Shown here piece by piece: positions 1 to 64,000 of a DNA stretch of 64,000 nucleotides. The number at the start of each line of letters is the position of its first letter. Position 1 is the first letter of the stretch. The position numbers and the translations under genes were made by a program. The DNA comes from Bradyrhizobium sp. CCBAU 53340 (GTDB lineage Bacteria > Pseudomonadota > Alphaproteobacteria > Rhizobiales > Xanthobacteraceae). The notes under the pieces were generated by a model. That model was not told the origin of the DNA. It worked only from the letters and a program-made list of their open reading frames with translations, and ran no database searches. The DNA is taken from assembly GCF_015291645.1 (NCBI RefSeq), contig NZ_CP030055.1, forward strand, positions 6,634,001 to 6,698,000, read 5' to 3'.

Positions 1-1023
1 GACCGATCGAAATCACGACGGCCGGCGACGTTTCGACTCGATGATCCCGATGTCGTCGTGTCCGAGGCCGACGAAACCAGCCGGCTCAGCCGCGCTACGA
101 TCCAGATCACGCCGGAGCACGATCTAATGGCCTTGCCGGTGCCGATTGAGACGGCGGCCCCCGCGCGGCGCGGCTTTCCCTGGGGCGCGATGTTCTGGTC
201 CGGGCTCGCAGGGCTGACGTTGCTGGGCACCGGGCTTGGTGTTGTCAATCTGATCGAGAATCTGTTTGCGCGCAGCGAAAGCCTCGGCTTCGTCGGGCTT
301 GCGCTTGCCTTCGTCACCACGCTCGCACTCGCAGTGGTGGTCGGGCGCGAGGCCTTTGGCCTCGCACGGCTTGCGACGATCGAAAAACTGCATCGGCGCG
401 CCGCCGAGGTGCTCGCCAGCGACGATCGCAAGGAGAGCCGCGCCATCGTGCAGGATCTCATCAAGATCGCGCACCAGAATCCTCAACTCGCGCGGGCCCG
501 TGCTGCGCTGGAGAGCCACACCGGCGAGATCATCGACGGCGCCGACATGATCCGACTTGCCGAGCGCAATCTGATGTCGCCGCTGGATGCGGAGGCGCGG
601 CGGCTGGTGTCGGCGGCGGCGCAGCGGGTCTCGATCGTCACGGCGGTGTCGCCGCGCGCGCTGTTTGACGTTCTGTTCGTGTTCGTGGCCTCGTTGCGCC
701 TGATCCGCCAGCTCGCCCGCCTCTATGGCGGCCGGCCAGGCGCGCTCGGCATGATCCGCCTGCTCCGCCACGTCATCGCCCATCTCGCCATCACCGGCGG
801 CCTCGCCGCCAGCGACAGCCTGGTGCAGCAGATGCTCGGGCATGGGATTGCAGCAAAGCTGTCGCAGCGTCTCGGCGAAGGCATGCTCAATGGCCTGCTG
901 ACGGCGCGGCTTGGCTTGGCGGCGATCCATGTCACGAGGCCCCTCCCGTTTGCGGCGTTGCCGCCGCCGAAACTGTCTGATCTCGCGACGGATCTGTTGC
1001 GGCGGAAAGAGGAGGAGGAGTAG
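1..1023 (+). CDS. YcjF-like (UPF0283/DUF697) inner membrane protein, 5' partial
   Basis: The reading frame is open from the first base of the window (…PATFRLDDPDVVV…), so the true start lies upstream; the GTG at 58 is unlikely to be the start. Two hydrophobic helices follow a short cytoplasmic N-terminus (about bases 180-260 and 290-350), then a basic soluble stretch, then a hydrophobic C-terminal half with LFDVLFVFVASLRLIRQLA and a glycine-rich segment, as in YcjF/DUF697 proteins. The family is usually encoded beside a YcjX-type GTPase-like protein, which would lie off the left edge. The role is poorly known and has been linked to envelope stress. The protein ends in acidic residues, and a perfect palindrome follows 8 bases after the stop. 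Confidence 0.8.
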   Translation, partial: DRSKSRRPATFRLDDPDVVVSEADETSRLSRATIQITPEHDLMALPVPIETAAPARRGFPWGAMFWSGLAGLTLLGTGLGVVNLIENLFARSESLGFVGLALAFVTTLALAVVVGREAFGLARLATIEKLHRRAAEVLASDDRKESRAIVQDLIKIAHQNPQLARARAALESHTGEIIDGADMIRLAERNLMSPLDAEARRLVSAAAQRVSIVTAVSPRALFDVLFVFVASLRLIRQLARLYGGRPGALGMIRLLRHVIAHLAITGGLAASDSLVQQMLGHGIAAKLSQRLGEGMLNGLLTARLGLAAIHVTRPLPFAALPPPKLSDLATDLLRRKEEEE

Positions 1024-1031
1024 GCTCCTTC

Positions 1032-1195
1032 CTTACCCTCCCCTGGAGGGGGAGGGTCGGCATGTGATCGAGCGAAGCGAGACACGTGACGGGGTGGGTG
1101 TCAGTCTCTCCACTCGAACACTGCCCGTGCTGAGAGATCACCCCACCCCGCTCGCGCTACGCGCGATCGACCCTCCCCCTCCAGGGGAGGGTAAG
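1032..1195. repeat. Long palindromic repeat with 28-bp perfect arms
   Basis: Arms at 1032-1059 and 1168-1195 are exact reverse complements over 28 bases. Each contains a smaller palindrome (CCCTCCCCT/AGGGGGAGGG). The interior is also partly self-complementary. It lies between convergent genes and could act as a bidirectional terminator. The right arm overlaps the last codons of the glycosyltransferase on the minus strand. Confidence 0.85.
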
Positions 1196-2767
1196 CAAGT
1201 GCGCGGCTCGCGTGCTGAACTCCCCTGCCAGCACGCGCCACTGGAACAGCGGCGAGTCCTTCGGCGGGTTGAGCTCCGGGGTCCATCCGGTGAGCTTGTC
1301 GAGCGTATAGGTGTCGATCAGGACGCCGCGCCAGCGGCGCTCGACCTCGCCAAATTGCTCACGCTTGGCGGGGATCGTCTCCCATAGCGGCGAACGATCG
1401 TCGGGCTGGCGACCGACATAAATCCCCGCGTGTCCGCTAATCCTGTCCATGCCGGGATCGCGAAAATCCTGGAAGCGGCCGCGTTCGTTGATCTCGATCA
1501 CGGGGACGCGCCCGCGGAACAGCCAGCGCATCATGGCATAGGTGCGGTAGTCCGTGGTCGCGATCCAGGTCGCGCCGGTCTCGTCCAGCGCGGCCTGCGT
1601 GCGCGCGGCGACCTGATCGTAGCCGGCCTCGGCGCCGATCGGATCCATCTTGCCGAGGACATTCCAGGGCGCGGCGACATAATAGAGGAACACGATGACG
1701 ACGAAGGCGATCCCCGACACCAGCGCCGTCTTCACCCAGAAGGTGCTTGAGCGGATCATCGGCGCCGACCAGCCTTCCTGCGGCAGCGTCGCCAGATTGA
1801 TCGCAGCGGCAGCAAAGCCCACCGGCCACATGAACATCGGCCAGGTGTCACCGACCCTGAGCGTCAACGACTTGAAGAAGAAATAGGCGAACGGCACCAG
1901 CACCGCCGTCGACAGCAGGATCGCCACCGGCTCACGGGAGCGATAGCCGCGCCACGCCGTCATCAAAAGGCCGGACAGCACCACCGGCAACATCACGAAG
2001 CCGACCAGGCCGAATTGCAGGCCGATATAGTCGCCGATGGTCCGCAGCGAGATGCCGTAATTGGCGGTGGCGCGCACGCCCTGGAAACGGAACGAGGCCC
2101 AGTCGTGCTGCGCGTTCCAGATCAGCACCGGCGAGAACAATGCGATCGCCATCAGCGCTGCGAGATAAGGATAGGGGCTGCGCAGCCAGCGCCAGCGCCA
2201 ATCCGGCACCAGCAGAAAGGCGGCAACAGCCGGTGCGAACATGATCGCGGTGAATTTCGACAGCAGCGACAGCCCGGCGAACAGCCCGGCCGCAAGCCAC
2301 CAGCGGCCGTCGCCGCTTTGGGCTGTCAGCACCAGCGACCACATCATCGCCACCGCAAACGGGATCATGGCAACGTCGGGCGCGACCTTGGCCATCAGCA
2401 GGCCGTAATAGAGCGCAGCTTCCGGCATCAGGACCGCAACCACGATCGCGCGCACATCATGGGTGAGGCGGCGGACGATGTCGGCGAGCAAAAGCTGCGT
2501 CACCAGCATGGCGACGATGCCACCGAAGCGGACACCGAGCACCGTGTCGCCGAAGATCGCGGTGCCGAAGCGAATGAGCCAGGCAATGCCGGGCGGATGA
2601 TCGAGGAAGCTCAGCGCGCCCTCTTTCGACCAGGTCCAGTAATAGGCCTCGTCGGTGCGCAGCTCGAGCGCGCAGGCATAGACGATGCGCAGGACCGTCA
2701 TTGCGGCGATCACCAGCACGGCCACGACGAGCGGCCGGCGCGAGGCGCTATCGGGCTTCACTGTCAT
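1157..2767 (-). CDS. Glycosyltransferase family 39 (ArnT/PMT-like) membrane protein
   Basis: A polytopic membrane protein of about 536 residues from the ATG at 2767. The first helix is followed by LRTDEAYYW near residues 37-44; this acidic motif in the first external loop is typical of polyprenyl-phosphate-sugar transferases of the GT39/ArnT type. At least ten hydrophobic segments follow, then a soluble C-terminal domain. It probably transfers a sugar from a lipid carrier to lipid A, a glycan or a protein outside the inner membrane; the acceptor is unknown. A TTG at 2821 would add 18 residues but has no better ribosome site. The last ~11 residues (…LTLPWRGRVDRA) are encoded inside the palindrome at 1032-1195, so the native C-terminus seems to have been replaced by repeat sequence. 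Confidence 0.85.
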   Translation of the reverse strand: MTVKPDSASRRPLVVAVLVIAAMTVLRIVYACALELRTDEAYYWTWSKEGALSFLDHPPGIAWLIRFGTAIFGDTVLGVRFGGIVAMLVTQLLLADIVRRLTHDVRAIVVAVLMPEAALYYGLLMAKVAPDVAMIPFAVAMMWSLVLTAQSGDGRWWLAAGLFAGLSLLSKFTAIMFAPAVAAFLLVPDWRWRWLRSPYPYLAALMAIALFSPVLIWNAQHDWASFRFQGVRATANYGISLRTIGDYIGLQFGLVGFVMLPVVLSGLLMTAWRGYRSREPVAILLSTAVLVPFAYFFFKSLTLRVGDTWPMFMWPVGFAAAAINLATLPQEGWSAPMIRSSTFWVKTALVSGIAFVVIVFLYYVAAPWNVLGKMDPIGAEAGYDQVAARTQAALDETGATWIATTDYRTYAMMRWLFRGRVPVIEINERGRFQDFRDPGMDRISGHAGIYVGRQPDDRSPLWETIPAKREQFGEVERRWRGVLIDTYTLDKLTGWTPELNPPKDSPLFQWRVLAGEFSTRAAHLLTLPWRGRVDRA

Positions 2768-2861
2768 GTCGGGAGCGATCGTCACGGCCGCGCTTTTCCC
2801 CGACTTGGAAGGGCGAGTCAATGTGGGCCGATGCGCTCGATGTCAGCGTTCCGGACGGTCT

Positions 2862-2941
2862 CGTAGGGTGGGCAAAGCGAAGCGTGCCCGCCACCTGGGG
2901 ATGCGTGGGCACGGCGCAAGAGCGCCTTTGCCCACCCTACG
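2862..2941. repeat. GTAGGGTGGGC palindromic repeat, copy 1
   Basis: Perfect 16-bp arms at 2862-2877 and 2926-2941 (core CGTAGGGTGGGCAAAG). A second copy in the opposite orientation is at 25670-25763; the two share GGGCAAAGCGAAGCGTGCCC almost exactly. It lies upstream of the GT39 gene and 150 bases before the cyclase fusion gene. Confidence 0.85.
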
Positions 2942-3091
2942 ATGCTTGTCCGGGACGACGGCGGAGAGGGTCGATGCAGCGAATGCTTACCGTTACGTAA
3001 CCTTGTCAGGTATGTGATCAGGTCGGCCGTCCACCTGCGGAATTTAACTCTCCGCTGGCTGTTCTCCTCAGTGAACTGATACAACCGAATC

Positions 3092-4828
3092 ATGGCTACG
3101 ACCGCCCTTTCACGATTGCCAGAACTCGTCCGCTCGACCAGCGCGCGGCAGGTGAGGCTGGTCTGCGGTGTCATCCTGTTCGCTTACGTGGTCAGCCATT
3201 TCCTCAACCATGCGCTCGGCAACATCTCGGTCGATGCGATGCAGGTCGGGGTCTATTACCACACAGCATTCTGGCGGTTCCTTCCTGTTACGATCGTGTT
3301 CTATGGCGCGGCTTTCACCCATATGGGTCTCGGCGTCTACGCGCTGTACCAGCGCCGCCAGTTCCGCTGGCGGACGATCGAGCCCCTCCAGCTGGTGCTG
3401 GGCCTGAGCATCCCGGCGCTGGTGATGGCGCATGTGATCGGCATCCGGCTGGGCGAGGCGCTGTACGGCCACGAGAAGTTTTATCCGCAGGAGCTCTATC
3501 TGTTCTTCGTCCTGGCGCCCGGCCGGCTCTGGACGATGACGATCCTGCTGATCGTCGCCTGGATCCACGGCTGCATCGGCATCTATTTCTGGCTGCGGCT
3601 GAAGCCGTTCTTTACGCGCGCGGCGCCCTATTTGCTCGCGGCCGCCGTGCTGATCCCGACGCTGGCGCTGCTCGGCATCTACCAGGGTGGCCGCAGTGTC
3701 GCCGCGGACAGCGAGGACGGCGACTGGCGCCGGCAAAATTACACGCAGCGCGACGTCGGCACATTCGCACAAGCCGATACGCTCGACCGCATCACCGGCG
3801 GGCTCACCATCAGCTATATCGGCCTGCTCGGACTGGCGCTGCTCGCGCGCGGCGTGCGCGGCTGGCGCGAGCGGCGCGGCGGCATGATCGCGCTGTCCTA
3901 CGGCAACGGCAAGACGGTGCGCGTGCCCAAGGGTCTTTCCGTGCTGGAGGCGAGCCTGCGCCACAACGTGCCGCATGCCAGCGTCTGCGGCGGCCGCGCC
4001 CGCTGCTCGACCTGCCGCATCCGCATCATCGGCGACCACGGCGCCTTGCCCGAGCCCTCGCAGCGCGAGGCCTTCGTGCTGGCCCGTGTCGGCACAGCCG
4101 ATCCCTCGATCCGCCTTGCCTGCCAGCTGCGGCCGAACTGCGACCTCTCCTTCTTCCAGCTGTTCATGCCGCACGTGCTGGCGGCCAACACGCAGGGATC
4201 CTCGCCGGCCAGAATCGGCCAGGAGCGGTATCTCGTCAGCCTGTTTGTGGACATGCGCGGCTCGACCCAGCTCGCCGAGAAGCGCTTGCCGTTCGACACC
4301 GTCTTCATCGTCAATCGTTTCCTAGGTGCGGTATCGCAGGCCGTGATCGAGAATGGCGGCCAGCCGAACCAGTTCGTCGGCGACGGCATGCTGGCGCTGT
4401 TCGGGCTGACGACCGACCCGCAAACCGCCTGCCGGCAGGCGCTGAAGGCCGTCGCCGGCATTGCGACCCATGTCGACGAGCTCAACCAGGTCCTGAGCCA
4501 CGATCTGCGCCAGCCGATCCGCTTCGGCATCGGCGTCCATGGCGGCGAGGTCATCATCGGCGATATCGGCTATCGCGACCACATCGTCTTCACCGCGCTT
4601 GGCGATGCCGTCAACGTCGCCGCCCGCCTCCAGGACATGACCAAGACGCTTCAGTGCGAGGCCATCGTCTCCGAGGAAGTCCGCCGCACCGCCGGTCTTC
4701 ACGACGACGCGCTGCCGAAGCAGGAGGTCGCGATCCGGGGGCGCGACGAGCCGATGGTCGTGCGGGTGGTTGCGGACACCAGGACCTTGTCTGCCCTCAT
4801 CCCCAGCGACGCGCGCGTCGCGGCGTAA
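3092..4828 (+). CDS. Membrane-anchored [2Fe-2S] ferredoxin-adenylate/guanylate cyclase fusion
   Basis: 578 residues in three parts. Residues 1-260 hold about six hydrophobic segments with in-membrane histidines (VSHFLNHALG, HMGLG, MAHVIGIRLG, WIHGCIGIYF), resembling a di-haem cytochrome b or succinate dehydrogenase anchor. Residues ~268-355 are a plant-type ferredoxin domain with CGGRARCSTC (cysteines near 299, 304, 307) and a fourth cysteine in RLACQLRP. Residues ~378-550 are a class III nucleotide cyclase: FVDMRGST carries the first metal aspartate and GDGMLALFG the second, followed by ALGDAVNVAARLQ. It probably makes cAMP in response to redox state, light or a membrane electron carrier; the signal is inferred from the domains. 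It is transcribed alone. Confidence 0.9.
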   Translation: MATTALSRLPELVRSTSARQVRLVCGVILFAYVVSHFLNHALGNISVDAMQVGVYYHTAFWRFLPVTIVFYGAAFTHMGLGVYALYQRRQFRWRTIEPLQLVLGLSIPALVMAHVIGIRLGEALYGHEKFYPQELYLFFVLAPGRLWTMTILLIVAWIHGCIGIYFWLRLKPFFTRAAPYLLAAAVLIPTLALLGIYQGGRSVAADSEDGDWRRQNYTQRDVGTFAQADTLDRITGGLTISYIGLLGLALLARGVRGWRERRGGMIALSYGNGKTVRVPKGLSVLEASLRHNVPHASVCGGRARCSTCRIRIIGDHGALPEPSQREAFVLARVGTADPSIRLACQLRPNCDLSFFQLFMPHVLAANTQGSSPARIGQERYLVSLFVDMRGSTQLAEKRLPFDTVFIVNRFLGAVSQAVIENGGQPNQFVGDGMLALFGLTTDPQTACRQALKAVAGIATHVDELNQVLSHDLRQPIRFGIGVHGGEVIIGDIGYRDHIVFTALGDAVNVAARLQDMTKTLQCEAIVSEEVRRTAGLHDDALPKQEVAIRGRDEPMVVRVVADTRTLSALIPSDARVAA

Positions 4829-4856
4829 GACGCGAACCGCGCGGAAGGTGCGCTCC

Positions 4857-4907
4857 GTCTCCCGCATCCGCCTTCGCCAAGGCTTCGGGCGGACAAGAGC
4901 GGGAGAC
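4857..4907. terminator. Hairpin downstream of the cyclase gene
   Basis: GTCTCCCGC (4857-4865) pairs with GCGGGAGAC (4899-4907), and inside it TCCGCC pairs with GGCGGA. It starts 28 bases after the cyclase stop. There is no T-tract, so terminator function is an inference. The rest of 4829-5069 shows no gene. Confidence 0.5.
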
Positions 4908-5069
4908 GTGAAGGAAGAATCATCGCGGCGTAACACCGGCCTGTTGCAGCGCAACGGCATGGGCTTGCTGCGAAAGCACGAATTGACTTCAACCTGATGG
5001 TTGAGACAGATGAGCACGGGCCTTGCGGTGATGACCGCGGGCCAACAAAAGCTCCGGGAGGAGACCTGA

Positions 5070-6269
5070 ATGTTCGACCGACGCGACCTGCTCAAAGGAG
5101 CGGGCCTTGCCGCTATGGCGGCCACACTGAATTCCACCAAAGCGCTGGCGCTCGACACCGTTACGCTGCCCATCGGCAACGGTGAACGGCCGCTGGTGAA
5201 ATATCCGCAGAAGCGGCCGATGATCGGGCTCACCAGCCGTCCGCCGCAACTCGAGACGCCGTTCGCAATCTTCAACGACGGCCCGATTACGCCGAACAAC
5301 GCGTTCTTCGTGCGCTATCACCTCGCCGACCTCCCCTACAATCTCGACCCTGACAAGTTCACACTCGAGGTCAAGGGCAAGGTCGACAAGCCGCTGAAGC
5401 TGTCGCTGAAGGACATCAGGAAGATGAAGGCGACCGAGATCGTCGCCGTCGCGCAATGTTCCGGCAACAGCCGCGGCTTCTTCGAGCCGCGCGTTGCCGG
5501 CGGACAGCTCGCCAATGGCGCGATGGGCAATGCGCGCTGGCGCGGTGTGCCGCTGAAAACCGTGCTCGACATGGCCGGCGTGCAGGCCGGCGCCAAGCAG
5601 GTCGTCTTCGGCGGCATGGACGGGCCGGTCAGCGACAAGACTCCTGATTTCGCCAAGGCGCTCGACCTCGATCACGCCGCCGACGGCGAGGTGATGCTGG
5701 CCTATGGCATGAATGGCGAGGATCTGCCCTTCCTCAACGGCTTCCCGCTGCGCCTGATCGTTCCAGGCTATTACGGCACCTACTGGGTCAAGCACCTCAA
5801 CGAGATCACCGTCGTCGACAATATCTATGACGGCTTCTGGATGAAGTCGGCCTACCGGATCCCGGACACGCCCGACAATTCGGTCGAGCCCGGCACGACG
5901 CCGAAGGCGACGATCCCGATCAACCGCTTCACCATCCGCTCCTTCATCACCAATGTCCCCGATGGCGCCAAGCTGAAGGCGGGACGCACGACGCTGCGCG
6001 GCATCGCCTTCGACGGCGGCAAGGGCATCAAGGACGTCTCGGTCTCCACCGATGGCGGCAAGACCTGGAGCTCCGCCAGGCTCGGCAAGGACCTCGGCAA
6101 GTACTCGTTCCGGGAATGGAAGCTACCGGTGAAGCTGGCAGCGGGCCAGATCGAGCTCAAGGTGCGCGCCACCAGCAATTCCGGCGAGACGCAGCCAGAC
6201 ACGCCGCGCTGGAACCCGGCGGGTTATTTGCGCAACGTCGTCGAAACCGTCCGCGTCAGCGTGGCCTGA
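5070..6269 (+). CDS. sorA: Sulfite dehydrogenase (sulfite:cytochrome c oxidoreductase), molybdopterin subunit
   Basis: 399 residues. The N-terminus FDRRDLLKGAGLAAMAA ending near ALA is a twin-arginine signal, so the enzyme is exported folded with its cofactor. The motif AQCSGNSRGFF holds the molybdenum-binding cysteine, near residue 130, followed by GGQLANGAMGNARWRG and the dimerisation domain (SVSTDGGKTW) typical of sulfite oxidases. It oxidises sulfite to sulfate in the periplasm and passes electrons to the small cytochrome encoded 12 bases downstream. A strong ribosome site (GGAGGAGA) precedes the ATG. The length matches SorA proteins (about 400). It could accept another sulfite-like substrate, but the cytochrome partner supports SorAB. 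Confidence 0.9.
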   Translation: MFDRRDLLKGAGLAAMAATLNSTKALALDTVTLPIGNGERPLVKYPQKRPMIGLTSRPPQLETPFAIFNDGPITPNNAFFVRYHLADLPYNLDPDKFTLEVKGKVDKPLKLSLKDIRKMKATEIVAVAQCSGNSRGFFEPRVAGGQLANGAMGNARWRGVPLKTVLDMAGVQAGAKQVVFGGMDGPVSDKTPDFAKALDLDHAADGEVMLAYGMNGEDLPFLNGFPLRLIVPGYYGTYWVKHLNEITVVDNIYDGFWMKSAYRIPDTPDNSVEPGTTPKATIPINRFTIRSFITNVPDGAKLKAGRTTLRGIAFDGGKGIKDVSVSTDGGKTWSSARLGKDLGKYSFREWKLPVKLAAGQIELKVRATSNSGETQPDTPRWNPAGYLRNVVETVRVSVA

Positions 6270-6281
6270 GGGAGAATGATC

Positions 6282-6590
6282 ATGCAGCGCACCGTTCTCC
6301 TCGCCTTCACGCTTGCCACCGCCGCTTTGGTGGGTTCGGCCCTTGCCGCACCCATCAATTACAAGACCCCGGACGAGGTCGCGGCCTTCAGGCCCGGCCC
6401 CAATCTCGAGGTGGCGCAGGGCAATTGCGCCGCGTGCCATTCGTCGGACTACATCGCCACGCAACCGCAGATGAAGGACAAGAAAGCGTTCTGGCAGGCC
6501 GAGGTAACCAAGATGATCAAGGTCTATGGCGCGCCGATTGCGGACGCCGACGTCAGCAAGATCGTGGACTATCTGGCCGCGACTTATTGA
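6282..6590 (+). CDS. sorB: Cytochrome c subunit of sulfite dehydrogenase
   Basis: 102 residues from the ATG at 6282, which has correct spacing from GAGGGAGA; the ATG at 6276 lies directly against that site. A Sec signal peptide (QRTVLLAFTLATAALVGSALA) is followed by a single haem c site GNCAACH with cysteines near 49 and 52 and the histidine ligand near 53. A methionine in QPQMKDK could be the sixth ligand. It is the electron acceptor of SorA and hands electrons to the respiratory chain. It lies 12 bases after sorA, so the two are one operon. Confidence 0.9.
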   Translation: MQRTVLLAFTLATAALVGSALAAPINYKTPDEVAAFRPGPNLEVAQGNCAACHSSDYIATQPQMKDKKAFWQAEVTKMIKVYGAPIADADVSKIVDYLAATY

Positions 6591-6786
6591 CGGCCCCGGG
6601 GGCAATTGACCGCGAAACGGGCAAAACTGGCAAAAACGCCGCGAAGTTGAGCGAATTTCGGCAAAATGCGGATGTGGTTTGATCTACCAAGCCCGCCACA
6701 TTCCGCGTATCCTATAGGACCGAACCGGCCGGTTGGCGGGGACTGGCGGTTCGTGATCTCGGAGGAAGACCCGCGGAGAAGTCGTG

Positions 6787-6987
6787 ATGGCTAAAGGTAC
6801 GGTCAAGTGGTTCAACCCGACCAAGGGTTATGGATTTATCCAGCCTGCGTCGGGCGGCAAAGATGTGTTCGTGCATATCTCGGCAGTGCAGAAAGCCGGT
6901 CTGTCGTCCCTGAACGAAGGACAGACGGTGGAATACGAAGAGATCGCAAACCGGGGCAAGACCTCCGCAGAGAACCTCAAAGTATAA
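6787..6987 (+). CDS. cspA: Cold shock protein
   Basis: 66 residues; starts [19 protein letters not shown]. The RNA-binding motifs KGYGFIQ (RNP1) and VFVHISAV (RNP2) are intact, so it is a single-domain OB-fold RNA chaperone. The GTG at 6784 is in frame just before the ATG, but the ATG at 6787 fits the family start. GGAGGAAG lies upstream. The gene stands alone with a clear hairpin behind it. Whether it is cold-inducible or constitutive cannot be told from the sequence. Confidence 0.93.
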
Positions 6988-7005
6988 GCCGCCAGCTCTT
7001 GCTGC

Positions 7006-7025
7006 CTCCCGGATTCGTCCGGGAG
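7006..7025 (+). terminator. cspA terminator hairpin
   Basis: CTCCCGGA-TTCG-TCCGGGAG forms a perfect 8-bp stem with a UUCG tetraloop, 19 bases after the csp stop. There is no long T-run after it. Confidence 0.65.
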
Positions 7026-7154
7026 TGAGGCCAAGAAAATTTCAGAAGACGATCCGTGCATTCGACGACAGGCGTTGCGACTGCACACGATAGGCTATTT
7101 GCCCGTAGAGATCGCGATCAACGCCGCAGCAATGACAATCGCGACCGCATGTGG

Positions 7155-7616
7155 TCAGCCCACCGGCAACGGTGCGTCGCGCTTGATCTCCTCCATCACC
7201 GCATAGGTGCGCGTCTCGCGCACGCCCGGCATCGACAGCAGGGTCTCGCCGAGAAAGCGCCGATACGCGGTCATGTCCGCCAGCCGCGCCTTCACCAGAT
7301 AGTCGAAGCCGCCTGCAACCATGTGACACTCCAGCACTTCGGGCGCGAGTTTCACCGCGCGCGCAAAGCGCTCGAAATTGTCGGGCGTGGTCTTGTCGAG
7401 CAGAACCTCGACGAAGACAAGCAGGCCCAGGCCCAGCCGATGCGGATTGAGCCGAGCCCCATACCCCTCGACAAATCCCTCGCGCTGCAGGCGCTTCAGC
7501 CGCTCGCCGACCGAGGTCGGCGACAGCCCGATGCGCTCGGCGAGCTCGACATTGGCGATTCGCCCATCTTCCTGCAAAATCGAGAGGATTTTCCGGTCGA
7601 TTCGATCGAGTTCCAT
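7155..7616 (-). CDS. putR: Lrp/AsnC-family regulator of proline catabolism (PutR-like)
   Basis: 153 residues. The N-terminal winged helix has LDRIDRKILSILQEDGRI and the recognition helix region GLSPTSVGERLKRLQ. The C-terminal RAM/ligand-binding half includes LECHMVAGGFDYLVKA and the ending TRTYAVMEEIKRDAPLPV, close to the ending typical of proline-responsive Lrp proteins. It is divergent from putA with only 113 bases between, the usual alphaproteobacterial arrangement in which PutR activates putA when proline is present. An AT-rich near-palindrome in that gap is a candidate site. Confidence 0.88.
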   Translation of the reverse strand: MELDRIDRKILSILQEDGRIANVELAERIGLSPTSVGERLKRLQREGFVEGYGARLNPHRLGLGLLVFVEVLLDKTTPDNFERFARAVKLAPEVLECHMVAGGFDYLVKARLADMTAYRRFLGETLLSMPGVRETRTYAVMEEIKRDAPLPVG

Positions 7617-7658
7617 ATTCTATACGGCTAATGCGGGAGTAATCTTCATTTTCTAAGG

Positions 7659-7674
7659 CAAAAGCGCTATTTTG
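7659..7674. promoter_or_regulatory. Candidate PutR operator in the putR-putA gap
   Basis: CAAAAGCGCTATTTTG is a near-palindrome (CAAAA…TTTTG around GCGC) in a locally AT-rich patch between the divergent genes. Lrp-type sites are weakly palindromic and AT-rich. The role is inferred from position only. Confidence 0.35.
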
Positions 7675-7729
7675 TCTATCGAACTACGGTCACGCGGGCC
7701 TTATCCTGATTTCAGCCACAGGACACGCC

Positions 7730-10729
7730 ATGCCGAACATCCCGCCGCCTTTCAGCGCTCCCTACGCCTCTGACGACGCCGACATCGCCGGACGGCTCTT
7801 TGCATCGGCGCATCTCGCCCCGCCGCAGGAGGGACGGATCGACCGCACCGCGACGCGGCTGATCGAGGCGATCCGCAAGCGCGACGACCGTCTCGGCGGG
7901 GTCGAGGACATGCTGCGCGAGTTCGCGCTCTCGACCAAGGAAGGCCTCGCGCTGATGGTGCTGGCGGAGGCGCTGCTGCGCGTGCCTGATGCGCACACCG
8001 CCGACCAGTTCATCGAGGACAAGCTCGGCGAGGGAGATTTCATCCACCACGAAACCAAGTCCACCGCGTTCCTGGTCAACGCCTCGGCCTGGGCGCTCGG
8101 CCTGTCGGCGCGGGTGATCCAGCCCGGCGAGACGCCCGACGGTACCATCGGCCGGCTGGTGAAGCGGCTCGGCGCACCCGCGGTGCGGACCGCCACGCGC
8201 CAGGCGATGCGGCTGATGGGCAATCATTTCGTGCTGGGCGAGACCATCGAGCAGGCGCTGGAGCGGGGCAAACCGCGCTCCGGCCAGAAGTCGCGCTACT
8301 CCTTCGACATGCTCGGCGAAGGCGCACGGACCGCCGCCGACGCCAAGCGCTATTTCGACGCCTATGCCAGCGCGATCGACACCATCGGCAAGGCGGCCGG
8401 CAACCATCCCCTGCCCGACCGGCCCGGCATCTCCGTCAAGCTCTCGGCGCTGCATCCGCGCTTCGAGGCGATCAGCCGCGACCGCGTCATGGCCGAGCTG
8501 GTGCCACATCTGCTCGACCTCGCGCAGCGCGCCAGGGCGTACGACCTCAACTTCACCGTCGATGCCGAGGAGGCCGACCGGCTGGAGCTGTCGCTCGACG
8601 TGATCGCGGCCACGCTCGCCGACCCCTCGCTCGAAGGCTGGGACGGGTTCGGGCTTGCGATCCAGGCCTATCAGAAGCGCGCGAGCGCGGTGATCGACTA
8701 CATCCACGAGCTGGCCCGGGTGCATGACCGCAAGCTGATGGTGCGCCTGGTCAAGGGCGCCTATTGGGACACCGAGATCAAGCGCGCGCAGGAGCGCGGG
8801 CTCGACGGCTATCCGGTGTTCACGCGGAAGGCGATGACGGATCTGAACTACGTCGCCTGTGCCTCGAAACTCCTCGCTCTGCGGCCACGCATCTTCCCGC
8901 AATTCGCAACCCACAATGCGCTCACCGTCGCGACCGTGCTGGAGCTCGCCTCCGACAGTGGCGGCTTCGAATTCCAGCGCCTGCATGGCATGGGCGAAGC
9001 GCTCTACGAGCAGCTGGCCAAGGATCATGCTGAGACCGCCTACCGCACCTATGCCCCGGTCGGCAGCCATCGCGACCTGCTCGCCTATCTGGTCCGGCGG
9101 CTCTTGGAAAACGGCGCCAACTCCTCTTTCGTGGCGCAGGCGGCTGATTATCGTGTTCCCGTCCCGGCGCTGCTGAAGCGCCCGGTCGATCTCATCGTCC
9201 GTCCCGATCACGCCCATCACGCCAAAATCCCGTTACCGGGCGACCTGTTCGCGCCGGAGCGGCATAATTCAGCCGGCATCGAGTTCGGCGAGCGCGCCGC
9301 GCTCGACCGGCTGCTCACCGACGTCAAGGCTGCGACGACCGAGCTCAAGCCGGTCACTGACGCAACGCCCGAGCAGGCGGGCGCCGCAATTGCCGCGGCC
9401 CGTGCCGGCTTCGCCGGATGGAGCCGGACACCGGCGGGGACACGGGCGGCGGTGCTGGAGCAGGCCGCGCACTTGCTGGAAAGCAGCAGTGCGCATTTCA
9501 TCGCGCTGCTGCAAGCCGAGGGCGGCAAGACGCTGGACGACGCGCTCTCCGAGCTGCGCGAAGCCGCCGATTTCTGCCGCTATTACGCCGCGCAGGGCCG
9601 CAAGCTGTTTGGCCAGGAGACGGCGATGCCGGGCCCGACGGGCGAGAGCAACGCGCTCGCCATGCGCGGCCGTGGCGTCTTCGTGGCCATCTCGCCCTGG
9701 AACTTTCCGCTGGCGATCTTCCTCGGCCAGGTCACGGCGGCGCTGATGGCGGGCAACAGCGTGGTGGCAAAACCCGCCGAGCAGACGCCGCGGATCGCCC
9801 GCGAGGCCGTCGCCCTGCTGCACGAGGCAGGTATTCCCAAAAGCGCCCTGCACCTCGTCACCGGCGATGGTCGCATCGGCGCCGCGCTGACCGCGCATCC
9901 TGACATTGCCGGAATCGTCTTTACCGGTTCGACCGAGGTCGCGCGTCACATCAACCGGACGCTTGCCGCCAAGGACGGCCCGATCGTGCCGCTGATCGCG
10001 GAGACCGGCGGCATCAACGCCATGATCGCGGATGCCACTGCGCTCCCCGAGCAGGTCGCCGATGACGTCGTCACCTCGGCGTTCCGCTCCGCCGGCCAGC
10101 GTTGCTCGGCGCTGCGGCTCTTGTTCGTGCAGGAGGATGTCGCCGACCGCATGATCGAGATGATCGCGGGCGCGGCGCGCGAATTGAAGATCGGGGATCC
10201 CTCAGAGGTCGCGGCCCATGTCGGCCCTGTCATCGACCTTGAAGCCAAGCAACGGCTCGACGCGCACATTGCGCGGATGAAGAGTGAGGCGCGGCTGCAC
10301 TTTGCCGGCACGGCGCCGGAGGGCTGCTTCGTCGCGCCGCATATCTTCGAGCTGAAGGATGCTGGCCAGCTCACCGAAGAGGTGTTCGGTCCGATCCTGC
10401 ATGTGGTGCGCTACCGCGCCGAAACGCTCGAACGCGTGCTGCAAGCGATCGCGCGGACCGGTTACGGGCTGACGCTCGGAATCCACTCGCGCATCGACGA
10501 CACGATCGAGGCCATTATCGACCGTGTTCAGGTCGGCAACATCTACGTCAACCGCAACATGATCGGCGCCGTGGTCGGCGTGCAGCCGTTCGGCGGCAAT
10601 GGCCTGTCCGGAACCGGTCCCAAGGCCGGCGGCCCGCACTATCTCGCACGCTTCGCCACCGAGCAGACCGTGACCATCAACACCGCAGCAGCCGGCGGCA
10701 ACGCCGCGCTGCTGGCAGGCGAGGAGTGA
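7730..10729 (+). CDS. putA: Bifunctional proline dehydrogenase / L-glutamate-gamma-semialdehyde dehydrogenase
   Basis: 999 residues, the size of short (type A) PutA, which has no N-terminal DNA-binding domain. The proline dehydrogenase barrel covers roughly 50-450 and includes GISVKLSALHPRF, MVRLVKGAYWD and FATHNALTV, typical FAD and proline-binding strands. The aldehyde dehydrogenase half (about 510-990) has ISPWNFPLAIF (NAD binding), FTGSTEVA, and the catalytic cysteine in SAGQRCSAL at residue 792. It converts proline to glutamate with channelling of the semialdehyde. No ribbon-helix-helix domain is present, so regulation rests with the divergent Lrp-type gene. Confidence 0.97.
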   Translation: MPNIPPPFSAPYASDDADIAGRLFASAHLAPPQEGRIDRTATRLIEAIRKRDDRLGGVEDMLREFALSTKEGLALMVLAEALLRVPDAHTADQFIEDKLGEGDFIHHETKSTAFLVNASAWALGLSARVIQPGETPDGTIGRLVKRLGAPAVRTATRQAMRLMGNHFVLGETIEQALERGKPRSGQKSRYSFDMLGEGARTAADAKRYFDAYASAIDTIGKAAGNHPLPDRPGISVKLSALHPRFEAISRDRVMAELVPHLLDLAQRARAYDLNFTVDAEEADRLELSLDVIAATLADPSLEGWDGFGLAIQAYQKRASAVIDYIHELARVHDRKLMVRLVKGAYWDTEIKRAQERGLDGYPVFTRKAMTDLNYVACASKLLALRPRIFPQFATHNALTVATVLELASDSGGFEFQRLHGMGEALYEQLAKDHAETAYRTYAPVGSHRDLLAYLVRRLLENGANSSFVAQAADYRVPVPALLKRPVDLIVRPDHAHHAKIPLPGDLFAPERHNSAGIEFGERAALDRLLTDVKAATTELKPVTDATPEQAGAAIAAARAGFAGWSRTPAGTRAAVLEQAAHLLESSSAHFIALLQAEGGKTLDDALSELREAADFCRYYAAQGRKLFGQETAMPGPTGESNALAMRGRGVFVAISPWNFPLAIFLGQVTAALMAGNSVVAKPAEQTPRIAREAVALLHEAGIPKSALHLVTGDGRIGAALTAHPDIAGIVFTGSTEVARHINRTLAAKDGPIVPLIAETGGINAMIADATALPEQVADDVVTSAFRSAGQRCSALRLLFVQEDVADRMIEMIAGAARELKIGDPSEVAAHVGPVIDLEAKQRLDAHIARMKSEARLHFAGTAPEGCFVAPHIFELKDAGQLTEEVFGPILHVVRYRAETLERVLQAIARTGYGLTLGIHSRIDDTIEAIIDRVQVGNIYVNRNMIGAVVGVQPFGGNGLSGTGPKAGGPHYLARFATEQTVTINTAAAGGNAALLAGEE

Positions 10730-10873
10730 GGCCGCTTGGCGGCCGCCTCTCCGCAATGAGCCCTGCACCCTGCGCCGTTGCATCCCGCTGAAACATCGGT
10801 CTAATGCGCCATGATTGGGCCTGCGCCAATTCCAGCGCGCGGGAAACAACAAGAGCGAGGGAGCAACGCCGCG

Positions 10874-12079
10874 ATGGAAAAAGGCATTTTTGCAGGGCTC
10901 AAGGTTCTGGACTGCGCGAGCTTCATCGCAGCGCCCGCGGCTGCCACCGTGCTGTCCGATTTCGGCGCTGATGTCATCAAGATCGAGCCGCCCGGCGCCG
11001 GTGACCCCTACCGCAATCTGCCCAACCTGCCCGGCTATCCCGTCGGCGAACACAATTTCGCCTGGCTGCTCGAGGCCCGCAACAAGAAGAGCCTCGCGCT
11101 CGACCTCTCCAAGCCCGAGGCGCAGGCCGTGCTCTACAGGCTGGTCGAGGAGGCGGACGTCTTCATCACCAACATGCCGCCGCCGGTGCGTACCAAGCTC
11201 GGCATCACCTATGATCATCTCGCCCATCTCAACGACCGGCTGATCTATGCCTCCTTCACCGGCTATGGCGAGAAGGGCGAGGAAGCCAACAAGCCCGGCT
11301 TCGACAGCAACGCCTATTGGGCGCGTTCCGGCCTGATGGACCTCGTCCGCGCCGACATCGACACCACGCCGGCCCGCTCGGTGGCCGGCATGGGCGACCA
11401 TCCCTGCGCCATGGCACTGTATAGTGCGATCGTCACCGCGCTGTATCAGCGCGAGAAGACCGGCAAGGGCTCGCATGTCGCCTCCAACCTGATGGCCAAC
11501 GGCGTGTGGGCGGCGAGCGTGCTGGCGCAGGCAAAACTCTGCGGTTCCAAGTTCGGCGAGCGGCGCCCGCGCGAGCGCGCGCTCAATGCGGTCGCCAACC
11601 ACTATCAGTGCAAGGACGGCCGCTGGCTGATCCTATCGTTGCTCAGCGAGGAGAAGCAGTGGCCGACGCTGGCCAAATGCCTGGGACGCGAGGACCTGAT
11701 CGCCGATCCGCGCTTTGCCACCAAGCCCGACCGTCACGCCCGCTCGGTCGAGCTCATCAAGATCTTTGACGAGACCTTTGCGACCAGGGACCTCGCCGAA
11801 TGGCGCAAGATCCTTGACGGCAACGGGCTGGTGTTCGGCATCGTCGGCATTCTGGACGACATCCCGAACGACAAGCAGATGCTCGACAACGAGGTGCTGG
11901 TGCCATTCGAGAACGACACCATGCTCACCATCAATTCTCCGATCTGGATCGACGGCACCAAGAAGGTGCAGCCGCGCAAGCCGCCCGGCGTCGGCGAGCA
12001 CAGTGACGAGATTTTGCGCGGCGCGGGATACGACGAGGCCGCGATCAAGCAGCTGCGCGCGAAGGGGGCTGTGGGGTAA
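10874..12079 (+). CDS. Class III CoA-transferase (CaiB/BaiF family)
   Basis: About 401 residues from the ATG at 10874; GAGCGAGGGAGC is upstream and the family normally begins with GLKVLD close to the N-terminus. An in-frame ATG at 10811 would add 21 unlikely residues. The family signatures FGADVIKIEPP, NKKSLALDLSKPE, and VFITNMPPPV are present; the catalytic aspartate should lie in ARSGLMDLVR. It moves CoA from a donor acyl-CoA to a carboxylic acid; the substrate cannot be named. It follows putA by 144 bases in the same direction but the products are not obviously linked. Confidence 0.88.
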   Translation: MEKGIFAGLKVLDCASFIAAPAAATVLSDFGADVIKIEPPGAGDPYRNLPNLPGYPVGEHNFAWLLEARNKKSLALDLSKPEAQAVLYRLVEEADVFITNMPPPVRTKLGITYDHLAHLNDRLIYASFTGYGEKGEEANKPGFDSNAYWARSGLMDLVRADIDTTPARSVAGMGDHPCAMALYSAIVTALYQREKTGKGSHVASNLMANGVWAASVLAQAKLCGSKFGERRPRERALNAVANHYQCKDGRWLILSLLSEEKQWPTLAKCLGREDLIADPRFATKPDRHARSVELIKIFDETFATRDLAEWRKILDGNGLVFGIVGILDDIPNDKQMLDNEVLVPFENDTMLTINSPIWIDGTKKVQPRKPPGVGEHSDEILRGAGYDEAAIKQLRAKGAVG

Positions 12080-12100
12080 GGCGCGCGCCTCGCACACCGC

Positions 12101-12246
12101 CGTCGTCCCGGGGCGCGCAAAGCGCGAACCCGGGAGCCATAACCACAGGGAGTGGTTTGGCGAAGACTCGGAGTGACCATCTCGCGCAATAACTCCTCCC
12201 TGTGGATATGGGTCCCGGATCTGCGCTTCGCTTGTCCGGGACGACG
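12101..12246. repeat. CCCGGGACGAC palindromic repeat, copy A
   Basis: The outer arms CGTCGTCCCGG and CCGGGACGACG are inverted; within them GGGAGCCATAACCACAGGGAG pairs imperfectly with the CTCCCTGTGG…ATGGGTCCC half. A second copy is at 23021-23184, with the same internal phrase (AGGGAG…GGTTTTGGCG / GAGTCTTCGCCAAACC). Confidence 0.8.
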
Positions 12247-12285
12247 ATGGGGAGATATCTCGCGCTTCTACAAATGCATTGCTGA

Positions 12286-12311
12286 ATTGCTTTACTGCGC
12301 TCGCAATGACG
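12286..12311. repeat. Single arm of the CGTCATTGCGAG repeat
   Basis: ATTGC…GCGCTCGCAATGACG matches one arm of the palindromes at 32488-32571 and 35296-35375; the opposite arm is missing. It appears to be a decayed copy between the CoA-transferase and GST genes. Confidence 0.5.
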
Positions 12312-12360
12312 ATGCCGTACTCGATATAACCTCACGACCGCATTCGCCGCGTGAGGCCCC

Positions 12361-13008
12361 ATGCCGCACTATCGCCTGCACTACTTCCCCGAGTCCGGCA
12401 ACAGCTACAAGCTGGCGCTGATGCTGACGCTTTGCGGCGAGACGTTCGAGCCGGTCTGGACCGATTTCGGCGGCGGCGTCACGCGCACCGCGGAGTGGCG
12501 CCGGAGCGTCAACGAGATGGGCGAGATTCCCGTGCTCGAGGTCGACGGCGTGAAGATGACGCAGACGGCTCCGCTGCTGCTCAAGCTCGCCGAGCAATAC
12601 GGCCGCTTCGGTGCCGAGACAGAGGACGAAAAATTCGAGCTGCTGCGCTGGCTGTTCTGGGACAACCACAAGCTCACCGGCTACATGGCGACCTATCGCT
12701 TCATGCGGGCCTTCACCGAAAAGAACGATCCGCAGGTGCTGAAGCATTTCCGCCGACGGCTGGACGATTTCCTCGGCATTCTCGACGGACATCTCCAGCA
12801 CAATGCGTTTGCGGTCGGCGCCAAGCCGACCATCGCCGACATCTCCATGATGGCCTATCTGCATTACCCTGATGACGAGCACGGTTTCGATTTCGCGGCG
12901 AGCCATCCCGCCATCCACGCCTGGCTCGGTCGCATGGCCGCACTGCCCGGCTGGAAGCCTGCCTATGAGCTCTTGCCCGGAAAGCGGATGACGAATTATG
13001 CGAAGTGA
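12361..13008 (+). CDS. Glutathione S-transferase family protein
   Basis: 215 residues with the thioredoxin-like N-terminal domain (HYRLHYFPESGNSYKLALML, then GEIPVLEVDGVKMTQTAPLL with the cis-proline and the conserved acidic/threonine pair of the GSH site). The helical C-terminal domain has IADISMMAYLHYP, the N-capping box and hydrophobic staple of GSTs. It may conjugate glutathione or isomerise a catabolic intermediate; the substrate is not visible. Repeat remnants fill the space before it. Confidence 0.88.
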   Translation: MPHYRLHYFPESGNSYKLALMLTLCGETFEPVWTDFGGGVTRTAEWRRSVNEMGEIPVLEVDGVKMTQTAPLLLKLAEQYGRFGAETEDEKFELLRWLFWDNHKLTGYMATYRFMRAFTEKNDPQVLKHFRRRLDDFLGILDGHLQHNAFAVGAKPTIADISMMAYLHYPDDEHGFDFAASHPAIHAWLGRMAALPGWKPAYELLPGKRMTNYAK

Positions 13009-13015
13009 GGGCGCC

Positions 13016-13180
13016 CTACCGCAGCGACAGCCAGCCGAGCGTGAACAGGATGCCGCCGATGATGACGGCGACCGCGACAGCCCAGATGCTGACGCGGGCG
13101 CTGCCGGTTACCTGCTTGGCTTCTTCATTGCGCGCGATCTCGCGATTGCGCTGCTTGTTGGCGTCGCTGGTGTCCGTCAT
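13016..13180 (-). CDS. Small single-pass membrane protein, 54 residues
   Basis: Reads MTDTSDANKQRNREIARNE…, a charged hydrophilic N-terminal half followed by one transmembrane helix (SIWAVAVAVIIGGILFTLGW) and the ending LSLR. The stop is 8 bases from the end of the convergent GST gene. The charged N-terminus and C-terminal helix are like small tail-anchored proteins. The function is unknown. Codon use and a sensible amphipathic/membrane design support a real gene, although homology was not tested. Confidence 0.65.
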   Translation of the reverse strand: MTDTSDANKQRNREIARNEEAKQVTGSARVSIWAVAVAVIIGGILFTLGWLSLR

Positions 13181-13208
13181 GGATCATCCAAATCGGTTGG
13201 GTGCGGGC

Positions 13209-14747
13209 CTAACGCGTCTTGATGAAGCACATGCCAATGCGGCTCGAAGCCGCCGCAGCCTGACAGGTGAGACCTTTAGCACAGGTCCATGATGTAAAAC
13301 TCTTGTCAGCCGTTCCCGATCCCGCATTTTGCAGGGAACAATGCGCGCCCCAACCGTCCTGATATTCGGTGCCGGCGAGCTCGCCGCTGCCGCGTGTCTG
13401 CGGACGGCTGGCAAATCCGCGTGAGAAATCAGGACGTTTGCCTTCAGCGAACGCGGTCAGGATGTCGCGGCGACGAGGCTGGTCGCCGAAGAAATGCGGC
13501 GAGGCCGGCACGATCGTGGACTTCGATGCGTTCTCCGCGAGCCAGTCGACACCCGGAAAATGGAAGCCCCCGATGCCGCGGGTCTGGTGGCAGCCCGAGC
13601 AGGTGACGTCGTTGAGGCGGCGCTGGAAGCCCGCCACCGACCGGATGTTCTCCATGGCGATGCCGCGCGCGGCCGCCTGCTTCAGTGCGCCGACAACGTC
13701 GGCGTCAGTGAAGACCGGATCGCCCTTGCCCTCCCCTTGCATCATCGAGAACTCCGGCTGCAACGTTGATGCGTCGAGACCGGCAGGCGTCGGCGCCACG
13801 GCAGCCTTGGCGAGATACTTCTCCGGGATCAACACGGTGCCGCGATCGAACTCGCGAAGATGCGCGGGCTCAAGCAGCCAGGCCTTGAAGTCGCGCCGGA
13901 GCGCGTCATCGGCCAGGATACGATCGCGGTCGATCTGGTTCTCCAGCGTCGATTCCTCGAACGTCTTGATGGCGGCGTCATATTTGAACACCTTGAGCAG
14001 ATAGTCGGCGCGGAAATCGTGCAGCGCCGACTTCGGCGCAACCGAGATCTGGATGTTGGTCTCGATCCGGTCGATCAACGCATCGTCAGGGGAGAAGTGA
14101 CCACCGATCAGTTCCTGCCAGTCGCCGTTATCGAGCCAGCGCCTCGCGACCTCGGCGCAGGTGACCGGCTTGCCGCTGCTATCTGTCTGGCGGGCATCGC
14201 GCGCCTTCATCACCAGGTTGAACGTCATCGGCAGGCGCGTCGCGATGCTGCCACCATCCGGCCCGGGCTCGAACCGCGCCAGCCGATAGATCAGCCGGAT
14301 CTCGCCGCAGGATTCTTCCGCCACATAGGCGCGGTCCATGCGATTGACGATGCCGGCCAGTACGAAGCGCGTGTCGGGAGAGTTGAGATTGGCCCGGTCG
14401 AACAGCTGGACGTCGAAACCCTCGCCGACACCGATGGTCTCTGTGGGAGATGCCGCCTTGTGCTGCGAGATGTAGCGATCGAACTCGGCATCGATAGCCG
14501 GCGGAATGTCCTTGAGCTGCGGCAGTGAGGCGAACAGCTGATCGCTCGTTAGGGGAACATTCGCGTTCCGCTCCGGCCGCAACAGCCGCGAGATTGACAG
14601 CGCATCACTCTGGTCGAGCTTCTTCAGGAGATCAGGATCGGTGATCGCGGTGCCGCGCGCGAGCGGCGCATTCTCCGCTGCCGAGAGCGACATGACGCTG
14701 CCAAACAACATGGTGACAGCCAGGAGAATTCGCAGCGCGCGGCTCAT
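13209..14747 (-). CDS. Exported protein of unknown function with one haem c motif
   Basis: 512 residues with a Sec signal peptide (ALRILLAVTMLFGSVMSLSAAE). One CSGCH haem c-binding site lies near residue 382, followed by QTRGIGGFHFPG. The rest matches no enzyme I recognise; NRMDRAYV…CGEIRLIYR looks like a conserved family block. The C-terminal ~60 residues have four further cysteines (HCSLQ, WTCAKGLTCQ, GMCF) and could form disulfides in the periplasm. A periplasmic electron carrier or a haem-bearing oxidase-like protein is possible. It is transcribed alone, downstream of the coiled-coil protein gene but separated by a terminator. Confidence 0.72.
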   Translation of the reverse strand: MSRALRILLAVTMLFGSVMSLSAAENAPLARGTAITDPDLLKKLDQSDALSISRLLRPERNANVPLTSDQLFASLPQLKDIPPAIDAEFDRYISQHKAASPTETIGVGEGFDVQLFDRANLNSPDTRFVLAGIVNRMDRAYVAEESCGEIRLIYRLARFEPGPDGGSIATRLPMTFNLVMKARDARQTDSSGKPVTCAEVARRWLDNGDWQELIGGHFSPDDALIDRIETNIQISVAPKSALHDFRADYLLKVFKYDAAIKTFEESTLENQIDRDRILADDALRRDFKAWLLEPAHLREFDRGTVLIPEKYLAKAAVAPTPAGLDASTLQPEFSMMQGEGKGDPVFTDADVVGALKQAAARGIAMENIRSVAGFQRRLNDVTCSGCHQTRGIGGFHFPGVDWLAENASKSTIVPASPHFFGDQPRRRDILTAFAEGKRPDFSRGFASRPQTRGSGELAGTEYQDGWGAHCSLQNAGSGTADKSFTSWTCAKGLTCQAAAASSRIGMCFIKTR

Positions 14748-14788
14748 GCCTCCACTAACACCGCGCGTGCCAGCCTATTCAAGTAAAA

Positions 14789-14816
14789 AGGCGCTTCACG
14801 CGGTGGTGAAGCGCCT
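14789..14816 (-). terminator. Rho-independent terminator for the upstream coiled-coil protein gene
   Basis: AGGCGCTTCAC (14789-14799) and GTGAAGCGCCT (14806-14816) form a perfect 11-bp stem with a 6-base loop. On the minus strand it is followed by TTTTTACTT, the classic T-tract, so it ends transcripts of the gene at 14841-15857. Confidence 0.85.
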
Positions 14817-14840
14817 CTCTGAAATTTAACCGTCGGACGT

Positions 14841-15857
14841 TCAACGCGCGATGATCAGCCCCTTGGCAGTAACGACGACCCAGCGGCCGTCCTGACGGCG
14901 GATCGCATCGACGCGGCCGACGCCGGGGATGGGATCGCCCGGATAGACCTCGTACAGGCCGCCCCTGCCCTCGATCAGCGCGCCCCCATTGGCGGCGTTG
15001 CGCAGCCGCCAGCCTTCGATCGTCGGCAGACGACCGACCTCGGTCTTCGGCGCGGCCGGCGCAGGAGCAGTTGCGGGAGCGGCCGTCGCGACCTGCGTCG
15101 GAGCCGGCGCGATCGTGCCGGTGGTCTCCTTGGCTGGCACCGCGGCAGCGGCCTGCACGGGAGCGGCAGGTGGTGCGGTGCGGAGTCTTTCAACCGTCTC
15201 GGACAGCTTTGCAAGCTTGGCCATCGGCTCGGCCTGCGCCTTCTCCAGCTTGTCGAGACGGTCGTTGGCCCGGTTGTACTGGTTGAGGCCGGCCTTCGAG
15301 GTGTGCTCGACATTGGCCTTCAGCGCGACGATGTCGGCATCGATCCGGGCGACGGCGGCATCCAGCGCACTGGTATCAGCAACCTGGGCCGGCGGAGGGC
15401 TGGCGAAATGCATCATACCGGCGGTCGCGAGCGCGCCGCTGATGGCCCCGACGCAGGCCGCGATGGCCGCGACCGCAGCCATCGCCGACAGACGGCGCTT
15501 GCTGCCGGTCTCGCGCACCTCGTCCGCGTTCACGTGCGGGGCAAATTCCTCACGATTCCAGGCGCGCTCGGACGGCGCCATGACGATCAGCTTGCCGGGC
15601 TTAGGCTCGGGCTTGGTCTCAGCCTTGATCCCGGGTTCGGCTTCGAACTTCGGGGCCTCGATCCTTGAAGCCTCGATCTTTGGCGGCTCGACCTTCGGGG
15701 CATCCGGCTTGGGCGGCGCTTCATGGTCGGGGGCGATCGAGGGGGCCTCGATGCCGTCGGCAGCCTCGACGGCGTGCGGCGCGGCTGCGGCGGCATCGGC
15801 GGCGACGGTCCGCTCACCAGTCTCTTGGCCGGCCAGTTCGGGCATTGGTTCGCTCAC
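14841..15857 (-). CDS. Single-pass membrane protein with Pro/Lys/Glu-rich cytoplasmic arm, coiled coil and PilP-like C-terminus
   Basis: 338 residues. Residues 1-90 are low complexity (repeats of PKVEPPKIEASRIEAPKFEA). A transmembrane helix (AMAAVAAIAACVGAISGALA) follows near 124-143, then a predicted coiled coil (DAAVARIDADIVALKANVEH…ETVERLR). An Ala/Pro linker leads to a compact domain, about 280-338, with GGALIEGRGGLYEVYPGDPI and GRWVVVTAKGLI, like the small beta domain of type IV pilus PilP proteins. A periplasmic scaffold role is possible; no pilus genes are nearby. A strong terminator follows. Confidence 0.75.
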   Translation of the reverse strand: MSEPMPELAGQETGERTVAADAAAAAPHAVEAADGIEAPSIAPDHEAPPKPDAPKVEPPKIEASRIEAPKFEAEPGIKAETKPEPKPGKLIVMAPSERAWNREEFAPHVNADEVRETGSKRRLSAMAAVAAIAACVGAISGALATAGMMHFASPPPAQVADTSALDAAVARIDADIVALKANVEHTSKAGLNQYNRANDRLDKLEKAQAEPMAKLAKLSETVERLRTAPPAAPVQAAAAVPAKETTGTIAPAPTQVATAAPATAPAPAAPKTEVGRLPTIEGWRLRNAANGGALIEGRGGLYEVYPGDPIPGVGRVDAIRRQDGRWVVVTAKGLIIAR

Positions 15858-16127
15858 GGCTCAAATACTCCAGTCCAGGTTGACCTTTTGGTAACTTTCA
15901 TTGCTTGCGAATTCCTTACCTCGGGACCCGCTTACCGAAATTTTAGGAACTCGTCCGAGGCCGAATTGGGTCGGGAAAGTGGAACCGGCGTGACGCCGTG
16001 CAACAAATTGTCAGCCGATGCTGCTCTGCGGGAGGACGCCCGCCTTAGCCGAAGGGGCTGTTTGCCGGTCATTGTTCCCCGGCTAACATGGGCCATCCCG
16101 TCAGCCAGAAGGCGTTTTGGGGGTGCC

Positions 16128-16499
16128 ATGACGATCGAGAAATGCATCAACGCGTTTGCCGTCGATGACGTCATTTTCGAGGAGGGCTCGACCGGCCGCG
16201 AACTGTTCGTCGTGCTCGACGGCGAGGTCGAGATCGCGAAGGTCGACGGCGCGCGCAAGACCAGCATCATCAAGCTCGGCAAGGGCGAGTTCTTCGGCGA
16301 GATGGCGGTGATCGACGGCTCGGCCCGCTCGGCAACCGCGATCGCGTCGGCGCCGAACACGCGCGTGATGCGGATCAATCACGCCCGCTTCGTCTATCTC
16401 GTCAGCCAGCAGCCGGCATTCGCACTGATGGTGATGGATGCGCTGTCGAAACGCCTGCGTGCCTCCAACGCGGTCACCTATCGGGCGGCGCAATCATGA
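16128..16499 (+). CDS. Single-domain cyclic nucleotide-binding protein
   Basis: 123 residues from the ATG at 16128. It is only a cyclic-nucleotide-binding beta-roll: the start FAVDDVIFEEGSTGRELFVV is followed by the phosphate-binding cassette FGEMAVIDGSARSATAIA, with the glutamate and arginine that hold the ribose and phosphate intact. There is no DNA-binding helix-turn-helix, so it is not a CRP regulator. Its stop overlaps the start of the next gene by 4 bases (ATGA), so the two are co-translated. It may bind cAMP and act on the neighbouring hydrolase. Confidence 0.85.
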   Translation: MTIEKCINAFAVDDVIFEEGSTGRELFVVLDGEVEIAKVDGARKTSIIKLGKGEFFGEMAVIDGSARSATAIASAPNTRVMRINHARFVYLVSQQPAFALMVMDALSKRLRASNAVTYRAAQS

Positions 16500-17308
16500 G
16501 CGAGCGCAAACCGACCGCATTCCCGATTCTGATGAAGAACGACACCTGCTCGCTGATCCAGGCCGCCGATGACGTCTATCAGATCCGCTTTTCCAACCGC
16601 GCCGCCAACGCCTATCTGGTGCGCGGCTCGGCACGTACGATCCTGATCGATGTCGGCCTGTCGTCGAACTATCCGGCTATGGTGGAATGTCTGAACTTCG
16701 CCGGCTGCCCGCCCGAGACGATCGACATGGTGGTGCTGAGCCACGAGCATCTCGATCACATCGGCGCAGCCTGGCACTTCAACGAGCGCCGCACCTACGT
16801 CGCCGCGCATCGGCTCGCCGCCAACAAGATCATGCTGCGCGACGATTTCTCGATGCTGCGCAAGATGTTCAACGAGCCGAACGTTCCGATCAATATCGAC
16901 ATCTGGCTCGAGGAAGGCAATTTGATCGACCTCGGCAATTTTCGCCTCAACGTAATGTACACGCCGGGCCACACCTCGGCCTGTATCACGCTGTTCGACC
17001 AGGACAAGGGCTTGTTGTTCGCCGCCGACACCCTGATGCCCGGCGGCGTGATGGGCGGCGTGTTCGGCTCCGGCAGCATCGCCGACTACATTCAGTCGCT
17101 GGAGCGCATCAAGGGGCTGAATGCGAAGATCCTGCTGTCGGGGCACGGACGGCTCTCGGACACGCCGCAGGAGGACGTGCGCATTGCCATCGCCCGGTCG
17201 CACGGCTTACTGGAAGACACCGCGCAATTGTTCGACGCGCTCGATGCGCGCTCGAACTTCGAGCCGATCATGCAGTCGGTGCGGGATCTGAACAAGCTGG
17301 ATGATTGA
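16496..17308 (+). CDS. MBL-fold metallo-hydrolase
   Basis: 270 residues. The metal-binding motif SHEHLDHIG gives H83, H85, D87 and H88; further ligands are in YTPGHTSA, FAADTL and LSGHGR. All metal ligands of a two-metal MBL enzyme are present. A hydrolase of thioesters, lactones or phosphodiesters is possible. The start overlaps the cyclic-nucleotide-binding gene by 4 bases, which suggests joint regulation and perhaps a cyclic-nucleotide-controlled or cyclic-nucleotide-cleaving module. A repeat follows 22 bases after the stop. Confidence 0.85.
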   Translation: MSERKPTAFPILMKNDTCSLIQAADDVYQIRFSNRAANAYLVRGSARTILIDVGLSSNYPAMVECLNFAGCPPETIDMVVLSHEHLDHIGAAWHFNERRTYVAAHRLAANKIMLRDDFSMLRKMFNEPNVPINIDIWLEEGNLIDLGNFRLNVMYTPGHTSACITLFDQDKGLLFAADTLMPGGVMGGVFGSGSIADYIQSLERIKGLNAKILLSGHGRLSDTPQEDVRIAIARSHGLLEDTAQLFDALDARSNFEPIMQSVRDLNKLDD

Positions 17309-17330
17309 TCGTCAACGCTAGTACCAGACC

Positions 17331-17462
17331 CGTCATCCTGAGGTGCGAGTGGCGCGATGCACGCCATCGCGCCAGGAGCCTCGAAGGATACACGGCCAAG
17401 CTTCTGCAGCCGGGCAGTCTCCCTTCGAGGGCCGCTGAAGAAGCGGCCACCTCAGGGTGACG
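17331..17462. repeat. CGTCATCCTGAGGTG palindromic repeat
   Basis: CGTCATCCTGAGGTG (17331-17345) and CACCTCAGGGTGACG (17448-17462) are inverted with one mismatch. The inner part has CCTTCGAGG…GAAGGATAC-type secondary arms. It sits between convergent operons (MBL gene and TPM operon) where it could help end transcripts. Confidence 0.75.
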
Positions 17463-17484
17463 GTGCGAGTGCATCAGCGATCAC

Positions 17485-17982
17485 TCACATCACCACCGGC
17501 TTGTCCGGCAGCTCGTTCGGATGCGCCCCGCCCGGCGGGAAATGCTTCGCCAACTCCCGCGACACCGCTTCGATCCCGCCGATCACGCCGCGCTCGAACC
17601 GGCCCGCGCGGAACTCGGCCTCCATCGCCCGGCAGATCGTCTCCCAGCCCGCCGTGCCGACCTTCGCGTCGATGCCGCGGTCGGCGATGATCTCGACGTC
17701 GCGGTCAGCGAGCAGCAGATAAATCAACACGCCGTTGTTATGCGCGGTGTCCCATATCCGCAGATGCGAGAATAGGTCGAGCGCCCGCGCGCGGGCGTGC
17801 TGGTTGCGAAACAGTGGACGGCCGTCGAGCGCACCTTCGACGACGAAGCGGACCTGGCCGGAATGCGTCGCCTCGCCTTGCCTGATCGCCTGCTCGATGC
17901 GCTCGAGCACGCTTTGCGGAAACACTTGCTTCGCCCGCCAATGATGCTGGAGCAGATGCCTGGTGATACGCCCAATGCTCAT
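17485..17982 (-). CDS. TPM-domain protein (second of two)
   Basis: 165 residues from the ATG at 17982 (MSIGRITRHLLQHHWRAKQ). It has the TPM-domain core: VRFVVEGALDG, DLFSHLRIWDTAHNNGVLIYLLLADRDVEIIADRGI and GWETICRAMEA. There is no signal peptide or membrane helix, so it is a stand-alone cytoplasmic TPM domain. It begins 2 bases after the stop of the preceding TPM gene (TAG-TC-ATG), so it is translationally coupled. The lemA-TPM-TPM order is common and is linked to envelope maintenance, but biochemistry is little known. Confidence 0.82.
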   Translation of the reverse strand: MSIGRITRHLLQHHWRAKQVFPQSVLERIEQAIRQGEATHSGQVRFVVEGALDGRPLFRNQHARARALDLFSHLRIWDTAHNNGVLIYLLLADRDVEIIADRGIDAKVGTAGWETICRAMEAEFRAGRFERGVIGGIEAVSRELAKHFPPGGAHPNELPDKPVVM

Positions 17983-17984
17983 GA

Positions 17985-18857
17985 CTACCAGCTCCCCGAG
18001 GCGCCGCCGCCGCCAAAGCTGCCGCCGCCCCCGCCGAAGCCGCCGCTGGACGACGATCCGCTGCTCCATCCCCCCGACGAGGAGCCGCCCGACCACGACC
18101 CGCCGCGCGACGGCCCTGTCGACGCCGGAAACAGATCGGCGATGAAGGACAGCACGAAGCCGATGATTCCGGCGAGCAAGGCTAGCGCCCCGGATCCGAG
18201 AATGAGCAGCGCCAGCAGGCCGATCACGCTGCCGGTCGCGACCGAGCCCAGCAATCGCCCCAGCAGCGCGCGCAAAAATCCGCCGACGACGAGCGAGGCG
18301 AACAGGACAAACGGGACCGCCGGCCCGACGTCGTCCAGATTGGCAAAATTCACACTGCGCGAAGGAACCGGCAACGGCTCGCCGTCGACAACACGCATCA
18401 TCCGGTCGATGCCGGCCGAAATGCCGCCGGCGAAATCGCCCTCCCTGAATTTCGGCGTGATGACCTCGTCGATGATACGCCGCGAAGTCACGTCGGTGAG
18501 CGCGCCTTCAAGGCCGTAGCCGACCTCGATGCGCAGATGGCGGTCGTTCTTGGCGACCACCAAAATCGCGCCGTCGTCGATCTTCTTGCGGCCGATCTTC
18601 CAGGCCTCGGCGACGCGGATCGAGAATTGCTCGATCGTCTCCGGGTCCGTCGTCGGCACGATCAGCACGGCGATCTGGCTGCCCTTGCGGGTCTCGAAGT
18701 CGCTGAGCTTCTGCGACAGCGCGGCGATGTCGCTGCTCGACAGCGTGCCGGTCCGGTCGACCACCCGGCCAGTGAGCTGGGGGACGGCGACGTCGGCCGA
18801 GGCGGCGGATGCGATGGCAAGGATGAGCGCGACGGCGAGCCACAACCTCACTGTCAT
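17985..18857 (-). CDS. TPM-domain (YgcG-like) membrane protein with Gly/Ser tail
   Basis: 290 residues from the ATG at 18857. A signal peptide (VRLWLAVALILAIASAASA) precedes a TPM domain with LTGRVVDRTGTLSSSDI, QIAVLIVPTTDPETIEQFSI and GAILVVAKNDRHLRIEVGYG. Two hydrophobic segments follow and the tail is extremely rich in glycine and serine, ending GGASGSW, as in YgcG proteins. The start codon lies inside the right-hand end of a palindromic repeat (18851-18955) and no clear ribosome site is visible. An upstream in-frame start at 18974 would only translate the repeat. Part of the lemA operon. Confidence 0.82.
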   Translation of the reverse strand: MTVRLWLAVALILAIASAASADVAVPQLTGRVVDRTGTLSSSDIAALSQKLSDFETRKGSQIAVLIVPTTDPETIEQFSIRVAEAWKIGRKKIDDGAILVVAKNDRHLRIEVGYGLEGALTDVTSRRIIDEVITPKFREGDFAGGISAGIDRMMRVVDGEPLPVPSRSVNFANLDDVGPAVPFVLFASLVVGGFLRALLGRLLGSVATGSVIGLLALLILGSGALALLAGIIGFVLSFIADLFPASTGPSRGGSWSGGSSSGGWSSGSSSSGGFGGGGGSFGGGGASGSW

Positions 18858-18955
18858 CGCCCGGCTTGACCGGGCGATCCAGTATTCCAGAGACGCAAGC
18901 GAAAGACGGAGAGGCCGCGGCGTACTGGATTCCCCGCTTTCGCGGGGAATGACAG
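18851..18955. repeat. Palindromic repeat inserted in the lemA-TPM operon
   Basis: CTGTCAT at 18851-18857 pairs with ATGACAG at 18949-18955, with inner hairpins GCCCGGCTTGACCGGGC and TTCCCCGCTTTCGCGGGGAA. It separates lemA from the first TPM gene and contains that gene's start codon. Confidence 0.75.
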
Positions 18956-18989
18956 CGGTGGGTGGGGCGCGCATCGAAGTCAGGCACGC

Positions 18990-19598
18990 TTACTTCGACG
19001 GCGCCGGCGCCGGGTTGAAATCGACCTTCGGCGCGGTCGAGATTTCCTTCTCGTTCTCGACCGAGAAGTTCGGCTTCTCCTTGTAGCCAAACATCATCGC
19101 GGTCAGGTTGTTCGGAAATGAGCGGACCGTGACATTGTATTCCTGCACCGACTTGATGTAGCGGTTGCGCGCGACCGTGATGCGGTTCTCGGTGCCCTCG
19201 AGCTGCGACATCAGATCCTTGAACAGAGCATCCGACTTGAGCTGCGGGTAATTCTCGGTCACCACAAGGAGACGCGACAGCGCGCTGGAGAGCTCGCCTT
19301 GCGCGGCCTGGAATTTCTGGAAGGCGGCGGGGTCGTTGAGCACTTCGGGAGTTGCCTGGATACTGCCGACCTTGGCGCGGGCGTTGGTGACGCCGAGCAG
19401 CACGTCCTTCTCCTGCTGCGCGAAGCCCTTCACCGAGTTCACCAGATTGGGCACGAGATCGGCGCGGCGCTGATACTGGTTCACCACCTCGGACCAATTG
19501 GCCTTGATCTGCTCGTCCTCGCTCTGGATCGCGTTATAGCCGCAATTGGTGAGGCTCAGCGAGGCCAGCGCCGCGAGCACGGTGAGGATCTTGCGCAT
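18990..19598 (-). CDS. lemA: LemA family lipoprotein-like protein
   Basis: 202 residues from the ATG at 19598, which follows GGGAGAAATTTG. The signal segment KILTVLAALASLSLTNC looks like a lipoprotein signal with the cysteine at its end. The family motif VNQYQRRADLVPNLVNSVK and the helical body ending SFPNNLTAMMFGYKEKPNF are clear. LemA proteins are inner-membrane proteins with an alpha-helical domain, nearly always next to TPM proteins, as here. The function is unknown; envelope stress or quality control has been proposed. Confidence 0.88.
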   Translation of the reverse strand: MRKILTVLAALASLSLTNCGYNAIQSEDEQIKANWSEVVNQYQRRADLVPNLVNSVKGFAQQEKDVLLGVTNARAKVGSIQATPEVLNDPAAFQKFQAAQGELSSALSRLLVVTENYPQLKSDALFKDLMSQLEGTENRITVARNRYIKSVQEYNVTVRSFPNNLTAMMFGYKEKPNFSVENEKEISTAPKVDFNPAPAPSK

Positions 19599-19781
19599 CA
19601 AATTTCTCCCGGTGGAATCGGCTCGCAAACTACCAGATTGCACCTGTACGGCGCCAGACGTCCGGATGGCACGAAAAGCAGCCGACTGACGCAAGCCCCT
19701 TGCCTATCACCACGCGACATAGTCAACTCCTGGCAACAAGACATCTTGGCCAACAAGACGAAAAATGCACGGGAGCGCGCC

Positions 19782-20633
19782 ATGTCCTCGTTCGAGACCA
19801 TCCTCGTGGAGCGGCCGGAGCCGGCGATCACCAGGGTCGTAATGAACCGCCCCGACGCGCGCAACGCGCAGAACCTGCAAATGACCTACGACCTCAACGC
19901 CGCCTTCGACGCCGCGGTGCAGGACGACGCCATCAAGGTCATCATCCTCGCCGGCAACGGGCCGCACTTCTCGTCCGGCCACGACCTCCGCCCCGGGGCG
20001 AAGAATGCGGCTGGCGTCGATTTTCCGCCGATAGGAAATTGGGGCGGCTTTGCCGAACCCAATGCGCACGGCCGCTTCGCACGCGAGCAGGAAATATATC
20101 TCCAGATCACGCGGCGCTGGCGAAACCTCGCCAAGCCCATGATTGCTGAAGTGCACGGCAGATGCATCGCCGGCGGTTTGATGCTGGCCTGGGCCTGCGA
20201 CCTCATCGTCGCCAGCGATGATGCGCAGTTTTGTGACCCCGTGGTGACGATGGGCGTCTGCGGTGTCGAATGGTTCGTGCATCCCTGGGAGCTCGGCCCG
20301 CGCAAGGCCAAAGAGTTTCTGTTCACCGCCGACAGCTGGAGCGCGCAGGAGGCGCACCAGCTCGGCATGGTCAATCAGGTCGTCCCGCGCCCGGAATTGT
20401 CGTCGCGCGTGCTGGAGCTGGCACGCCGGATCGCGGCAAAACCGTCGTTCGCGCTGAAGCTGACCAAGGAGGCGGTGAACCGCTCGGTCGACGTGATGGG
20501 CCAGCCCGCCGCGATCGACCAGGCCTTCGCCCTGCATCAGCTCTGTCACGCCCACAATCTCCAGGAGTTCGGCATGATCGTCGATCCATCCGGACTGCAT
20601 CCCTCCGTACGCAAGCCGGCGGCGGCGGAGTAG
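19782..20633 (+). CDS. Enoyl-CoA hydratase/isomerase family protein
   Basis: 283 residues from the ATG at 19782 (GGGAG 7 bases upstream). Crotonase-fold motifs: NRPDARNAQNLQMTYDL, the oxyanion-hole strand GNGPHFSSGHDL and GRCIAGGLMLAWACDLIVAS. It hydrates or isomerises an enoyl-CoA. The next gene, an acyl-CoA dehydrogenase, begins 6 bases after the stop and a second dehydrogenase follows, so the three form a beta-oxidation-type operon for a particular acid or aromatic compound. Divergent from lemA. Confidence 0.88.
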   Translation: MSSFETILVERPEPAITRVVMNRPDARNAQNLQMTYDLNAAFDAAVQDDAIKVIILAGNGPHFSSGHDLRPGAKNAAGVDFPPIGNWGGFAEPNAHGRFAREQEIYLQITRRWRNLAKPMIAEVHGRCIAGGLMLAWACDLIVASDDAQFCDPVVTMGVCGVEWFVHPWELGPRKAKEFLFTADSWSAQEAHQLGMVNQVVPRPELSSRVLELARRIAAKPSFALKLTKEAVNRSVDVMGQPAAIDQAFALHQLCHAHNLQEFGMIVDPSGLHPSVRKPAAAE

Positions 20634-20638
20634 AGGCC

Positions 20639-21778
20639 ATGGATCTCAATCTCAGTGACGAGCAACGGCTGCTGCGCGAGAGCGCCGAGCGCTTCGTGGC
20701 CGAAGGCTATAATGCCGATCACCGCCGCAAGATGGCGAACGATGCCCTCGGGTTCAGCCCTGTGGTGTGGAAGCAGTTCGCCGAGCTCGGCTGGCTGGCG
20801 TTGCCGATTGCCGAAGAGTTTGGCGGGCTCGGCGGCGGGCCGGTCGAGATCGGCATTTTGATGGAAGCGTTTGGTCGCGGGCTGGTGTCCGAGCCCTACG
20901 TCGCGACAATCGTGCTCGGCGCTGCACTGATCGAGAGGTGCGGCACGACGGCGCAGAAGCAGGCAAGCCTGCCCAAGATCGCGGACGGATCAATGAAGCT
21001 CGCCTTTGCGCATTCCGAGCGCGCGGCGCGGTTCGATCTTGCCAAGATCGCAACCGTGGCGACCAGGACGACGCAAGGCTGGCGTCTTGCCGGCAGCAAG
21101 ATCGCCGTGCTCGACGGCCATGCCGCCGACGAGATCATCGTCTCCGCGCATCTGCATGATCATCACGGACCCTCGGGGCGGATCGGCCTGTTTCTGGCGC
21201 CTGCGACGGTGCCTGGCCTTTCGATCTCCGACTATCCGCGCCTCGGTGGCGGACGCGCATGCAACATCGAGCTGTCAGACGTGCAACTGCCGGAGGATGC
21301 CCTGCTCGGCAACGGCAACGACGCACTGCCGGCGATCGAATGGGCCGTCGACCGCGCTATCGCAGCGCTCGGTGCGGAAGCCGTCGGCATCATGCAGACG
21401 CTGCTGAACACCACGATTGACTACACCAAGATCCGCAAGCAATTCGGCCGACCGCTGTCGGCCAACCAGGTGATCCGCCATCGCCTCGCCGACATGGCGA
21501 TCCAGGTCGACGAAGCGCGCTCGATGGCGCTGCGCGCCGCGCTGAAGGCGGACAGCGCGCCGCTCGAGCGCGCACGGGCCGCGTCGGGCGCCAAGGCCAA
21601 GATCGGCAAATGCGCGCGCTTCGTCGGCGAACAATCGATCCAGCTTCACGGCGGCATGGGTGTCACCGAGGAGCTCGAGGTCGGCGCCTACTTCAAGCGC
21701 CTCGTCGCCTTCGACACGCTGTTCGGCGGCAGCGCGCATCATTATGCCCGCCATGCGCAGCTTGGCCGCAGGGCCTGA
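20639..21778 (+). CDS. Acyl-CoA dehydrogenase (first subunit of a pair)
   Basis: 379 residues from the ATG at 20639, immediately after the hydratase gene. Typical ACAD architecture: helical N-domain (FAELGWLALPIAEEFGGLGG), beta domain (LAFAHSERAARF), and C-domain with IRKQFGRPLSANQVIRHRLADM and QLHGGMGVTEE. The usual catalytic glutamate loop (YEGT) is replaced by LFGGSAHHY. It is followed 12 bases later by another ACAD, the layout of two-gene heteromeric acyl-CoA dehydrogenases that act on bulky CoA esters. Confidence 0.88.
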   Translation: MDLNLSDEQRLLRESAERFVAEGYNADHRRKMANDALGFSPVVWKQFAELGWLALPIAEEFGGLGGGPVEIGILMEAFGRGLVSEPYVATIVLGAALIERCGTTAQKQASLPKIADGSMKLAFAHSERAARFDLAKIATVATRTTQGWRLAGSKIAVLDGHAADEIIVSAHLHDHHGPSGRIGLFLAPATVPGLSISDYPRLGGGRACNIELSDVQLPEDALLGNGNDALPAIEWAVDRAIAALGAEAVGIMQTLLNTTIDYTKIRKQFGRPLSANQVIRHRLADMAIQVDEARSMALRAALKADSAPLERARAASGAKAKIGKCARFVGEQSIQLHGGMGVTEELEVGAYFKRLVAFDTLFGGSAHHYARHAQLGRRA

Positions 21779-21790
21779 GAGGAGTGCATC

Positions 21791-22987
21791 ATGGACCTGT
21801 CGTTCAATGCCGAAGAGCGCGCCTTCCAGAGCGAGGTGCGCGGCTTCATCGCGAAGACTCTCACCGAGGAGATGAAGCGCGCGACTGCGCTGACGCCGTC
21901 GGTGTTCTCCGATCCTGATATCGGCATGGCCTGGCAGCGCGCGCTGCACGGCCGCGGCTGGGGCGCGCCGGGCTGGCCGGTCGAATATGGCGGCCCCGAC
22001 TGGACGCCGGCGCAGCGCTGGATCTTCGAGACCGAATGCGCGCGGGCCGGCGTGCCCAACGTCAACGTGATGGGCGTGAAGATGGTCGGGCCCGTCATCA
22101 TCGGCTTCGGCAGCCCTGAGCAGAAGAATTTTTACCTGCCGCGTATCCTCTCCGGCGAGGATTACTGGTGCCAGGGTTATTCCGAGCCGGGCTCAGGCTC
22201 CGATCTCTCCTCGCTGAAGACCCGCGCGGTGCGCGACGGCGACGACTACGTTATTAACGGCACGAAAATCTGGACCACGCATGCTCACCACGCCAACCGC
22301 ATGTTCGCGCTGGTGCGTACCGGCGACGGCGAGCGGCAGCAGGACGGCATCAGCTTTATTCTGATCGACATGAAGACGCCTGGGATCACGACGCGCCCCA
22401 TTCTGACCATCGGCGGCGATCACGAGGTCAACCAGGTGTTCTTTGACGATGTCCGCGTGCCCGTGGCCAACCGCGTCGGCGAGGAAGGCAAGGGCTGGAC
22501 CTACGGCAAATATCTGCTCGAGTTCGAACGCGGCTCCGGCATAGCGTCGGCCAAGCTGCGCGAGGGACTGCGCGCCATCACCGAGCTTGCGGAGTCCGAT
22601 CTCACCGGACGCGCCATCGACAGCCCCGATATCGCATCCCGCATCTCCGAGGTCGAGGTCGACATCGACGCGCTGGAGATGACCGAGCTGCGCGTGCTCT
22701 CGGCGCTGCAGACCGGGCAAAATCCAGGCGCAGTGTCGTCGATCCTGAAGCTGCGCAACAGCGAGATCCGCCAAGCCGTGACGCGGTTAGGGGTCGACGT
22801 GATCGGCCACGACGCCCTCGCGGTCGAGCCGATGCGCCCGCTCTACAAGCTCAACCACGAGCCGGCGCTGCCGGAGGACATGTTGACGGTCGTGCCGGAA
22901 TATCTCAACGGGCGGGCCTACACGATCTTCGGCGGCACCTCGGAGATCCAGCGCGATATCATCGCGAAGATGATGCTGGGGATTTGA
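21791..22987 (+). CDS. Acyl-CoA dehydrogenase (second subunit of a pair)
   Basis: 398 residues. A good ribosome site GAGAGGAGTG precedes the ATG. Motifs: WPVEYGGPDW, the FAD-side strand YWCQGYSEPGSGSDLSS, GTKIWTTHAHHANRMF, and the C-terminal IFGGTSEIQRDIIAKMMLGI. The YEG loop is FGG here, as in a subset of ACADs whose base lies elsewhere. It shares the operon with the hydratase and the first ACAD, and probably forms an alpha2-beta2 enzyme with the latter; this is inference from gene order and the sequence divergence between the two. Confidence 0.88.
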   Translation: MDLSFNAEERAFQSEVRGFIAKTLTEEMKRATALTPSVFSDPDIGMAWQRALHGRGWGAPGWPVEYGGPDWTPAQRWIFETECARAGVPNVNVMGVKMVGPVIIGFGSPEQKNFYLPRILSGEDYWCQGYSEPGSGSDLSSLKTRAVRDGDDYVINGTKIWTTHAHHANRMFALVRTGDGERQQDGISFILIDMKTPGITTRPILTIGGDHEVNQVFFDDVRVPVANRVGEEGKGWTYGKYLLEFERGSGIASAKLREGLRAITELAESDLTGRAIDSPDIASRISEVEVDIDALEMTELRVLSALQTGQNPGAVSSILKLRNSEIRQAVTRLGVDVIGHDALAVEPMRPLYKLNHEPALPEDMLTVVPEYLNGRAYTIFGGTSEIQRDIIAKMMLGI

Positions 22988-23020
22988 GGGCGGATTTAGC
23001 CATAGCTGGCGCGGCATTCT

Positions 23021-23184
23021 CCGCTGTCGTCCCGGACAAGCGCAGCGAAACGGAGCGCCGATCCGGGACCCATCATCACAGGGAGAGGTTTTGGCGCGAG
23101 CTGGTCACTCCGAGTCTTCGCCAAACCACTTCCCGTGGTGATGGGTCCCGGGCTCGCGCTGCGCGCGCCCCGGGACGACAGCGG
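23021..23184. repeat. CCCGGGACGAC palindromic repeat, copy B
   Basis: Perfect 15-bp end arms CCGCTGTCGTCCCGG (23021-23035) and CCGGGACGACAGCGG (23170-23184). The interior shares its phrases with copy A at 12101-12246. It sits between the convergent ACAD and CoxL-like genes. Confidence 0.85.
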
Positions 23185-23218
23185 AGTGAGACGCTGCGGC
23201 CAGCGCAACGGTCCGAGT

Positions 23219-25543
23219 TCAGCCCGCCGCCTTCGCGTCCCTGATCGCCTTCCAGATCTTCTGCGGCGTCAGCGGCGTGTTCAGCTGGGTGATGCCGAGC
23301 TCGGCGAGCGCATCCATCACACCGTTGGTGACACAAGGCGGGCCGCCGATGGCGCCGGATTCGCCGCAGCCCTTGGCACCGAGTGGGTTGGTGCGGCATG
23401 GCGCGGAATCATCCAGCGTCACCACGATCGGCGGAACGTCATCGGCGCGCGGGATGCAATAGTCCTGGTAGCTCGCGGTGAGGAGCTGGCCGTCGGCGTC
23501 GTACGACACGCCCTCATACAGCGCCTGGCCGATGCCCTGCGCGACGCCACCATGGATCTGGCCGGTGACCAGCATCGGGTTCACGGCCACACCGACGTCG
23601 TCGACGGTGGTGTAGCGCACGACCCTGGAGACGCCCGTCTCCGGATCGATCTCGACCTCGCAGATATGCGTGCCATTCGGCCAGCTCGGCCCGTCGACCT
23701 CGCCCTCGGAATCGACGCTGAGCTTGGCGCCGCTTTCCTTCTCGGCGAGATCGAACAGGCTGATGCGGCGGTCGGTGCCGACCACGGTGAGCATGCCGCC
23801 CTGATACTCGATGTCCTCGACCGACGTCTCCAGCACGTTCGCCGCCTTCTCGCGCGCCTTCTGGATCAGATCGTTGGAGGAGACCGCGACCGCGGTGCCG
23901 CCGACGAACAGCGAGCGCGAGCCGACGCTGCCAAAGCCCATGGCGAGATCGGTGTCGCCCTGCACGACGTCGATCTTGTCCATGGCAATCCCGAGCGTGT
24001 CGGAGATCATCTGGGTGTAGGTGGTCTGCAGCCCCTGCCCCATCGCCTGAGTGCCGGAATGCAGCACGACGCGGCCCTGCGAGGTTGCTTGCAGCGTAAC
24101 CTTCTCAGTATGCGCGCGGCCGCCGGTCCATTCGATATAGGACGTCAGGCCGCGGCCGTAGAGCAGGCCCTTCTTCCTCGCGGCCTTCTTGCGCGCGGCA
24201 AAGCCGTCCCAGTCGGCCAGCTTCACGGCGCGGTCGAGCATGTGCGCGAAGGCACCGGAATCGTACACCTGACCGGCAGCGTTGGTGTAGGGCAGCTGCG
24301 CCGGCTTGATGTAGTTCACCTTGCGGATCGCACGCGGATCCATGCCGATCTTTCGCGCGGCCGCGTCGAACAGGCGCTCGACGATGAAGACGGCCTCGGG
24401 ACGGCCAGCGCCACGATAGGCGCCGACCGGCGCGGTGTGGGTCATCACCGACTTGACCTCGAAATGCACCAGCGGCAGGTCATAGACGCCGGTCTGCACG
24501 AATGGCCCGAGCACCAGCGGAATGATGTTGGCCGCACCCGAGGAATAGGCGCCGGTACAGCCGATCGAGCTGACGCGATAGGCCAGCACCTTGCCCTTCT
24601 CGTCCAGTGCGAAGGACGCCGTCGAGGTGAGATCGCGGCCGTGGGTACCGCCGACGAATTCGTCGGTGCGGTCGCCGCGCCAGCGGATCTTCTTGTTCAG
24701 CTTGGTCGCGACATAGGCGACGATGCCGTCTTCCGGATAGAGGTTGGTCTTCTGGCCAAAGCCGCCGCCGATGTCGCCGACCAGCACGCGCACGCTGTCC
24801 TTCGGACGCTTCAGCACCGCTTCGGCCAGCACATCGCGGGTCGAGGCCGGGGTCTGCGACTGCACGTGCAGCAGCAGACGACCGGTCTTCTTGTCGATCT
24901 CGGCAATGGTCGAGCGCGGCTCCATCGCTGAGGGCACGAGCCGCTGGCTGACGAGATCGAGCTCGACCGTGTGCGCGGCCTTGGCGAAGGCCTCGTCCAC
25001 CTTGGCAGCATCACCATAGCTCATCGCGCCGACGATGTTGTCGGGCGCCTCAGGCCACACCACGGGCGCGCCGGGTTTGACGGCCTCGACGGGATCGACC
25101 ACGGCGGGCAGCACGTCGTACTCGACTACGATCGCCTCGGCTGCGGCCTGCGCTTCCGCGCGCGAGGAAGCGGCCACGGCCGCCACCGCCTCGCCGGTAT
25201 AGCGCACGATCTCGTGGGCAAGCAGCCGCCGCGGCGGCACCGTCATCGGCTTGCCGTTGGGGCGCTTGAAGATGCTCAGCGTCGGGATGCTGCCGACGTC
25301 GTCCTTGATCAGATCGGCACCGGTGTAGATCGCGGTGACACCAGGCATCGATGCCGCAGCGCTGGTATCAATCGCGACGATCTTCGCATGCGCATGCGGC
25401 GAGCGCAGCACGTGCAACCACAGCGCGCCATCTTCCGGCTTGTCGTCGATGAATTGCCCCTTCCCGGTGAGCAGCCGCTGGTCTTCCAAACGCTTGACGG
25501 GCTGGCCCGCTCCGAAACGCAAATTGCCGGGAAGAATGTTCAT
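23219..25543 (-). CDS. Xanthine dehydrogenase/CO dehydrogenase large-subunit family molybdoprotein (form II CoxL-like)
   Basis: 774 residues, the usual size of a molybdopterin-cytosine-dinucleotide large subunit. The N-terminal domain begins [24 protein letters not shown]. The active-site loop reads [12 protein letters not shown], i.e. AYRGAGR, the form II signature, not the AYRCSFR of true aerobic CO dehydrogenase. [14 protein letters not shown] and a C-terminal [15 protein letters not shown] (with the active-site glutamate) are present. It oxidises an aldehyde, N-heterocycle or related compound. No FAD subunit or [2Fe-2S] subunit is encoded next to it, so partners must lie elsewhere. Confidence 0.9.
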
Positions 25544-25669
25544 TCCGCTGGATCCTCAGGGTCTCTTGAAATGCGGGCTGCCTTTTAGCGGATCGGTCGG
25601 ATGCGTACCAGCCGCGGTTTTGGGCGGGATATCTACGATTTCGGCATGCCGTCCCTTCGAGCTGTGATT

Positions 25670-25763
25670 CCGTAGGGTGGGCAAAGGCGCGCTTGCACCG
25701 TGCCAACGATCTTTTTGGACAACGACAAAAGTCGTGGGCACGCTTCGCTTGCCCACCCTACGG
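25670..25763. repeat. GTAGGGTGGGC palindromic repeat, copy 2
   Basis: Perfect 15-bp arms CCGTAGGGTGGGCAA and TTGCCCACCCTACGG. It is the inverted counterpart of the copy at 2862-2941. Located between the CoxL-like gene and the DapA-family gene. Confidence 0.85.
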
Positions 25764-25789
25764 CACTGTTCGTGCGGGATGATTGCTCG

Positions 25790-26671
25790 CTAATCTAGCT
25801 CTCGCAGCGCCGCTTCCACCACCTTGCGCGCATCGGCCGTGAGCGCGGCCTGCGGCGGGATGGGATCGCCGACGTCGTAGCCCTGGATCGCGAGGCCTGC
25901 CTTGATACAGGCGGCGAGATTGAAGCGGGCGAAGGCCTCGTTGATGCGCCACAGCCTGCGCTGGAGTGCCATGGCCTCGTCCCAGCGACCGGCCTGGCAG
26001 AGATCGTAGAGCTGAACGCTCTGGCGCGGGATGATGCAGGCCGGTCCCGCCATCCAGCCGAGGCCGCCGATCAACATCACCGCGGCCGGGATGTGAGCGG
26101 AGGCCGAGAACACGCGCAAGGAATCGCCGCAGCGATTCATGATCGAGAGCAGCCGCCCCGTGTTGGTCGAGGCATCCTTGATGTAGCCGATGCGCGGATG
26201 CGCGGCGAGACGCGCGATGACGTCGAGCGTGAGATCGGAACGCTGGAATTGCGGATTGGTGTAGATGACGACCGGAATGTCCACGGCGTCAGCGATGCTG
26301 CGGAAATAGGATTCGACCTGCGCGTCCGCAAGCGGGAAGTAGGCCTCGAGGATCGCCAGAATGCCGTCGGCGCCAAGCTTCTCGTAGGCCTTCGCCTGCG
26401 CCACCGCGTCCGCGGTCGAGGTCGAGGTCGAGGCGACGCCCGCCACCACGGGCACACGGCCCTTCGCAGCCTCGATCGTGGTCTGCACGACCGCCATGCG
26501 CTGCGCAGCATTGAGATAGGCGAACTCGCCGGTCGATCCGAGCGGTGTCAGCCCATGCACACCGGCACCGATCAGATCGTCGCAAAGCTTTGCGAGGACC
26601 TCGGTCCGTACCGCGCCGTCAGCACCGACGGGCGAGACGAGATAGGGAAAGACGCCGCGAAAATCGGTCAT
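25790..26671 (-). CDS. DapA-family (dihydrodipicolinate synthase-like) aldolase/lyase
   Basis: 293 residues from the ATG at 26671. TIM-barrel lyase with the family residues: GSTGEF near 45-50, Tyr137 in VIYTNP and the Schiff-base Lys165 in YIKDAST. Most likely a pyruvate-dependent aldolase or dehydratase of sugar-acid or hydroxyproline breakdown; the substrate-binding loops are not those of true DapA ([11 protein letters not shown], no lysine-pathway genes near). An in-frame start at 26725 would add 18 residues and has less support. Transcribed alone. Confidence 0.88.
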
Positions 26672-26780
26672 GTCGGGAATAAAATCCGGAGGGCTCGAGT
26701 CTTGTCTGACAGGTGCGCGATCCATCGCGTGCTACCATGGGGTTTTATTGCCAGCAAGCGACCGGCCTCCGAGCGCATTT

Positions 26781-27614
26781 GTGGTTTTGGGAGTTGTCCT
26801 GCAGCGTTGGCGGGTCTCGTGGCGTTGCGTCGGCCTTCTGGCCGCCGCACTGTGTCCCGGCATGGCTCAGGCCGGTGAATGCCCATCGCCGCAATCGGAG
26901 ATCGCGACCGACCGTCCCGACGTGACCAATTCCAGCCTGGTCGTGCCCACGGGCAGCATCCAGATCGAGAATGGCCTCAACACGTCAGGTCAGGGCGGGG
27001 CCAAGGGCTTCGACGGCAGCAACAGCCGGCTGCGCTTCGGCGTTGCGCCCTGTTTCGAGGTGCTGGTGGACGTGCCGAGCTATGTCGGGCGGCTAACCGG
27101 CACGGTCGATACCGGATTCACCAACGCCACCCCCGGCGTGAAGTGGCAGGTCAGCGGCCTGCCTGAACCCGCCAACCTCTCGGTGGTGGTAGGCGTCGGC
27201 CTGCCGACCGGCACGCCCGCAATCACCGGCGCGGGCCCTCAGCCCTATCTGCAAGTGCCTTGGTCCTACGAGCTCGGCAGCGGCTGGGGCATTAGCGGGA
27301 TGTTCACGAGCTTCTTCCGGCCATCGGATCTCGCCAATCTCCAGACCAGCGAGGCGACCTTCGTGATCGAGCGGAAGGTCAGCGAGCAGCTGGCGCTGTT
27401 TGCCGAATATGTCGGCGACACTCCGACGCGCGGCGCGAGCACGGCGCTGCTCAATGTCGGCGGCGGCTACCTCTTGAGCCGGACCGAGCAAGTGGACTTC
27501 CATCTGGCTTTCGGCCTCAACCGGAACTCGCCGGACTACATCATCGGCGTCGGCTATTCCTACCGCTGGGACAACGTCATTGGCACGGCGGCGCGGCCAC
27601 GGCTTTGGCAATGA
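26781..27614 (+). CDS. Outer-membrane beta-barrel-like exported protein (phenol-degradation MetA-type)
   Basis: About 277 residues if started at GTG 26781; the start is uncertain (TTG 26787 and ATG 26670 are in frame). A signal peptide (WRCVGLLAAALCPGMAQA) precedes SEIATDRPDVTNSSLVVPTG, a hallmark of the putative outer-membrane family named after a phenol-degradation MetA protein. Alternating hydrophobic strands (GGYLLSRTEQVDFHLAFGLN, then YIIGVGYSYRW) support a small beta barrel. It may be a channel for aromatic compounds. Divergent from the DapA-like gene, with about 110 bases between. Confidence 0.75.
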   Translation: MVLGVVLQRWRVSWRCVGLLAAALCPGMAQAGECPSPQSEIATDRPDVTNSSLVVPTGSIQIENGLNTSGQGGAKGFDGSNSRLRFGVAPCFEVLVDVPSYVGRLTGTVDTGFTNATPGVKWQVSGLPEPANLSVVVGVGLPTGTPAITGAGPQPYLQVPWSYELGSGWGISGMFTSFFRPSDLANLQTSEATFVIERKVSEQLALFAEYVGDTPTRGASTALLNVGGGYLLSRTEQVDFHLAFGLNRNSPDYIIGVGYSYRWDNVIGTAARPRLWQ

Positions 27615-27637
27615 CCAAACTGGTCAGCGCGGCCGGC

Positions 27638-28603
27638 TTACACCTTGAGCAGTCGCACCCGCGTGCCCCAGGGGTCGACCGCTTCGACTCCGTCAGCAAG
27701 CGGCGTGACTGTCGTGCCGCCCTTTCGCAGGCGCTCTTCCTGCGCGGCGAGGATGTCCTGCTTTTCCGTCACCAGCGAGAACCAGGCGAGCCCCGTCGTG
27801 GAATCATCGCGCTGGCCGGCGCCCTGGCTCTGCCAGACGTTCATGCCGAGATGGTGGTGATAGCGCCCCGACGACAGGAACGCCGCGCCGTTACGGCTGC
27901 GGGTCGGGTCGAGGCCGACAGCGCCATGGTAAAAATTCTGGGCCTGCGCGAGATCGCCGACACGCAAATGCATGTGGCCGACGCGCATCCCGTCCGGCGC
28001 CTTGGCATAGTCGGGAACGCGCGGATTCGTCAGCGACAGCAGGTCGGGAATGTTGAGCTCGTCGGTCGCCATCTTCACGCTGCCCTCGCTCCATTGCCAT
28101 TGCGAGGGATCACGGTCGGCATAGACCTCGATGCCGTTGCCTTCGGGATCATCGAGATAGACGGATTCGCTGACGAGGTGATCGGCAAAGCCCGACAGCG
28201 GCACGCGGTGCGAAGCGGCGTGGACCAGCCAGCGCGCGAGGTCTTTTCGCGACGGCATCAGGAAAGCGGTGTGGTAGAGGCCGGCGGCGTTGCGCGGCTC
28301 GATCGCAGCGTCGGGACGGGCTTCCAGCACCAGCAGCGTGATACCGGCCGTGCCGAGCTTCGCGGTTGTGGCCGAACGCTCCATCACGGTAAGCCCGATC
28401 ACGTCGCGGTAGTAATCGGCCACCTTGTCGAGGTTCTTGACCCGCAGCGTCACCATGCCGACCCTCATGGGCGTGCGGCTGGCATAGGTCGGCCCGCCAC
28501 CTTGCGGAGTGCCCTCGGCGCGCGCTGCCGCGGCTGCAGCCATCGCGAGCGAGCTGGCGCCAGCGAGTTGGAGCAAAGTGCGGCGGGTGAGGTCGATGGT
28601 CAT
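27638..28603 (-). CDS. Tat-exported VOC (glyoxalase/extradiol dioxygenase-like) protein
   Basis: 321 residues. The N-terminus DLTRRTLLQLAGASSLAMAAAAAARA is a twin-arginine signal. Two tandem vicinal-oxygen-chelate repeats follow: MVTLRVKNLDKVADYYRDVI with AGLYHTAFLMP, and MHLRVGDLAQAQNFYHGAVG with FLSSGRYHHHLGMNVW. Such proteins resemble catechol-2,3-dioxygenase or a glyoxalase, but export is unusual. Metal ligands His/Glu seem present (H near YHTAF and YHHHLG, E in YLDDPEGNGIEVYA). The substrate is unknown. Convergent with the outer-membrane gene. Confidence 0.85.
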   Translation of the reverse strand: MTIDLTRRTLLQLAGASSLAMAAAAAARAEGTPQGGGPTYASRTPMRVGMVTLRVKNLDKVADYYRDVIGLTVMERSATTAKLGTAGITLLVLEARPDAAIEPRNAAGLYHTAFLMPSRKDLARWLVHAASHRVPLSGFADHLVSESVYLDDPEGNGIEVYADRDPSQWQWSEGSVKMATDELNIPDLLSLTNPRVPDYAKAPDGMRVGHMHLRVGDLAQAQNFYHGAVGLDPTRSRNGAAFLSSGRYHHHLGMNVWQSQGAGQRDDSTTGLAWFSLVTEKQDILAAQEERLRKGGTTVTPLADGVEAVDPWGTRVRLLKV

Positions 28604-28786
28604 CGGTCAGAGCTCGCTGAAAATGGCTGGCGGCCGTCAGGCGCAATTGGGAGATTGCTACACGTTCCCGTGAGCGGCTCCCAATCACATGTTCGTCGGC
28701 CGGGATCCTGCGGAGGACTGGCCACCCGGCCAGTTTCGCAACTCACCGCGACATCCCAGATTGGAGGCAACTTACAGGAGCCTTCC

Positions 28787-29653
28787 ATGACTGACCTCAC
28801 TCCTCTGACCTCGCTGTCGTCAGCGCTTGCGGACGTAGTCGCCGGCGTCGCGCCCTCAGTCGTTTCCGTGCATTCGCATCGCTCGCGCGCAACTGGCTTC
28901 GTCTGGAAGCTGGGCCTGGTCGTGACCGCCGACGAGGCGCTGGCCGACGAGGGCGATGTCCAGATCGCCCTCGCCGACGGCAGTACGGCTGTCGCCACGA
29001 TCGTCGGCCGCGACCACACCACCGACATCGCCCTGCTGCGTACTGAGGCCAATATCACCCCGGTCAAGCTGGCCACGACGGTCCCTGCCCTCGGCACCCT
29101 GTCGGTCGTAGTCGCGACCAATCGCGATGCGCCGAGTGCGGCGCTGGGGATGGTGTCCGTCTCAGGCCAGGGCTGGCGTTCCCTGCGCGGCGGCGAGATC
29201 GACGCGCGGATCGAGCTCGATGTGCGCCTGCGTCCGAACCAGGAGGGGGGCCTTGCTCTCGATGCCTCGGGCGAGGCCTTCGGCATGGCCGTGCTCGGAC
29301 CGCGGCGCGTGCTGGTGATCCCCACAGCGACGATCGAGCGCGTCGCAGCCCAGCTCGAGACGCGCGGCCGCATCGCGCGTGGCTATCTCGGGCTCGGCCT
29401 CCAGCCGCTGCGGCTCGACGACGGTATCGGCGCGATGGTGATGAATGTCGATAAGGCAGGTCCGGCAGCCATCGCCGGGATCCGCCAGGGCGATGTGATC
29501 GTGGCGGTCAACGACCAGAAGCTCTCCGGCGTGCGCGCGCTGTCCCGGACGCTGGGACCGGCCAGCGTCGGCCGGGTGATCGATGTCGCGGTCCGCCGTG
29601 GCGGTGAGCCGGCAAGCTTCAGGGTCACTGTCGGCGAGAGGCCCGAGGCGTGA
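28787..29653 (+). CDS. Trypsin/HtrA-like protein with PDZ domain and missing catalytic residues
   Basis: 288 residues from the ATG after CAGGAG. The fold of a DegP/HtrA protease is visible (VAPSVVSVHSHR, DIALLRTEANI, EGGLALDASGEAFG, VIPTATIERVAAQL) and a PDZ domain covers about 200-288 (GYLGLGLQPLRLDDG…AGIRQGDVIVAVN). The catalytic His site reads LVVTADEAL (Glu50 in place of His) and the GNSGG serine site reads NQEGG (Glu153 in place of Ser); Asp80 remains. There is no signal peptide or membrane segment. It should therefore be a non-proteolytic peptide-binding protein. The next gene overlaps by 4 bases. Confidence 0.85.
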   Translation: MTDLTPLTSLSSALADVVAGVAPSVVSVHSHRSRATGFVWKLGLVVTADEALADEGDVQIALADGSTAVATIVGRDHTTDIALLRTEANITPVKLATTVPALGTLSVVVATNRDAPSAALGMVSVSGQGWRSLRGGEIDARIELDVRLRPNQEGGLALDASGEAFGMAVLGPRRVLVIPTATIERVAAQLETRGRIARGYLGLGLQPLRLDDGIGAMVMNVDKAGPAAIAGIRQGDVIVAVNDQKLSGVRALSRTLGPASVGRVIDVAVRRGGEPASFRVTVGERPEA

Positions 29654-30021
29654 GCGAGGACACCACGCCGGAGATCGTGCTGTCGCTCGAGATCGACGAT
29701 CCCGCCCTCTCCGACCGCCTCGCGACGCTGCTCGGCAGCGTCGCGGGGATCCGCCTTGCCGTCCCCGGCGAGACCGCCAATGCGACTGTCGTCGCGCGCA
29801 ATCCGCACGTCATGCCCGAGGATATCGCGCTGACGCAGCGCGAGCTCGACGTGCTGGCGCTGATGGCGGAAGGCGCCTCCAACAAGATGATCGCACGCCG
29901 GCTCAACATCTCCGTGCATACCGTGAAATTCCACGTTGGCTCCCTGCTCGACAAGCTGGATGCGACCGGCCGCACCGACGCGGTGGCCCACGCGGCGCGC
30001 CGCGGCGTGATCGAGCTATAG
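29650..30021 (+). CDS. LuxR-family helix-turn-helix regulator
   Basis: 123 residues from a GTG that overlaps the stop of the pseudoprotease gene (GTGA). The first ~55 residues have little resemblance to a phospho-receiver: no conserved aspartate pocket is seen. Residues ~57-120 are a GerE/LuxR DNA-binding domain (LTQRELDVLALMAEGASNKMIARRLNISVHTVKFHVGSLLDKL shown in part by TQRELDVLALMAEG and NISVHTVKFHV). It probably takes its signal from the coupled PDZ protein. Its stop overlaps that of the convergent histidine kinase gene by 6 bases. Confidence 0.88.
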   Translation: MSEDTTPEIVLSLEIDDPALSDRLATLLGSVAGIRLAVPGETANATVVARNPHVMPEDIALTQRELDVLALMAEGASNKMIARRLNISVHTVKFHVGSLLDKLDATGRTDAVAHAARRGVIEL

Positions 30022-31086
30022 CGCGGACGGAAACTTGAGCTGGACCGTGAGGCCCGGCGCATTGTCGTGCAGCGCGATCTCGGCGCCGTGGAGACGCGAC
30101 ACTGCGGCGACCAGGCTCAAGCCCAGCCCGTTGCCGGGCGTATAGCGGCTCTGTTCGAGCCGATAGAAGCGCTTGAACACGTGATCGTGCTGATCGACGG
30201 CAATGCCCGGACCGTCATCGGCGATGGCGATCGTTGCGCCGTTGCCGGTGCTGCGGCAGGTCACGGTGACTTTTCCGCCCGGCCGGCCATGCTTGATCGC
30301 GTTGTCGACGAGATTGGCGATGGCATCGAACAGCAGGTCGCGGTCGCCTGTCACCGCGACCTCACGATCACCGCCAAGACTGAGGCGCGTTGCGACCTGC
30401 TCGGCGGCGGCATCGTAGAGTTCGACGACCTCGCCGGCGATCTCCGCCAGATTGAGCGCGCGGAATGCGCTGCGACGAGCGCGGGTCTCGATCTCCGAGA
30501 TTCGCGTGATCGAGGCGAACATGCCGAGCACCGAATCGAGATCTGCGATGGTATCGCCGATCAGCGCGGCATCGGCCTTGTCATCGCGCGGAGCATGATA
30601 GGCCTTTTCCAGCCGGCCCCGCATCCGCGTCAGCGGCGTGCGCAGATCATGAGCGACGTTGTCGCTGACCTGCTTGACCTCGCCCATCAGCGTCTCGATG
30701 CGGTCGAGCATCTGGTTGAGGTTCTCGGCGACGCGGTCCCATTCGTCGTGGCTGCCGCGCAGCGGAATGCGCCGGTCGAGGCCGGACAGCATGATGGCGC
30801 GGCTGGTGGCGTTGATCTCCTCGATGCGCCCGACCGTGCGCCGCGTCACCAGCACGGCGGCGACGGCCGACAATACGACCAGCAGCACGGCGACTGTGAT
30901 CATCGCCAGCTCGAGCATCGCCGTAAAGCCGCTCTGGTCGCCGACATCGCCGACCCGGCTCCGCACATAAGCTAGCGTGCCGAAATAGACGTAGGCCAGG
31001 ATCGCCGCGACGATCAGGCCGAAGACCGCGATCGCGATCAGCGCCAGGCGGAAGGTCGAGGACCGAAGCGTGTTAGCCAGGAGCAC
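30016..31086 (-). CDS. Sensor histidine kinase
   Basis: 356 residues from GTG 31086. Two transmembrane helices (residues ~13-35 and ~58-80) frame a very short periplasmic loop of about 25 residues. A HAMP linker follows, then the H-box NVAHDLRTPLTRMR with His146, and an ATPase domain with NLVDNAIKHG (N box), DDGPGI (G1) and GNGLGLSLV (G2). It overlaps the response regulator gene by 14 bases. The tiny sensor loop suggests that it senses membrane state or a partner rather than a soluble ligand. Confidence 0.92.
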   Translation of the reverse strand: MLLANTLRSSTFRLALIAIAVFGLIVAAILAYVYFGTLAYVRSRVGDVGDQSGFTAMLELAMITVAVLLVVLSAVAAVLVTRRTVGRIEEINATSRAIMLSGLDRRIPLRGSHDEWDRVAENLNQMLDRIETLMGEVKQVSDNVAHDLRTPLTRMRGRLEKAYHAPRDDKADAALIGDTIADLDSVLGMFASITRISEIETRARRSAFRALNLAEIAGEVVELYDAAAEQVATRLSLGGDREVAVTGDRDLLFDAIANLVDNAIKHGRPGGKVTVTCRSTGNGATIAIADDGPGIAVDQHDHVFKRFYRLEQSRYTPGNGLGLSLVAAVSRLHGAEIALHDNAPGLTVQLKFPSAL

Positions 31087-31765
31087 GGAGGCAATATCCG
31101 ATGCCGCGGATGGTGTGGATCAATGGATAGGCCTGGGCATCGTCGACCTTGCGGCGGACGCGTCCGACATAGACGTCGATGATGTTGGTCGAGGGATCGA
31201 AATGCAGGTCCCACACGTGCTGCAGCAGCATCGCACGGGACACGACGCGGCCCTCATTGCGCACGAGATATTCGAGCAGCTGGAATTCGCGCGGCAGCAG
31301 CGGAATCTTGCGACCGCGGCGGCTGGCGTTGCGCGCAATCAGATCGATGGCGAGATCGCCGACGCGCAGGATGGTTTCCTTGGCGATGGTCTCGCTGCGC
31401 CGCCCGAGCGCCTCGAGGCGGGCGAGCAGCTCGACGAAGGAAAACGGCTTGACGAGGTAGTCGTCGCCGCCGGCGCGCAAGCCCCGCACGCGGTCGTCGA
31501 CCTCGCCGAGCGCGGAGATGATCAGGAACGGCGCGGCAATGCCGTCGTCGCGCAATTGCCGCATCACGGTGATGCCGTCGATGTCGGGCAGCATGCGGTC
31601 GATGGTGATCACGGCATAGTCGCGCGCAACACCTTGGCTGAGGGCTTCACGGCCGTTGGCTGCGAGATCGACCTCATAGCCTGACGTCGTCAGCTCCTCG
31701 GCGAGCTGGCCTGCGGTCTCCGCATCGTCCTCGACGACGAGGATGCGGCGATGGCCTCCGGTCAT
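31073..31765 (-). CDS. OmpR/PhoB-type response regulator
   Basis: 230 residues. Receiver domain with VVEDDAE and phospho-acceptor Asp56 in ITIDRMLP, and Lys in DDYLVKPFSF. The C-terminal winged helix has LLPREFQLLEYLVRN and IIDVYVGRVRRKVDD, then HTIRGIGYCL. It is the cognate partner of the kinase downstream (14-base overlap). The gene upstream, a Gly/His-rich exported protein, is in the same direction with a 97-base gap that shows no gene. Confidence 0.93.
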   Translation of the reverse strand: MTGGHRRILVVEDDAETAGQLAEELTTSGYEVDLAANGREALSQGVARDYAVITIDRMLPDIDGITVMRQLRDDGIAAPFLIISALGEVDDRVRGLRAGGDDYLVKPFSFVELLARLEALGRRSETIAKETILRVGDLAIDLIARNASRRGRKIPLLPREFQLLEYLVRNEGRVVSRAMLLQHVWDLHFDPSTNIIDVYVGRVRRKVDDAQAYPLIHTIRGIGYCLRAPG

Positions 31766-31862
31766 GACGAACTCCGCGCGACGATCGCCACCAGATTATC
31801 CCGTTCCGGGGCTGAGCGGAACCACCCGGTGACGATCGCGACAATGGTGCGGTCCGGCGGTG

Positions 31863-32357
31863 CTAGTACCAATTATCCCCGCACACATTGACCCATTGCC
31901 ACCCATCGGGCGTCCAGCTCCTGCGCCAACAGCCGTCGTCATAGTAGTTGGCGTAGTAGAAGGGCGCGCCAAAGAAGGCGAACCGGTGGAAGCGGTGATG
32001 GTGGAAGAAGAAGGCATGACGGCCGATGAAGGGCCTGCCGTGCCAGGCGGTGCCGGCAAACCGCGGGCCGAAGGCCGCGCGGGTTGCGAGCGGTGCGCCG
32101 GCAAAGCGCGGCCCGATGGCTGCGTGGGCAGCCATCGGCGAGCCGACAAAGTGCGCGCCACTGAAATGCGCACCGCCCATGCTACCACTGAAGCCGGCGG
32201 CGTGCATGCCGCCCATGCCGCCGCCCAAATGGCCGCCGCCCATACCACCACCGTGACCGCCGCCTCCGCCACCGCCGCGGGCGAGCACTGGTGAAGCCAG
32301 CGCCATCGCTGCGGCGATCGCCACCGCAGTGAGGCCTTTGAGAAGCCTGTTGTCCAT
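31863..32357 (-). CDS. Gly/His-rich exported protein
   Basis: 164 residues; a signal peptide (KGLTAVAIAAAMALASPVLA) is followed by RGGGGGGGHGGGMGGGHLGG, then histidine and phenylalanine-rich blocks (RHAFFFHHHRFHRFAFFG) and a C-terminal part with two cysteines (DDGCWRRSW, WVNVCGDNW). Histidine content suggests metal binding (Cu, Ni or Zn) in the periplasm. GGAGG precedes the ATG. It lies upstream of a two-component system in the same direction and may be its target. The function is not known; proteins of this kind are common in Bradyrhizobium. Confidence 0.75.
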   Translation of the reverse strand: MDNRLLKGLTAVAIAAAMALASPVLARGGGGGGGHGGGMGGGHLGGGMGGMHAAGFSGSMGGAHFSGAHFVGSPMAAHAAIGPRFAGAPLATRAAFGPRFAGTAWHGRPFIGRHAFFFHHHRFHRFAFFGAPFYYANYYDDGCWRRSWTPDGWQWVNVCGDNWY

Positions 32358-32487
32358 CGAAGCATCCTCCGTGCTGCGCGGCGATATCGTTGCCGCACCG
32401 GAGGGATCAGAGAGGAAGGGACAGGCCGCTTCAACTTACAAGCGCGCCAGATTCTGACGCGGAAGTTAGGATGCAGGCTCTCTCCCT

Positions 32488-32571
32488 GTCATTGCGAGGA
32501 GCTCTTGCGACGAAGCAATCCAGACCGTTTGCGCAGAGGGACTCTGGATTGCTTCGCTACGCTCGGACGAC
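32488..32571. repeat. CGTCATTGCGAG palindromic repeat, copy 1
   Basis: GTCATTGCGAGG…GAAGCAATCCAG is inverted against CTGGATTGCTTCGCTACGCTCGGACGAC. The same element occurs at 35296-35375 and as a half copy at 12286-12311. It lies between the exported-protein gene and tex. Confidence 0.8.
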
Positions 32572-32594
32572 GCGGGGAGAACTCGCCCTATATC

Positions 32595-34931
32595 TCACGC
32601 CCGCTTGCCGTTGTTCTTCTCCGCGGCCCTGCGCATCGCCTCGGCGAGCGCGCCGCCGCTGCCGGAGGATTCCTGCTTGCGGGGGGCCGACGACGTCATG
32701 CGGGCTGGATTGCGCGCGCCGTTGTCGCGCTGCATGCCGGGGGCGTCCTTCTTGGCGCCCACCTCGTCGTCGAGGCGAAGCGTCAGCGAGATGCGCTTGC
32801 GGGCGACCTCGAAGTCCAGCACCTTCACCTTGACGATGTCGCCGGGCTTCACCACCTCGCGCGGATCCTTGATGAAGTTCTTCGACATCGCCGAGATGTG
32901 CACGAGGCCGTCCTGGTGCACGCCGATGTCGACGAAGGCGCCGAAGGCCGCGACGTTGGTCACGGTGCCCTCGAGGATCATGCCCTTCTGGAGATGCTTG
33001 ATCTCCTCGACACCCTCCTTGAACACCGCGGCCTTGAAGGCCGGACGCGGGTCGCGGCCGGGCTTTTCCAATTCCTTCAAGATGTCGGTGACGGTCGGCA
33101 GACCGAAGGTCTCGTCGACGAAATCCTTCGGCTTCAAGGTGCGCACGATCTCGCTCGAGCCGATCAGTGCCTTGATGTCGCTCTTGGTCGCCGCGAGAAT
33201 TCGGCGCACCACCGGATAGGCTTCCGGATGCACGCCGGAGGCATCGAGCGGATCCTCGCCGCCGAGGATGCGCAGGAAGCCGGCGCACTGCTCGAACGCC
33301 TTCGGCCCCAGGCGCGGCACTTCCTTGAGTGCCTTGCGCGACTTGAACGGCCCGTTGGCGTCACGATGCGCCACGATGCTCTGCGCGAGACCCGAACCGA
33401 CACCCGACACGCGGGCGAGCAACGGCGCCGAGGCCGTATTGACGTCGACGCCGACGGCGTTCACGCAGTCTTCGACCACGGCATCGAGCGATTTGGCGAG
33501 CTTGGCCTGGCCGAGATCGTGCTGATACTGGCCGACGCCGATCGCCTTGGGCTCGATCTTGACGAGCTCGGCAAGCGGATCCTGCAGCCGGCGGGCGATC
33601 GAGACCGCGCCGCGCAGGGTGACGTCGAGGCCCGGCAGTTCCTCCGAGGCGAAGGCCGAGGCCGAGTAGACCGACGCGCCGGCTTCCGATACCACGATCT
33701 TGGACATCTTGAGCTCTGCGAGGCCCTTGACCAGCTCGGTCGCGAGCTTGTCGGTCTCGCGCGAGGCGGTGCCGTTGCCGATCGCGATCAGCTCGACGCG
33801 ATGCTTGATCGCGAGCCGGCCGAGCGTTGCGAGCGACTCGTTCCACTGCCGCTGCGGCTCGTGCGGATAGATCGCCGTGGTGTCGACCACCTTGCCGGTT
33901 GCATCGATCACCGCGACCTTGACGCCGGTGCGGTAGCCGGGATCGAGACCCATGGTGACGCGGGTGCCGGCCGGCGCGGCCAGCAAGAGGTCGCGCAGGT
34001 TGGAGGCGAACACGCGCACCGCCTCGGTCTCGGCCGCATTCCACAGCCGCATGCGCAAATCGATGTTGAGATGCACCTGGATCTTGGTGCGCCAGGCCCA
34101 GCGCACGGTGTCGATCAGCCAGCGGTCGCCGGCGCGCTTGAGGTCGGCGATGCCGAACCGCTTCATGATCTTCAGTTCATAGGCGCCCGGAACTCCGGCG
34201 GGCGGCGCATCCTCGGCCTGGATCTGGAGATCGAGGATCTCTTCCTTCTCGCCGCGGAACATCGCGAGGATGCGGTGCGAGGGGAGTTTGGTCAGCGGCT
34301 CGGAGAAGTCGAAATAGTCGGCGAATTTTTCGCCCTCGGTCTTCTTGCCGTCACGCACCTTGGAGGCCATGCGCGCATTGGTCCACATGTCCTCGCGCAA
34401 GGCGCCGATCAGGTCGGCGTCTTCGTCGAAGCGCTCGACCAGGATGGCGCGGGCGCCGTCGAGCGCGGCGGCCGCATCGGCGACGCCCTTCTCGGCGTTG
34501 ATGAAGCCTTCGGCGACGACCTTGGGATCGTTGCCGGGTTCGGCCATCAGCTGATTGGCGAGCGGCTCGAGGCCGGCCTCCTTGGCAATCTCCGCCTTGG
34601 TGCGGCGCTTCGGCTTGAACGGCAGATAGATGTCTTCGAGGCGGGCCTTGCTGTCGGCTGCCAAGATGGAAGCTTCGAGCGCGGCATCGAGCTTGCCCTG
34701 CTCGCGGACTGATTCGAGGATGGCCTTGCGGCGGTCTTCGAGCTCGCGCAGGTAGACCAGGCGCTCCTCCAGGGTGCGCAATTGCGCGTCGTCGAGCGCA
34801 CCGGTCGCTTCCTTGCGGTAGCGGGCGATGAAGGGAACCGTGGCGCCGCCGTCGAGCAGCGCCACCGCCGCCTCGACCTGCTCCGCCCGAACCCCAAGCT
34901 CCTGCGCAATTTTCTGGTTGATATTTGCCAC
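32595..34931 (-). CDS. tex: Tex family transcription accessory protein (S1 RNA-binding)
   Basis: 778 residues from a GTG with GAGGAAA upstream. Order of domains: the N-terminal helical Tex region ([20 protein letters not shown]), a YqgF-like domain near 320-430 ([16 protein letters not shown]), helix-hairpin-helix repeats ([15 protein letters not shown]) and a C-terminal S1 domain near 640-710 ([29 protein letters not shown]). Tex binds nucleic acid and affects transcription and stress survival; it is a housekeeping gene in many bacteria. The C-terminal tail after S1 is basic and low complexity. Confidence 0.96.
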
Positions 34932-35104
34932 GCGAGATTTCCTCTATATTCCCAAGCACGCGACGCAGACCGAAATCCGGCCGCGGGACGCCGCTTATGG
35001 ACCAACCAAGGTTGATTCATCAAGGTGCGGTGCGCAACCGTCGACAGAGGATTTTTTTCTTGCCTTGATGCGATCTCGCCACAATCATGGGGACGGCGCC
35101 GCTT

Positions 35105-35262
35105 CGTGTCCCGGACGCGCTGCAACGCTGTTGCGTTGCTGCGCAGAGCCGGGACCCAGGAGGCGACACTGGCGGTGTGGAGAGATGGGCCCCGGCTCTG
35201 CAGCGCACCGCACCGGACGATGCTTCGCATCGCCGGGGGCGTTGCGCTGCGTCCGGGGCACG
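35105..35262. repeat. Long imperfect inverted repeat upstream of tex
   Basis: CGTGTCCCGGACGCGCTGCAACG (35105-35127) pairs with CGTTGCGCTGCGTCCGGGGCACG (35240-35262) with few mismatches. It is related in type to the CCCGGGACGAC elements. Bases 34932-35104 contain the tex 5' region and show no gene. Confidence 0.75.
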
Positions 35263-35295
35263 AGAGTGCAGTGTGACGCACCGCTGCCTCCAGAT

Positions 35296-35375
35296 CGTCA
35301 TTGCGAGTGCAGCGAAGCAATCCAGAATCGCTCCGCGGAAGGGCTCTGGATTGCTTCGCTACGCTCGCAATGACG
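35296..35375. repeat. CGTCATTGCGAG palindromic repeat, copy 2
   Basis: The left arm CGTCATTGCGAGTGCAGC and right arm GCTACGCTCGCAATGACG (rc CGTCATTGCGAGCGTAGC) pair, with GAAGCAATCCAG/CTGGATTGCTTC inside. More symmetrical than copy 1 at 32488-32571. Confidence 0.85.
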
Positions 35376-35384
35376 GAACAAGGG

Positions 35385-35972
35385 GCGGCGTCGGCATTCT
35401 CCAATGGGTATTACAGCTTGCAGACACACCCTCGCATCCTCGCGGCGTGTTTCGCCCGAGTTTTGCTTGTCCGCTTCACGCCCCTTCAAACAAAGGGCGC
35501 AGGGAAGGCCGGGTGCCGGCAGGCACCCGCGGTCTGCTGCGCGAAGATGTAGCGCAAAGAGACCGCACAGCAGCATACAGGTGGTGCCGAACACACGGCC
35601 TTCCCTGCGCGATGGTCGGACGGCTTATGCCGTGCTCTCCCGGGAGCCGAATTCCTTCTGGCCTCCCTCGCCTTGCGAAATTCACCGGCACAGCGCCGGT
35701 TGGCGCCATGCCGCATCCGCAAGACTTGGCCGTAGCGACGACGGTCGGGACCACACGGTTTTGCCGTACGCAGACTTTCCCGCTCAGCCATAAGGCTTCG
35801 CAGGACATCAAGCGCCGTTCGTACAACGCGGCTTGCGAGACGCTCACGGGGCTCGGCTCAATCCACTGCCCCGCCCTGCGACCCGCATCCGCGACGGCGC
35901 TGCCCGCGTCCACCGCAGCCCGATCCGCGGCTCGTGACGACGTACGACCGCCCCTTTTCGCCGGATCAGGAT
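35385..35972. repeat. Gene-free composite repeat element of about 590 bp
   Basis: There is no credible gene in this block, although several reading frames stay open. A 15-bp perfect inverted repeat (GCGCAGGGAAGGCCG, 35497-35511; CGGCCTTCCCTGCGC, 35596-35610) brackets about 85 bases with further pairing (GGTGCCGGCAGGCACC). From recollection of Bradyrhizobium annotations, such blocks occur many times and give rise to spurious hypothetical proteins rich in Arg and Pro; this was not checked by search. It directly follows two palindromes, so 35105-35972 is a stack of repeats. Confidence 0.6.
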
Positions 35973-36076
35973 GAGCGAAACATACGACAAATCCGAATTT
36001 CGGTAAAGTGGAATATTTTTGGTGGGCGGGATTGACAGGCCGGCGAAACAGGGGCGTGGTCGTGCCACAAATTCAG

Positions 36077-36104
36077 TGTCGTCCTGGCGAAAGCCAGGAC
36101 GACA
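36077..36104. repeat. 12-bp hairpin with GAAA loop upstream of the amidohydrolase gene
   Basis: TGTCGTCCTGGC-GAAA-GCCAGGACGACA is a perfect hairpin, 72 bases before the start codon. The TCGTCCTGGCGAAAGCCAGGACGA type is a dispersed repeat unit in related genomes from memory. It could fold in the 5' leader. Confidence 0.7.
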
Positions 36105-36175
36105 TCGAGGGATTGACATCCACCTCGGTTCTGCGGCTGGTTGGCGCGCCGGCTATCGAACGACGAGGACCACCC

Positions 36176-37303
36176 ATGCGCACCACATCGGTCGGCGTTT
36201 TCAAGATCGCCACCAAGGGCCCCGGCGACGTCTCTGGCCTGATGAGCCTGATCGACACAGGCGCGATCGATCCCGACTCCATTCTGGCCATCCTCGGCAA
36301 GACCGAGGGCAATGGCGGCGTCAACGATTTCACGCGGGAATATGCCGTCGCGGCGCTGTGCGCGGCGCTGGCGCCGAAGCTCGGCCTGGCGCCTGAAGAA
36401 GTCGAGCAGCGCATCGCCTTCGTGATGTCGGGCGGGACCGAGGGCGTGCTCAGCCCGCACCTCACGGTGTTCACGCGCCGCGAGGCCGAGCGCCCGGCAA
36501 ACATGTCAGGCAAGCGCCTGAGCATCGGCATGGCGCAGACGCGCGATTTCCTGCCCGAAGAGCTCGGCCGCTCGGCGCAGATCACCGAGACGGCCAAAGC
36601 GGTGAAGGCCGCGATGGACGATGCTGGCATCGCCAATCCTGCCGACGTTCATTTCGTCCAGATCAAATGCCCGCTGCTCACCAGCGAGCGTGTCGAGGCG
36701 GCCGCCGCACGTGGCCACAAGACGGCAACGATCAGCGCCTACGGCTCGATGGCCTATTCGCGCGGCGCTTCCGCGCTCGGCGTTGCCGTGGCGCTGGGCG
36801 AGGTCGCGCCTGAAATCTGCGATGAGGACGTGCTGCGGCGCTACGATCTGTTCTCCAAGGTCGCTTCGACCTCGTCCGGAATCGAGCTGATGCACAACGT
36901 CGTCATCGTGCTCGGAAATTCGGAAGGCTCGGCGAGCGAATTCGAGATCGGGCACGCCGTGATGAGCGACGCGATTGACGCTTCCGCCGTGACCGAGGCG
37001 CTGGCCAGCGTCGGACTTGGCGTCGGATTTGGCGTCGGATTTGGCGCGCAGGCAAAAGCCGGCCACGTGCTCGTCAACGTCTTCGCCAAGGCCGAGGCTT
37101 CGCCTGACGGCACCGTGCGCGGCCTCCGCCACACCATGCTCGAAGACACCGACATCAGCTCGACACGCCACGCCCGCGCGGCCGTCGGCGGCCTGATCGC
37201 CGGCCTTGCCGGCACCGGCGCGGTTTACGTCTCCGGCGGCGCCGAGCACCAGGGGCCGGCCGGCGGCGGGCCGGTTGCGGTGATCGCGCGGCTCTCCGAT
37301 TGA
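36176..37303 (+). CDS. Ring-opening amidohydrolase (cyanuric acid hydrolase/barbiturase family)
   Basis: 375 residues from the ATG at 36176. Three internal repeats each give a Ser-Lys pair as in AtzD-type enzymes: Lys42 (LGKTEGNG), Ser85 (MSGGTEG), Lys164 (QIKCP), Ser233/234 (STSSGIE), Lys305 (FAKAE) and Ser353 (VSGGAEHQG). All are in place, so the enzyme should be active and open the s-triazine ring of cyanuric acid or a barbiturate ring. An amidase gene follows about 108 bases later. A short tandem repeat (GGCGTCGGATTT) encodes LGVGFGVGFG near 281-290, which may be a small expansion. Translation starting further upstream would include repeat sequence. Confidence 0.9.
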   Translation: MRTTSVGVFKIATKGPGDVSGLMSLIDTGAIDPDSILAILGKTEGNGGVNDFTREYAVAALCAALAPKLGLAPEEVEQRIAFVMSGGTEGVLSPHLTVFTRREAERPANMSGKRLSIGMAQTRDFLPEELGRSAQITETAKAVKAAMDDAGIANPADVHFVQIKCPLLTSERVEAAAARGHKTATISAYGSMAYSRGASALGVAVALGEVAPEICDEDVLRRYDLFSKVASTSSGIELMHNVVIVLGNSEGSASEFEIGHAVMSDAIDASAVTEALASVGLGVGFGVGFGAQAKAGHVLVNVFAKAEASPDGTVRGLRHTMLEDTDISSTRHARAAVGGLIAGLAGTGAVYVSGGAEHQGPAGGGPVAVIARLSD

Positions 37304-37411
37304 GCGGCCACCCCTCCGCCCGGCGCAACCCTGCCCTTCGCGCCGGCTCAGTTGATTCAGGCCGGCCCTTGCGAAAAAGGTGGCGCCGCCATCCACGGGG
37401 ATTTTGACTTC

Positions 37412-38881
37412 ATGACTTTGCCGATGAGCTGGAACGAATGGGCGCAGCACGATGGCGTCGGCCTTGCGGCACGCGTCCGCAAGGGCGAGCTGACGGCAAA
37501 GGAATTGGCCCGACAGGCTGCGGCCGCCGTGGCCAAGGTCAATCCGACGCTGTCGGGCGTGGTCGAGCTGTTCGATGACGTGATCGCCGATCCGGCCAAG
37601 GACGGCGCCAATCTCGCCGGGCCCTTCGCCGGCCTGCCTTTCCTGATGAAGGATCTGGGTCCGACCATGAAGGGGCGACTGCAGGAAATGGGCTCGCTGC
37701 TGATGCGCGGCAATCGCGCCGCGGCCGACACGTTCCTCACTGGCAAATTCCGCCAGGCAGGCCTCAATCTGATCGGGCGCACCACGACGCCGGAATTCGG
37801 CGTGTGCTCGTCGGCCGACAATCCCGCCGTCTATGTCACGCGCAATCCCTGGAATACCGACTACACCACCTGCGGCTCCTCCGCGGGGAGCGCCGCGATG
37901 GTCGCGGCCGGCGTGGTGCCGATTGCACATGCGACCGACGGCGGCGGCTCGATCCGCATTCCCGCCGGAGTCAACGGCAATATCGGATTGAAAGTGTCGC
38001 GCGGCGTGTTCTCGCTGGCACCGCACATGTCCGATCTCACAGGTCTCGTCTCGATCCAGGGCTGCCAGTCGCGCACGGTGCGCGACACTGCGGCCTTCGT
38101 CGATCATGCCCGCGGGCCAGCGCCGGGCGAGTTCATGCCGTTCTGGACCACGGCGCAGCCTTACGGCGAGATGATCAAGCGCGATCCGTCGAAGCTGCGC
38201 ATCGCACTCTCACACACCTGGGGCGACTACACCGCAACGCCGGAGATCGCCGCCGAGCTGGAGAAGACCGGCAAGTTCCTCGAAGGCCTCGGCCATCACG
38301 TCGACTATGCGCTGCCCGAGCTCGATTTCCGCGCTGCCTTCGCGGCGCAGACCACCTGCTACATCTCGAACTTCTCGGTGGTGATCTCCAACATGCTCGC
38401 GGCGCGCGGGCTGGAGCGACCGCCGGAAGATCTGATCGAGCCAATGAACATCCGGATCTGGGAAGCCGGCCTTCACACCAGCTTTGCCGACCGCGCAAAG
38501 ATGCAGGCCGTGTTCAACACGACCTCGCGCGGCTTCGGCAGCTTCTTCGAGCAGTGGGACGTGATCCTGACGCCGATCACCGCGCTGCCGACGCCGAAGG
38601 TCGGCACCAGGCAATATCTCACCCTCTCCGACAATCCCGATGTGCTCGACTGGTTCGACAATCTCTGGCGCTTCTTCGCCTTCACGCCGCTCGGCAATCT
38701 CTGCGGCATGCCGGCGATCTCGCTGCCGATGGGTGCCCAAGATCACGGCCTGCCGCTCGGCATCCAGGCCATCGCCAAGCAGGCCAATGACGGCCTCTTG
38801 CTGCAACTCGCCGCCCAGATCGAGCGCGCGCTCGACGGCAAGTGGAACGGCGGGAAGAAGCCGACGGTGCATGTCGGCTGA
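37412..38881 (+). CDS. Amidase signature family enzyme
   Basis: 489 residues from the ATG at 37412 (an ATG at 37424 is a second option). The amidase signature holds the Lys-cisSer-Ser triad: FLMKDLGPT supplies the lysine and TTCGSSAGSAAMVAAG the serines, then DGGGSIRIPAGVNGNIGLK. It hydrolyses a linear amide. Its position behind a cyanuric acid hydrolase makes biuret or carboxybiuret-type breakdown a fair guess, but other amides are equally possible from the sequence. Length is normal for the family. Confidence 0.88.
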   Translation: MTLPMSWNEWAQHDGVGLAARVRKGELTAKELARQAAAAVAKVNPTLSGVVELFDDVIADPAKDGANLAGPFAGLPFLMKDLGPTMKGRLQEMGSLLMRGNRAAADTFLTGKFRQAGLNLIGRTTTPEFGVCSSADNPAVYVTRNPWNTDYTTCGSSAGSAAMVAAGVVPIAHATDGGGSIRIPAGVNGNIGLKVSRGVFSLAPHMSDLTGLVSIQGCQSRTVRDTAAFVDHARGPAPGEFMPFWTTAQPYGEMIKRDPSKLRIALSHTWGDYTATPEIAAELEKTGKFLEGLGHHVDYALPELDFRAAFAAQTTCYISNFSVVISNMLAARGLERPPEDLIEPMNIRIWEAGLHTSFADRAKMQAVFNTTSRGFGSFFEQWDVILTPITALPTPKVGTRQYLTLSDNPDVLDWFDNLWRFFAFTPLGNLCGMPAISLPMGAQDHGLPLGIQAIAKQANDGLLLQLAAQIERALDGKWNGGKKPTVHVG

Positions 38882-38895
38882 GGCGATCGCACGCT

Positions 38896-40110
38896 CTAGC
38901 CAACGCCTCGTGCAATCGCCTTGTCGACACGCCCGCGCGACACACCATGCTCGGCGAGCAGGCGTGCCGCCGGGCTTCGCGTTTCGGCAAACAGAGCGAC
39001 CAGCGCATTGACGCCGGTCACCTCCGGATATCCGACCTCCTGGGCCAGGAACGGGGCGCGCTGATCGACGCGCTTGAATGCCGCCGTGGGCTCGGCATGT
39101 CCAGCCTCGATCACGGTGTGCTTGAGTTCATTGTCGAGATACTGCACGAGGCCTTGTCTCAGCTTGTCGAGACCGGCGTCGCAGGCGCGCATCACGGCGG
39201 AGGCGTCCGCATCATCGGTCAGGGCCAACAGCAAATGCTCCAGCGTCGCGTATTGATGGCGGCGCCGGTCAGCCTCATCAAGCGCCCGCCGTTTCGTGGC
39301 CACATAGCCTGCCGAGACCGGCCGTTGCGACAGGTCGAGCAGCGCGTCGATCCGCTCGAGCCGTTTCATGGGATCGAGCGTCGCCAACAACTCGTACTTG
39401 TCACAAACGGGCAGCTTCATCCGCGTCGCGACGGTATCGGCGATCTGCCCGGGATCACGGGTTGAATCGAAGAACAGCCAAAGGTCCGGCAGCAGAATTC
39501 CGTGAGCCGCCGTGTAGTCCTGGAAGCGTTGATAGATCCTTCGGATCAGATCCCTGGCATCGCGGACCGCGCCCTCGCTGACGTCAACGACCTCAGCCTG
39601 ATAGGCGACCGCCTCAGTCGCAAAGCTGCGGAGCGCGACGCGCCGAAGCCCGCGCGTCAGCACCTTGAACGTGCCATCCTGGAGCGGTTCAAGTTCGAGC
39701 AGTTGCGACAGGATGCCGATCTCGTAGACATCGGACAATCGGGGATCATCGACGGCTGCCTCGCGCTGGATCGCTATCACGATCTCCCGTCCACCTTCGA
39801 ACGCCTGGTTCAGAGCCCGAATGGTGCTCTCGCGGCCGACAAACAGCGGGTAAGTTGCGTTCGGAAACGGAACGAGATCTCGCAACGGAATGGCCGGATA
39901 GAGCGCCGTTGTCCTCTTGAGCCGTGCAGCCGGCACGATGGGGTCACGGCGCTCGGCGTGGAGCAGCGCCGACAGCGTGTTCCAGTCGGCCAAGCCGAAC
40001 ATTTTCGACACCAGCTCCAGGCTTTCGCTGTGACTGATGGTGACGGCCTTGGTGGTCAGGGAGTCGCGCAGGGTCTGCGCCATAGCCTTGGCATCGCGAA
40101 AATCGCGCAT
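38896..40110 (-). CDS. Three-part fusion: short glyoxalase-related domain, Lon substrate-binding domain, Clp N-type repeats
   Basis: 404 residues, with GAGGA before the ATG. Residues 1-55 (DAKAMAQTLRDSLTTKAVTI, then SHSESLELVSKMFGLADWNT) look like the short domain often attached to glyoxalase-superfamily proteins. Residues ~70-260 match the Lon substrate-binding (LAN/PUA-like) domain: IPLRDLVPFPN, VGRESTIRAL, DVYEIGILSQ, LTRGLRRV. Residues ~275-400 resemble Clp N repeats: ATLEHLLLALTDDADASAVM and ARLLAEHGVSRGRVDKAIA. There is no AAA+ ATPase or protease domain. It could present substrates to a protease; function is inferred only. Transcribed alone, convergent with the amidase (15 bases). Confidence 0.85.
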   Translation of the reverse strand: MRDFRDAKAMAQTLRDSLTTKAVTISHSESLELVSKMFGLADWNTLSALLHAERRDPIVPAARLKRTTALYPAIPLRDLVPFPNATYPLFVGRESTIRALNQAFEGGREIVIAIQREAAVDDPRLSDVYEIGILSQLLELEPLQDGTFKVLTRGLRRVALRSFATEAVAYQAEVVDVSEGAVRDARDLIRRIYQRFQDYTAAHGILLPDLWLFFDSTRDPGQIADTVATRMKLPVCDKYELLATLDPMKRLERIDALLDLSQRPVSAGYVATKRRALDEADRRRHQYATLEHLLLALTDDADASAVMRACDAGLDKLRQGLVQYLDNELKHTVIEAGHAEPTAAFKRVDQRAPFLAQEVGYPEVTGVNALVALFAETRSPAARLLAEHGVSRGRVDKAIARGVG

Positions 40111-40298
40111 CGGTTCGTCCTCTGCATGAGCGATCCAGGTGTGTCAGGTGGTTGCGTTGCTGACCCGGTCGCTCGGGCAAAGGGGGGCCGATCAAGGCTC
40201 GATACATTCACCGTACCACGGAGGGTGCAACCGGCAGGTCGTATCAACCTGCGCGAAAAGTGACGCAAAGCCGGATGGCTGTCAATCTCAGTTCTTGC

Positions 40299-40619
40299 TC
40301 AGTTCTTCACCGCCGGAATCTCTTCCGCCGGTTGCTGCTGCTGGCCGAGCTTGAGCATCGCCAGCGCCTTGTCGAGCGCTTCGCGCAAGGCGAGCGCCGC
40401 GGCCGGGCTGCAGCGTAAGTGCGCGGTCTGGACCACATCGACCCTGACGGCGGCACCGATCGGCACCAGGAGATTTGCGGCGAGCTCGATCTGGATCGCG
40501 CCGTTGTGATGGCCGAAGCAGGATGCACCGTCGAAATAGATGATCGGCGCCCGCTCCGAGCTCGAGGTGGAAATGGTGACGGGCCCCGGATCGGCGGCAG
40601 GCGTTTCGGGATCGGCCAT
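40299..40619 (-). CDS. Conserved-looking hypothetical protein, 106 residues
   Basis: A small soluble protein (APIIYFDGASCFGHHNGAIQ, then IELAANLLVPIGAAVRVDVV) ending in a helical, Gln-rich tail. A good ribosome site (GAGGAG) precedes the ATG. The beta-rich start with IQIELAANLLVP and the later helix REALDKALAML suggest a compact alpha/beta domain. No family is recognised. It is next to a thioesterase gene on the opposite strand and 188 bases from the Lon/Clp-N fusion start (bases 40111-40298 show no gene). Confidence 0.65.
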   Translation of the reverse strand: MADPETPAADPGPVTISTSSSERAPIIYFDGASCFGHHNGAIQIELAANLLVPIGAAVRVDVVQTAHLRCSPAAALALREALDKALAMLKLGQQQQPAEEIPAVKN

Positions 40620-40751
40620 GGGGCACTCCTCGCAGGCAGGGAACGGACGTCCACCATCGTTGCTTCGGCGGGCCCTGTCGAGGCCAAACCTGCCGTGCTA
40701 GCTTCGCATGCGGGTTTTGCGCGGCGCCCGACACTGGTTTAGAACACCTCC

Positions 40752-41660
40752 ATGTCCATTTCAGCGACCACGCTTCCGTTCGAGGAACTCGCCGAGGCCA
40801 TCAAGGGCCGCCGCTCCGATTACGGCCATATCAGCGGGCTCCAGCTCGACCGGTTCGCGCCTGGTGAGGCATGGTCCAGCCTGCCCTATCGCCCCGTCTT
40901 CGTCGGCGACACCGAGACCGGCGTGCTGCATGGCGGCGTCGTCACCGCGATGCTGGACGAAAGCTGCGGCATGGCGGTGCAGCTTGCGCTCGACGGCAGC
41001 AGCGCGATCGCGACGCTCGATCTGCGCATCGACTACCAGAAGCCGGCGACGCCCGGCCTTGCCATCAAGGCGCACTCGGTCTGCTATCGCACTACCCGCT
41101 CGATCGCCTTCGTGCGCTCCACCGCGTACCAGGAGTCTGAGGACGATCCGGTGGCGACGGCCACGGCCTGCTTCATGATCGGCGCCAACCGCACCAACAT
41201 GCTCGCGGACCGCCGGATGGATTCGCGCAGCATTCCGACGCTGGAAGCGCCTGATGATCCGGACGGCCCGTTCGCCACCAGCCCGTTCGCGCGCGCCCTC
41301 GGCATTCGCGTCAACGACGACAGCACGCTGACGATGCCGTTCTCGCCGAAGATCATCGGCAACCCGATCCTGCCAGCGATCCATGGCGGCATGACCGGCG
41401 CCTTTCTCGAGACCACGGCGATCCTTGGCGTTCGGCGCGAGCTTGGGATCGCGACGCTACCGAAGCCAATCGGACTCACTATCAACTACTTGCGCTCCGG
41501 TCGGGCGCTGGACACGATCGCCAATGTCTCGATCGTAAAACAGGGAAGGCGTATCGTCGCCTTCGAAGCGCGGGCCTGGCAGGACGATCCGGACAAGCCG
41601 ATCGCCTCCGCCTTCGGCCATTTCATGCTGCGGCCGACGCCCGAAGGCGACGAGGAATAG
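40752..41660 (+). CDS. PaaI-type double-hotdog acyl-CoA thioesterase
   Basis: 302 residues made of two hotdog domains: the first with VLHGGVVTAMLDESCG and LDLRIDYQKPATPG, the second with AIHGGMTGAFLETTAI and IGLTINYLRSGRAL. Each HGG turn and the following acidic residue (Asp/Glu) are typical of PaaI/4HBT thioesterases. It probably hydrolyses aromatic or medium-chain acyl-CoA. Alone in its operon or followed by the small membrane protein at 41740. Confidence 0.85.
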   Translation: MSISATTLPFEELAEAIKGRRSDYGHISGLQLDRFAPGEAWSSLPYRPVFVGDTETGVLHGGVVTAMLDESCGMAVQLALDGSSAIATLDLRIDYQKPATPGLAIKAHSVCYRTTRSIAFVRSTAYQESEDDPVATATACFMIGANRTNMLADRRMDSRSIPTLEAPDDPDGPFATSPFARALGIRVNDDSTLTMPFSPKIIGNPILPAIHGGMTGAFLETTAILGVRRELGIATLPKPIGLTINYLRSGRALDTIANVSIVKQGRRIVAFEARAWQDDPDKPIASAFGHFMLRPTPEGDEE

Positions 41661-41739
41661 GCGTATTTTACTTGACGGAACGGGCTTGACGTCGAAGGTT
41701 TGGGTCCCACCATAGCGCATTCCGGCGAGAGGTATTGGC

Positions 41740-42105
41740 TTGCGGCATCCGATCGACATCATCGCCATGTTTGCCGCCATCTGGCTGCTCGCCTCGATGG
41801 TGCTCGATGCGCTGACGCCGAAGGAGCTGACGGCGGTCATGATCGCGATTGCGATCGCGCCGGCCGTGGTCATCACCGCCGTGTTCTATTATCTGCGCTG
41901 CCCGCGCACGGATTTCGCGGTGATGTTCGCGGCGCTCTGGCTGATCTCCGATATCGCCATCGCCTTCATCTCGCCGAAGGAGCTGCCGCTCTGGCTTCTG
42001 CTGCTCGGCTTCGTGCCGGCGGCGCTGATCGGCATCGTGCTGCACTGGCAGCGCTTCCAGCGCCGCCATGAGCAACTGCCCGCGCCGTCCGCGAAGCGCG
42101 GCTAG
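41740..42105 (+). CDS. Small membrane protein, 121 residues
   Basis: From a TTG preceded by GAGAGG. Four hydrophobic segments with two similar halves: FAAIWLLASMVLDALTPKEL and FAALWLISDIAIAFISPKEL, clearly an internal duplication. The ends are short and charged (QRRHEQLPAPSAKRG). No function is recognised; the repeated SPKEL/TPKEL motif at the membrane edge is distinctive. An ATG at 41767 in frame is an alternative start. Confidence 0.65.
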   Translation: MRHPIDIIAMFAAIWLLASMVLDALTPKELTAVMIAIAIAPAVVITAVFYYLRCPRTDFAVMFAALWLISDIAIAFISPKELPLWLLLLGFVPAALIGIVLHWQRFQRRHEQLPAPSAKRG

Positions 42106-42114
42106 CACAAGAAC

Positions 42115-42747
42115 TCAGCCGCTCTGAACGGCGAGATCGTAGGCGTCGATCGTCACCTTTGCGCGCGCGGCGACATCCGATGCAGACATGCCAGGCTTGT
42201 AAAGGCTGGAGCCGAGGCCGAAGGCGGTGACGCCGCCCTTGATGTATTCGGCAAAATTCTGGTCGGACACGCCGCCGACGGCGGCAATCATCACGCCGGC
42301 GGGCAGCACCGCGCGGATCGCGGCGATGCCGGATGCACCGAGCACGCTCGCCGGAAAGAACTTCAGGCCCGATGCGGCGGAACGTGCCGCCAGCAATGCC
42401 TCCGTCGGCGAGAATACGCCGGGCAATGTCACCATGCCGTGCTGATGCGCGCGCGCCAGCACGTCAGTATCGACATTCGGCGAGACCATCAGCTTGCCGC
42501 CGGCGTCGTTGAGGCGATCGACATCCGCCGCTGACAGCACCGTGCCGGCGCCGATCAGCACACGCGCCGGCGCGAGCTTCGCGGCGGTCGCGATCGAGCG
42601 GAACGGATCGGGAGAATTCAAGGGTACCTCGATCGCGGTCATGCCGGCCTCGATCAACACACTGACGATGGCCTCGGCCTCGTCGGGCTTGACGCCGCGC
42701 AGGATCGCGACCAGCGGACGCTTCATCGGCGGAAAGGGAACGCTCAT
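42115..42747 (-). CDS. dgoA: 2-dehydro-3-deoxy-6-phosphogalactonate aldolase
   Basis: 210 residues from the ATG at 42747 (GAGGATC upstream). KDPG/KDPGal aldolase barrel with Glu40 (AIEVPLNSP) and Schiff-base Lys129 in GLKFFPAS. The start lies 13 bases after the stop of the sugar-acid kinase gene, so the two are one operon. It splits 2-keto-3-deoxy-6-phosphogalactonate to pyruvate and glyceraldehyde-3-phosphate. The kinase partner argues for galactonate; a gluconate route would need different neighbours. Confidence 0.9.
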   Translation of the reverse strand: MSVPFPPMKRPLVAILRGVKPDEAEAIVSVLIEAGMTAIEVPLNSPDPFRSIATAAKLAPARVLIGAGTVLSAADVDRLNDAGGKLMVSPNVDTDVLARAHQHGMVTLPGVFSPTEALLAARSAASGLKFFPASVLGASGIAAIRAVLPAGVMIAAVGGVSDQNFAEYIKGGVTAFGLGSSLYKPGMSASDVAARAKVTIDAYDLAVQSG

Positions 42748-42760
42748 CTCAAAGATCCTC

Positions 42761-43675
42761 TCACTTCGTCCAGATCGCCGCAGCCGCCATCGACAGGCCG
42801 CGACGCACCGCTTTATCGGCATCGACCGAGTTGACGCTGACCGCCAGCGCATCGAAGGCCTGCCGATACAGAGCCGCCAGCCGTCCCGACGCAATCAGCG
42901 TGACGCCGGCTTTTGGCACCGTGCCGGAAAGGCCGGCTGCGAGCTCGGCGCCGATCAACGTGCCCGACAAGGTCTCGCGCGCCGCGGCCGGCGTGCTGCC
43001 GAACAAGAGCTGACGCGACCGTGCGGTGAACAGCAGATTGGCGGCGAAGGCCGGCGCCGCGAATGCGGCTTTCACGGCCGCCTCGAAGCTTTCGGTATCC
43101 TCGGCGTCATCGGCGCCGGCGACCGCGAGCGACAAAATCGTCTCGCGCGAGACGACGCTGAAAAGCTCGCCGGTCATGAACGTCGAGAAATGCGCAACGG
43201 TGCCGTTCTGCACGCGCACCCATTTCGAATGGGTGCCGGGCATGCAGACCAGCGCCTCGCCGGGGGCCTCGAGGCCGAGCGCGCCGAGCAACTGGGTCTC
43301 TTCGCCGCGCATCACGTCCGGCACTTTCACGTCGCGTTGCGCGATGCCCGGCAGGATGCGGATGTCGCGCGCCTCGCCCGGCACCCGCGCGGCCTGTTTG
43401 AGGATCGCCGAAAGCGGCGCCGGCGTGTCGACATAGCCGGCCTCGACCCAGCCGGTCTTGGCGCCGGCCATGCCGCAGACCAGCACCGGCAGATCATGCG
43501 GCGCGCTGACAGCGGCCAGGTGCGCTTGCAGCACGCCGGCGAAACCGGCCTTCGCCGCAGCCAGCATGCCCTCGTCGCTGCGACGCTCGGCCAGCACGCG
43601 GCCGGTGCGATCGACCAGCCACAGGCGGAAACTGCTGGTGCCCCAATCGACCGCGACAAAAGCGGGTTCGGTCAT
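42761..43675 (-). CDS. dgoK: 2-dehydro-3-deoxygalactonokinase
   Basis: 304 residues from the ATG at 43675. The ASKHA-type start FVAVDWGTSSFRLWLVD binds ATP phosphate; CGMAGAKTGWVEAGYV, DVMRGEETQLLGAL and LVCMPGTHSKWV are the DgoK signatures. It phosphorylates 2-keto-3-deoxygalactonate for the aldolase DgoA encoded next. No galactonate dehydratase or transporter is in view; they may lie elsewhere. The 243 bases to the divergent luciferase-like gene contain no gene. Confidence 0.92.
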   Translation of the reverse strand: MTEPAFVAVDWGTSSFRLWLVDRTGRVLAERRSDEGMLAAAKAGFAGVLQAHLAAVSAPHDLPVLVCGMAGAKTGWVEAGYVDTPAPLSAILKQAARVPGEARDIRILPGIAQRDVKVPDVMRGEETQLLGALGLEAPGEALVCMPGTHSKWVRVQNGTVAHFSTFMTGELFSVVSRETILSLAVAGADDAEDTESFEAAVKAAFAAPAFAANLLFTARSRQLLFGSTPAAARETLSGTLIGAELAAGLSGTVPKAGVTLIASGRLAALYRQAFDALAVSVNSVDADKAVRRGLSMAAAAIWTK

Positions 43676-43918
43676 TTCGAATCGTATCCCTGTCGTGTCC
43701 CTTGTCGTGTCCCTGGGTCTCACGGCCGAGACGCCGTCTCGCGACAATGAGACGGACGCCTCGCAAATCTGCCCCGGGATATCGGCTATTGCGGCCCTAA
43801 ACCAGCGTTTTCTCGCAAGGCTGCGGGGCAAGCGGCGCTGGCACACCGCTTGCTGAAGCTGTGCTGTTCGAATCCCGGAACGCGCAGCAAGACGCGTCAA
43901 CGCCAGATGAGGAAACCC

Positions 43919-45016
43919 ATGGAGATCGGCTATTTTACGATGCCTTCGCATCCGCCGGAGTGCGGGTTGAAGGAAGGACATGATTGGGACCTGCAGGTCC
44001 TGCGCTGGCTCGACGAGCTCGGCTATCAGGAGGCCTGGATCGGCGAGCACCACACCGCGCCCTGGGAACCCAATCCCACGCCGGACCTCTTGATCGCGCA
44101 GGCCCTGATGCAGACCAAACGTTTGCGGATCGGGCCGGGCGGCTTCCTCTTGCCCTATCACCACCCGGCCGAGCTCGCCAACCGCGTTGCCATGCTGGAC
44201 CATCTCTCGGAAGGGCGGCTCAATTTCGGCGTGGCGGCCTCGGGGCTTCCAAGCGACTGGGCGATGTTCAACGTCGACGGGATGAGCGGCCAGAACCGCG
44301 ACATGACGCGCGAGGCGCTGGAGATCATTTTAAAGCTCTGGACCGAGCCTGCGCCATTCACCCACAAGGGCAAGTTCTGGACGGTGACCAAGCCGGACAC
44401 GATGTTCGATTTCCTCAAGCCCCACATCAAACCGCTGCAGGCGCCGCATCCGCCGATCGGCGTTGCCGGGCTGTCGAAGAACTCGGACACGTTGAAGCTC
44501 GCGGGCGAACGCGGCTTCATTCCGATGAGCCTCAACCTCAACCCGACCTATGTCTCCAGCCATTGGGACTCGGTCGAGATCGGCGCCGCGAAAACCGGCC
44601 GCAAGCCGAACCGGCAGGACTGGCGGCTGGTGCGCGAGGTGTTCGTGGCCGACACCGACGAGGAGGCGTGGAAGCTCTCGACCGGCGACATGATGGGCCG
44701 GATGATGAGCGAGTACTTCCTGCCGCTGCTCGGCCATTTCGGCTTCAAGGATTATCTGAAGCACTCACCCGAGGTGCCCGATAGCGACGTCACCGTCGAA
44801 TATTGCGCCAAGCGGAACTGGGTCGTCGGATCGCCGTCGACGGTCGCCGAGAAGATCGAAAAGATCTACGACGAGGTCGGCGGCTTCGGCGTGCTCTGTG
44901 TGTTCGGCTTCGACTACAAGCACAAGCCGGAAGCCTGGCACCGCTCGCTCGCGCTGCTGAAGAACGAGGTGATGCCGCGCCTGAAGCATCTCGGCTCCGC
45001 GAAGAAGGCAGCTTGA
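43919..45016 (+). CDS. Luciferase-like (LLM class) flavin-dependent monooxygenase
   Basis: 365 residues from the ATG at 43919, which follows GATGAGGAAACCC. (beta/alpha)8 flavin enzyme with the N-terminal EIGYFTMPSHPPE, WIGEHHTAPW, the substrate/flavin strand LRIGPGGFLLPYHHPAELA, and DHLSEGRLNFGVAASGLPSD. It uses reduced FMN (or F420) and O2. The next gene, 57 bases later, codes for a flavin reductase, so this is a two-component monooxygenase. The substrate is unknown. Confidence 0.88.
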   Translation: MEIGYFTMPSHPPECGLKEGHDWDLQVLRWLDELGYQEAWIGEHHTAPWEPNPTPDLLIAQALMQTKRLRIGPGGFLLPYHHPAELANRVAMLDHLSEGRLNFGVAASGLPSDWAMFNVDGMSGQNRDMTREALEIILKLWTEPAPFTHKGKFWTVTKPDTMFDFLKPHIKPLQAPHPPIGVAGLSKNSDTLKLAGERGFIPMSLNLNPTYVSSHWDSVEIGAAKTGRKPNRQDWRLVREVFVADTDEEAWKLSTGDMMGRMMSEYFLPLLGHFGFKDYLKHSPEVPDSDVTVEYCAKRNWVVGSPSTVAEKIEKIYDEVGGFGVLCVFGFDYKHKPEAWHRSLALLKNEVMPRLKHLGSAKKAA

Positions 45017-45073
45017 CGCTTTGCGGGTGCGGCGCGAACGTGTCGCACCCGCATTGATTTCGGAGATTTCCGC

Positions 45074-45643
45074 GTGACGGTCGATACCAAGCCTCTCGAC
45101 GCAAAGGATTTCAAGCAGGCGATGCGCCAATGCGCCGGCGCGGTTGCGCTGGTCACCGTTGGTGCCGAGCACGGCAAGCGCACCGGACTGACAGTGACAT
45201 CGGCGACCTCGCTGTCGGACAATCCGCCCTCGCTGATCGTCTGCGTCAACCGCAACGCCAGCGCCCACGCCCGCATTCGCGAGGAAGGCGCGTTCGCGAT
45301 CAATTTCCTGCAGGAGGATCACGCCCTGCTGGCGCTGACCTTCAGCGGCCAGAAGGGCGTCAACGGCGACGATCGGTTTGCGTTCGGGCAATGGACGCGC
45401 GGCGCCACCGGCGCGCCGGTGCTGACCGACGCCGTCGCCGCGTTCGATTGCGTGCTGGCGCAGGAGTTCGAGACCAGGACGCATTCGATCTTCGTCGGCG
45501 AGGTCCGCGGCGCGACGCATTCGGCCACGGCGACCCCGCTGGTTTACTTGCGCAGCAGCTTCCACACGCCGCAGGAAATCCGCGAGACCGTTTCAGTCGG
45601 CGACCTCGACTCCCGGCATTTGAGCTGGACGGATTTTTCGTAA
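45074..45643 (+). CDS. Flavin reductase of a two-component monooxygenase
   Basis: 189 residues from a GTG with GGAG upstream. HpaC/DIM6-type split barrel: FKQAMRQCAGAVALVTVGAE, GLTVTSATSLSDNPPSLIVC, GAFAINFLQEDH. It supplies reduced flavin to the LLM monooxygenase encoded just before. A hairpin follows in the intergenic region. Confidence 0.87.
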   Translation: MTVDTKPLDAKDFKQAMRQCAGAVALVTVGAEHGKRTGLTVTSATSLSDNPPSLIVCVNRNASAHARIREEGAFAINFLQEDHALLALTFSGQKGVNGDDRFAFGQWTRGATGAPVLTDAVAAFDCVLAQEFETRTHSIFVGEVRGATHSATATPLVYLRSSFHTPQEIRETVSVGDLDSRHLSWTDFS

Positions 45644-45664
45644 GCAGCGGCATCGGCAGTGCGC

Positions 45665-45684
45665 GCCCTCCCCGCTTGCGGGGA
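45665..45684. terminator. Hairpin between convergent genes
   Basis: CCTCCCCG-CTTG-CGGGGAGG forms a perfect 8-bp stem, 21 bases after the flavin reductase stop and 22 bases before the stop of the membrane protein on the other strand. Confidence 0.6.
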
Positions 45685-45706
45685 GGCGAAGGCTTGCCAC
45701 TGTTCC

Positions 45707-47086
45707 TCATGTCGAGTGCTGCTGCCGAGGTGCTGCGCTTGCGCCCGAGGGCGGAACTTTCAACTCGTGGCCGTGCAGGCCCAACGCAATCAACATGACA
45801 GCCGCCAGGGCGACACCACCAAACGCAACTTCGGGCGCAGCATCGGGTGAGACCACCAACATGCTTGCGCGGAGCGGTACTTGGCGGACGGGGTCCTGTT
45901 CGCTGTTATGGCGTGGGTCGGCCGAATGTCCCGCGAACCGGCGCAGGCAAAGGAAAACGAGGAGCAGCAATGCCGCGCCGCCCGCGAGCGGCTCGATCGG
46001 GGCGGTCAAAGATGCGTAAGAGAGCGTGTGAGCCCCGGTGTAGAGAAGGAGCGTGGCCGGCAAAGCCATGCTGCTAATCAGCGGTGCGAGCGCGGGACGA
46101 TACTGGGCGGGGCGATCTTCTCGATCCGCGAGCACCACGAAAAGTATGGCAACGATCATCAAATGACCTATCCCGTCCACCTTGCCAAAATCGAGGGTTG
46201 CGGCGGTAAGCACCAGCAGCAAGGCAAGCGCGGAGAGACGTCGGACTAACGGTGTCCAGAACAGCGCGAAAGCCAGGCCGAATTCCACAATCCCGGCGGC
46301 GGTAACGACGGTCGAGACATCGAAACCCAAGGTCAACTCTGGATGATCGACCGCGATCGCAGCGACCCAGGCCGGGTATACAAATTTCTCCATCGACGGC
46401 CATAACAGGGACAGGGCGACGGTCCATCGCAGGAAATCAGAGCGAAAAGCAAGCAGTTTGGCATCGCGCGATACGGAAAGCACGAACCAGACCCCGAGCC
46501 CCAGAAAGACCGGGTAGTCCAGCATGTGAAACAGACCATAGCAGGCGGCACCATAGCCATAGAGCAGCAGTATGGCTGCCCCCGCCGCCGGGAGTGTGGG
46601 CCGCGCGGCCAAAAACAACGGGATGAGCAACTGAATGGCCGAGAGCCAGATACTGTTTGCTTCGAGTTCCGGGGTGAGAATGAGCCCACCGTGAGCCCAC
46701 AACAAAGCGAAGAATACCGCCGCGGCCCCTCGCAGAAGGTCATCGACGCGACGGCGCAGAGGCTCGGTCACGTGATCCAGAAATCTTGATAGCATGAGTC
46801 CGACCGTGGTCTGCTCTGCCGCACAGGCGAGATAAAACAGTGCAAGGAACAGCGCCAAGAACAGAAAAAACGTGGTGGTGAATACCGCCTGAATCGGCAG
46901 CGGATCATCGGACACGATGCATGGCACGAACCACTTCACGTGAGCGGACGCCATGTCGGTCATTGAGATGAGGTTGACGACCAAACATCCGGAGAAAATC
47001 ACCGCTTTTGTGCATCTTGATCTGACGCGTCTGGAATTGAACAGGGTGGAAATGCCATTGCAGCTGGCCGCGTGATCAATACTCAT
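45707..47086 (-). CDS. Polytopic membrane protein of unknown function
   Basis: About 459 residues from ATG 47086; an in-frame ATG at 47119 would add 11. About ten transmembrane helices. The first is followed by MTDMASAHVKWFVPCIVSDD, so a signal-like segment ends near ASA and HVKWF begins the exported part, a motif I associate with a family of uncharacterised membrane proteins. A DoxX-like region may lie in LSLLWPSMEKFVYPAW…IVEFGLAFALFWTP. Visibly less GC-rich and with more mixed codon use than the neighbours, so it may have been acquired. The C-terminal tail holds a second His-containing segment (GLHGHELK). Confidence 0.75.
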   Translation of the reverse strand: MSIDHAASCNGISTLFNSRRVRSRCTKAVIFSGCLVVNLISMTDMASAHVKWFVPCIVSDDPLPIQAVFTTTFFLFLALFLALFYLACAAEQTTVGLMLSRFLDHVTEPLRRRVDDLLRGAAAVFFALLWAHGGLILTPELEANSIWLSAIQLLIPLFLAARPTLPAAGAAILLLYGYGAACYGLFHMLDYPVFLGLGVWFVLSVSRDAKLLAFRSDFLRWTVALSLLWPSMEKFVYPAWVAAIAVDHPELTLGFDVSTVVTAAGIVEFGLAFALFWTPLVRRLSALALLLVLTAATLDFGKVDGIGHLMIVAILFVVLADREDRPAQYRPALAPLISSMALPATLLLYTGAHTLSYASLTAPIEPLAGGAALLLLVFLCLRRFAGHSADPRHNSEQDPVRQVPLRASMLVVSPDAAPEVAFGGVALAAVMLIALGLHGHELKVPPSGASAAPRQQHST

Positions 47087-47119
47087 CAGCTCATCCAAAT
47101 ATTTTTGTCCGAAAATCAT

Positions 47120-47408
47120 TCGCGGTCGACTACAGTAGTGCGTGGACCGAAGAATGCGTTCGTTGATTTAGGTGACGTTCGGCTTTCCGCGTGTGAACCG
47201 GCTCACTGCGGCTGGTCACAGATCCGTTAAGGCAGTGCGACTGCTACTCCGCAATTCAATTGCCGGTTGTAATCCTGTCAATCTTCCCTCCCTTCAGCAA
47301 AGCAGTCGACCGCACCGTGGGAGCGGAGTGAAGTGAGTGGGGCTGACAAGATCGACGACACGCCGACAAGGGGAGAGGGGAAGAACGCCGGCCGGACGAG
47401 ATTGAACG
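47120..47408. other. Gene-free interval with a repeat fragment
   Basis: No gene is seen. The first part is relatively AT-rich and probably holds the promoter of the membrane protein gene. Bases about 47319-47395 (GGGAGCGGAGTGAAGTGAGTG…GACAAGGGGAGAGGGG) look like one arm of a dispersed repeat; the second arm is missing. Confidence 0.4.
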
Positions 47409-49274
47409 CTACTGCGCCGTCTCGATCTTCAGCTGCTTGATCTTCCGATACAGTGTGGCGCGGCTGAGTTTTAGCGCGCGGGCTGCTTCGGTGACGCGGC
47501 CGCCGTGCTTGCGCAGCGCCTCGATGATCGTGGCGCGCTCGGCCGCTGCGAGATCGGCTTCCGCTGCCCTTCCCCCAAATGGGGGCAGGTCGAGATCGGC
47601 GTCCGTGATGACGCCATCCTCCGCCGTGCAACCGGCGAGCCGCAGCACGTGGCGGAGCTGGCGCATGTTACCGGGATAGGGATAGGCCGAGAGCAGCGCC
47701 CAGGCTTCGCCTGAGAGGCAGCAATTCGGCGCCTCCTCGCGCGCGACTTGGGCGATTATATCATCCCTGTCGGCGCGCTCGCGCAAGGCCGGCAGCCGCA
47801 CCTCCATGCCGCGCAGGCGGAAATAGAGGTCGGCGCGGAAGGCGCCCTCCTCCGCCATGCGGCCGAGGTCGCGATGGGTGGCGCTGATCAGGCGGATATC
47901 GACCGGCACCGGCTTGAGCGCACCGAGCGGCCAGACCTCGTGGTTCTCCAGCACGCGCAACAGCCGCGTCTGCAGCGCGATCGGCATGTCGCCGATCTCG
48001 TCCAGGAACAGCGTGCCGCCATCGGCCTGCACGATCAGTCCCTTCGAGCCGTCGCGCCGCGCGCCGGTGAAGGCCCCGGCCTCGTAGCCGAACAGCTCGG
48101 CGTCGATCAGGCTCTCCGGCATCGCCGCGCAATTCAGCGCGACGTAATTGTTGCGCGCGCGGTTGCTGGCCGCGTGAATGGCGCGCGCGAACACGTCCTT
48201 GCCGACGCCGGTCTCGCCATGCAGCAGCACCGGCAGATTGTGGTCGCCGATGCTGCGGAGCCGCTTCACGCTCTTGACCAGGCCGGGATCACGGCCGGCA
48301 AGCCGGTGCAGCGCGTCGAAACGATCGAGCGCAACATCGTTGCGCAGTGCAGAGGGTCTTGCGCGCAGCGGCGGGCTGACATGGCTCTGGCCCAAGGTGC
48401 GGCCATCGGCGCGGCGCAGCTCGACGAGCTCGTCGACATTGCGCGAATGATCGAGCTTGATGTAGCGCGACAGGTCGATGCCCGAGGCGATCAGGCCGTC
48501 GGTGAGGCCAAGCAAGGCGCGCGCCGAGCGGCAGGCACCGACGATGCGCCGGTCGTCGTCATAGGCGAGCAGACCGCTGCCGCCATCGCCGGGCACGGTC
48601 GCGATCCAGGCGGTACGGAAATGCGCGCGAAAAATCGCGCCCTCCATCCGCCGCGTCGCCTCCATCGTCACTGCGAGGGCAAGCTGATGCGCGGCGCGCT
48701 CGAGGTCCTCGCGGCAGGACGTGATGTTGATCGCACCGGCGAGGCGTCCGGCCTGGTCGAACAGCGGCGCCACGGCGCAGGAGAACATGTGCCATTGCGC
48801 GCGAAAATGCTCGTCGCGATGCACCAGGATCGGCTTCTGCTCGGCGAGCGCGGTGCCGAGACCGTTGGTGCCCTCGAACGTCTCGGCGAAATTCGAGCCG
48901 GTATAGATCTTCCAGTCCATGAACATCCGTGCGTCGGCTTCGCCAGGCAGACGGCTGAACAGCATGGTCGCATTGGCATCGGCCAGATTGACGCAGTAGC
49001 CGGCGTCGCGCAGCACGCGGGCGAGATCGTCGAGTTCGGGCGTGAGCAGCCGGATGGTCTCTTCCATCGGCTCGGCGACGTGACGGATCTCCGCTTCGGT
49101 GAGCGTCTGCGGCGGGCCCTGGCGGGCGGGATCGAGCTTGTGGCTGATCAGGCAGCGCCGCCAGGAGTTTTCGATGCGCGAAGAGGCATCGACGTCGGCC
49201 ACATGATTGGCCACGGACAAGACACGGGCGACATGGTTCGAGGCCGACAGGCTGGCCATCGCGGACGTCTCCAC
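47409..49274 (-). CDS. Sigma-54-dependent activator (AcoR-like, GAF-AAA-Fis)
   Basis: 621 residues. The N-terminal GAF-type sensor (about 70-210) has FAETFEGTNGLGTALAEQKP and HMFSCAVAPLFDQAGRLAGA, close to AcoR-type activators. The AAA+ core has Walker A HGETGVGKD, the sigma-54 contact loop AGAFTGARRDG and Walker B TLFLDEIGD. The C-terminus is a Fis helix-turn-helix (GGRVTEAARALKLSRATLY). It should activate a sigma-54 promoter in response to a small molecule. It lies behind the carboxylase-ligase operon in the same direction, separated by a repeat, and is the obvious candidate for its control. Confidence 0.92.
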   Translation of the reverse strand: METSAMASLSASNHVARVLSVANHVADVDASSRIENSWRRCLISHKLDPARQGPPQTLTEAEIRHVAEPMEETIRLLTPELDDLARVLRDAGYCVNLADANATMLFSRLPGEADARMFMDWKIYTGSNFAETFEGTNGLGTALAEQKPILVHRDEHFRAQWHMFSCAVAPLFDQAGRLAGAINITSCREDLERAAHQLALAVTMEATRRMEGAIFRAHFRTAWIATVPGDGGSGLLAYDDDRRIVGACRSARALLGLTDGLIASGIDLSRYIKLDHSRNVDELVELRRADGRTLGQSHVSPPLRARPSALRNDVALDRFDALHRLAGRDPGLVKSVKRLRSIGDHNLPVLLHGETGVGKDVFARAIHAASNRARNNYVALNCAAMPESLIDAELFGYEAGAFTGARRDGSKGLIVQADGGTLFLDEIGDMPIALQTRLLRVLENHEVWPLGALKPVPVDIRLISATHRDLGRMAEEGAFRADLYFRLRGMEVRLPALRERADRDDIIAQVAREEAPNCCLSGEAWALLSAYPYPGNMRQLRHVLRLAGCTAEDGVITDADLDLPPFGGRAAEADLAAAERATIIEALRKHGGRVTEAARALKLSRATLYRKIKQLKIETAQ

Positions 49275-49360
49275 CCTGTATTATTGTGCAAAGTCTGGCA
49301 CCACAGGCGGGGATGTCAATCGGGAACCGGGAAGGTGTGTATGGCACACGGTCTCAACGG

Positions 49361-49450
49361 TCGTCATGGCCGGGCTTGTCCCGGCCATCCACGTGGTCGC
49401 CGCCCGTGCGAAAGAACGTGGATGCCCGGGACGAGCCCGGGCATGACGAT
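49361..49450. repeat. TCGTCATGGCCGGG palindromic repeat
   Basis: TCGTCATGGCCGGGCTTGTC…CCATCCACGT pairs with ACGTGGATGCCCGGGACGAGCCCGGGCATGACGA with few mismatches. It separates the carboxylase operon from the activator gene. Confidence 0.8.
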
Positions 49451-49495
49451 GTGGAGGCAGATAGCCTCAAACGGCTCTGATTTGCTGCACCGCCC

Positions 49496-52400
49496 TCACC
49501 ACGTGTCGATGCATGGCCGCTTCTTCGACGTCCTCGGCCCCGGCTTCGGCACCGAGCGCAGGCCCGCCATGATCCAGCGCCGCGTCTCGGCGGGGTCGAT
49601 GACGTTGTCGATCTCGAACACCGAGGCGATCGAGACCGCCTTGCCGTTGGCGTAGAGCTCGGCGACCTTGTTGCGATAATACGTCTCGCGCTCCTCGGGA
49701 TCGGCGATCGCCTCCATCTCCTTGCGGAAGCCGAGGCGGACATAGCCTTCGAGGCCCATGCCGCCGAACTCGCCGGTCGGCCAGGCCGCCGTGAAGAACG
49801 AGGCGTGGAAGCCGCCGCCGATCATCGACTGTGCGCCAAGGCCATAGCCCTTGCGCAGCACGATGCCGAACAACGGCACGGTCAGGCTCGCGCCCGTGAC
49901 GAACATGCGCGAGACGTGACGCACGATCGCGGTCTTCTCCGCTTCCGGGCCGACCATGAAGCCGGGCGTATCGCAGAGCGAGACGACGGGCAGATCGAAC
50001 GCATCGCAAAGCTGGAGGAAGCGCGCAGCCTTGTCGCCGGCGTCGGCGTCGATGGCGCCGCCGAGATGGCGCGGATTGTTGGCGATCAGGCCGAACGGTT
50101 TGCCCTCGATGCGGATCAGCGCGGTGATCATGCCGACGCCGTAATCACGGCGCAGCTCCAGCACCGAGTCCTTGTCGGCGACGAGGTCGATCACACTGCG
50201 GATGTCGTAGACGCGCAGGCGGTTTTCGGGGATGGCGCGACGGAGCAGGCGCTGGTCGGCCGCTTCCCAGTCCTTCACCGCGCCCTGGAAGTAGGAGAGG
50301 TATTTCTGCGCGACCGAGGTCGCCTCCTGCTCGTCTTCAACAAGAATGTCGATGACGCCGTTCGGCGACTGGAACGAGACAGGGCCGACCTCGGCCGGAT
50401 GATAGACGCCGAGCCCGCCGCCCTCGATCATGGCGGGACCGCCCATGCCGATCGAGGCGTTCTTGGTGGCGATGATGACGTCGCAGCAGCCGAGCATGGC
50501 GGCGTTACCGGCAAAGCAATAGCCGGAGACGACGCCGATGACCGGCACGAGGCCGGAGAGCCTTGCGAACTGGACGAAAGATGGACCGTCGAGGCCGGTC
50601 ATACCGAGCCGGTCGGTGTCGCCCGGCCGGCCGCCACCGCCTTCGGCATAGAACACCAGCGGCACGCGCCAGTCTTCCGCAAGGGTCAGCATGCGGTCGA
50701 TCTTCTTGTGGTTCATATGGCCCTGCGTGCCCGCGAGCACGGTGTAGTCATAGGCCACGACGATGCAGCGGGCGGCGTCTCCGCCGAACTTTTCGGCGTT
50801 GACAGTGGCAACGCCCATGACGAGGCCGTCGGCCGGCGTGTTCTTGATGAGATCGTCGAGCTTGCGCCGGCGCCGCTGCGCCGCGATGGCGAGGCTGCCA
50901 TATTCCATGAACGAGCCGTCGTCGACGAGCTGCGCGACGTTCTCGCGCGCGGTGCGCTGGTTGGTGTTGCGGCGGCGCTCGACCGAGGCCGGGCGGTTCG
51001 CATCGAGCGTATTGGCCTGGCGGGCGATCAGCTCGGCAAGATCAGGGCGGATGTGATCGAGATCGATGTCGGCTTCCGCCGCAGCGTGATCGGCCGCAAC
51101 GTCGAGCGGCTCGATATACATGATCGGCTCGCCATGGAGCAGCGTGACGCCGTCACCGGCCGCGAGCTTCATGACGCGGCCGCCCTGCTCGGCCATCACG
51201 AGATGCTCCATCTTCATGGATTCGATCACGGCAAGCTGCTGGCCGGGGCGCACGACCTCGCCCTCCCGCACCTGAATAGTGACGATGGTGCCCTGCAAGG
51301 GCGCCGCGACCATCACGGCGCCCTCGGGCACGACTTGCGCGACGTGCGCCTCGGCGGCATGCGCGCCGCCACGGTCGGCCGCGGCAAAGTACAGCGGCTT
51401 GGCTGCGCCATCGGCCGCCTCGACGAGCTTGGCGATGTTGCGGTCGATAAAATCGGTGGCGATGCGGTTGGTCCTGAAATCGGGATGCGCCAGCACGGCC
51501 TGGAGGAAGGCGATGTTGGTGACGACGCCGTCGATCCGGAACTCGCGCAAGGCGCGCAAGGCCTTGGCCACGACGTCATGCCAGGCCTCGCCCGGCGTAT
51601 GCACGATCACTTTTGCGAGCAGCGAGTCGAACGCAGCGCTGGTCTTGTAGCCGGCATAGCCAAAGCTATCGACGCGGACACCAGGCCCGGATGGCGGCTC
51701 GAACACGGCGAGCACGCCGCCGGTCGGATGTGTCGCGCCTGACACGTCCAGCGTCTCCATGTTGACTCGGAGCTGCATCGCATAGCCGCGCGGCTTCGGG
51801 ATCGCGCTTTGCGCAAGGCCGAGCGAGGCCAGCGTCGCGCCTGATGCGACCGCGAGCTGGGCACGAACAAGGTCGAGGCCGAGCACCTCCTCCGTCACGG
51901 TGTGCTCGACCTGAAGCCGCGGATTGGCCTCGATGAAGGCGAAGCTGTCCTCCGCGGTGCCGTCGACCAGGAATTCGAAAGTGCCGAGGTTGTCGTAAGA
52001 CGCTGCCGCCGCGAGCTGCCTCGCCGCCTCGATAATGCGGCCGCGCAAGCCGTCGCTGAGCGACGGGCTCGGCGCCACCTCGATCAGCTTCTGATGCCGG
52101 CGCTGGATGGTGCATTCGCGCTCCCAGAGATGCGAGATCGCACCGTGACGATCGCCGATGATCTGCACCTCGATGTGGCGCGCCTGCCGGATCAGTCGCT
52201 CGGCATAGACGCCGTCGTAGCCGAATGCCGCCTTGGCCTCGGACTGGCAGCGCGCATAGGCTTCTGTCAGATCGGCCGCGTTCTCGACCACACGCATGCC
52301 GCGGCCACCGCCGCCGGCCATCGCCTTGATCACGATCGCCGCGTTGTTGCCAAGCGAGCTGAAGAAGGCGGTGATCTCGTCGAGCGACGACGGCCCGCTG

Positions 52401-52801
52401 GTGCCGGCAATGATCGGCACGCCGCAGCGCTTGGCAAGTTGTCGGGCCGCGACCTTGTCGCCGAACAATTCGAGTGCCGTCGCCTTCGGCCCGACGAAGG
52501 TGATACCTGCATCGGCGCAGGCTTTTGCGAACGCTGCGTTCTCACTGAGGAAGCCGTAGCCGGGATGCACGGCATCGCAGCCGGCGCTCTTCGCCGCCTT
52601 CACCACGGATTCGATGTCGAGATAGGCCCGTGCGCCGCGGCCGGGGATTTCGATCGCCTCATCGGCCACGCGCACATGCAAGGAGAGCGCATCATCAGCG
52701 GGATGGATCGCAACCGTCGCAATGCCGGCGTCAGCCGCGGCACGCGCGATGCGGATGGCGATCTCGCCGCGATTGGCGATCAGGAGCTTCTTGAACGACA
52801 T
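49496..52801 (-). CDS. Biotin-dependent carboxylase fusion (BC-BCCP-CT), acyl-CoA carboxylase type
   Basis: 1101 residues from the ATG at 52801 (GAGAGAGACG upstream). Biotin carboxylase (about 1-450: LLIANRGEIAIRI, GGGGRGMRVV, HLWERECTIQRRHQK, FIEANPRLQVEHTVTEEVLG). Biotin carrier domain with biotinyl Lys530 in VIESMKMEH. Carboxyltransferase (about 600-1090: AYDYTVLAGTQGHMNHKKID, FAEGGGGRPGD, GYCFAGNAAMLGCCD, SLCDTPGFMVGPEAE). All three parts in one chain is uncommon among bacterial acyl-CoA carboxylases, which are usually two subunits. The substrate CoA is unknown; the ligase encoded 12 bases upstream probably makes it. Confidence 0.93.
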   Translation of the reverse strand: MSFKKLLIANRGEIAIRIARAAADAGIATVAIHPADDALSLHVRVADEAIEIPGRGARAYLDIESVVKAAKSAGCDAVHPGYGFLSENAAFAKACADAGITFVGPKATALELFGDKVAARQLAKRCGVPIIAGTSGPSSLDEITAFFSSLGNNAAIVIKAMAGGGGRGMRVVENAADLTEAYARCQSEAKAAFGYDGVYAERLIRQARHIEVQIIGDRHGAISHLWERECTIQRRHQKLIEVAPSPSLSDGLRGRIIEAARQLAAAASYDNLGTFEFLVDGTAEDSFAFIEANPRLQVEHTVTEEVLGLDLVRAQLAVASGATLASLGLAQSAIPKPRGYAMQLRVNMETLDVSGATHPTGGVLAVFEPPSGPGVRVDSFGYAGYKTSAAFDSLLAKVIVHTPGEAWHDVVAKALRALREFRIDGVVTNIAFLQAVLAHPDFRTNRIATDFIDRNIAKLVEAADGAAKPLYFAAADRGGAHAAEAHVAQVVPEGAVMVAAPLQGTIVTIQVREGEVVRPGQQLAVIESMKMEHLVMAEQGGRVMKLAAGDGVTLLHGEPIMYIEPLDVAADHAAAEADIDLDHIRPDLAELIARQANTLDANRPASVERRRNTNQRTARENVAQLVDDGSFMEYGSLAIAAQRRRRKLDDLIKNTPADGLVMGVATVNAEKFGGDAARCIVVAYDYTVLAGTQGHMNHKKIDRMLTLAEDWRVPLVFYAEGGGGRPGDTDRLGMTGLDGPSFVQFARLSGLVPVIGVVSGYCFAGNAAMLGCCDVIIATKNASIGMGGPAMIEGGGLGVYHPAEVGPVSFQSPNGVIDILVEDEQEATSVAQKYLSYFQGAVKDWEAADQRLLRRAIPENRLRVYDIRSVIDLVADKDSVLELRRDYGVGMITALIRIEGKPFGLIANNPRHLGGAIDADAGDKAARFLQLCDAFDLPVVSLCDTPGFMVGPEAEKTAIVRHVSRMFVTGASLTVPLFGIVLRKGYGLGAQSMIGGGFHASFFTAAWPTGEFGGMGLEGYVRLGFRKEMEAIADPEERETYYRNKVAELYANGKAVSIASVFEIDNVIDPAETRRWIMAGLRSVPKPGPRTSKKRPCIDTW

Positions 52802-52813
52802 CGTCTCTCTCAC

Positions 52814-54535
52814 TCAGGCTGCGGCAGGCTGGTTCGGGTTGAGGTCCTGCTTCTTCACCTTGCCCGTGGCGGTCAAGGGCAGCGCGTCGATGATGCGCAC
52901 CTCCGGCACCTTGTAGACGGCCATGCGCTCGGCGCACCAGGCGCGAATATCCTCCGCGGAGATGGTGCCGACCGCCTCCGGTTTGAGCTGGATATAGGCC
53001 ACGGGCACCTGTCCCTTGTCAGGGTCGTCGCGCCCGACCACGCCGGAGCCGAGCACCTTCGGATGCTGGCCGAGCAGCGCCTCGATCTCCGGCGGAAACA
53101 CGCTCATGCCCTTGACCTTCAGCATCTCCTTGCGCCGGCCGAGGAAGTGCAAAAAGCCGTCCTTGTCGATGGTGCCGATATCGCCGGTCCGCAGCCAGCC
53201 GTCGATCAGCGACTCCGCGGTCGCCTCCGGCTTGTTCCAGTAGCTCTTCAGCAGCGACGGCGTGCGCACGCGGATCTCGCCTTCCGCGCCGAGCGGCAGC
53301 AACGCGCCGGTCTCGAAATCGGTGATCTTGAACTCGGCGCCGGGGACCGGCAGGCCGACGAAGATCGGCTGATTGTTGAGATCGAAATCGTCGTCCTGGA
53401 AGCCTGCCGTGAACGTGTTGGAGGTGTGGGTCTCCGTCATGCCCCAGGCCGCCTCCATCAGGATGGTGCCGGTGAGGTCCTTCCAGCGCTTGCGATAATC
53501 GGCGTTGAGCTTCTTGACGAAGGAGACGACGCGGACCTGCTGCAGCGACGACAGGTTGAACTCGCTCCAGCGCGGATGGTCCATCAGCTCGACCGCGCCG
53601 TCGACCGGCATCGCCGTGATCGTGACCTTGTATTTGTCGATCGCAGCCATCGCGCCGACCGCGTCCCAGCGCGCCAGCAGGACCAGCGTCCCGCCCGAGA
53701 ATAACGGGAAGATCAGGCCGAAATTCTCACCTGCAATCCAGAACTCCGGAAAGAAGGACAGGAACACACTGCTCTCGTCAGACAGCACCGAGACGCCGTA
53801 ATTGGCGGCCGCCGTGTAGATCATGTCGCGATGGGTATGGACGCAGCCCTTGGGCATGCCGGTGGTACCGCCAGTGTAGTTGAGCGCGGCGACCTCATCG
53901 AGGCCGGGCGGCGGCAGCGGCGTCGGCGCGGGCAGCGCGGCAAGGGCGGGCAGCAGATCGGTCGCACCTGAAACCGCGATACGCGGCGCGCGGATCGAGT
54001 CGGGCGTCGGAAATGAGGGCGTCGCAGGGACAACATCTGCAAAGCTGGTGACGACGATCTCGCGCAGGCTCACTTCGCTTCTGACCTGCTCGACGATGGG
54101 GATGAGCTGGTCGAGCGCCACGATCACCTCGGCCTTGGTGTCGTTGAGCTCGTAGGAGAGCTCGAACGCGCGCGACAGCGGGCTCACGGGCACATGGACC
54201 GCGCCGAGCTTCAAAATGCCGAAGAACACGATGTGGAACTGCGGACAGTTCGGCAGGAAGACGGCGACGCGATCGCCCTTGCGCACGCCCTTGGCCTGCA
54301 ACAGCGCCGCGAAGCGATCGCTCTGCTGGTCGAGATCGGCGTAGGTCGTGACATGCCCGTAGAAGATCACCGCGGGACGTGTGGGGCTCCGCTTCGCCCA
54401 GGCGCGCAGATATTCCGTCAGGGGGACTTCGCCGTGCAGATAGTTGGGCGAGCGCGGCAGGCCCTTGGGCCAGGCCTTCTCCCACAGGCCGTGCAAGGTG
54501 GCGAGGTAATCCTTCTCATTGAGGCCTGCACTCAT
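52814..54535 (-). CDS. AMP-binding acyl-CoA ligase
   Basis: 573 residues. Adenylation motifs: YTGGTTGMPKGCVHTH (P-loop), AAWGMTETHTSNT (A5) and WLRTGDIGTIDKDGFLHFLG with the hinge GRRKEMLKVKGMSVFPPEIE, and the C-terminal catalytic lysine in TATGKVKKQDL. It activates a carboxylic acid to its CoA ester. It ends 12 bases before the carboxylase fusion, so the pair would make an acyl-CoA and then carboxylate it. A candidate sigma-54 promoter lies upstream. Confidence 0.92.
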   Translation of the reverse strand: MSAGLNEKDYLATLHGLWEKAWPKGLPRSPNYLHGEVPLTEYLRAWAKRSPTRPAVIFYGHVTTYADLDQQSDRFAALLQAKGVRKGDRVAVFLPNCPQFHIVFFGILKLGAVHVPVSPLSRAFELSYELNDTKAEVIVALDQLIPIVEQVRSEVSLREIVVTSFADVVPATPSFPTPDSIRAPRIAVSGATDLLPALAALPAPTPLPPPGLDEVAALNYTGGTTGMPKGCVHTHRDMIYTAAANYGVSVLSDESSVFLSFFPEFWIAGENFGLIFPLFSGGTLVLLARWDAVGAMAAIDKYKVTITAMPVDGAVELMDHPRWSEFNLSSLQQVRVVSFVKKLNADYRKRWKDLTGTILMEAAWGMTETHTSNTFTAGFQDDDFDLNNQPIFVGLPVPGAEFKITDFETGALLPLGAEGEIRVRTPSLLKSYWNKPEATAESLIDGWLRTGDIGTIDKDGFLHFLGRRKEMLKVKGMSVFPPEIEALLGQHPKVLGSGVVGRDDPDKGQVPVAYIQLKPEAVGTISAEDIRAWCAERMAVYKVPEVRIIDALPLTATGKVKKQDLNPNQPAAA

Positions 54536-54563
54536 GACGTCATCCCGTGTTGCTTTTCTTTTT

Positions 54564-54580
54564 CGCTGGGCATGCGCCAG
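54564..54580 (-). promoter_or_regulatory. Weak candidate sigma-54 promoter of the ligase-carboxylase operon
   Basis: On the minus strand CTGGCGCATGCCCAGCG keeps the invariant GG and GC with 10 bases between, as in -24/-12 promoters, but the -12 TT is CA. The GC would be about 30 bases from the start codon. Interest comes from the sigma-54 activator gene in the same cluster. A TTGACA also occurs further upstream (about 54625), so a sigma-70 promoter is possible. Confidence 0.25.
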
Positions 54581-54672
54581 CCGCCCACCGATATGATTAC
54601 AGGTCGAGCACGGGAGTGATCATGTCAAGGAAAACAGTTTCGCATCACGGGCGATGCCGCGACGCGGAAAAA

Positions 54673-55335
54673 TCACGTCTTGATCAGCCGCATCATCCGC
54701 GCCACGGCAGACGGGACCGGCGCGATAACGGGCACGGAAAACATCGATTGCAGGTCGCGAGCAGCCTCACCCAGCGGCCCGCCGCCGATGATGACCGCCT
54801 CGGCGCGGTCGTGCACGATGCAGGCCTCGACCGTGCCGGCCAGCGCCCCGCGCAATCGCGGGGGATCGCGCATCAACTCTAGCGGATCACCCTCAGCGAA
54901 GCGGCTGCCTGTATAGAACGATCTTATTCCCAACGCGTCGGGCATCGCGTCGATCTTAGCCTTCAGCAGCGGCGTCGTGGTCGCGACGCCGAAGCGGCGA
55001 CCGCCTTCGGCCGCTTCCAGCATCGAGGACTCGCCGATGCCGACCGCGGGCATTTTCAACGCCGCTCTGATCGCCGCGAGACCGGGGTCGCCGAACGCCG
55101 AGACGATGATGCCGTCGCAGAAATTTTGATGCGCTCGCGCGATTTCGTCGACCTCCGACGCGGCGGCCTCGAGCGCATCCGCGGAGACAATCATCTGTGG
55201 CGCACGCGTTGCCGTGGCGCCGATGATGTCGAAAACATCGGCAGCGGCGGACTTCGCGATGGCGACCATCATCGCGGTGGTCGCCGCCTTGCTGTTCGGA
55301 TTAATCAGCAGGATGCGGTGGGGGGATGAAGCCAT
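54673..55335 (-). CDS. Asp/Glu/hydantoin racemase-family protein without the usual cysteines
   Basis: 220 residues. Family folds: LLINPNSKAATTAMM at the start, IIVSAFGDPGL where the first catalytic cysteine normally precedes FGDPGL (Ala80 here), and AVIIGGGPLGEAA where the second lies (Gly in place of Cys). Hydantoin and Asp/Glu racemases use two cysteines as acid and base, so racemisation as known is unlikely. It may be a decarboxylase-like or binding member, or use other residues. It is 138 bases upstream of the ligase gene, same direction, and 12 bases after the MCP gene stop. Confidence 0.85.
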   Translation of the reverse strand: MASSPHRILLINPNSKAATTAMMVAIAKSAAADVFDIIGATATRAPQMIVSADALEAAASEVDEIARAHQNFCDGIIVSAFGDPGLAAIRAALKMPAVGIGESSMLEAAEGGRRFGVATTTPLLKAKIDAMPDALGIRSFYTGSRFAEGDPLELMRDPPRLRGALAGTVEACIVHDRAEAVIIGGGPLGEAARDLQSMFSVPVIAPVPSAVARMMRLIKT

Positions 55336-55347
55336 CCTCCAACCATA

Positions 55348-57030
55348 CTAGGCCGCCCGCACGCCGGCAACGAAGGCGCTGACCTCGTTCTCCAGCGACT
55401 GCAGCTTCTCGGTCAGCCGGCCGCTCGATTGCAGCACGAGGCCCGCGGCCTGGCCGGTCGCCGCCGTCGCATCAGTGACGCCGGAGATGTTCTGCGAGAC
55501 CTGGTCGGTGCCGGAGGCCGCCTCCTGCACGCTGTGCGCAATGGCCTGGGTCGCGGCGCCCTGCTCCTCGACTGCGGCTGCGATCGACGAGGAAATCTCG
55601 TTGACCTCCATGATGGTGGCGCGGATGCTTTCGATATTGCCGACGACCTGGTTGGTCTCGGCCTGGATCGCGGTGATCTGCGCGCCGATCTCGTCGGTTG
55701 CCTTCGCGGTCTGGCTCGCGAGCGATTTCACTTCGCTCGCGACGACCGCAAAGCCCTTGCCGGCCTCGCCGGCACGCGCCGCTTCGATCGTCGCATTGAG
55801 CGCGAGCAGATTGGTTTGCGAGGCGATCTGGTTGATGAGGTCGATCACCTCGCCGATCTTGTGGGCGGCCTGAGCGAGCCCCTGCACGGTATCGTTGGTG
55901 CGCTGGCCATCGGCGGCCGCCTTGTCGGCGACCATTGCAGCCTGCGCGACGCGCTGGCTGATCTCGGTGATCGAGGCCGACAGCTGCCCTGCGGCGGACG
56001 CCACCGTCTGCACATTGTTCGAGGCCTGCTGGCAGGCGTTGGCGACGAAGCTGGCGCGGTCGGTCGCCTTGTCAGCGGTCTCCGACATGCCTTGCGCGGC
56101 CTGCTGCATCGCGCGCGCCTCGTTGAAGACGTCGCGGACGACGGCCTGGACGCTCGCTTCGAATCTGCCGGCGAGATCCGCCATCGTCTTGCGCTTCTCG
56201 TCGTCGGCCTTCTGCTTGCTCTCCTGCTGCTCGGCATGCATCCGGCCCACGGCCGACGCATTGTCCTTGAACACGGCCAGCGCCTTGGCGAGCCCGCCGA
56301 CCTCGTCGGCGCGGTTGGTGTAGGGCACCTCGAATGCGCTGTCGCCGGCGGCGAGGCGCTCGGTAAGGTCGGTGATCTTCGCCAGCGGCCGCGTCACGCT
56401 GCGGCCGATCACGAAGGATGCGCCCAGCACTAGCACGAACACGGCGAGACAGACGAGGCCGAACGTCATTGCATCCTGGCGGAATACCGCATCGACATCG
56501 TCGAGATAGATGCCGGTGCCGATGATCCAGCCCCACGGCGCAAAGCCCTTCACATAGGAGATCTTCGCGACCGGCTGCTCGAAGCCCGGCTTGGGCCAGA
56601 GGTAGCTGTAGAAGCCCGCACCCTGTTTCTTGACGACGTCAACGAAGCCGAGGAACAGCGCGTTGCCGGACGGGTCCTTCATCCCGGCGAGATCCTTGCC
56701 GTCAAGCTCGGGCTTGATCGGATGCATGACCATCTTCGGGGTCATGTCGTTGATCCAGAAATACTCGACCTTGTCGTAGCGCAGGCTCTTGATCTCGGCC
56801 ATGGCGCCGGCCTGCGCCTGCTCGCGCGTCAGCTTTCCGTCGCTCTCGAGTTTCTGGTAGTGCGCCAGGATGCCGTAGCCGACATCGACCATGTGCTGGG
56901 TCTTGGCCTGGCGGTCGGCGATCATCTGGCTGCGCAGGGTCGACAGCGCAATCGGGGCCAGTGCGATCATGCCGACAAGGCTGATGCCGACAATGAGGAC
57001 CAGCTTGAAACTGATGCGGGAGAAAATCAT
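55348..57030 (-). CDS. Methyl-accepting chemotaxis protein with single-Cache sensor
   Basis: 560 residues. Transmembrane helix 1 (LVLIVGISLVGMIALAPIAL), a periplasmic sCache-type domain (YHILAHYQ-like GYGILAHYQKLESDGKLTRE, YFWINDMTPKMVMHP), helix 2 (GLVCLAVFVLVLGASFVIG), HAMP (RPLAKITDLTERLAAGDSAF), and the signalling tip LLALNATIEAARAGEAGKGF. It directs chemotaxis through CheA/CheW. The ligand is unknown; carboxylates are common for this sensor type. No receptor-methylation pentapeptide is seen at the C-terminus. Confidence 0.93.
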   Translation of the reverse strand: MIFSRISFKLVLIVGISLVGMIALAPIALSTLRSQMIADRQAKTQHMVDVGYGILAHYQKLESDGKLTREQAQAGAMAEIKSLRYDKVEYFWINDMTPKMVMHPIKPELDGKDLAGMKDPSGNALFLGFVDVVKKQGAGFYSYLWPKPGFEQPVAKISYVKGFAPWGWIIGTGIYLDDVDAVFRQDAMTFGLVCLAVFVLVLGASFVIGRSVTRPLAKITDLTERLAAGDSAFEVPYTNRADEVGGLAKALAVFKDNASAVGRMHAEQQESKQKADDEKRKTMADLAGRFEASVQAVVRDVFNEARAMQQAAQGMSETADKATDRASFVANACQQASNNVQTVASAAGQLSASITEISQRVAQAAMVADKAAADGQRTNDTVQGLAQAAHKIGEVIDLINQIASQTNLLALNATIEAARAGEAGKGFAVVASEVKSLASQTAKATDEIGAQITAIQAETNQVVGNIESIRATIMEVNEISSSIAAAVEEQGAATQAIAHSVQEAASGTDQVSQNISGVTDATAATGQAAGLVLQSSGRLTEKLQSLENEVSAFVAGVRAA

Positions 57031-57177
57031 CGGTGCTCGCTAGAATTGGCGGGGCTGATATGCCATTTTATCCCGTGCCCCTTAGCAAAGCTTTAAGCAT
57101 TGGGGTTCCCGGCACGGATCTTCGGCGTCGTCTGCGAGGAGGCCCCACCGAAACCAGGTCCATCCTGTTGCTAACGC

Positions 57178-57777
57178 CTAGCGGCCACCCTTGCCGAGCA
57201 CGAGGTCGATCGTGTGGGCAGCGATCTTGCGCAACTGCGGCTCGTCATCGAAGGCGCGCTCGAGCACGGCAAGGCCGCGCGTGACCGTGATGATGTGCAG
57301 TGCTGCGGCGGCCGCATCGCCGTTGAACTCGCCGCGCGCGGCGCCTGCCGACATCGCGTCCTGAACCAGCGTGGTGATGCGCGAGATGAGGGTCGCAAAG
57401 GCCTTCCGCGCCTCCTCGTCGAGCCCCTCGCCTTCAGCCGCGCCAAGCTCCATCAATCCCCGCGTTGTCGGGCAGCCACGCGGCGGCGAGCCGGCGCGGA
57501 AATTGCTGATGGTGAGGTCGAAGAACGCCGTCAGGCGTTTGCGCAATGAGCCGGTGCCAAGCGCCTTTTGCAAGGCGAGGAGATAGTCGCCGGCGTAGCG
57601 CTCATAGGCCTGAAGGAACAACGCCTCCTTGCTGCCGAAGGCGTTGTAGAGGCTGCCGCGCTGGACGCCGGCATCGCGCGCGATGTCCGACAGCGAGGTG
57701 CCGCGCACGCCCTTGCGCCAGAACTGGTCGAACGCGATGCGCAGGACCTCGTCATGATCGAATTCGCGCGGCCTCAA
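57178..57777 (-). CDS. TetR family regulator
   Basis: 199 residues from a TTG with GGAAGAG upstream; the start fits the family (FDHDEVLRIAFDQFWRKGVR). The helix-turn-helix GTSLSDIARDAGVQRGSLYNAFGSKEALF is typical. The C-terminal ligand domain includes GCPTTRGLMELGAAEGEG. It faces a tautomerase-family gene, and the 157-base gap holds two near-identical 15-bp palindromes that fit a TetR site, so it probably represses both. Confidence 0.9.
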   Translation of the reverse strand: MRPREFDHDEVLRIAFDQFWRKGVRGTSLSDIARDAGVQRGSLYNAFGSKEALFLQAYERYAGDYLLALQKALGTGSLRKRLTAFFDLTISNFRAGSPPRGCPTTRGLMELGAAEGEGLDEEARKAFATLISRITTLVQDAMSAGAARGEFNGDAAAAALHIITVTRGLAVLERAFDDEPQLRKIAAHTIDLVLGKGGR

Positions 57778-57793
57778 TTGACTCTTCCAGTAT

Positions 57794-57808
57794 TTGACAC
57801 GGCGTCAA
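57794..57808. promoter_or_regulatory. TetR operator candidate 1
   Basis: TTGACACGGCGTCAA: near-perfect inverted TTGAC/GTCAA. It lies 17 bases before the TetR start codon and matches site 2 at 57822-57836. Confidence 0.6.
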
Positions 57809-57820
57809 GAATGTGATTTC

Positions 57821-57836
57821 TGGACATCGTGTCAAA
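57821..57836. promoter_or_regulatory. TetR operator candidate 2
   Basis: TGGACATCGTGTCAAA; on the other strand it reads TTGACACGATGTCCA, so it shares TTGACACG..GTC.A with site 1. The two centres are 28 bases apart, about three helical turns, so both could be bound on one face. Confidence 0.6.
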
Positions 57837-57934
57837 AACCAATCGGGATTGATAGCCCGTTTTCGCCAATGGGCCGAACGACCGGCGCTCGCATGCGCCC
57901 GGCCGGACGGTCCCGCATGCTAAGGGACCAGCTG

Positions 57935-58312
57935 ATGCCATTGCTTCACATCTCGATGCGCGCCGGAAAGCGGGATGCCTACCGGCAGGCGATCCTCGAC
58001 AGCCTCTACCGCGCCATGCGCGAGGCGCTGAACGTGCCCGATGGCGACGAGTTCATGACCATCAGCGAGCTATCGCCCGCAAACTTCCGCTGTGGCAACG
58101 CTTACGGCGTCAACCGCAGCGAAGATGCCGTGCTGATCCAGATCACCGTGTTCGCCTCGCGCACCCCTGAGCAGAAGAAGGCGCTCTACCGCCGGATCGT
58201 GGAGCTACTCGGCGACAACCCCGGCATCCGCCCCGAGGATGTTTTCGTCAACGTGCTCGACGCGCCCGCGGAGAACTGGTCCGTCGGACATGGCATCGCT
58301 CAGTTTGCGTGA
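57935..58312 (+). CDS. Tautomerase-family protein (4-oxalocrotonate tautomerase-like)
   Basis: 125 residues from the ATG at 57935, giving Pro2 (MPLLHISM) as the likely catalytic base of the superfamily. Longer than the 62-residue 4-OT type; closer to MSAD/cg10062-like members. Conserved motif FMTISELSPANFRCGNAYGV follows. It probably tautomerises or decarboxylates a keto acid. The divergent TetR gene and paired operators suggest induction by a related compound. Confidence 0.8.
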   Translation: MPLLHISMRAGKRDAYRQAILDSLYRAMREALNVPDGDEFMTISELSPANFRCGNAYGVNRSEDAVLIQITVFASRTPEQKKALYRRIVELLGDNPGIRPEDVFVNVLDAPAENWSVGHGIAQFA

Positions 58313-58360
58313 GTGCTGAGGACCCGTCACCTTCTGAAGAATTGCGGAAGGAGGCGTGAC

Positions 58361-58492
58361 ATGACGACGTTTCGGGGAAGCTGCCTCTGCGGCGAGGTTG
58401 CCTTCGAGGTCGAGGGCCCGTTCGATCGATTCCAGTGGGCCTCGCGTGCGGAATGGTACGTGCACGGAGACGCCTTGCCGGTAGAGGACTAA
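58361..58492 (+). pseudogene. Internally deleted GFA-type (formaldehyde-activating/CENP-V) enzyme
   Basis: A 43-codon frame with a strong ribosome site (GGAAGGAGG). Its first part (TTFRGSCLCGEVAFEVEGPFDRF) is the start of a GFA enzyme with the CLCG zinc motif, and its last part (WASRAEWYVHGDALP) resembles the end of the same protein. The central ~90 residues with the remaining zinc cysteines are missing, apparently by an in-frame internal deletion. Not likely to be functional. Confidence 0.75.
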
Positions 58493-58495
58493 GGC

Positions 58496-59365
58496 TCAGC
58501 CTCCCGCGGGCACGCCGTGGTGACGGTGATATTCGCTCGGCGCCGGCCAGGACCACCCCTTCAGCGTCGTTCGATACGGTTCGAAGATCTCGATCTTGAG
58601 CGGATGGCACGCCGCCACATCGCTGGAATGGGTTGCGCTGCAGTCGCCGCCGGGACAGGCCGACAACGCTCCGAGCAGGTCGATCTCGGCAAAGAACTCG
58701 ATGAAGTCGCCGGGGCGGACCGGGCTTGCCTTCATGAAATATTGATGCGTGTCCCGCGTGAAGCCCGTGCACATGAAGACGTTGAGTACATCGTGGACGT
58801 GATGCTCCACCGCGGCGGGATCGAGCTTCAACTCGGCGGCGAGCGCGCGCGACAGGTTGGAGTGGCAGCAGAAATCGTAACTCGTACCGTTCAACAGGAG
58901 ATTGGTGTAGGGATCGCAGCGCGTGCCGATGACATCATGAATGCCGGCGCCGTCGGCGTCGAAACCGTACCAGCCAAGCGTATCGTGGCTGATGGTCGCC
59001 ATCGGCCGCAGATAAGGCATCGTGCTCCAGAGCCTGTTACCGAGGCCGACGTGGGTGCCATGGAGCGCCCGCGTCTTGCCGCTGAAGAAGCGCTCGGCGA
59101 GATTACCTGCGTTCCAGAGATTGAGATCGCCGACCTGCGGGCCTTCGATGCTGATGATACGGACGAATTGTCCGCGCGCCACGCGAAAAGCGCGCGCATC
59201 ACGTGGCGGCACGATGAGTTCGTGCGTCTTGACCATCGTCTGCCGCGCGGATTCGAGCGTAGCCATGTCAGGCCCGGGCATCGACCCGGCCGGATAAACG
59301 ATGGCCGGCTTGGCAGCGCGGCGCAAGGCTGCGTCAGTGGGAGCGGATGAGTTCTTCAGGGACAT
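58496..59365 (-). CDS. Urea carboxylase-associated family protein (DUF1989)
   Basis: 289 residues from the ATG at 59365. Motifs of the family: VPPRDARAFRVARGQFVRI, GDLNLWNAGNLAERF, GLGNRLWSTMPYLRPMATI, GTRCDPYTNLLLNG and CTGFTRDTHQYFMK. The function of the family is not settled; members sit beside urea carboxylase or guanidine/carboxyguanidine genes. Here the neighbours are a CobW-type metallochaperone and a metal-dependent amidohydrolase in the same direction, with about 72 bases to the chaperone gene. An in-frame start at 59398 would add 11 residues. Confidence 0.82.
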   Translation of the reverse strand: MSLKNSSAPTDAALRRAAKPAIVYPAGSMPGPDMATLESARQTMVKTHELIVPPRDARAFRVARGQFVRIISIEGPQVGDLNLWNAGNLAERFFSGKTRALHGTHVGLGNRLWSTMPYLRPMATISHDTLGWYGFDADGAGIHDVIGTRCDPYTNLLLNGTSYDFCCHSNLSRALAAELKLDPAAVEHHVHDVLNVFMCTGFTRDTHQYFMKASPVRPGDFIEFFAEIDLLGALSACPGGDCSATHSSDVAACHPLKIEIFEPYRTTLKGWSWPAPSEYHRHHGVPAGG

Positions 59366-59436
59366 CGTTGGCCTCGGATCGACACGGCAAGACAACAAGC
59401 GGCTGACATTGGCGCGATTGACTCTATTGCCTCACG

Positions 59437-60363
59437 TCAAGGCAAAGCAATACAGCCGTCCATCAGCCCATCGACCTCGGCCTTCGACAGCACGCCGAGC
59501 TCGGCGATGAAGACGATCCGCGCGCGCGGTACGCCCGGTGCAGGTGCATCGCCCGGCGCAAGCGTCGCACGGCCGCCCGCGAACTGGAACACCATCTGGC
59601 GGCCGGGCTGCTCGACCGTTTCGAACAGGCCTTTGGCGCGAGCCAGCTTCGGTGCCAGCTTGCCGATCGCCTGCTGCAGGCGCGGCAGCGAGAGCGGCTG
59701 ATCAGAGGTCCAGCTCAGCGTCTCGAAGCGCTCTTCGGCCGGACGCTTCGGCCCCGGCTCGCGCGGCGCGGACGCGCGATCGCTGGCGGGAAACAACAGC
59801 GCGGACGGAATCTCGCCGTGCTTGGCATCGACCACCACGGCCGGCACGCGCTGCGCGCGGATGGCCTCGCGCATCCGCGCGCCCGCGCATTCGCCCGCCA
59901 GATCCAGCTTGGTCAATGCCACGATATCGGCAACCCGCAGCTGCGAGCGCTGCAGCGCGTCGTCGAGGGCTGCCGGCGGTGTCGTCGCGTCCAAGACGCA
60001 GAGCACGGTTTCCAGCGGTGCCTCGCGCAGGATCACGGGATCCATCAGATTGCGGACGATGTCGGCGGGATCGGCGACGCCGCTGGTCTCGATCACGATG
60101 TATTCCGGCTTCGGATCACGCCGCAGCAAGGTCGAGAGCGTGCGGAGCAGATCGCCTTCGAGCGAACAGCAGATGCAGCCATTGGCGAGACTGACCACGC
60201 CGTCGCTTGCGCCTGCGATCAACTCCGCATCGATATTGATCGCGCCGAAATCGTTGACAACGGCGGCAATGCGCCGTCCGTCGGCATTTGCCAGCAGATG
60301 ATTGACGACCGTGGTCTTGCCCGCCCCCAGAAAGCCCGTCACCAGGAGAATGGGGACCGGCAT
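59437..60363 (-). CDS. CobW/COG0523 GTPase, probable metal chaperone
   Basis: 308 residues. Walker A GFLGAGKTT (about 10-18), the metal site GCICCS with Cys63, Cys65 and Cys66, the switch ETSGVADP and the guanine-specificity TKLDLA. It binds metal (Zn, Co or Fe) with the CxCC site and uses GTP to deliver it. It begins 3 bases after the stop of an amidohydrolase gene, so co-translation is likely and the hydrolase may be its client. Confidence 0.9.
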   Translation of the reverse strand: MPVPILLVTGFLGAGKTTVVNHLLANADGRRIAAVVNDFGAINIDAELIAGASDGVVSLANGCICCSLEGDLLRTLSTLLRRDPKPEYIVIETSGVADPADIVRNLMDPVILREAPLETVLCVLDATTPPAALDDALQRSQLRVADIVALTKLDLAGECAGARMREAIRAQRVPAVVVDAKHGEIPSALLFPASDRASAPREPGPKRPAEERFETLSWTSDQPLSLPRLQQAIGKLAPKLARAKGLFETVEQPGRQMVFQFAGGRATLAPGDAPAPGVPRARIVFIAELGVLSKAEVDGLMDGCIALP

Positions 60364-60366
60364 GGA

Positions 60367-61857
60367 TCAGCTCCCGGCGACGGGACGGCGCACGGGCCGG
60401 CCGGGTCGCGCCGCCACATCCAGCACGCCGTCGTTGATCAGCACCTGGCCGCTGACGACGAGATGCCGCACGCCTTCCGACGCACGGTTCATCGCCGTGA
60501 AGGTCGCGCGGTCCGAGAGCTTCTCGTAGTCGAACACGACGATGTCGGCATCGGCATCCATGGTCAGCCGGCCCTTGCTGCGCATCGCGGGCGTGCTCTG
60601 CGACAGGATCTCGGCGGGGATCAGCGCACATTTTCGCACGCCTTCCAGCAGCGAGACCGCCTTGCGCTCGCGCACCCATTCGCGGATGAATTTCGTGAAG
60701 CAGCCGGCGGAGCGCGGATGCGAGGTGGCGTCATCAGGCAGCGGCCAGGCGTCGCCGGTGTAAGTCTTGCCGTCCAATGTCGTCCACGGCATCGCGTCGG
60801 AGGCAATCGCACCGCCAGGATAGAGCACCGACATGTCGAGCAGATCGCGGTGATGCGCATTGTGCTCGGTGTCGAGGATGTGCCAGAGCACCAGCGAGGA
60901 CGGCTCCTCGGCCTGCGCCTTCAGCAGCTCCTCGCGGTCGTGGAAGCGATAGCCGTCGGTTACGCGCTGCACGGAATCGTAACCGGTGCCGTTGCGCTCG
61001 ACGAATTGCGGATCGCTGAAGAAGGCGGCCGCCAGCACGGTCGAGCCGGTGCCGTAAGGATAGGCCTCGACCGTGATCGGCAGCCCCTGCGCCTGTGCCT
61101 TCTCGATCAGCACGCGGCAGCGCTCGATGTCGGTCTTGCTCGACGAATTGAAGTGGCAGATGTGCATATGCGCGCCGGTCGCGCCGGCATAGCCGATCAG
61201 GCGAATATAGGCTTCCGCCGCGCTTTCAGGGTCGATGCGCGACATGTAGGCGACGTGGGTGAAGGTCGGCACGTTCTGACTGGCCGCGAGTTGGCACACT
61301 GCTGTCAGCTCCTGCACACCGGCGCCGGGCGCGTAAGCGTTCAAGATGCCGATGCCGATGCCGCCCTCGTTCAGGCCACGCGTGAGGCGCTCGAGGATGC
61401 CCGCCACTTCCGCATCGGTCGCCACATTGTCCATCCAGCGGCGGTCGCGCATGGCATTGCCGAATGCCTCCAGCGAGCTCTCCGCATTGGAGCCCGTCAT
61501 CGCGCCGATGCGCGCGAAGGCCCAGTTGGTGGCGGCGCCGTAATTCAGCACGCGGCCCTTCCTCGCCTGGCGCTCGTACCAGGAGCCGACCGGCAGCACG
61601 CCGGCCTCGAGATCGAGCGTCGTCGTCACGCCGTCGAAGGCCTGCATGCGATCGGCGGGGATAGACTGGCCATGCGCATGCAGGTCAATGAAGCCGGGTG
61701 CGACCACGAGCCCGGTCGCATCGATCACCCGCTCGGCACCTCCGAGCGAGGCACCGACGGCGGCGATCTTGCCGTCCGCCACGGCAACGTCGCCAACGGC
61801 ATCCATTCCGCTCGCGGGATCCACCACACGGCCGCCCGAGATCACCAACCCGCTCAT
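60367..61857 (-). CDS. Amidohydrolase, N-acyl-D-amino-acid deacylase type
   Basis: 496 residues from ATG 61857. Amidohydrolase-superfamily barrel with the metal motif GFIDLHAHG (His60, His62), further ligands expected in THVAYMSR and HMHICHFN, and catalytic Asp in IASDAMPW. The D-aminoacylase/dihydroorotase-like family name is a broad guess; N-acyl amino acids, hydantoins or similar are possible. It is co-transcribed with a CobW chaperone and a DUF1989 protein, which argues for nitrogen-compound breakdown. Confidence 0.87.
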   Translation of the reverse strand: MSGLVISGGRVVDPASGMDAVGDVAVADGKIAAVGASLGGAERVIDATGLVVAPGFIDLHAHGQSIPADRMQAFDGVTTTLDLEAGVLPVGSWYERQARKGRVLNYGAATNWAFARIGAMTGSNAESSLEAFGNAMRDRRWMDNVATDAEVAGILERLTRGLNEGGIGIGILNAYAPGAGVQELTAVCQLAASQNVPTFTHVAYMSRIDPESAAEAYIRLIGYAGATGAHMHICHFNSSSKTDIERCRVLIEKAQAQGLPITVEAYPYGTGSTVLAAAFFSDPQFVERNGTGYDSVQRVTDGYRFHDREELLKAQAEEPSSLVLWHILDTEHNAHHRDLLDMSVLYPGGAIASDAMPWTTLDGKTYTGDAWPLPDDATSHPRSAGCFTKFIREWVRERKAVSLLEGVRKCALIPAEILSQSTPAMRSKGRLTMDADADIVVFDYEKLSDRATFTAMNRASEGVRHLVVSGQVLINDGVLDVAARPGRPVRRPVAGS

Positions 61858-62116
61858 ATCGCCACTCCGCCACGCTATGTTCAAAGCCCCCAAAGGTCCG
61901 GCAACAGCTTCGGAGGCGGAGACCAGCCGCATTGCGCACCGTCCCGTCGCGCATCAAGGCAGATTTTTTGATGAACCACCACTGCCACTGAAGCCGACTG
62001 AGTATGCAGATTGCTGCACGCCATCACGGGGTGCGCGCGGAAGGGGCGCAGTCCCGGGTTGCATCTCGGCCGAGACCAAGCTATTGGATGCGCGCATTTT
62101 CATTTTGGAGGCGACC

Positions 62117-62161
62117 ATGTCGACGACTGCACGCTTCCCGGGGTTGCCGCGCGATATTTGA
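62117..62161 (+). other. 14-codon ORF with strong ribosome site
   Basis: ATG…TGA encoding MSTTARFPGLPRDI, preceded by TTTTGGAGGCGACC. Followed after 8 bases by a hairpin and 98 bases later by the PcfJ-like gene. It could be a leader peptide or the stub of a deleted gene. Confidence 0.3.
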
Positions 62162-62169
62162 CGCGCCTG

Positions 62170-62189
62170 CCCGGGACCCATGTCCCGGG
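62170..62189. terminator. Hairpin after the 14-codon frame
   Basis: CCCGGGAC-CCAT-GTCCCGGG is a perfect 8-bp stem. Could end transcription from the short frame or attenuate the gene after it. Confidence 0.5.
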
Positions 62190-62259
62190 TGAACCATAAA
62201 TCTCCAAATCGACTCTCATCTGCCGCGGCCATCGGTGCCGCGATTGAGAACCTATTGGC

Positions 62260-63399
62260 ATGACACCCCATCTTCTGCCGGCCCCCCGTCAGGTGGCCGG
62301 GCGTTCCGACCTGCTCGAACGCAGGCTTCGGCGATATCATCCGCACGTCCAGGGCGCGGTGCGCGCGCTGGCCATGCGACATCCGCGCCTTGCCGACCTC
62401 GCGGCGAGCTTTCCTGCGCTTCTGTTCGCGCTGGCCGTTCCGCGAGGAGGGCTCGATCCCGCATGCGCTGTTGCATCCGTGATCGACGGCGCGGCCCTCG
62501 CGCAAACCGCCGCTCTTGCCAATATGCCGATGTGGCTGCGCAAGATGCCGCCGGAAGCCTTTGTGAGCCCGATCCCGCACCTGCCTGATGGCGAGCTCTT
62601 TCGCCGACAGATCGCGAACCATCTTCCGCGTTCTCCAAAGCTTGCGCCGGCATGGCTTCAGCTCGTCGCCGATGCCGCCGCGCTTGCGCATGAGCCAGTC
62701 GCGGCGTGGATCGCGCGCGAATATGTCCGCGCGCCGCAGCAGGTGCCTGCCGCACGGCTGCGACGCATCTCGCTTTGGGCCTGGTTCTCCGCCGAGCCCG
62801 CGACATCAGGGCATGACCTGATCGAACGGCCGTGGACGCCGGACATGCGGATCGATGCCGCGTGTTCGGCCGCGAGTGATTGGCAAACGGCAGTGAGCCT
62901 GCATGTGAATCTCGGCCGGCGGCCGATCGCCGACATGTGGCTGCGCGGGGGCCGGATCGCGGGGTACGAGTTCCTGCCGCTGGATTCGATCGCCGCGATC
63001 ATCGAGGAGGCTAAGGTGATGCGGAATTGCCTCCGAACCTACGGCACCCACCTCGCGCATGATCAGACGCGGATGTGGAGCGTGAGGAAGGACGGCGAAC
63101 GCGTCGCGACGCTGCAGATCGCCCGCCGCTATCGCGATCCATTGCCGAACATCGTCCAGCTCAAGGGGCCCGGCAACATCGAGGTCTCGCGCGAATTGTG
63201 GTGGGCGGCGCGTCAATGGCTGCACAGGCACGATCTGTCGCAGATCGTGATCAAGCCGCGGAACTGGGGCACAGCGCCGCTCGATCGCGAAAGCTGGATG
63301 TCGCTGTGGCGGCCCTACTGGCTCGCCAAGCGGCGCATCCCCGACTGGCTGCCCTTGGCTCCGTCGCGCGAGGCGCTGGAAGCGCTGCAAGCCCTGTAA
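62260..63399 (+). CDS. PcfJ-like protein of unknown function
   Basis: 379 residues. The core AKVMRNCLRTYGTHLAHDQTRMWSVRKDG and ERVATLQI resembles the Cys/Tyr motif and following strands of PcfJ proteins, which are known mainly from conjugative plasmids. The first ~200 residues are helical with many Arg/Ala/Pro. The C-terminal part is rich in tryptophan (ELWWAARQWLHRHD, RESWMSLWRPYWLAKRR). A nucleic-acid or RNA-related role is conceivable; no firm function is known. It converges on a small-peptide gene. Confidence 0.7.
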   Translation: MTPHLLPAPRQVAGRSDLLERRLRRYHPHVQGAVRALAMRHPRLADLAASFPALLFALAVPRGGLDPACAVASVIDGAALAQTAALANMPMWLRKMPPEAFVSPIPHLPDGELFRRQIANHLPRSPKLAPAWLQLVADAAALAHEPVAAWIAREYVRAPQQVPAARLRRISLWAWFSAEPATSGHDLIERPWTPDMRIDAACSAASDWQTAVSLHVNLGRRPIADMWLRGGRIAGYEFLPLDSIAAIIEEAKVMRNCLRTYGTHLAHDQTRMWSVRKDGERVATLQIARRYRDPLPNIVQLKGPGNIEVSRELWWAARQWLHRHDLSQIVIKPRNWGTAPLDRESWMSLWRPYWLAKRRIPDWLPLAPSREALEALQAL

Positions 63400-63462
63400 G
63401 GCCTCAAAATCGCCGGCAACGGCTGACGTCTACCGGACACCACGAGTGTTCACGCAGCAACA

Positions 63463-63488
63463 ACCTCCGGTCCCGAAGGCCCGGAGGT
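63463..63488. terminator. Hairpin between the PcfJ-like and small-peptide genes
   Basis: ACCTCCGG (63463-63470) and CCGGAGGT (63481-63488) form a perfect 8-bp stem with a 10-base loop between convergent stop codons. Confidence 0.55.
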
Positions 63489-63510
63489 CGCAGGCCGGAC
63501 AAGCACTCGC

Positions 63511-63723
63511 TCAGTTCTGTCTGTGAATGGTGATGTTGATGTGGCTGCCGCCGAAAGCCGAGGCGAAGGCGTTCTCGGCTGCGGCGAATTCCGAGCCGAC
63601 CCACTTTGCGGCCGCGGAGACTTCGTGCTTGATCCAGCCCCAGATGCCGGCTGCAGCCACGCCGTCGAGTTCGCCGATAGAGAGTTCGCGGGTTTCAAAG
63701 CCGGCGTCGTCAAGATTTTTCAT
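63511..63723 (-). CDS. Small peptide with bacteriocin/RiPP-type leader
   Basis: 70 residues from the ATG at 63723. The first ~26 residues have the leader pattern RELSIGELDGVAAAG, close to the ELSxxELdxVxGG leaders of peptides cut by C39-type transporters. The remaining ~45 residues are an amphipathic, Ala/Trp/Phe-rich helix (GIWGWIKHEVSAAAKWVGSE) ending SHINITIHRQN. A secreted bacteriocin-like or signalling peptide is the best reading; the site has AG in place of the usual GG. No transporter or modifying enzyme is in view. Confidence 0.7.
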   Translation of the reverse strand: MKNLDDAGFETRELSIGELDGVAAAGIWGWIKHEVSAAAKWVGSEFAAAENAFASAFGGSHINITIHRQN

Positions 63724-63824
63724 GTTCGTCTCCCGTTGGTGCGGGCCGTCCCGCAAGCACTGGTAGGATGCACGCGCTCACCGATGACGGCTGTGACGAT
63801 GATCACCCCGATGACGACGACCAG

Positions 63825-64000
63825 TCAGGCCGGCAATCTGCGCTCCGCGACGATCCGCACGGGCGGAAAGACGACGCAATCGACCACGTCGAAAATCACT
63901 TCGATGGCGCGATCGAACGCCAGCGCGAATGCAATGGCATCATCACGTCGTTCGTCGGCGATCGCAGCGCCGAGGGTACAATGCGGCGTCCACGTGCCGG
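63825..64000 (-). CDS. 2'-5' RNA ligase-like (2H phosphoesterase) protein, 5' partial
   Basis: The C-terminal 58 codons of a gene that runs off the right edge. The fragment begins GTWTPHCTLGAAIAD, i.e. the second HxT motif of the 2H phosphoesterase family (HCTL), followed by a helix and a strand (IEVIFDVVDCVVFPPVRIV). The first HxT motif should lie outside the window. Likely an RNA 2'-5' ligase or cyclic phosphodiesterase. Confidence 0.75.
   Translation of the reverse strand, partial: GTWTPHCTLGAAIADERRDDAIAFALAFDRAIEVIFDVVDCVVFPPVRIVAERRLPA

Follow-up and report, generated by a model that had tools for sequence, protein, structure and literature searches.

Which function could a protein have that combines the substrate-recognition domains of Lon and ClpA on one chain? 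This question is raised by a 404-residue protein of Bradyrhizobium sp. CCBAU 53340, encoded within the window, i.e. the whole stretch of 64,000 nucleotides that was analysed (contig NZ_CP030055.1, positions 6,634,001 to 6,698,000).

Domain content of the 404-residue chain

An initial annotation had divided this chain into a module of about 55 residues at the N-terminus, a Lon-N block and a Clp-N-like block. Pfam, NCBIfam and a PDB sequence search agreed with this division:

38896..40110, minus strand: coding sequence of 404 aa with an ATG start, comprising the module, a Lon N-domain and a ClpA-type N-domain (Pfam, NCBIfam, PDB sequence search; purifying selection)
39949..40110, minus strand: N-terminal module, aa 1-54, first half of PF20066 (Pfam and structure prediction)
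39340..39900, minus strand: Lon substrate-binding N-domain, aa 71-257 (Pfam, NCBIfam, PDB)
38905..39285, minus strand: ClpA-type N-domain with two Clp_N repeats, aa 276-402 (Pfam, NCBIfam, PDB)

The Pfam domain LON_substr_bdg was found at aa 71-257 with 133.1 bits (cut-off 28.7). Clp_N matched two stretches, with the best match at aa 276-325 (51.7 bits, cut-off 20.7), and a Clp-N match within residues 275-400, for which the annotation had proposed a profile search, is thus present. Among NCBIfam profiles, endopeptidase La matched aa 71-259 with 107.6 bits, far under its cut-off of 891, and ClpA matched aa 276-402 with 79.8 bits against a cut-off of 1350. Scores so far below the full-protein cut-offs indicate that only the N-domains are present in this chain. 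PDB matches were the Lon N-domain 9jwa (E=2.1e-39) and, at aa 276-402, the ClpA N-domain 1k6k (E=2.8e-20). The protein therefore shares the substrate-binding N-domain with Lon protease but lacks its AAA+ and S16 protease domains, and shares the N-domain with ClpA (52% identity between aa 272-403 and a ClpA-type frame of 805 codons in this genome) but lacks its two AAA modules. As the annotation had stated, neither Pfam nor NCBIfam detected an ATPase or protease domain, and the ClpS domain PF02617 was absent by Pfam.

The module was recognized by PF20066 (Glyoxalase_8) at aa 4-63 with 46.8 bits (cut-off 23.7), covering only positions 8-67 of the 143 profile positions. The first ~60 positions of this profile correspond to the module, and its second half is absent from the 404-residue chain. 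As this second half is a different C-terminal domain in full-length PF20066 proteins, the family name is misleading here. The chain is neither a full Lon protease, nor a full ClpA, nor a full-profile PF20066 protein. For the module three helices were predicted (aa 5-20, 27-37 and 43-54), with a mean pLDDT of 70, i.e. the fold is modestly predicted. Searches with the module profile against PDB gave no chain related to the N-terminal domain of the mycobacterial protein ClpC2, and a fold search gave weak matches. No named family in Pfam or NCBIfam describes the combination of Lon-N and Clp-N, and neither this architecture nor the leader RNA described below is mentioned in the open-access literature searched (titles and beginnings of abstracts), in line with the annotation, which had not recognized the combination as described. 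The PADLOC-DB 2023 profiles of anti-phage defence gave no family for this protein at E<=0.1.

In a comparison of 12 orthologues (NG86) the median dN/dS was 0.19 over the full chain and lay at 0.17-0.21 in the individual domains, similar in all three, and the frame is therefore a gene under purifying selection. In the same genome Lon-N was also matched by two frames as long as a Lon protease (866 and 825 codons) and by one frame of 230 codons. ClpS was matched twice, once just upstream of the ClpA-type frame and once separately, and a frame of 891 codons gave two Clp_N matches.

A structured leader RNA over the ribosome-binding site

Upstream of the start codon, beyond the region that had been annotated, lies a leader RNA which is conserved across relatives with differing C-termini. 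Its elements in the window are:

40128..40251, minus strand: structured leader RNA of ~125 nt with two pseudoknots, whose end lies 17 nt ahead of the start codon (model R1, 119.5 bits, to be read in light of this leader being in the R1 training set)
40240..40245, minus strand: pseudoknot 1, 5' strand GATACG in the P1 loop, pairing with 40201-40206
40201..40206, minus strand: pseudoknot 1, 3' strand TGTATC (comparative analysis)
40227..40232, minus strand: pseudoknot 2, 5' strand GGTTGC, pairing with 40150-40155
40150..40155, minus strand: pseudoknot 2, 3' strand GCAACC in the P4 loop (comparative analysis)
40177..40183, minus strand: anti-Shine-Dalgarno strand CCTTTGC of helix P6 (comparative analysis and single-sequence folds)
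40119..40125, minus strand: Shine-Dalgarno region GCAGAGG within helix P6 (comparative analysis and single-sequence folds)
40257..40285, minus strand: putative sigma-70 promoter read from the upstream sequence, with TTGACA at 40280-40285, a 17-nt spacer and a weak -10 element CACTTT at 40257-40262

A consensus scan gave no site at this putative promoter; several relatives with a ClpX zinc-binding domain (ZBD) show TTGACA together with TATAAT.

The fold was derived by comparison. Leaders of 56 of 173 distinct module proteins, picked by architecture, were aligned (A2), and 45 of these rows, without the glyoxalase-type and 'other' proteins, served for alignments A3 and A5 and for model R1. An additional set (A6) comprised 26 divergent leaders that were chosen because R1 had found them or were taken from R1 hits. 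The comparison supported hairpins P1 and P3, a long helix P5 enclosing P4, and helix P6. It equally supported pseudoknot 1 between the P1 loop and a downstream GUAUC, and pseudoknot 2 between the strand following P1 and the P4 loop. Within P6, CCUUUGC pairs with the Shine-Dalgarno sequence GCARAGG and covers the ribosome-binding site.

The predicted fold, with its two pseudoknots and a helix covering the Shine-Dalgarno sequence, has strong support from covariation. Among the 45 leaders 93.6% of cells were paired, compared to 89.0% in shuffled and 32-42% in slid controls, and cells with double changes numbered 96 versus 26.9 in shuffles. The respective values for the 26 divergent leaders were 92.6% versus 70.4% (shuffled) and 34-42% (slid), with 206 versus 61 double-change cells. 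Pseudoknot 2 was paired to 99.4% in the divergent set, although the aligning model did not contain it, and occurred as GGTTGC/GCAACC, GCTTGC/GCAAGC, GCTCGC/GCGAGC, GCCTGC/GCAGGC, GCCCGC/GCGGGC and GTCCGC/GCGGAC. P6 was part of the minimum-energy fold in five of six single leaders, including that of the window. Taken by themselves, 'further pair types' were no more numerous than in shuffles for the sets centred on Bradyrhizobium (283/500 and 399/500, the latter for the 45 leaders). A chance origin of the structure was rejected on the basis of the shuffled and slid controls.

Not all helices were equally well supported. P1 was among the weakest in the 45 leaders (88.9% paired) and the weakest in the 26 divergent ones (77.5%), and RNAalifold on A3 proposed a nested alternative in which a GAUAC/GUAUC stem and an inner stem around GCC/GGU replace the P1 hairpin. 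P1 and the inner stem may therefore be alternatives. P6 was paired to 87.8% in the 45 leaders, with 88.9% at its seventh pair, and most misses came from leaders of the ZBD group, in which the lower part of the helix is rearranged.

Alphaproteobacterial leader RNAs represented in Rfam include SAM-II, speF, suhB, serC and ybhL. The window leader is likewise a structured leader RNA, but neither it nor the window matched any of the 4227 covariance models of Rfam 15 at the gathering threshold; at E<=10 there were only three matches to snoRNA families, far below gathering scores. Structured RNA leaders have been described from Agrobacterium and its relatives, as far as the available part of that report goes (PMC1273637).

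One module, varying C-termini and a possible decoy

A search with the module profile (alignment A1, 24 rows) gave 143 matches in 122 of 265 genomes of the genus, i.e. a patchy presence. Genus and phylum searches together yielded 173 distinct module proteins, which differed largely in their C-termini: Lon-N plus Clp-N (39), Lon-N (33), Clp-N (11), ClpX zinc-binding domain (20), DUF3471-like (35), a PF20066-type second half (22), glyoxalase fold (10) and other (3). These counts predate six further module proteins with Clp-N. On example proteins Pfam confirmed the ClpX partner (zf-C4_ClpX, 66 and 69 bits) as well as Clp_N, Lon-N and DUF3471; two DUF3471-like proteins scored 33.6 bits, above the cut-off of 29.3, and 18.7 bits, below it. 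One and the same module is thus fused to the recognition domains of three AAA+ proteases. The annotation had considered that the chain might link the Lon and Clp systems. Such a bridge is not needed, because module relatives carry either domain alone, the ClpX domain or domains unrelated to proteases, and we have lowered this candidate.

Some loci deserve separate mention. One chain (L267, 3076-4068, plus strand; leader 92.7 bits) joins the module and Clp-N to sigma-70 region 4 (49.8 bits), a captured recognition domain of a sigma factor that was found only once as a partner. Among five module-family proteins the only PADLOC match was MzaA on this chain, lying over sigma region 4. A contig from a viral collection (L284, 4847-5471, plus strand) carried leader, module and pentapeptide repeats. 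At two loci (L104, 3983-4720, and L094, 3893-4645, both plus strand) leader and module were followed by a C4 zinc-binding domain of the ClpX type and by an additional conserved region at the C-terminus. As a side observation, the phage families phrog_6797 (107 positions) and phrog_12435 (65 positions) of PHROG matched the zinc-binding domain of L104.

Phylogenetic trees suggest that Lon-N and Clp-N were each captured more than once. In the Lon-N tree the two module groups lie on either side of Lon-size proteins, which suggests but does not prove two captures, as the second Lon-size frame (L129) forms a very long branch and the tree was built without the stand-alone Lon-N protein. The Clp-N tree, which includes one ClpA row, groups the Clp-N domain of L243 with ClpA and not with its module cousins (support 97/96). 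It could be argued that leader and module form a convenient 5' cassette and that the protease domains are mere passengers of neutral shuffling, and the many different C-termini would be expected in this case. This is extremely improbable in view of the low dN/dS of Lon-N (0.17) and Clp-N (0.21) in the 12 orthologues, and of the choice of recognition domains from three AAA+ proteases, some apparently taken more than once.

The leader followed the module and not the C-terminus. It was located just upstream of 141 of the 143 module matches in the genus (137 paired with a leader match in the genome scan, four more in fetched loci), whatever the C-terminus, and the other two were gene relics. Conversely, 137 of 141 leader matches lay at a module gene (262 genomes scanned for the leader, 265 for the module). 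The remaining four comprised one strong leader in front of a gene reduced to its first codons (G854) and three degraded ones (46-56 bits). Class-wide, the leader was detected in 8 of 385 genomes, each time at a module gene (8/8), under strict filters that could miss divergent leaders. Eight of 17 loci with full-length PF20066 proteins matched R1 at E<=0.001, four had weak matches upstream of the gene (E 0.07-0.27), one had a weak match elsewhere, and four went undetected by R1; given the weak matches, absence of the leader at these loci is not proven. Further afield, module-like N-termini lacking a detected leader were seen in a restriction enzyme of the MvaI/BcnI type and in a protein with DUF2087 (L100, 3140-4597, and L101, 3981-4604, plus strand) and in several proteins of viral contigs (L286-L291). 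That one leader is tied to one module while the C-terminus varies suggests that the leader answers to the module, and not to the domain behind it. That both simply lie next to each other at the 5' end of a single gene could also account for this pairing, though less well.

A leader of this complexity could also be a riboswitch that senses a small molecule or an ion, with the module proteins as its regulon and the module serving another purpose, e.g. dimerisation. The double-pseudoknot fold with its Shine-Dalgarno pairing is typical of riboswitches, and the VOC-fold partners could act on a ligand. Riboswitches usually serve several unrelated genes, however. In the 262 genus and 385 class-wide genomes, scanned with strict filters that could miss divergent leaders, only G854 had a strong leader with no module match, and there a remnant of the module gene follows; the three others are degraded. 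We consider this reading improbable.

A precedent of a different kind is mycobacterial ClpC2. According to the available part of the ClpC2 study (PMC10030653), this protein likewise consists of a small N-terminal domain and a stand-alone Clp_N-type domain without AAA modules and has a conserved upstream element. It represses its own promoter, repression is lifted when cyclomarin binds to the Clp_N-like domain, and the protein acts as a sponge, which makes it a precedent for autoregulation and toxin sponging. The same text (PMC10030653) describes the upstream region as ClpC2's own operator DNA, with leaderless transcripts suggested by its authors. Unlike the operator bound by ClpC2, the element found here bears the marks of a structured RNA, and whereas ClpC2, in that account (PMC10030653), carries a ClpC-type N-terminal domain, the module family also uses Lon-N, the ClpX ZBD, sigma region 4 and others.

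Based on this precedent we tentatively propose, as the best of the readings considered, that the gene belongs to a modular family under RNA control whose products are autoregulated decoys or sponges, comparable to ClpC2 but operating at the RNA level. The constant cassette would consist of the putative promoter, the ~125-nt doubly pseudoknotted leader, P6 over the Shine-Dalgarno sequence and the helical module of 55 residues, and it would carry a bait at the C-terminus that can be exchanged; in the present protein this bait consists of the Lon and ClpA recognition domains. The module may bind its own leader, keep the Shine-Dalgarno sequence closed and hold translation low. Normal partners of the Lon and ClpA N-domains, such as a toxin, a protease inhibitor, or degron substrates or adaptors (e.g. 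ClpS) in excess, might then occupy the bait, weaken RNA binding and open translation, and the extra protein could serve as a sponge shielding the real proteases.

In a wider version of this proposal, which is possible but doubtful, a new class of pseudoknotted leader and the module would form an inducible chassis to which baits from Lon, ClpA, ClpX and the housekeeping sigma factor have repeatedly been fitted. The decoy would sense when a toxin, an antibiotic or an inhibitor from a phage attacks such a machine, and would then be produced in large amounts. Glyoxalase and pentapeptide-repeat folds include drug-binding and target-shielding members, and for this reason these partners fit a theme of protection. 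If the decoy reading is right, it would point to a general RNA-controlled guarding of housekeeping machines that reaches beyond the one example of ClpC2 and covers several proteases as well as a sigma factor. The collection of baits would then indicate which bacterial machines are attacked in soil. Even without it, leader and module offer a ready system to study the co-evolution of a protein family with its leader RNA.

The annotation's other suggestion was a substrate-catching adaptor, and it held insofar as the chain is free-standing and carries recognition domains only. The constant elements are the module and a structured leader, though, which makes an adaptor only one of several readings. 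The baits would catch degron substrates or ClpS-bound cargo, the module would deliver these to a protease or chaperone, and the leader would set dosage only. Lon-N and ClpA-N domains are docking sites for substrates and adaptors, and the residues equivalent to ClpA E28, T81 and R86, which presumably take part in ClpS binding, were invariant in the 12 orthologues. We nevertheless regard this role as unlikely, since it accounts neither for the other partners of this module (glyoxalase, DUF3471, pentapeptide) nor for the tight pairing with the leader. N-domains moreover bind substrates and not the protease ring, so that docking of an adaptor would need an extra contact.

Distribution, plasmid copies and gene loss

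The same domain order had been proposed for a search in other alphaproteobacteria. Among the matches listed, full-length three-domain proteins occurred in 21 of 146 sampled genomes of the genus, own genome included; one additional match stopped at query residue 340, and the others were mostly frames of ClpA or Lon size or module proteins with Lon-N. One full-length relative (56% identity) was found in another genus of the same family (297 genomes of the order sampled). Loci encoding Lon-N plus Clp-N had both flanks in common with the window in 55 of 81 rows, a count which includes duplicate and short loci. In the window, the frame at 36008-37303 (plus strand) resembles, by eye, a ring-opening amidohydrolase of the cyanuric acid hydrolase type.

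Several alphaproteobacterial families and also plasmids carry this leader RNA, for which Rfam 15 has no entry. Module proteins with Lon-N matched 74 plasmid records, and the first 17 of the 25 matches listed, from Rhizobium, Agrobacterium and Phyllobacterium, aligned from residue 1 through Lon-N. At all five plasmid loci fetched (5/5) the leader ended 17 nt before the gene. These loci (L292-L296; Rhizobiaceae, Phyllobacterium) encode the module with Lon-N behind the leader, several of them near repABC or transfer genes. Decayed copies were found as well (L263, L264, L265, L266, L273, L274 and L275), comprising leaders whose gene is gone or frameshifted, degraded leaders, and relics of the module; the family therefore seems to be lost often.

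Patchy presence (122/265 genomes), plasmid copies and gene decay, together with an RNA directly upstream of its own gene, would also fit a pair resembling an RNA antitoxin, where the leader or a fragment of it restrains a harmful module protein. There is a precedent in AbiF, a toxin related to Abi_2/Cas13 that is held back by the RNA RCd22 (available part of PMC12373285); there, as here, a non-coding RNA is linked to the gene of its protein, but the present protein has no domain of the Abi_2/Cas13 type. Pairing of P6 with the Shine-Dalgarno sequence is what cis-regulators do, the module has no toxin-like match, and purifying selection is alike in all domains, all of which makes such a pair very unlikely.

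Fourteen of these first 17 plasmid matches with Lon-N were named 'LON peptidase substrate-binding domain-containing protein'. The Pfam model PF20066 joins the mobile module of ~60 residues to one particular C-terminal domain, and the name 'glyoxalase superfamily protein' may consequently misname fusion proteins that carry the module with other C-termini.
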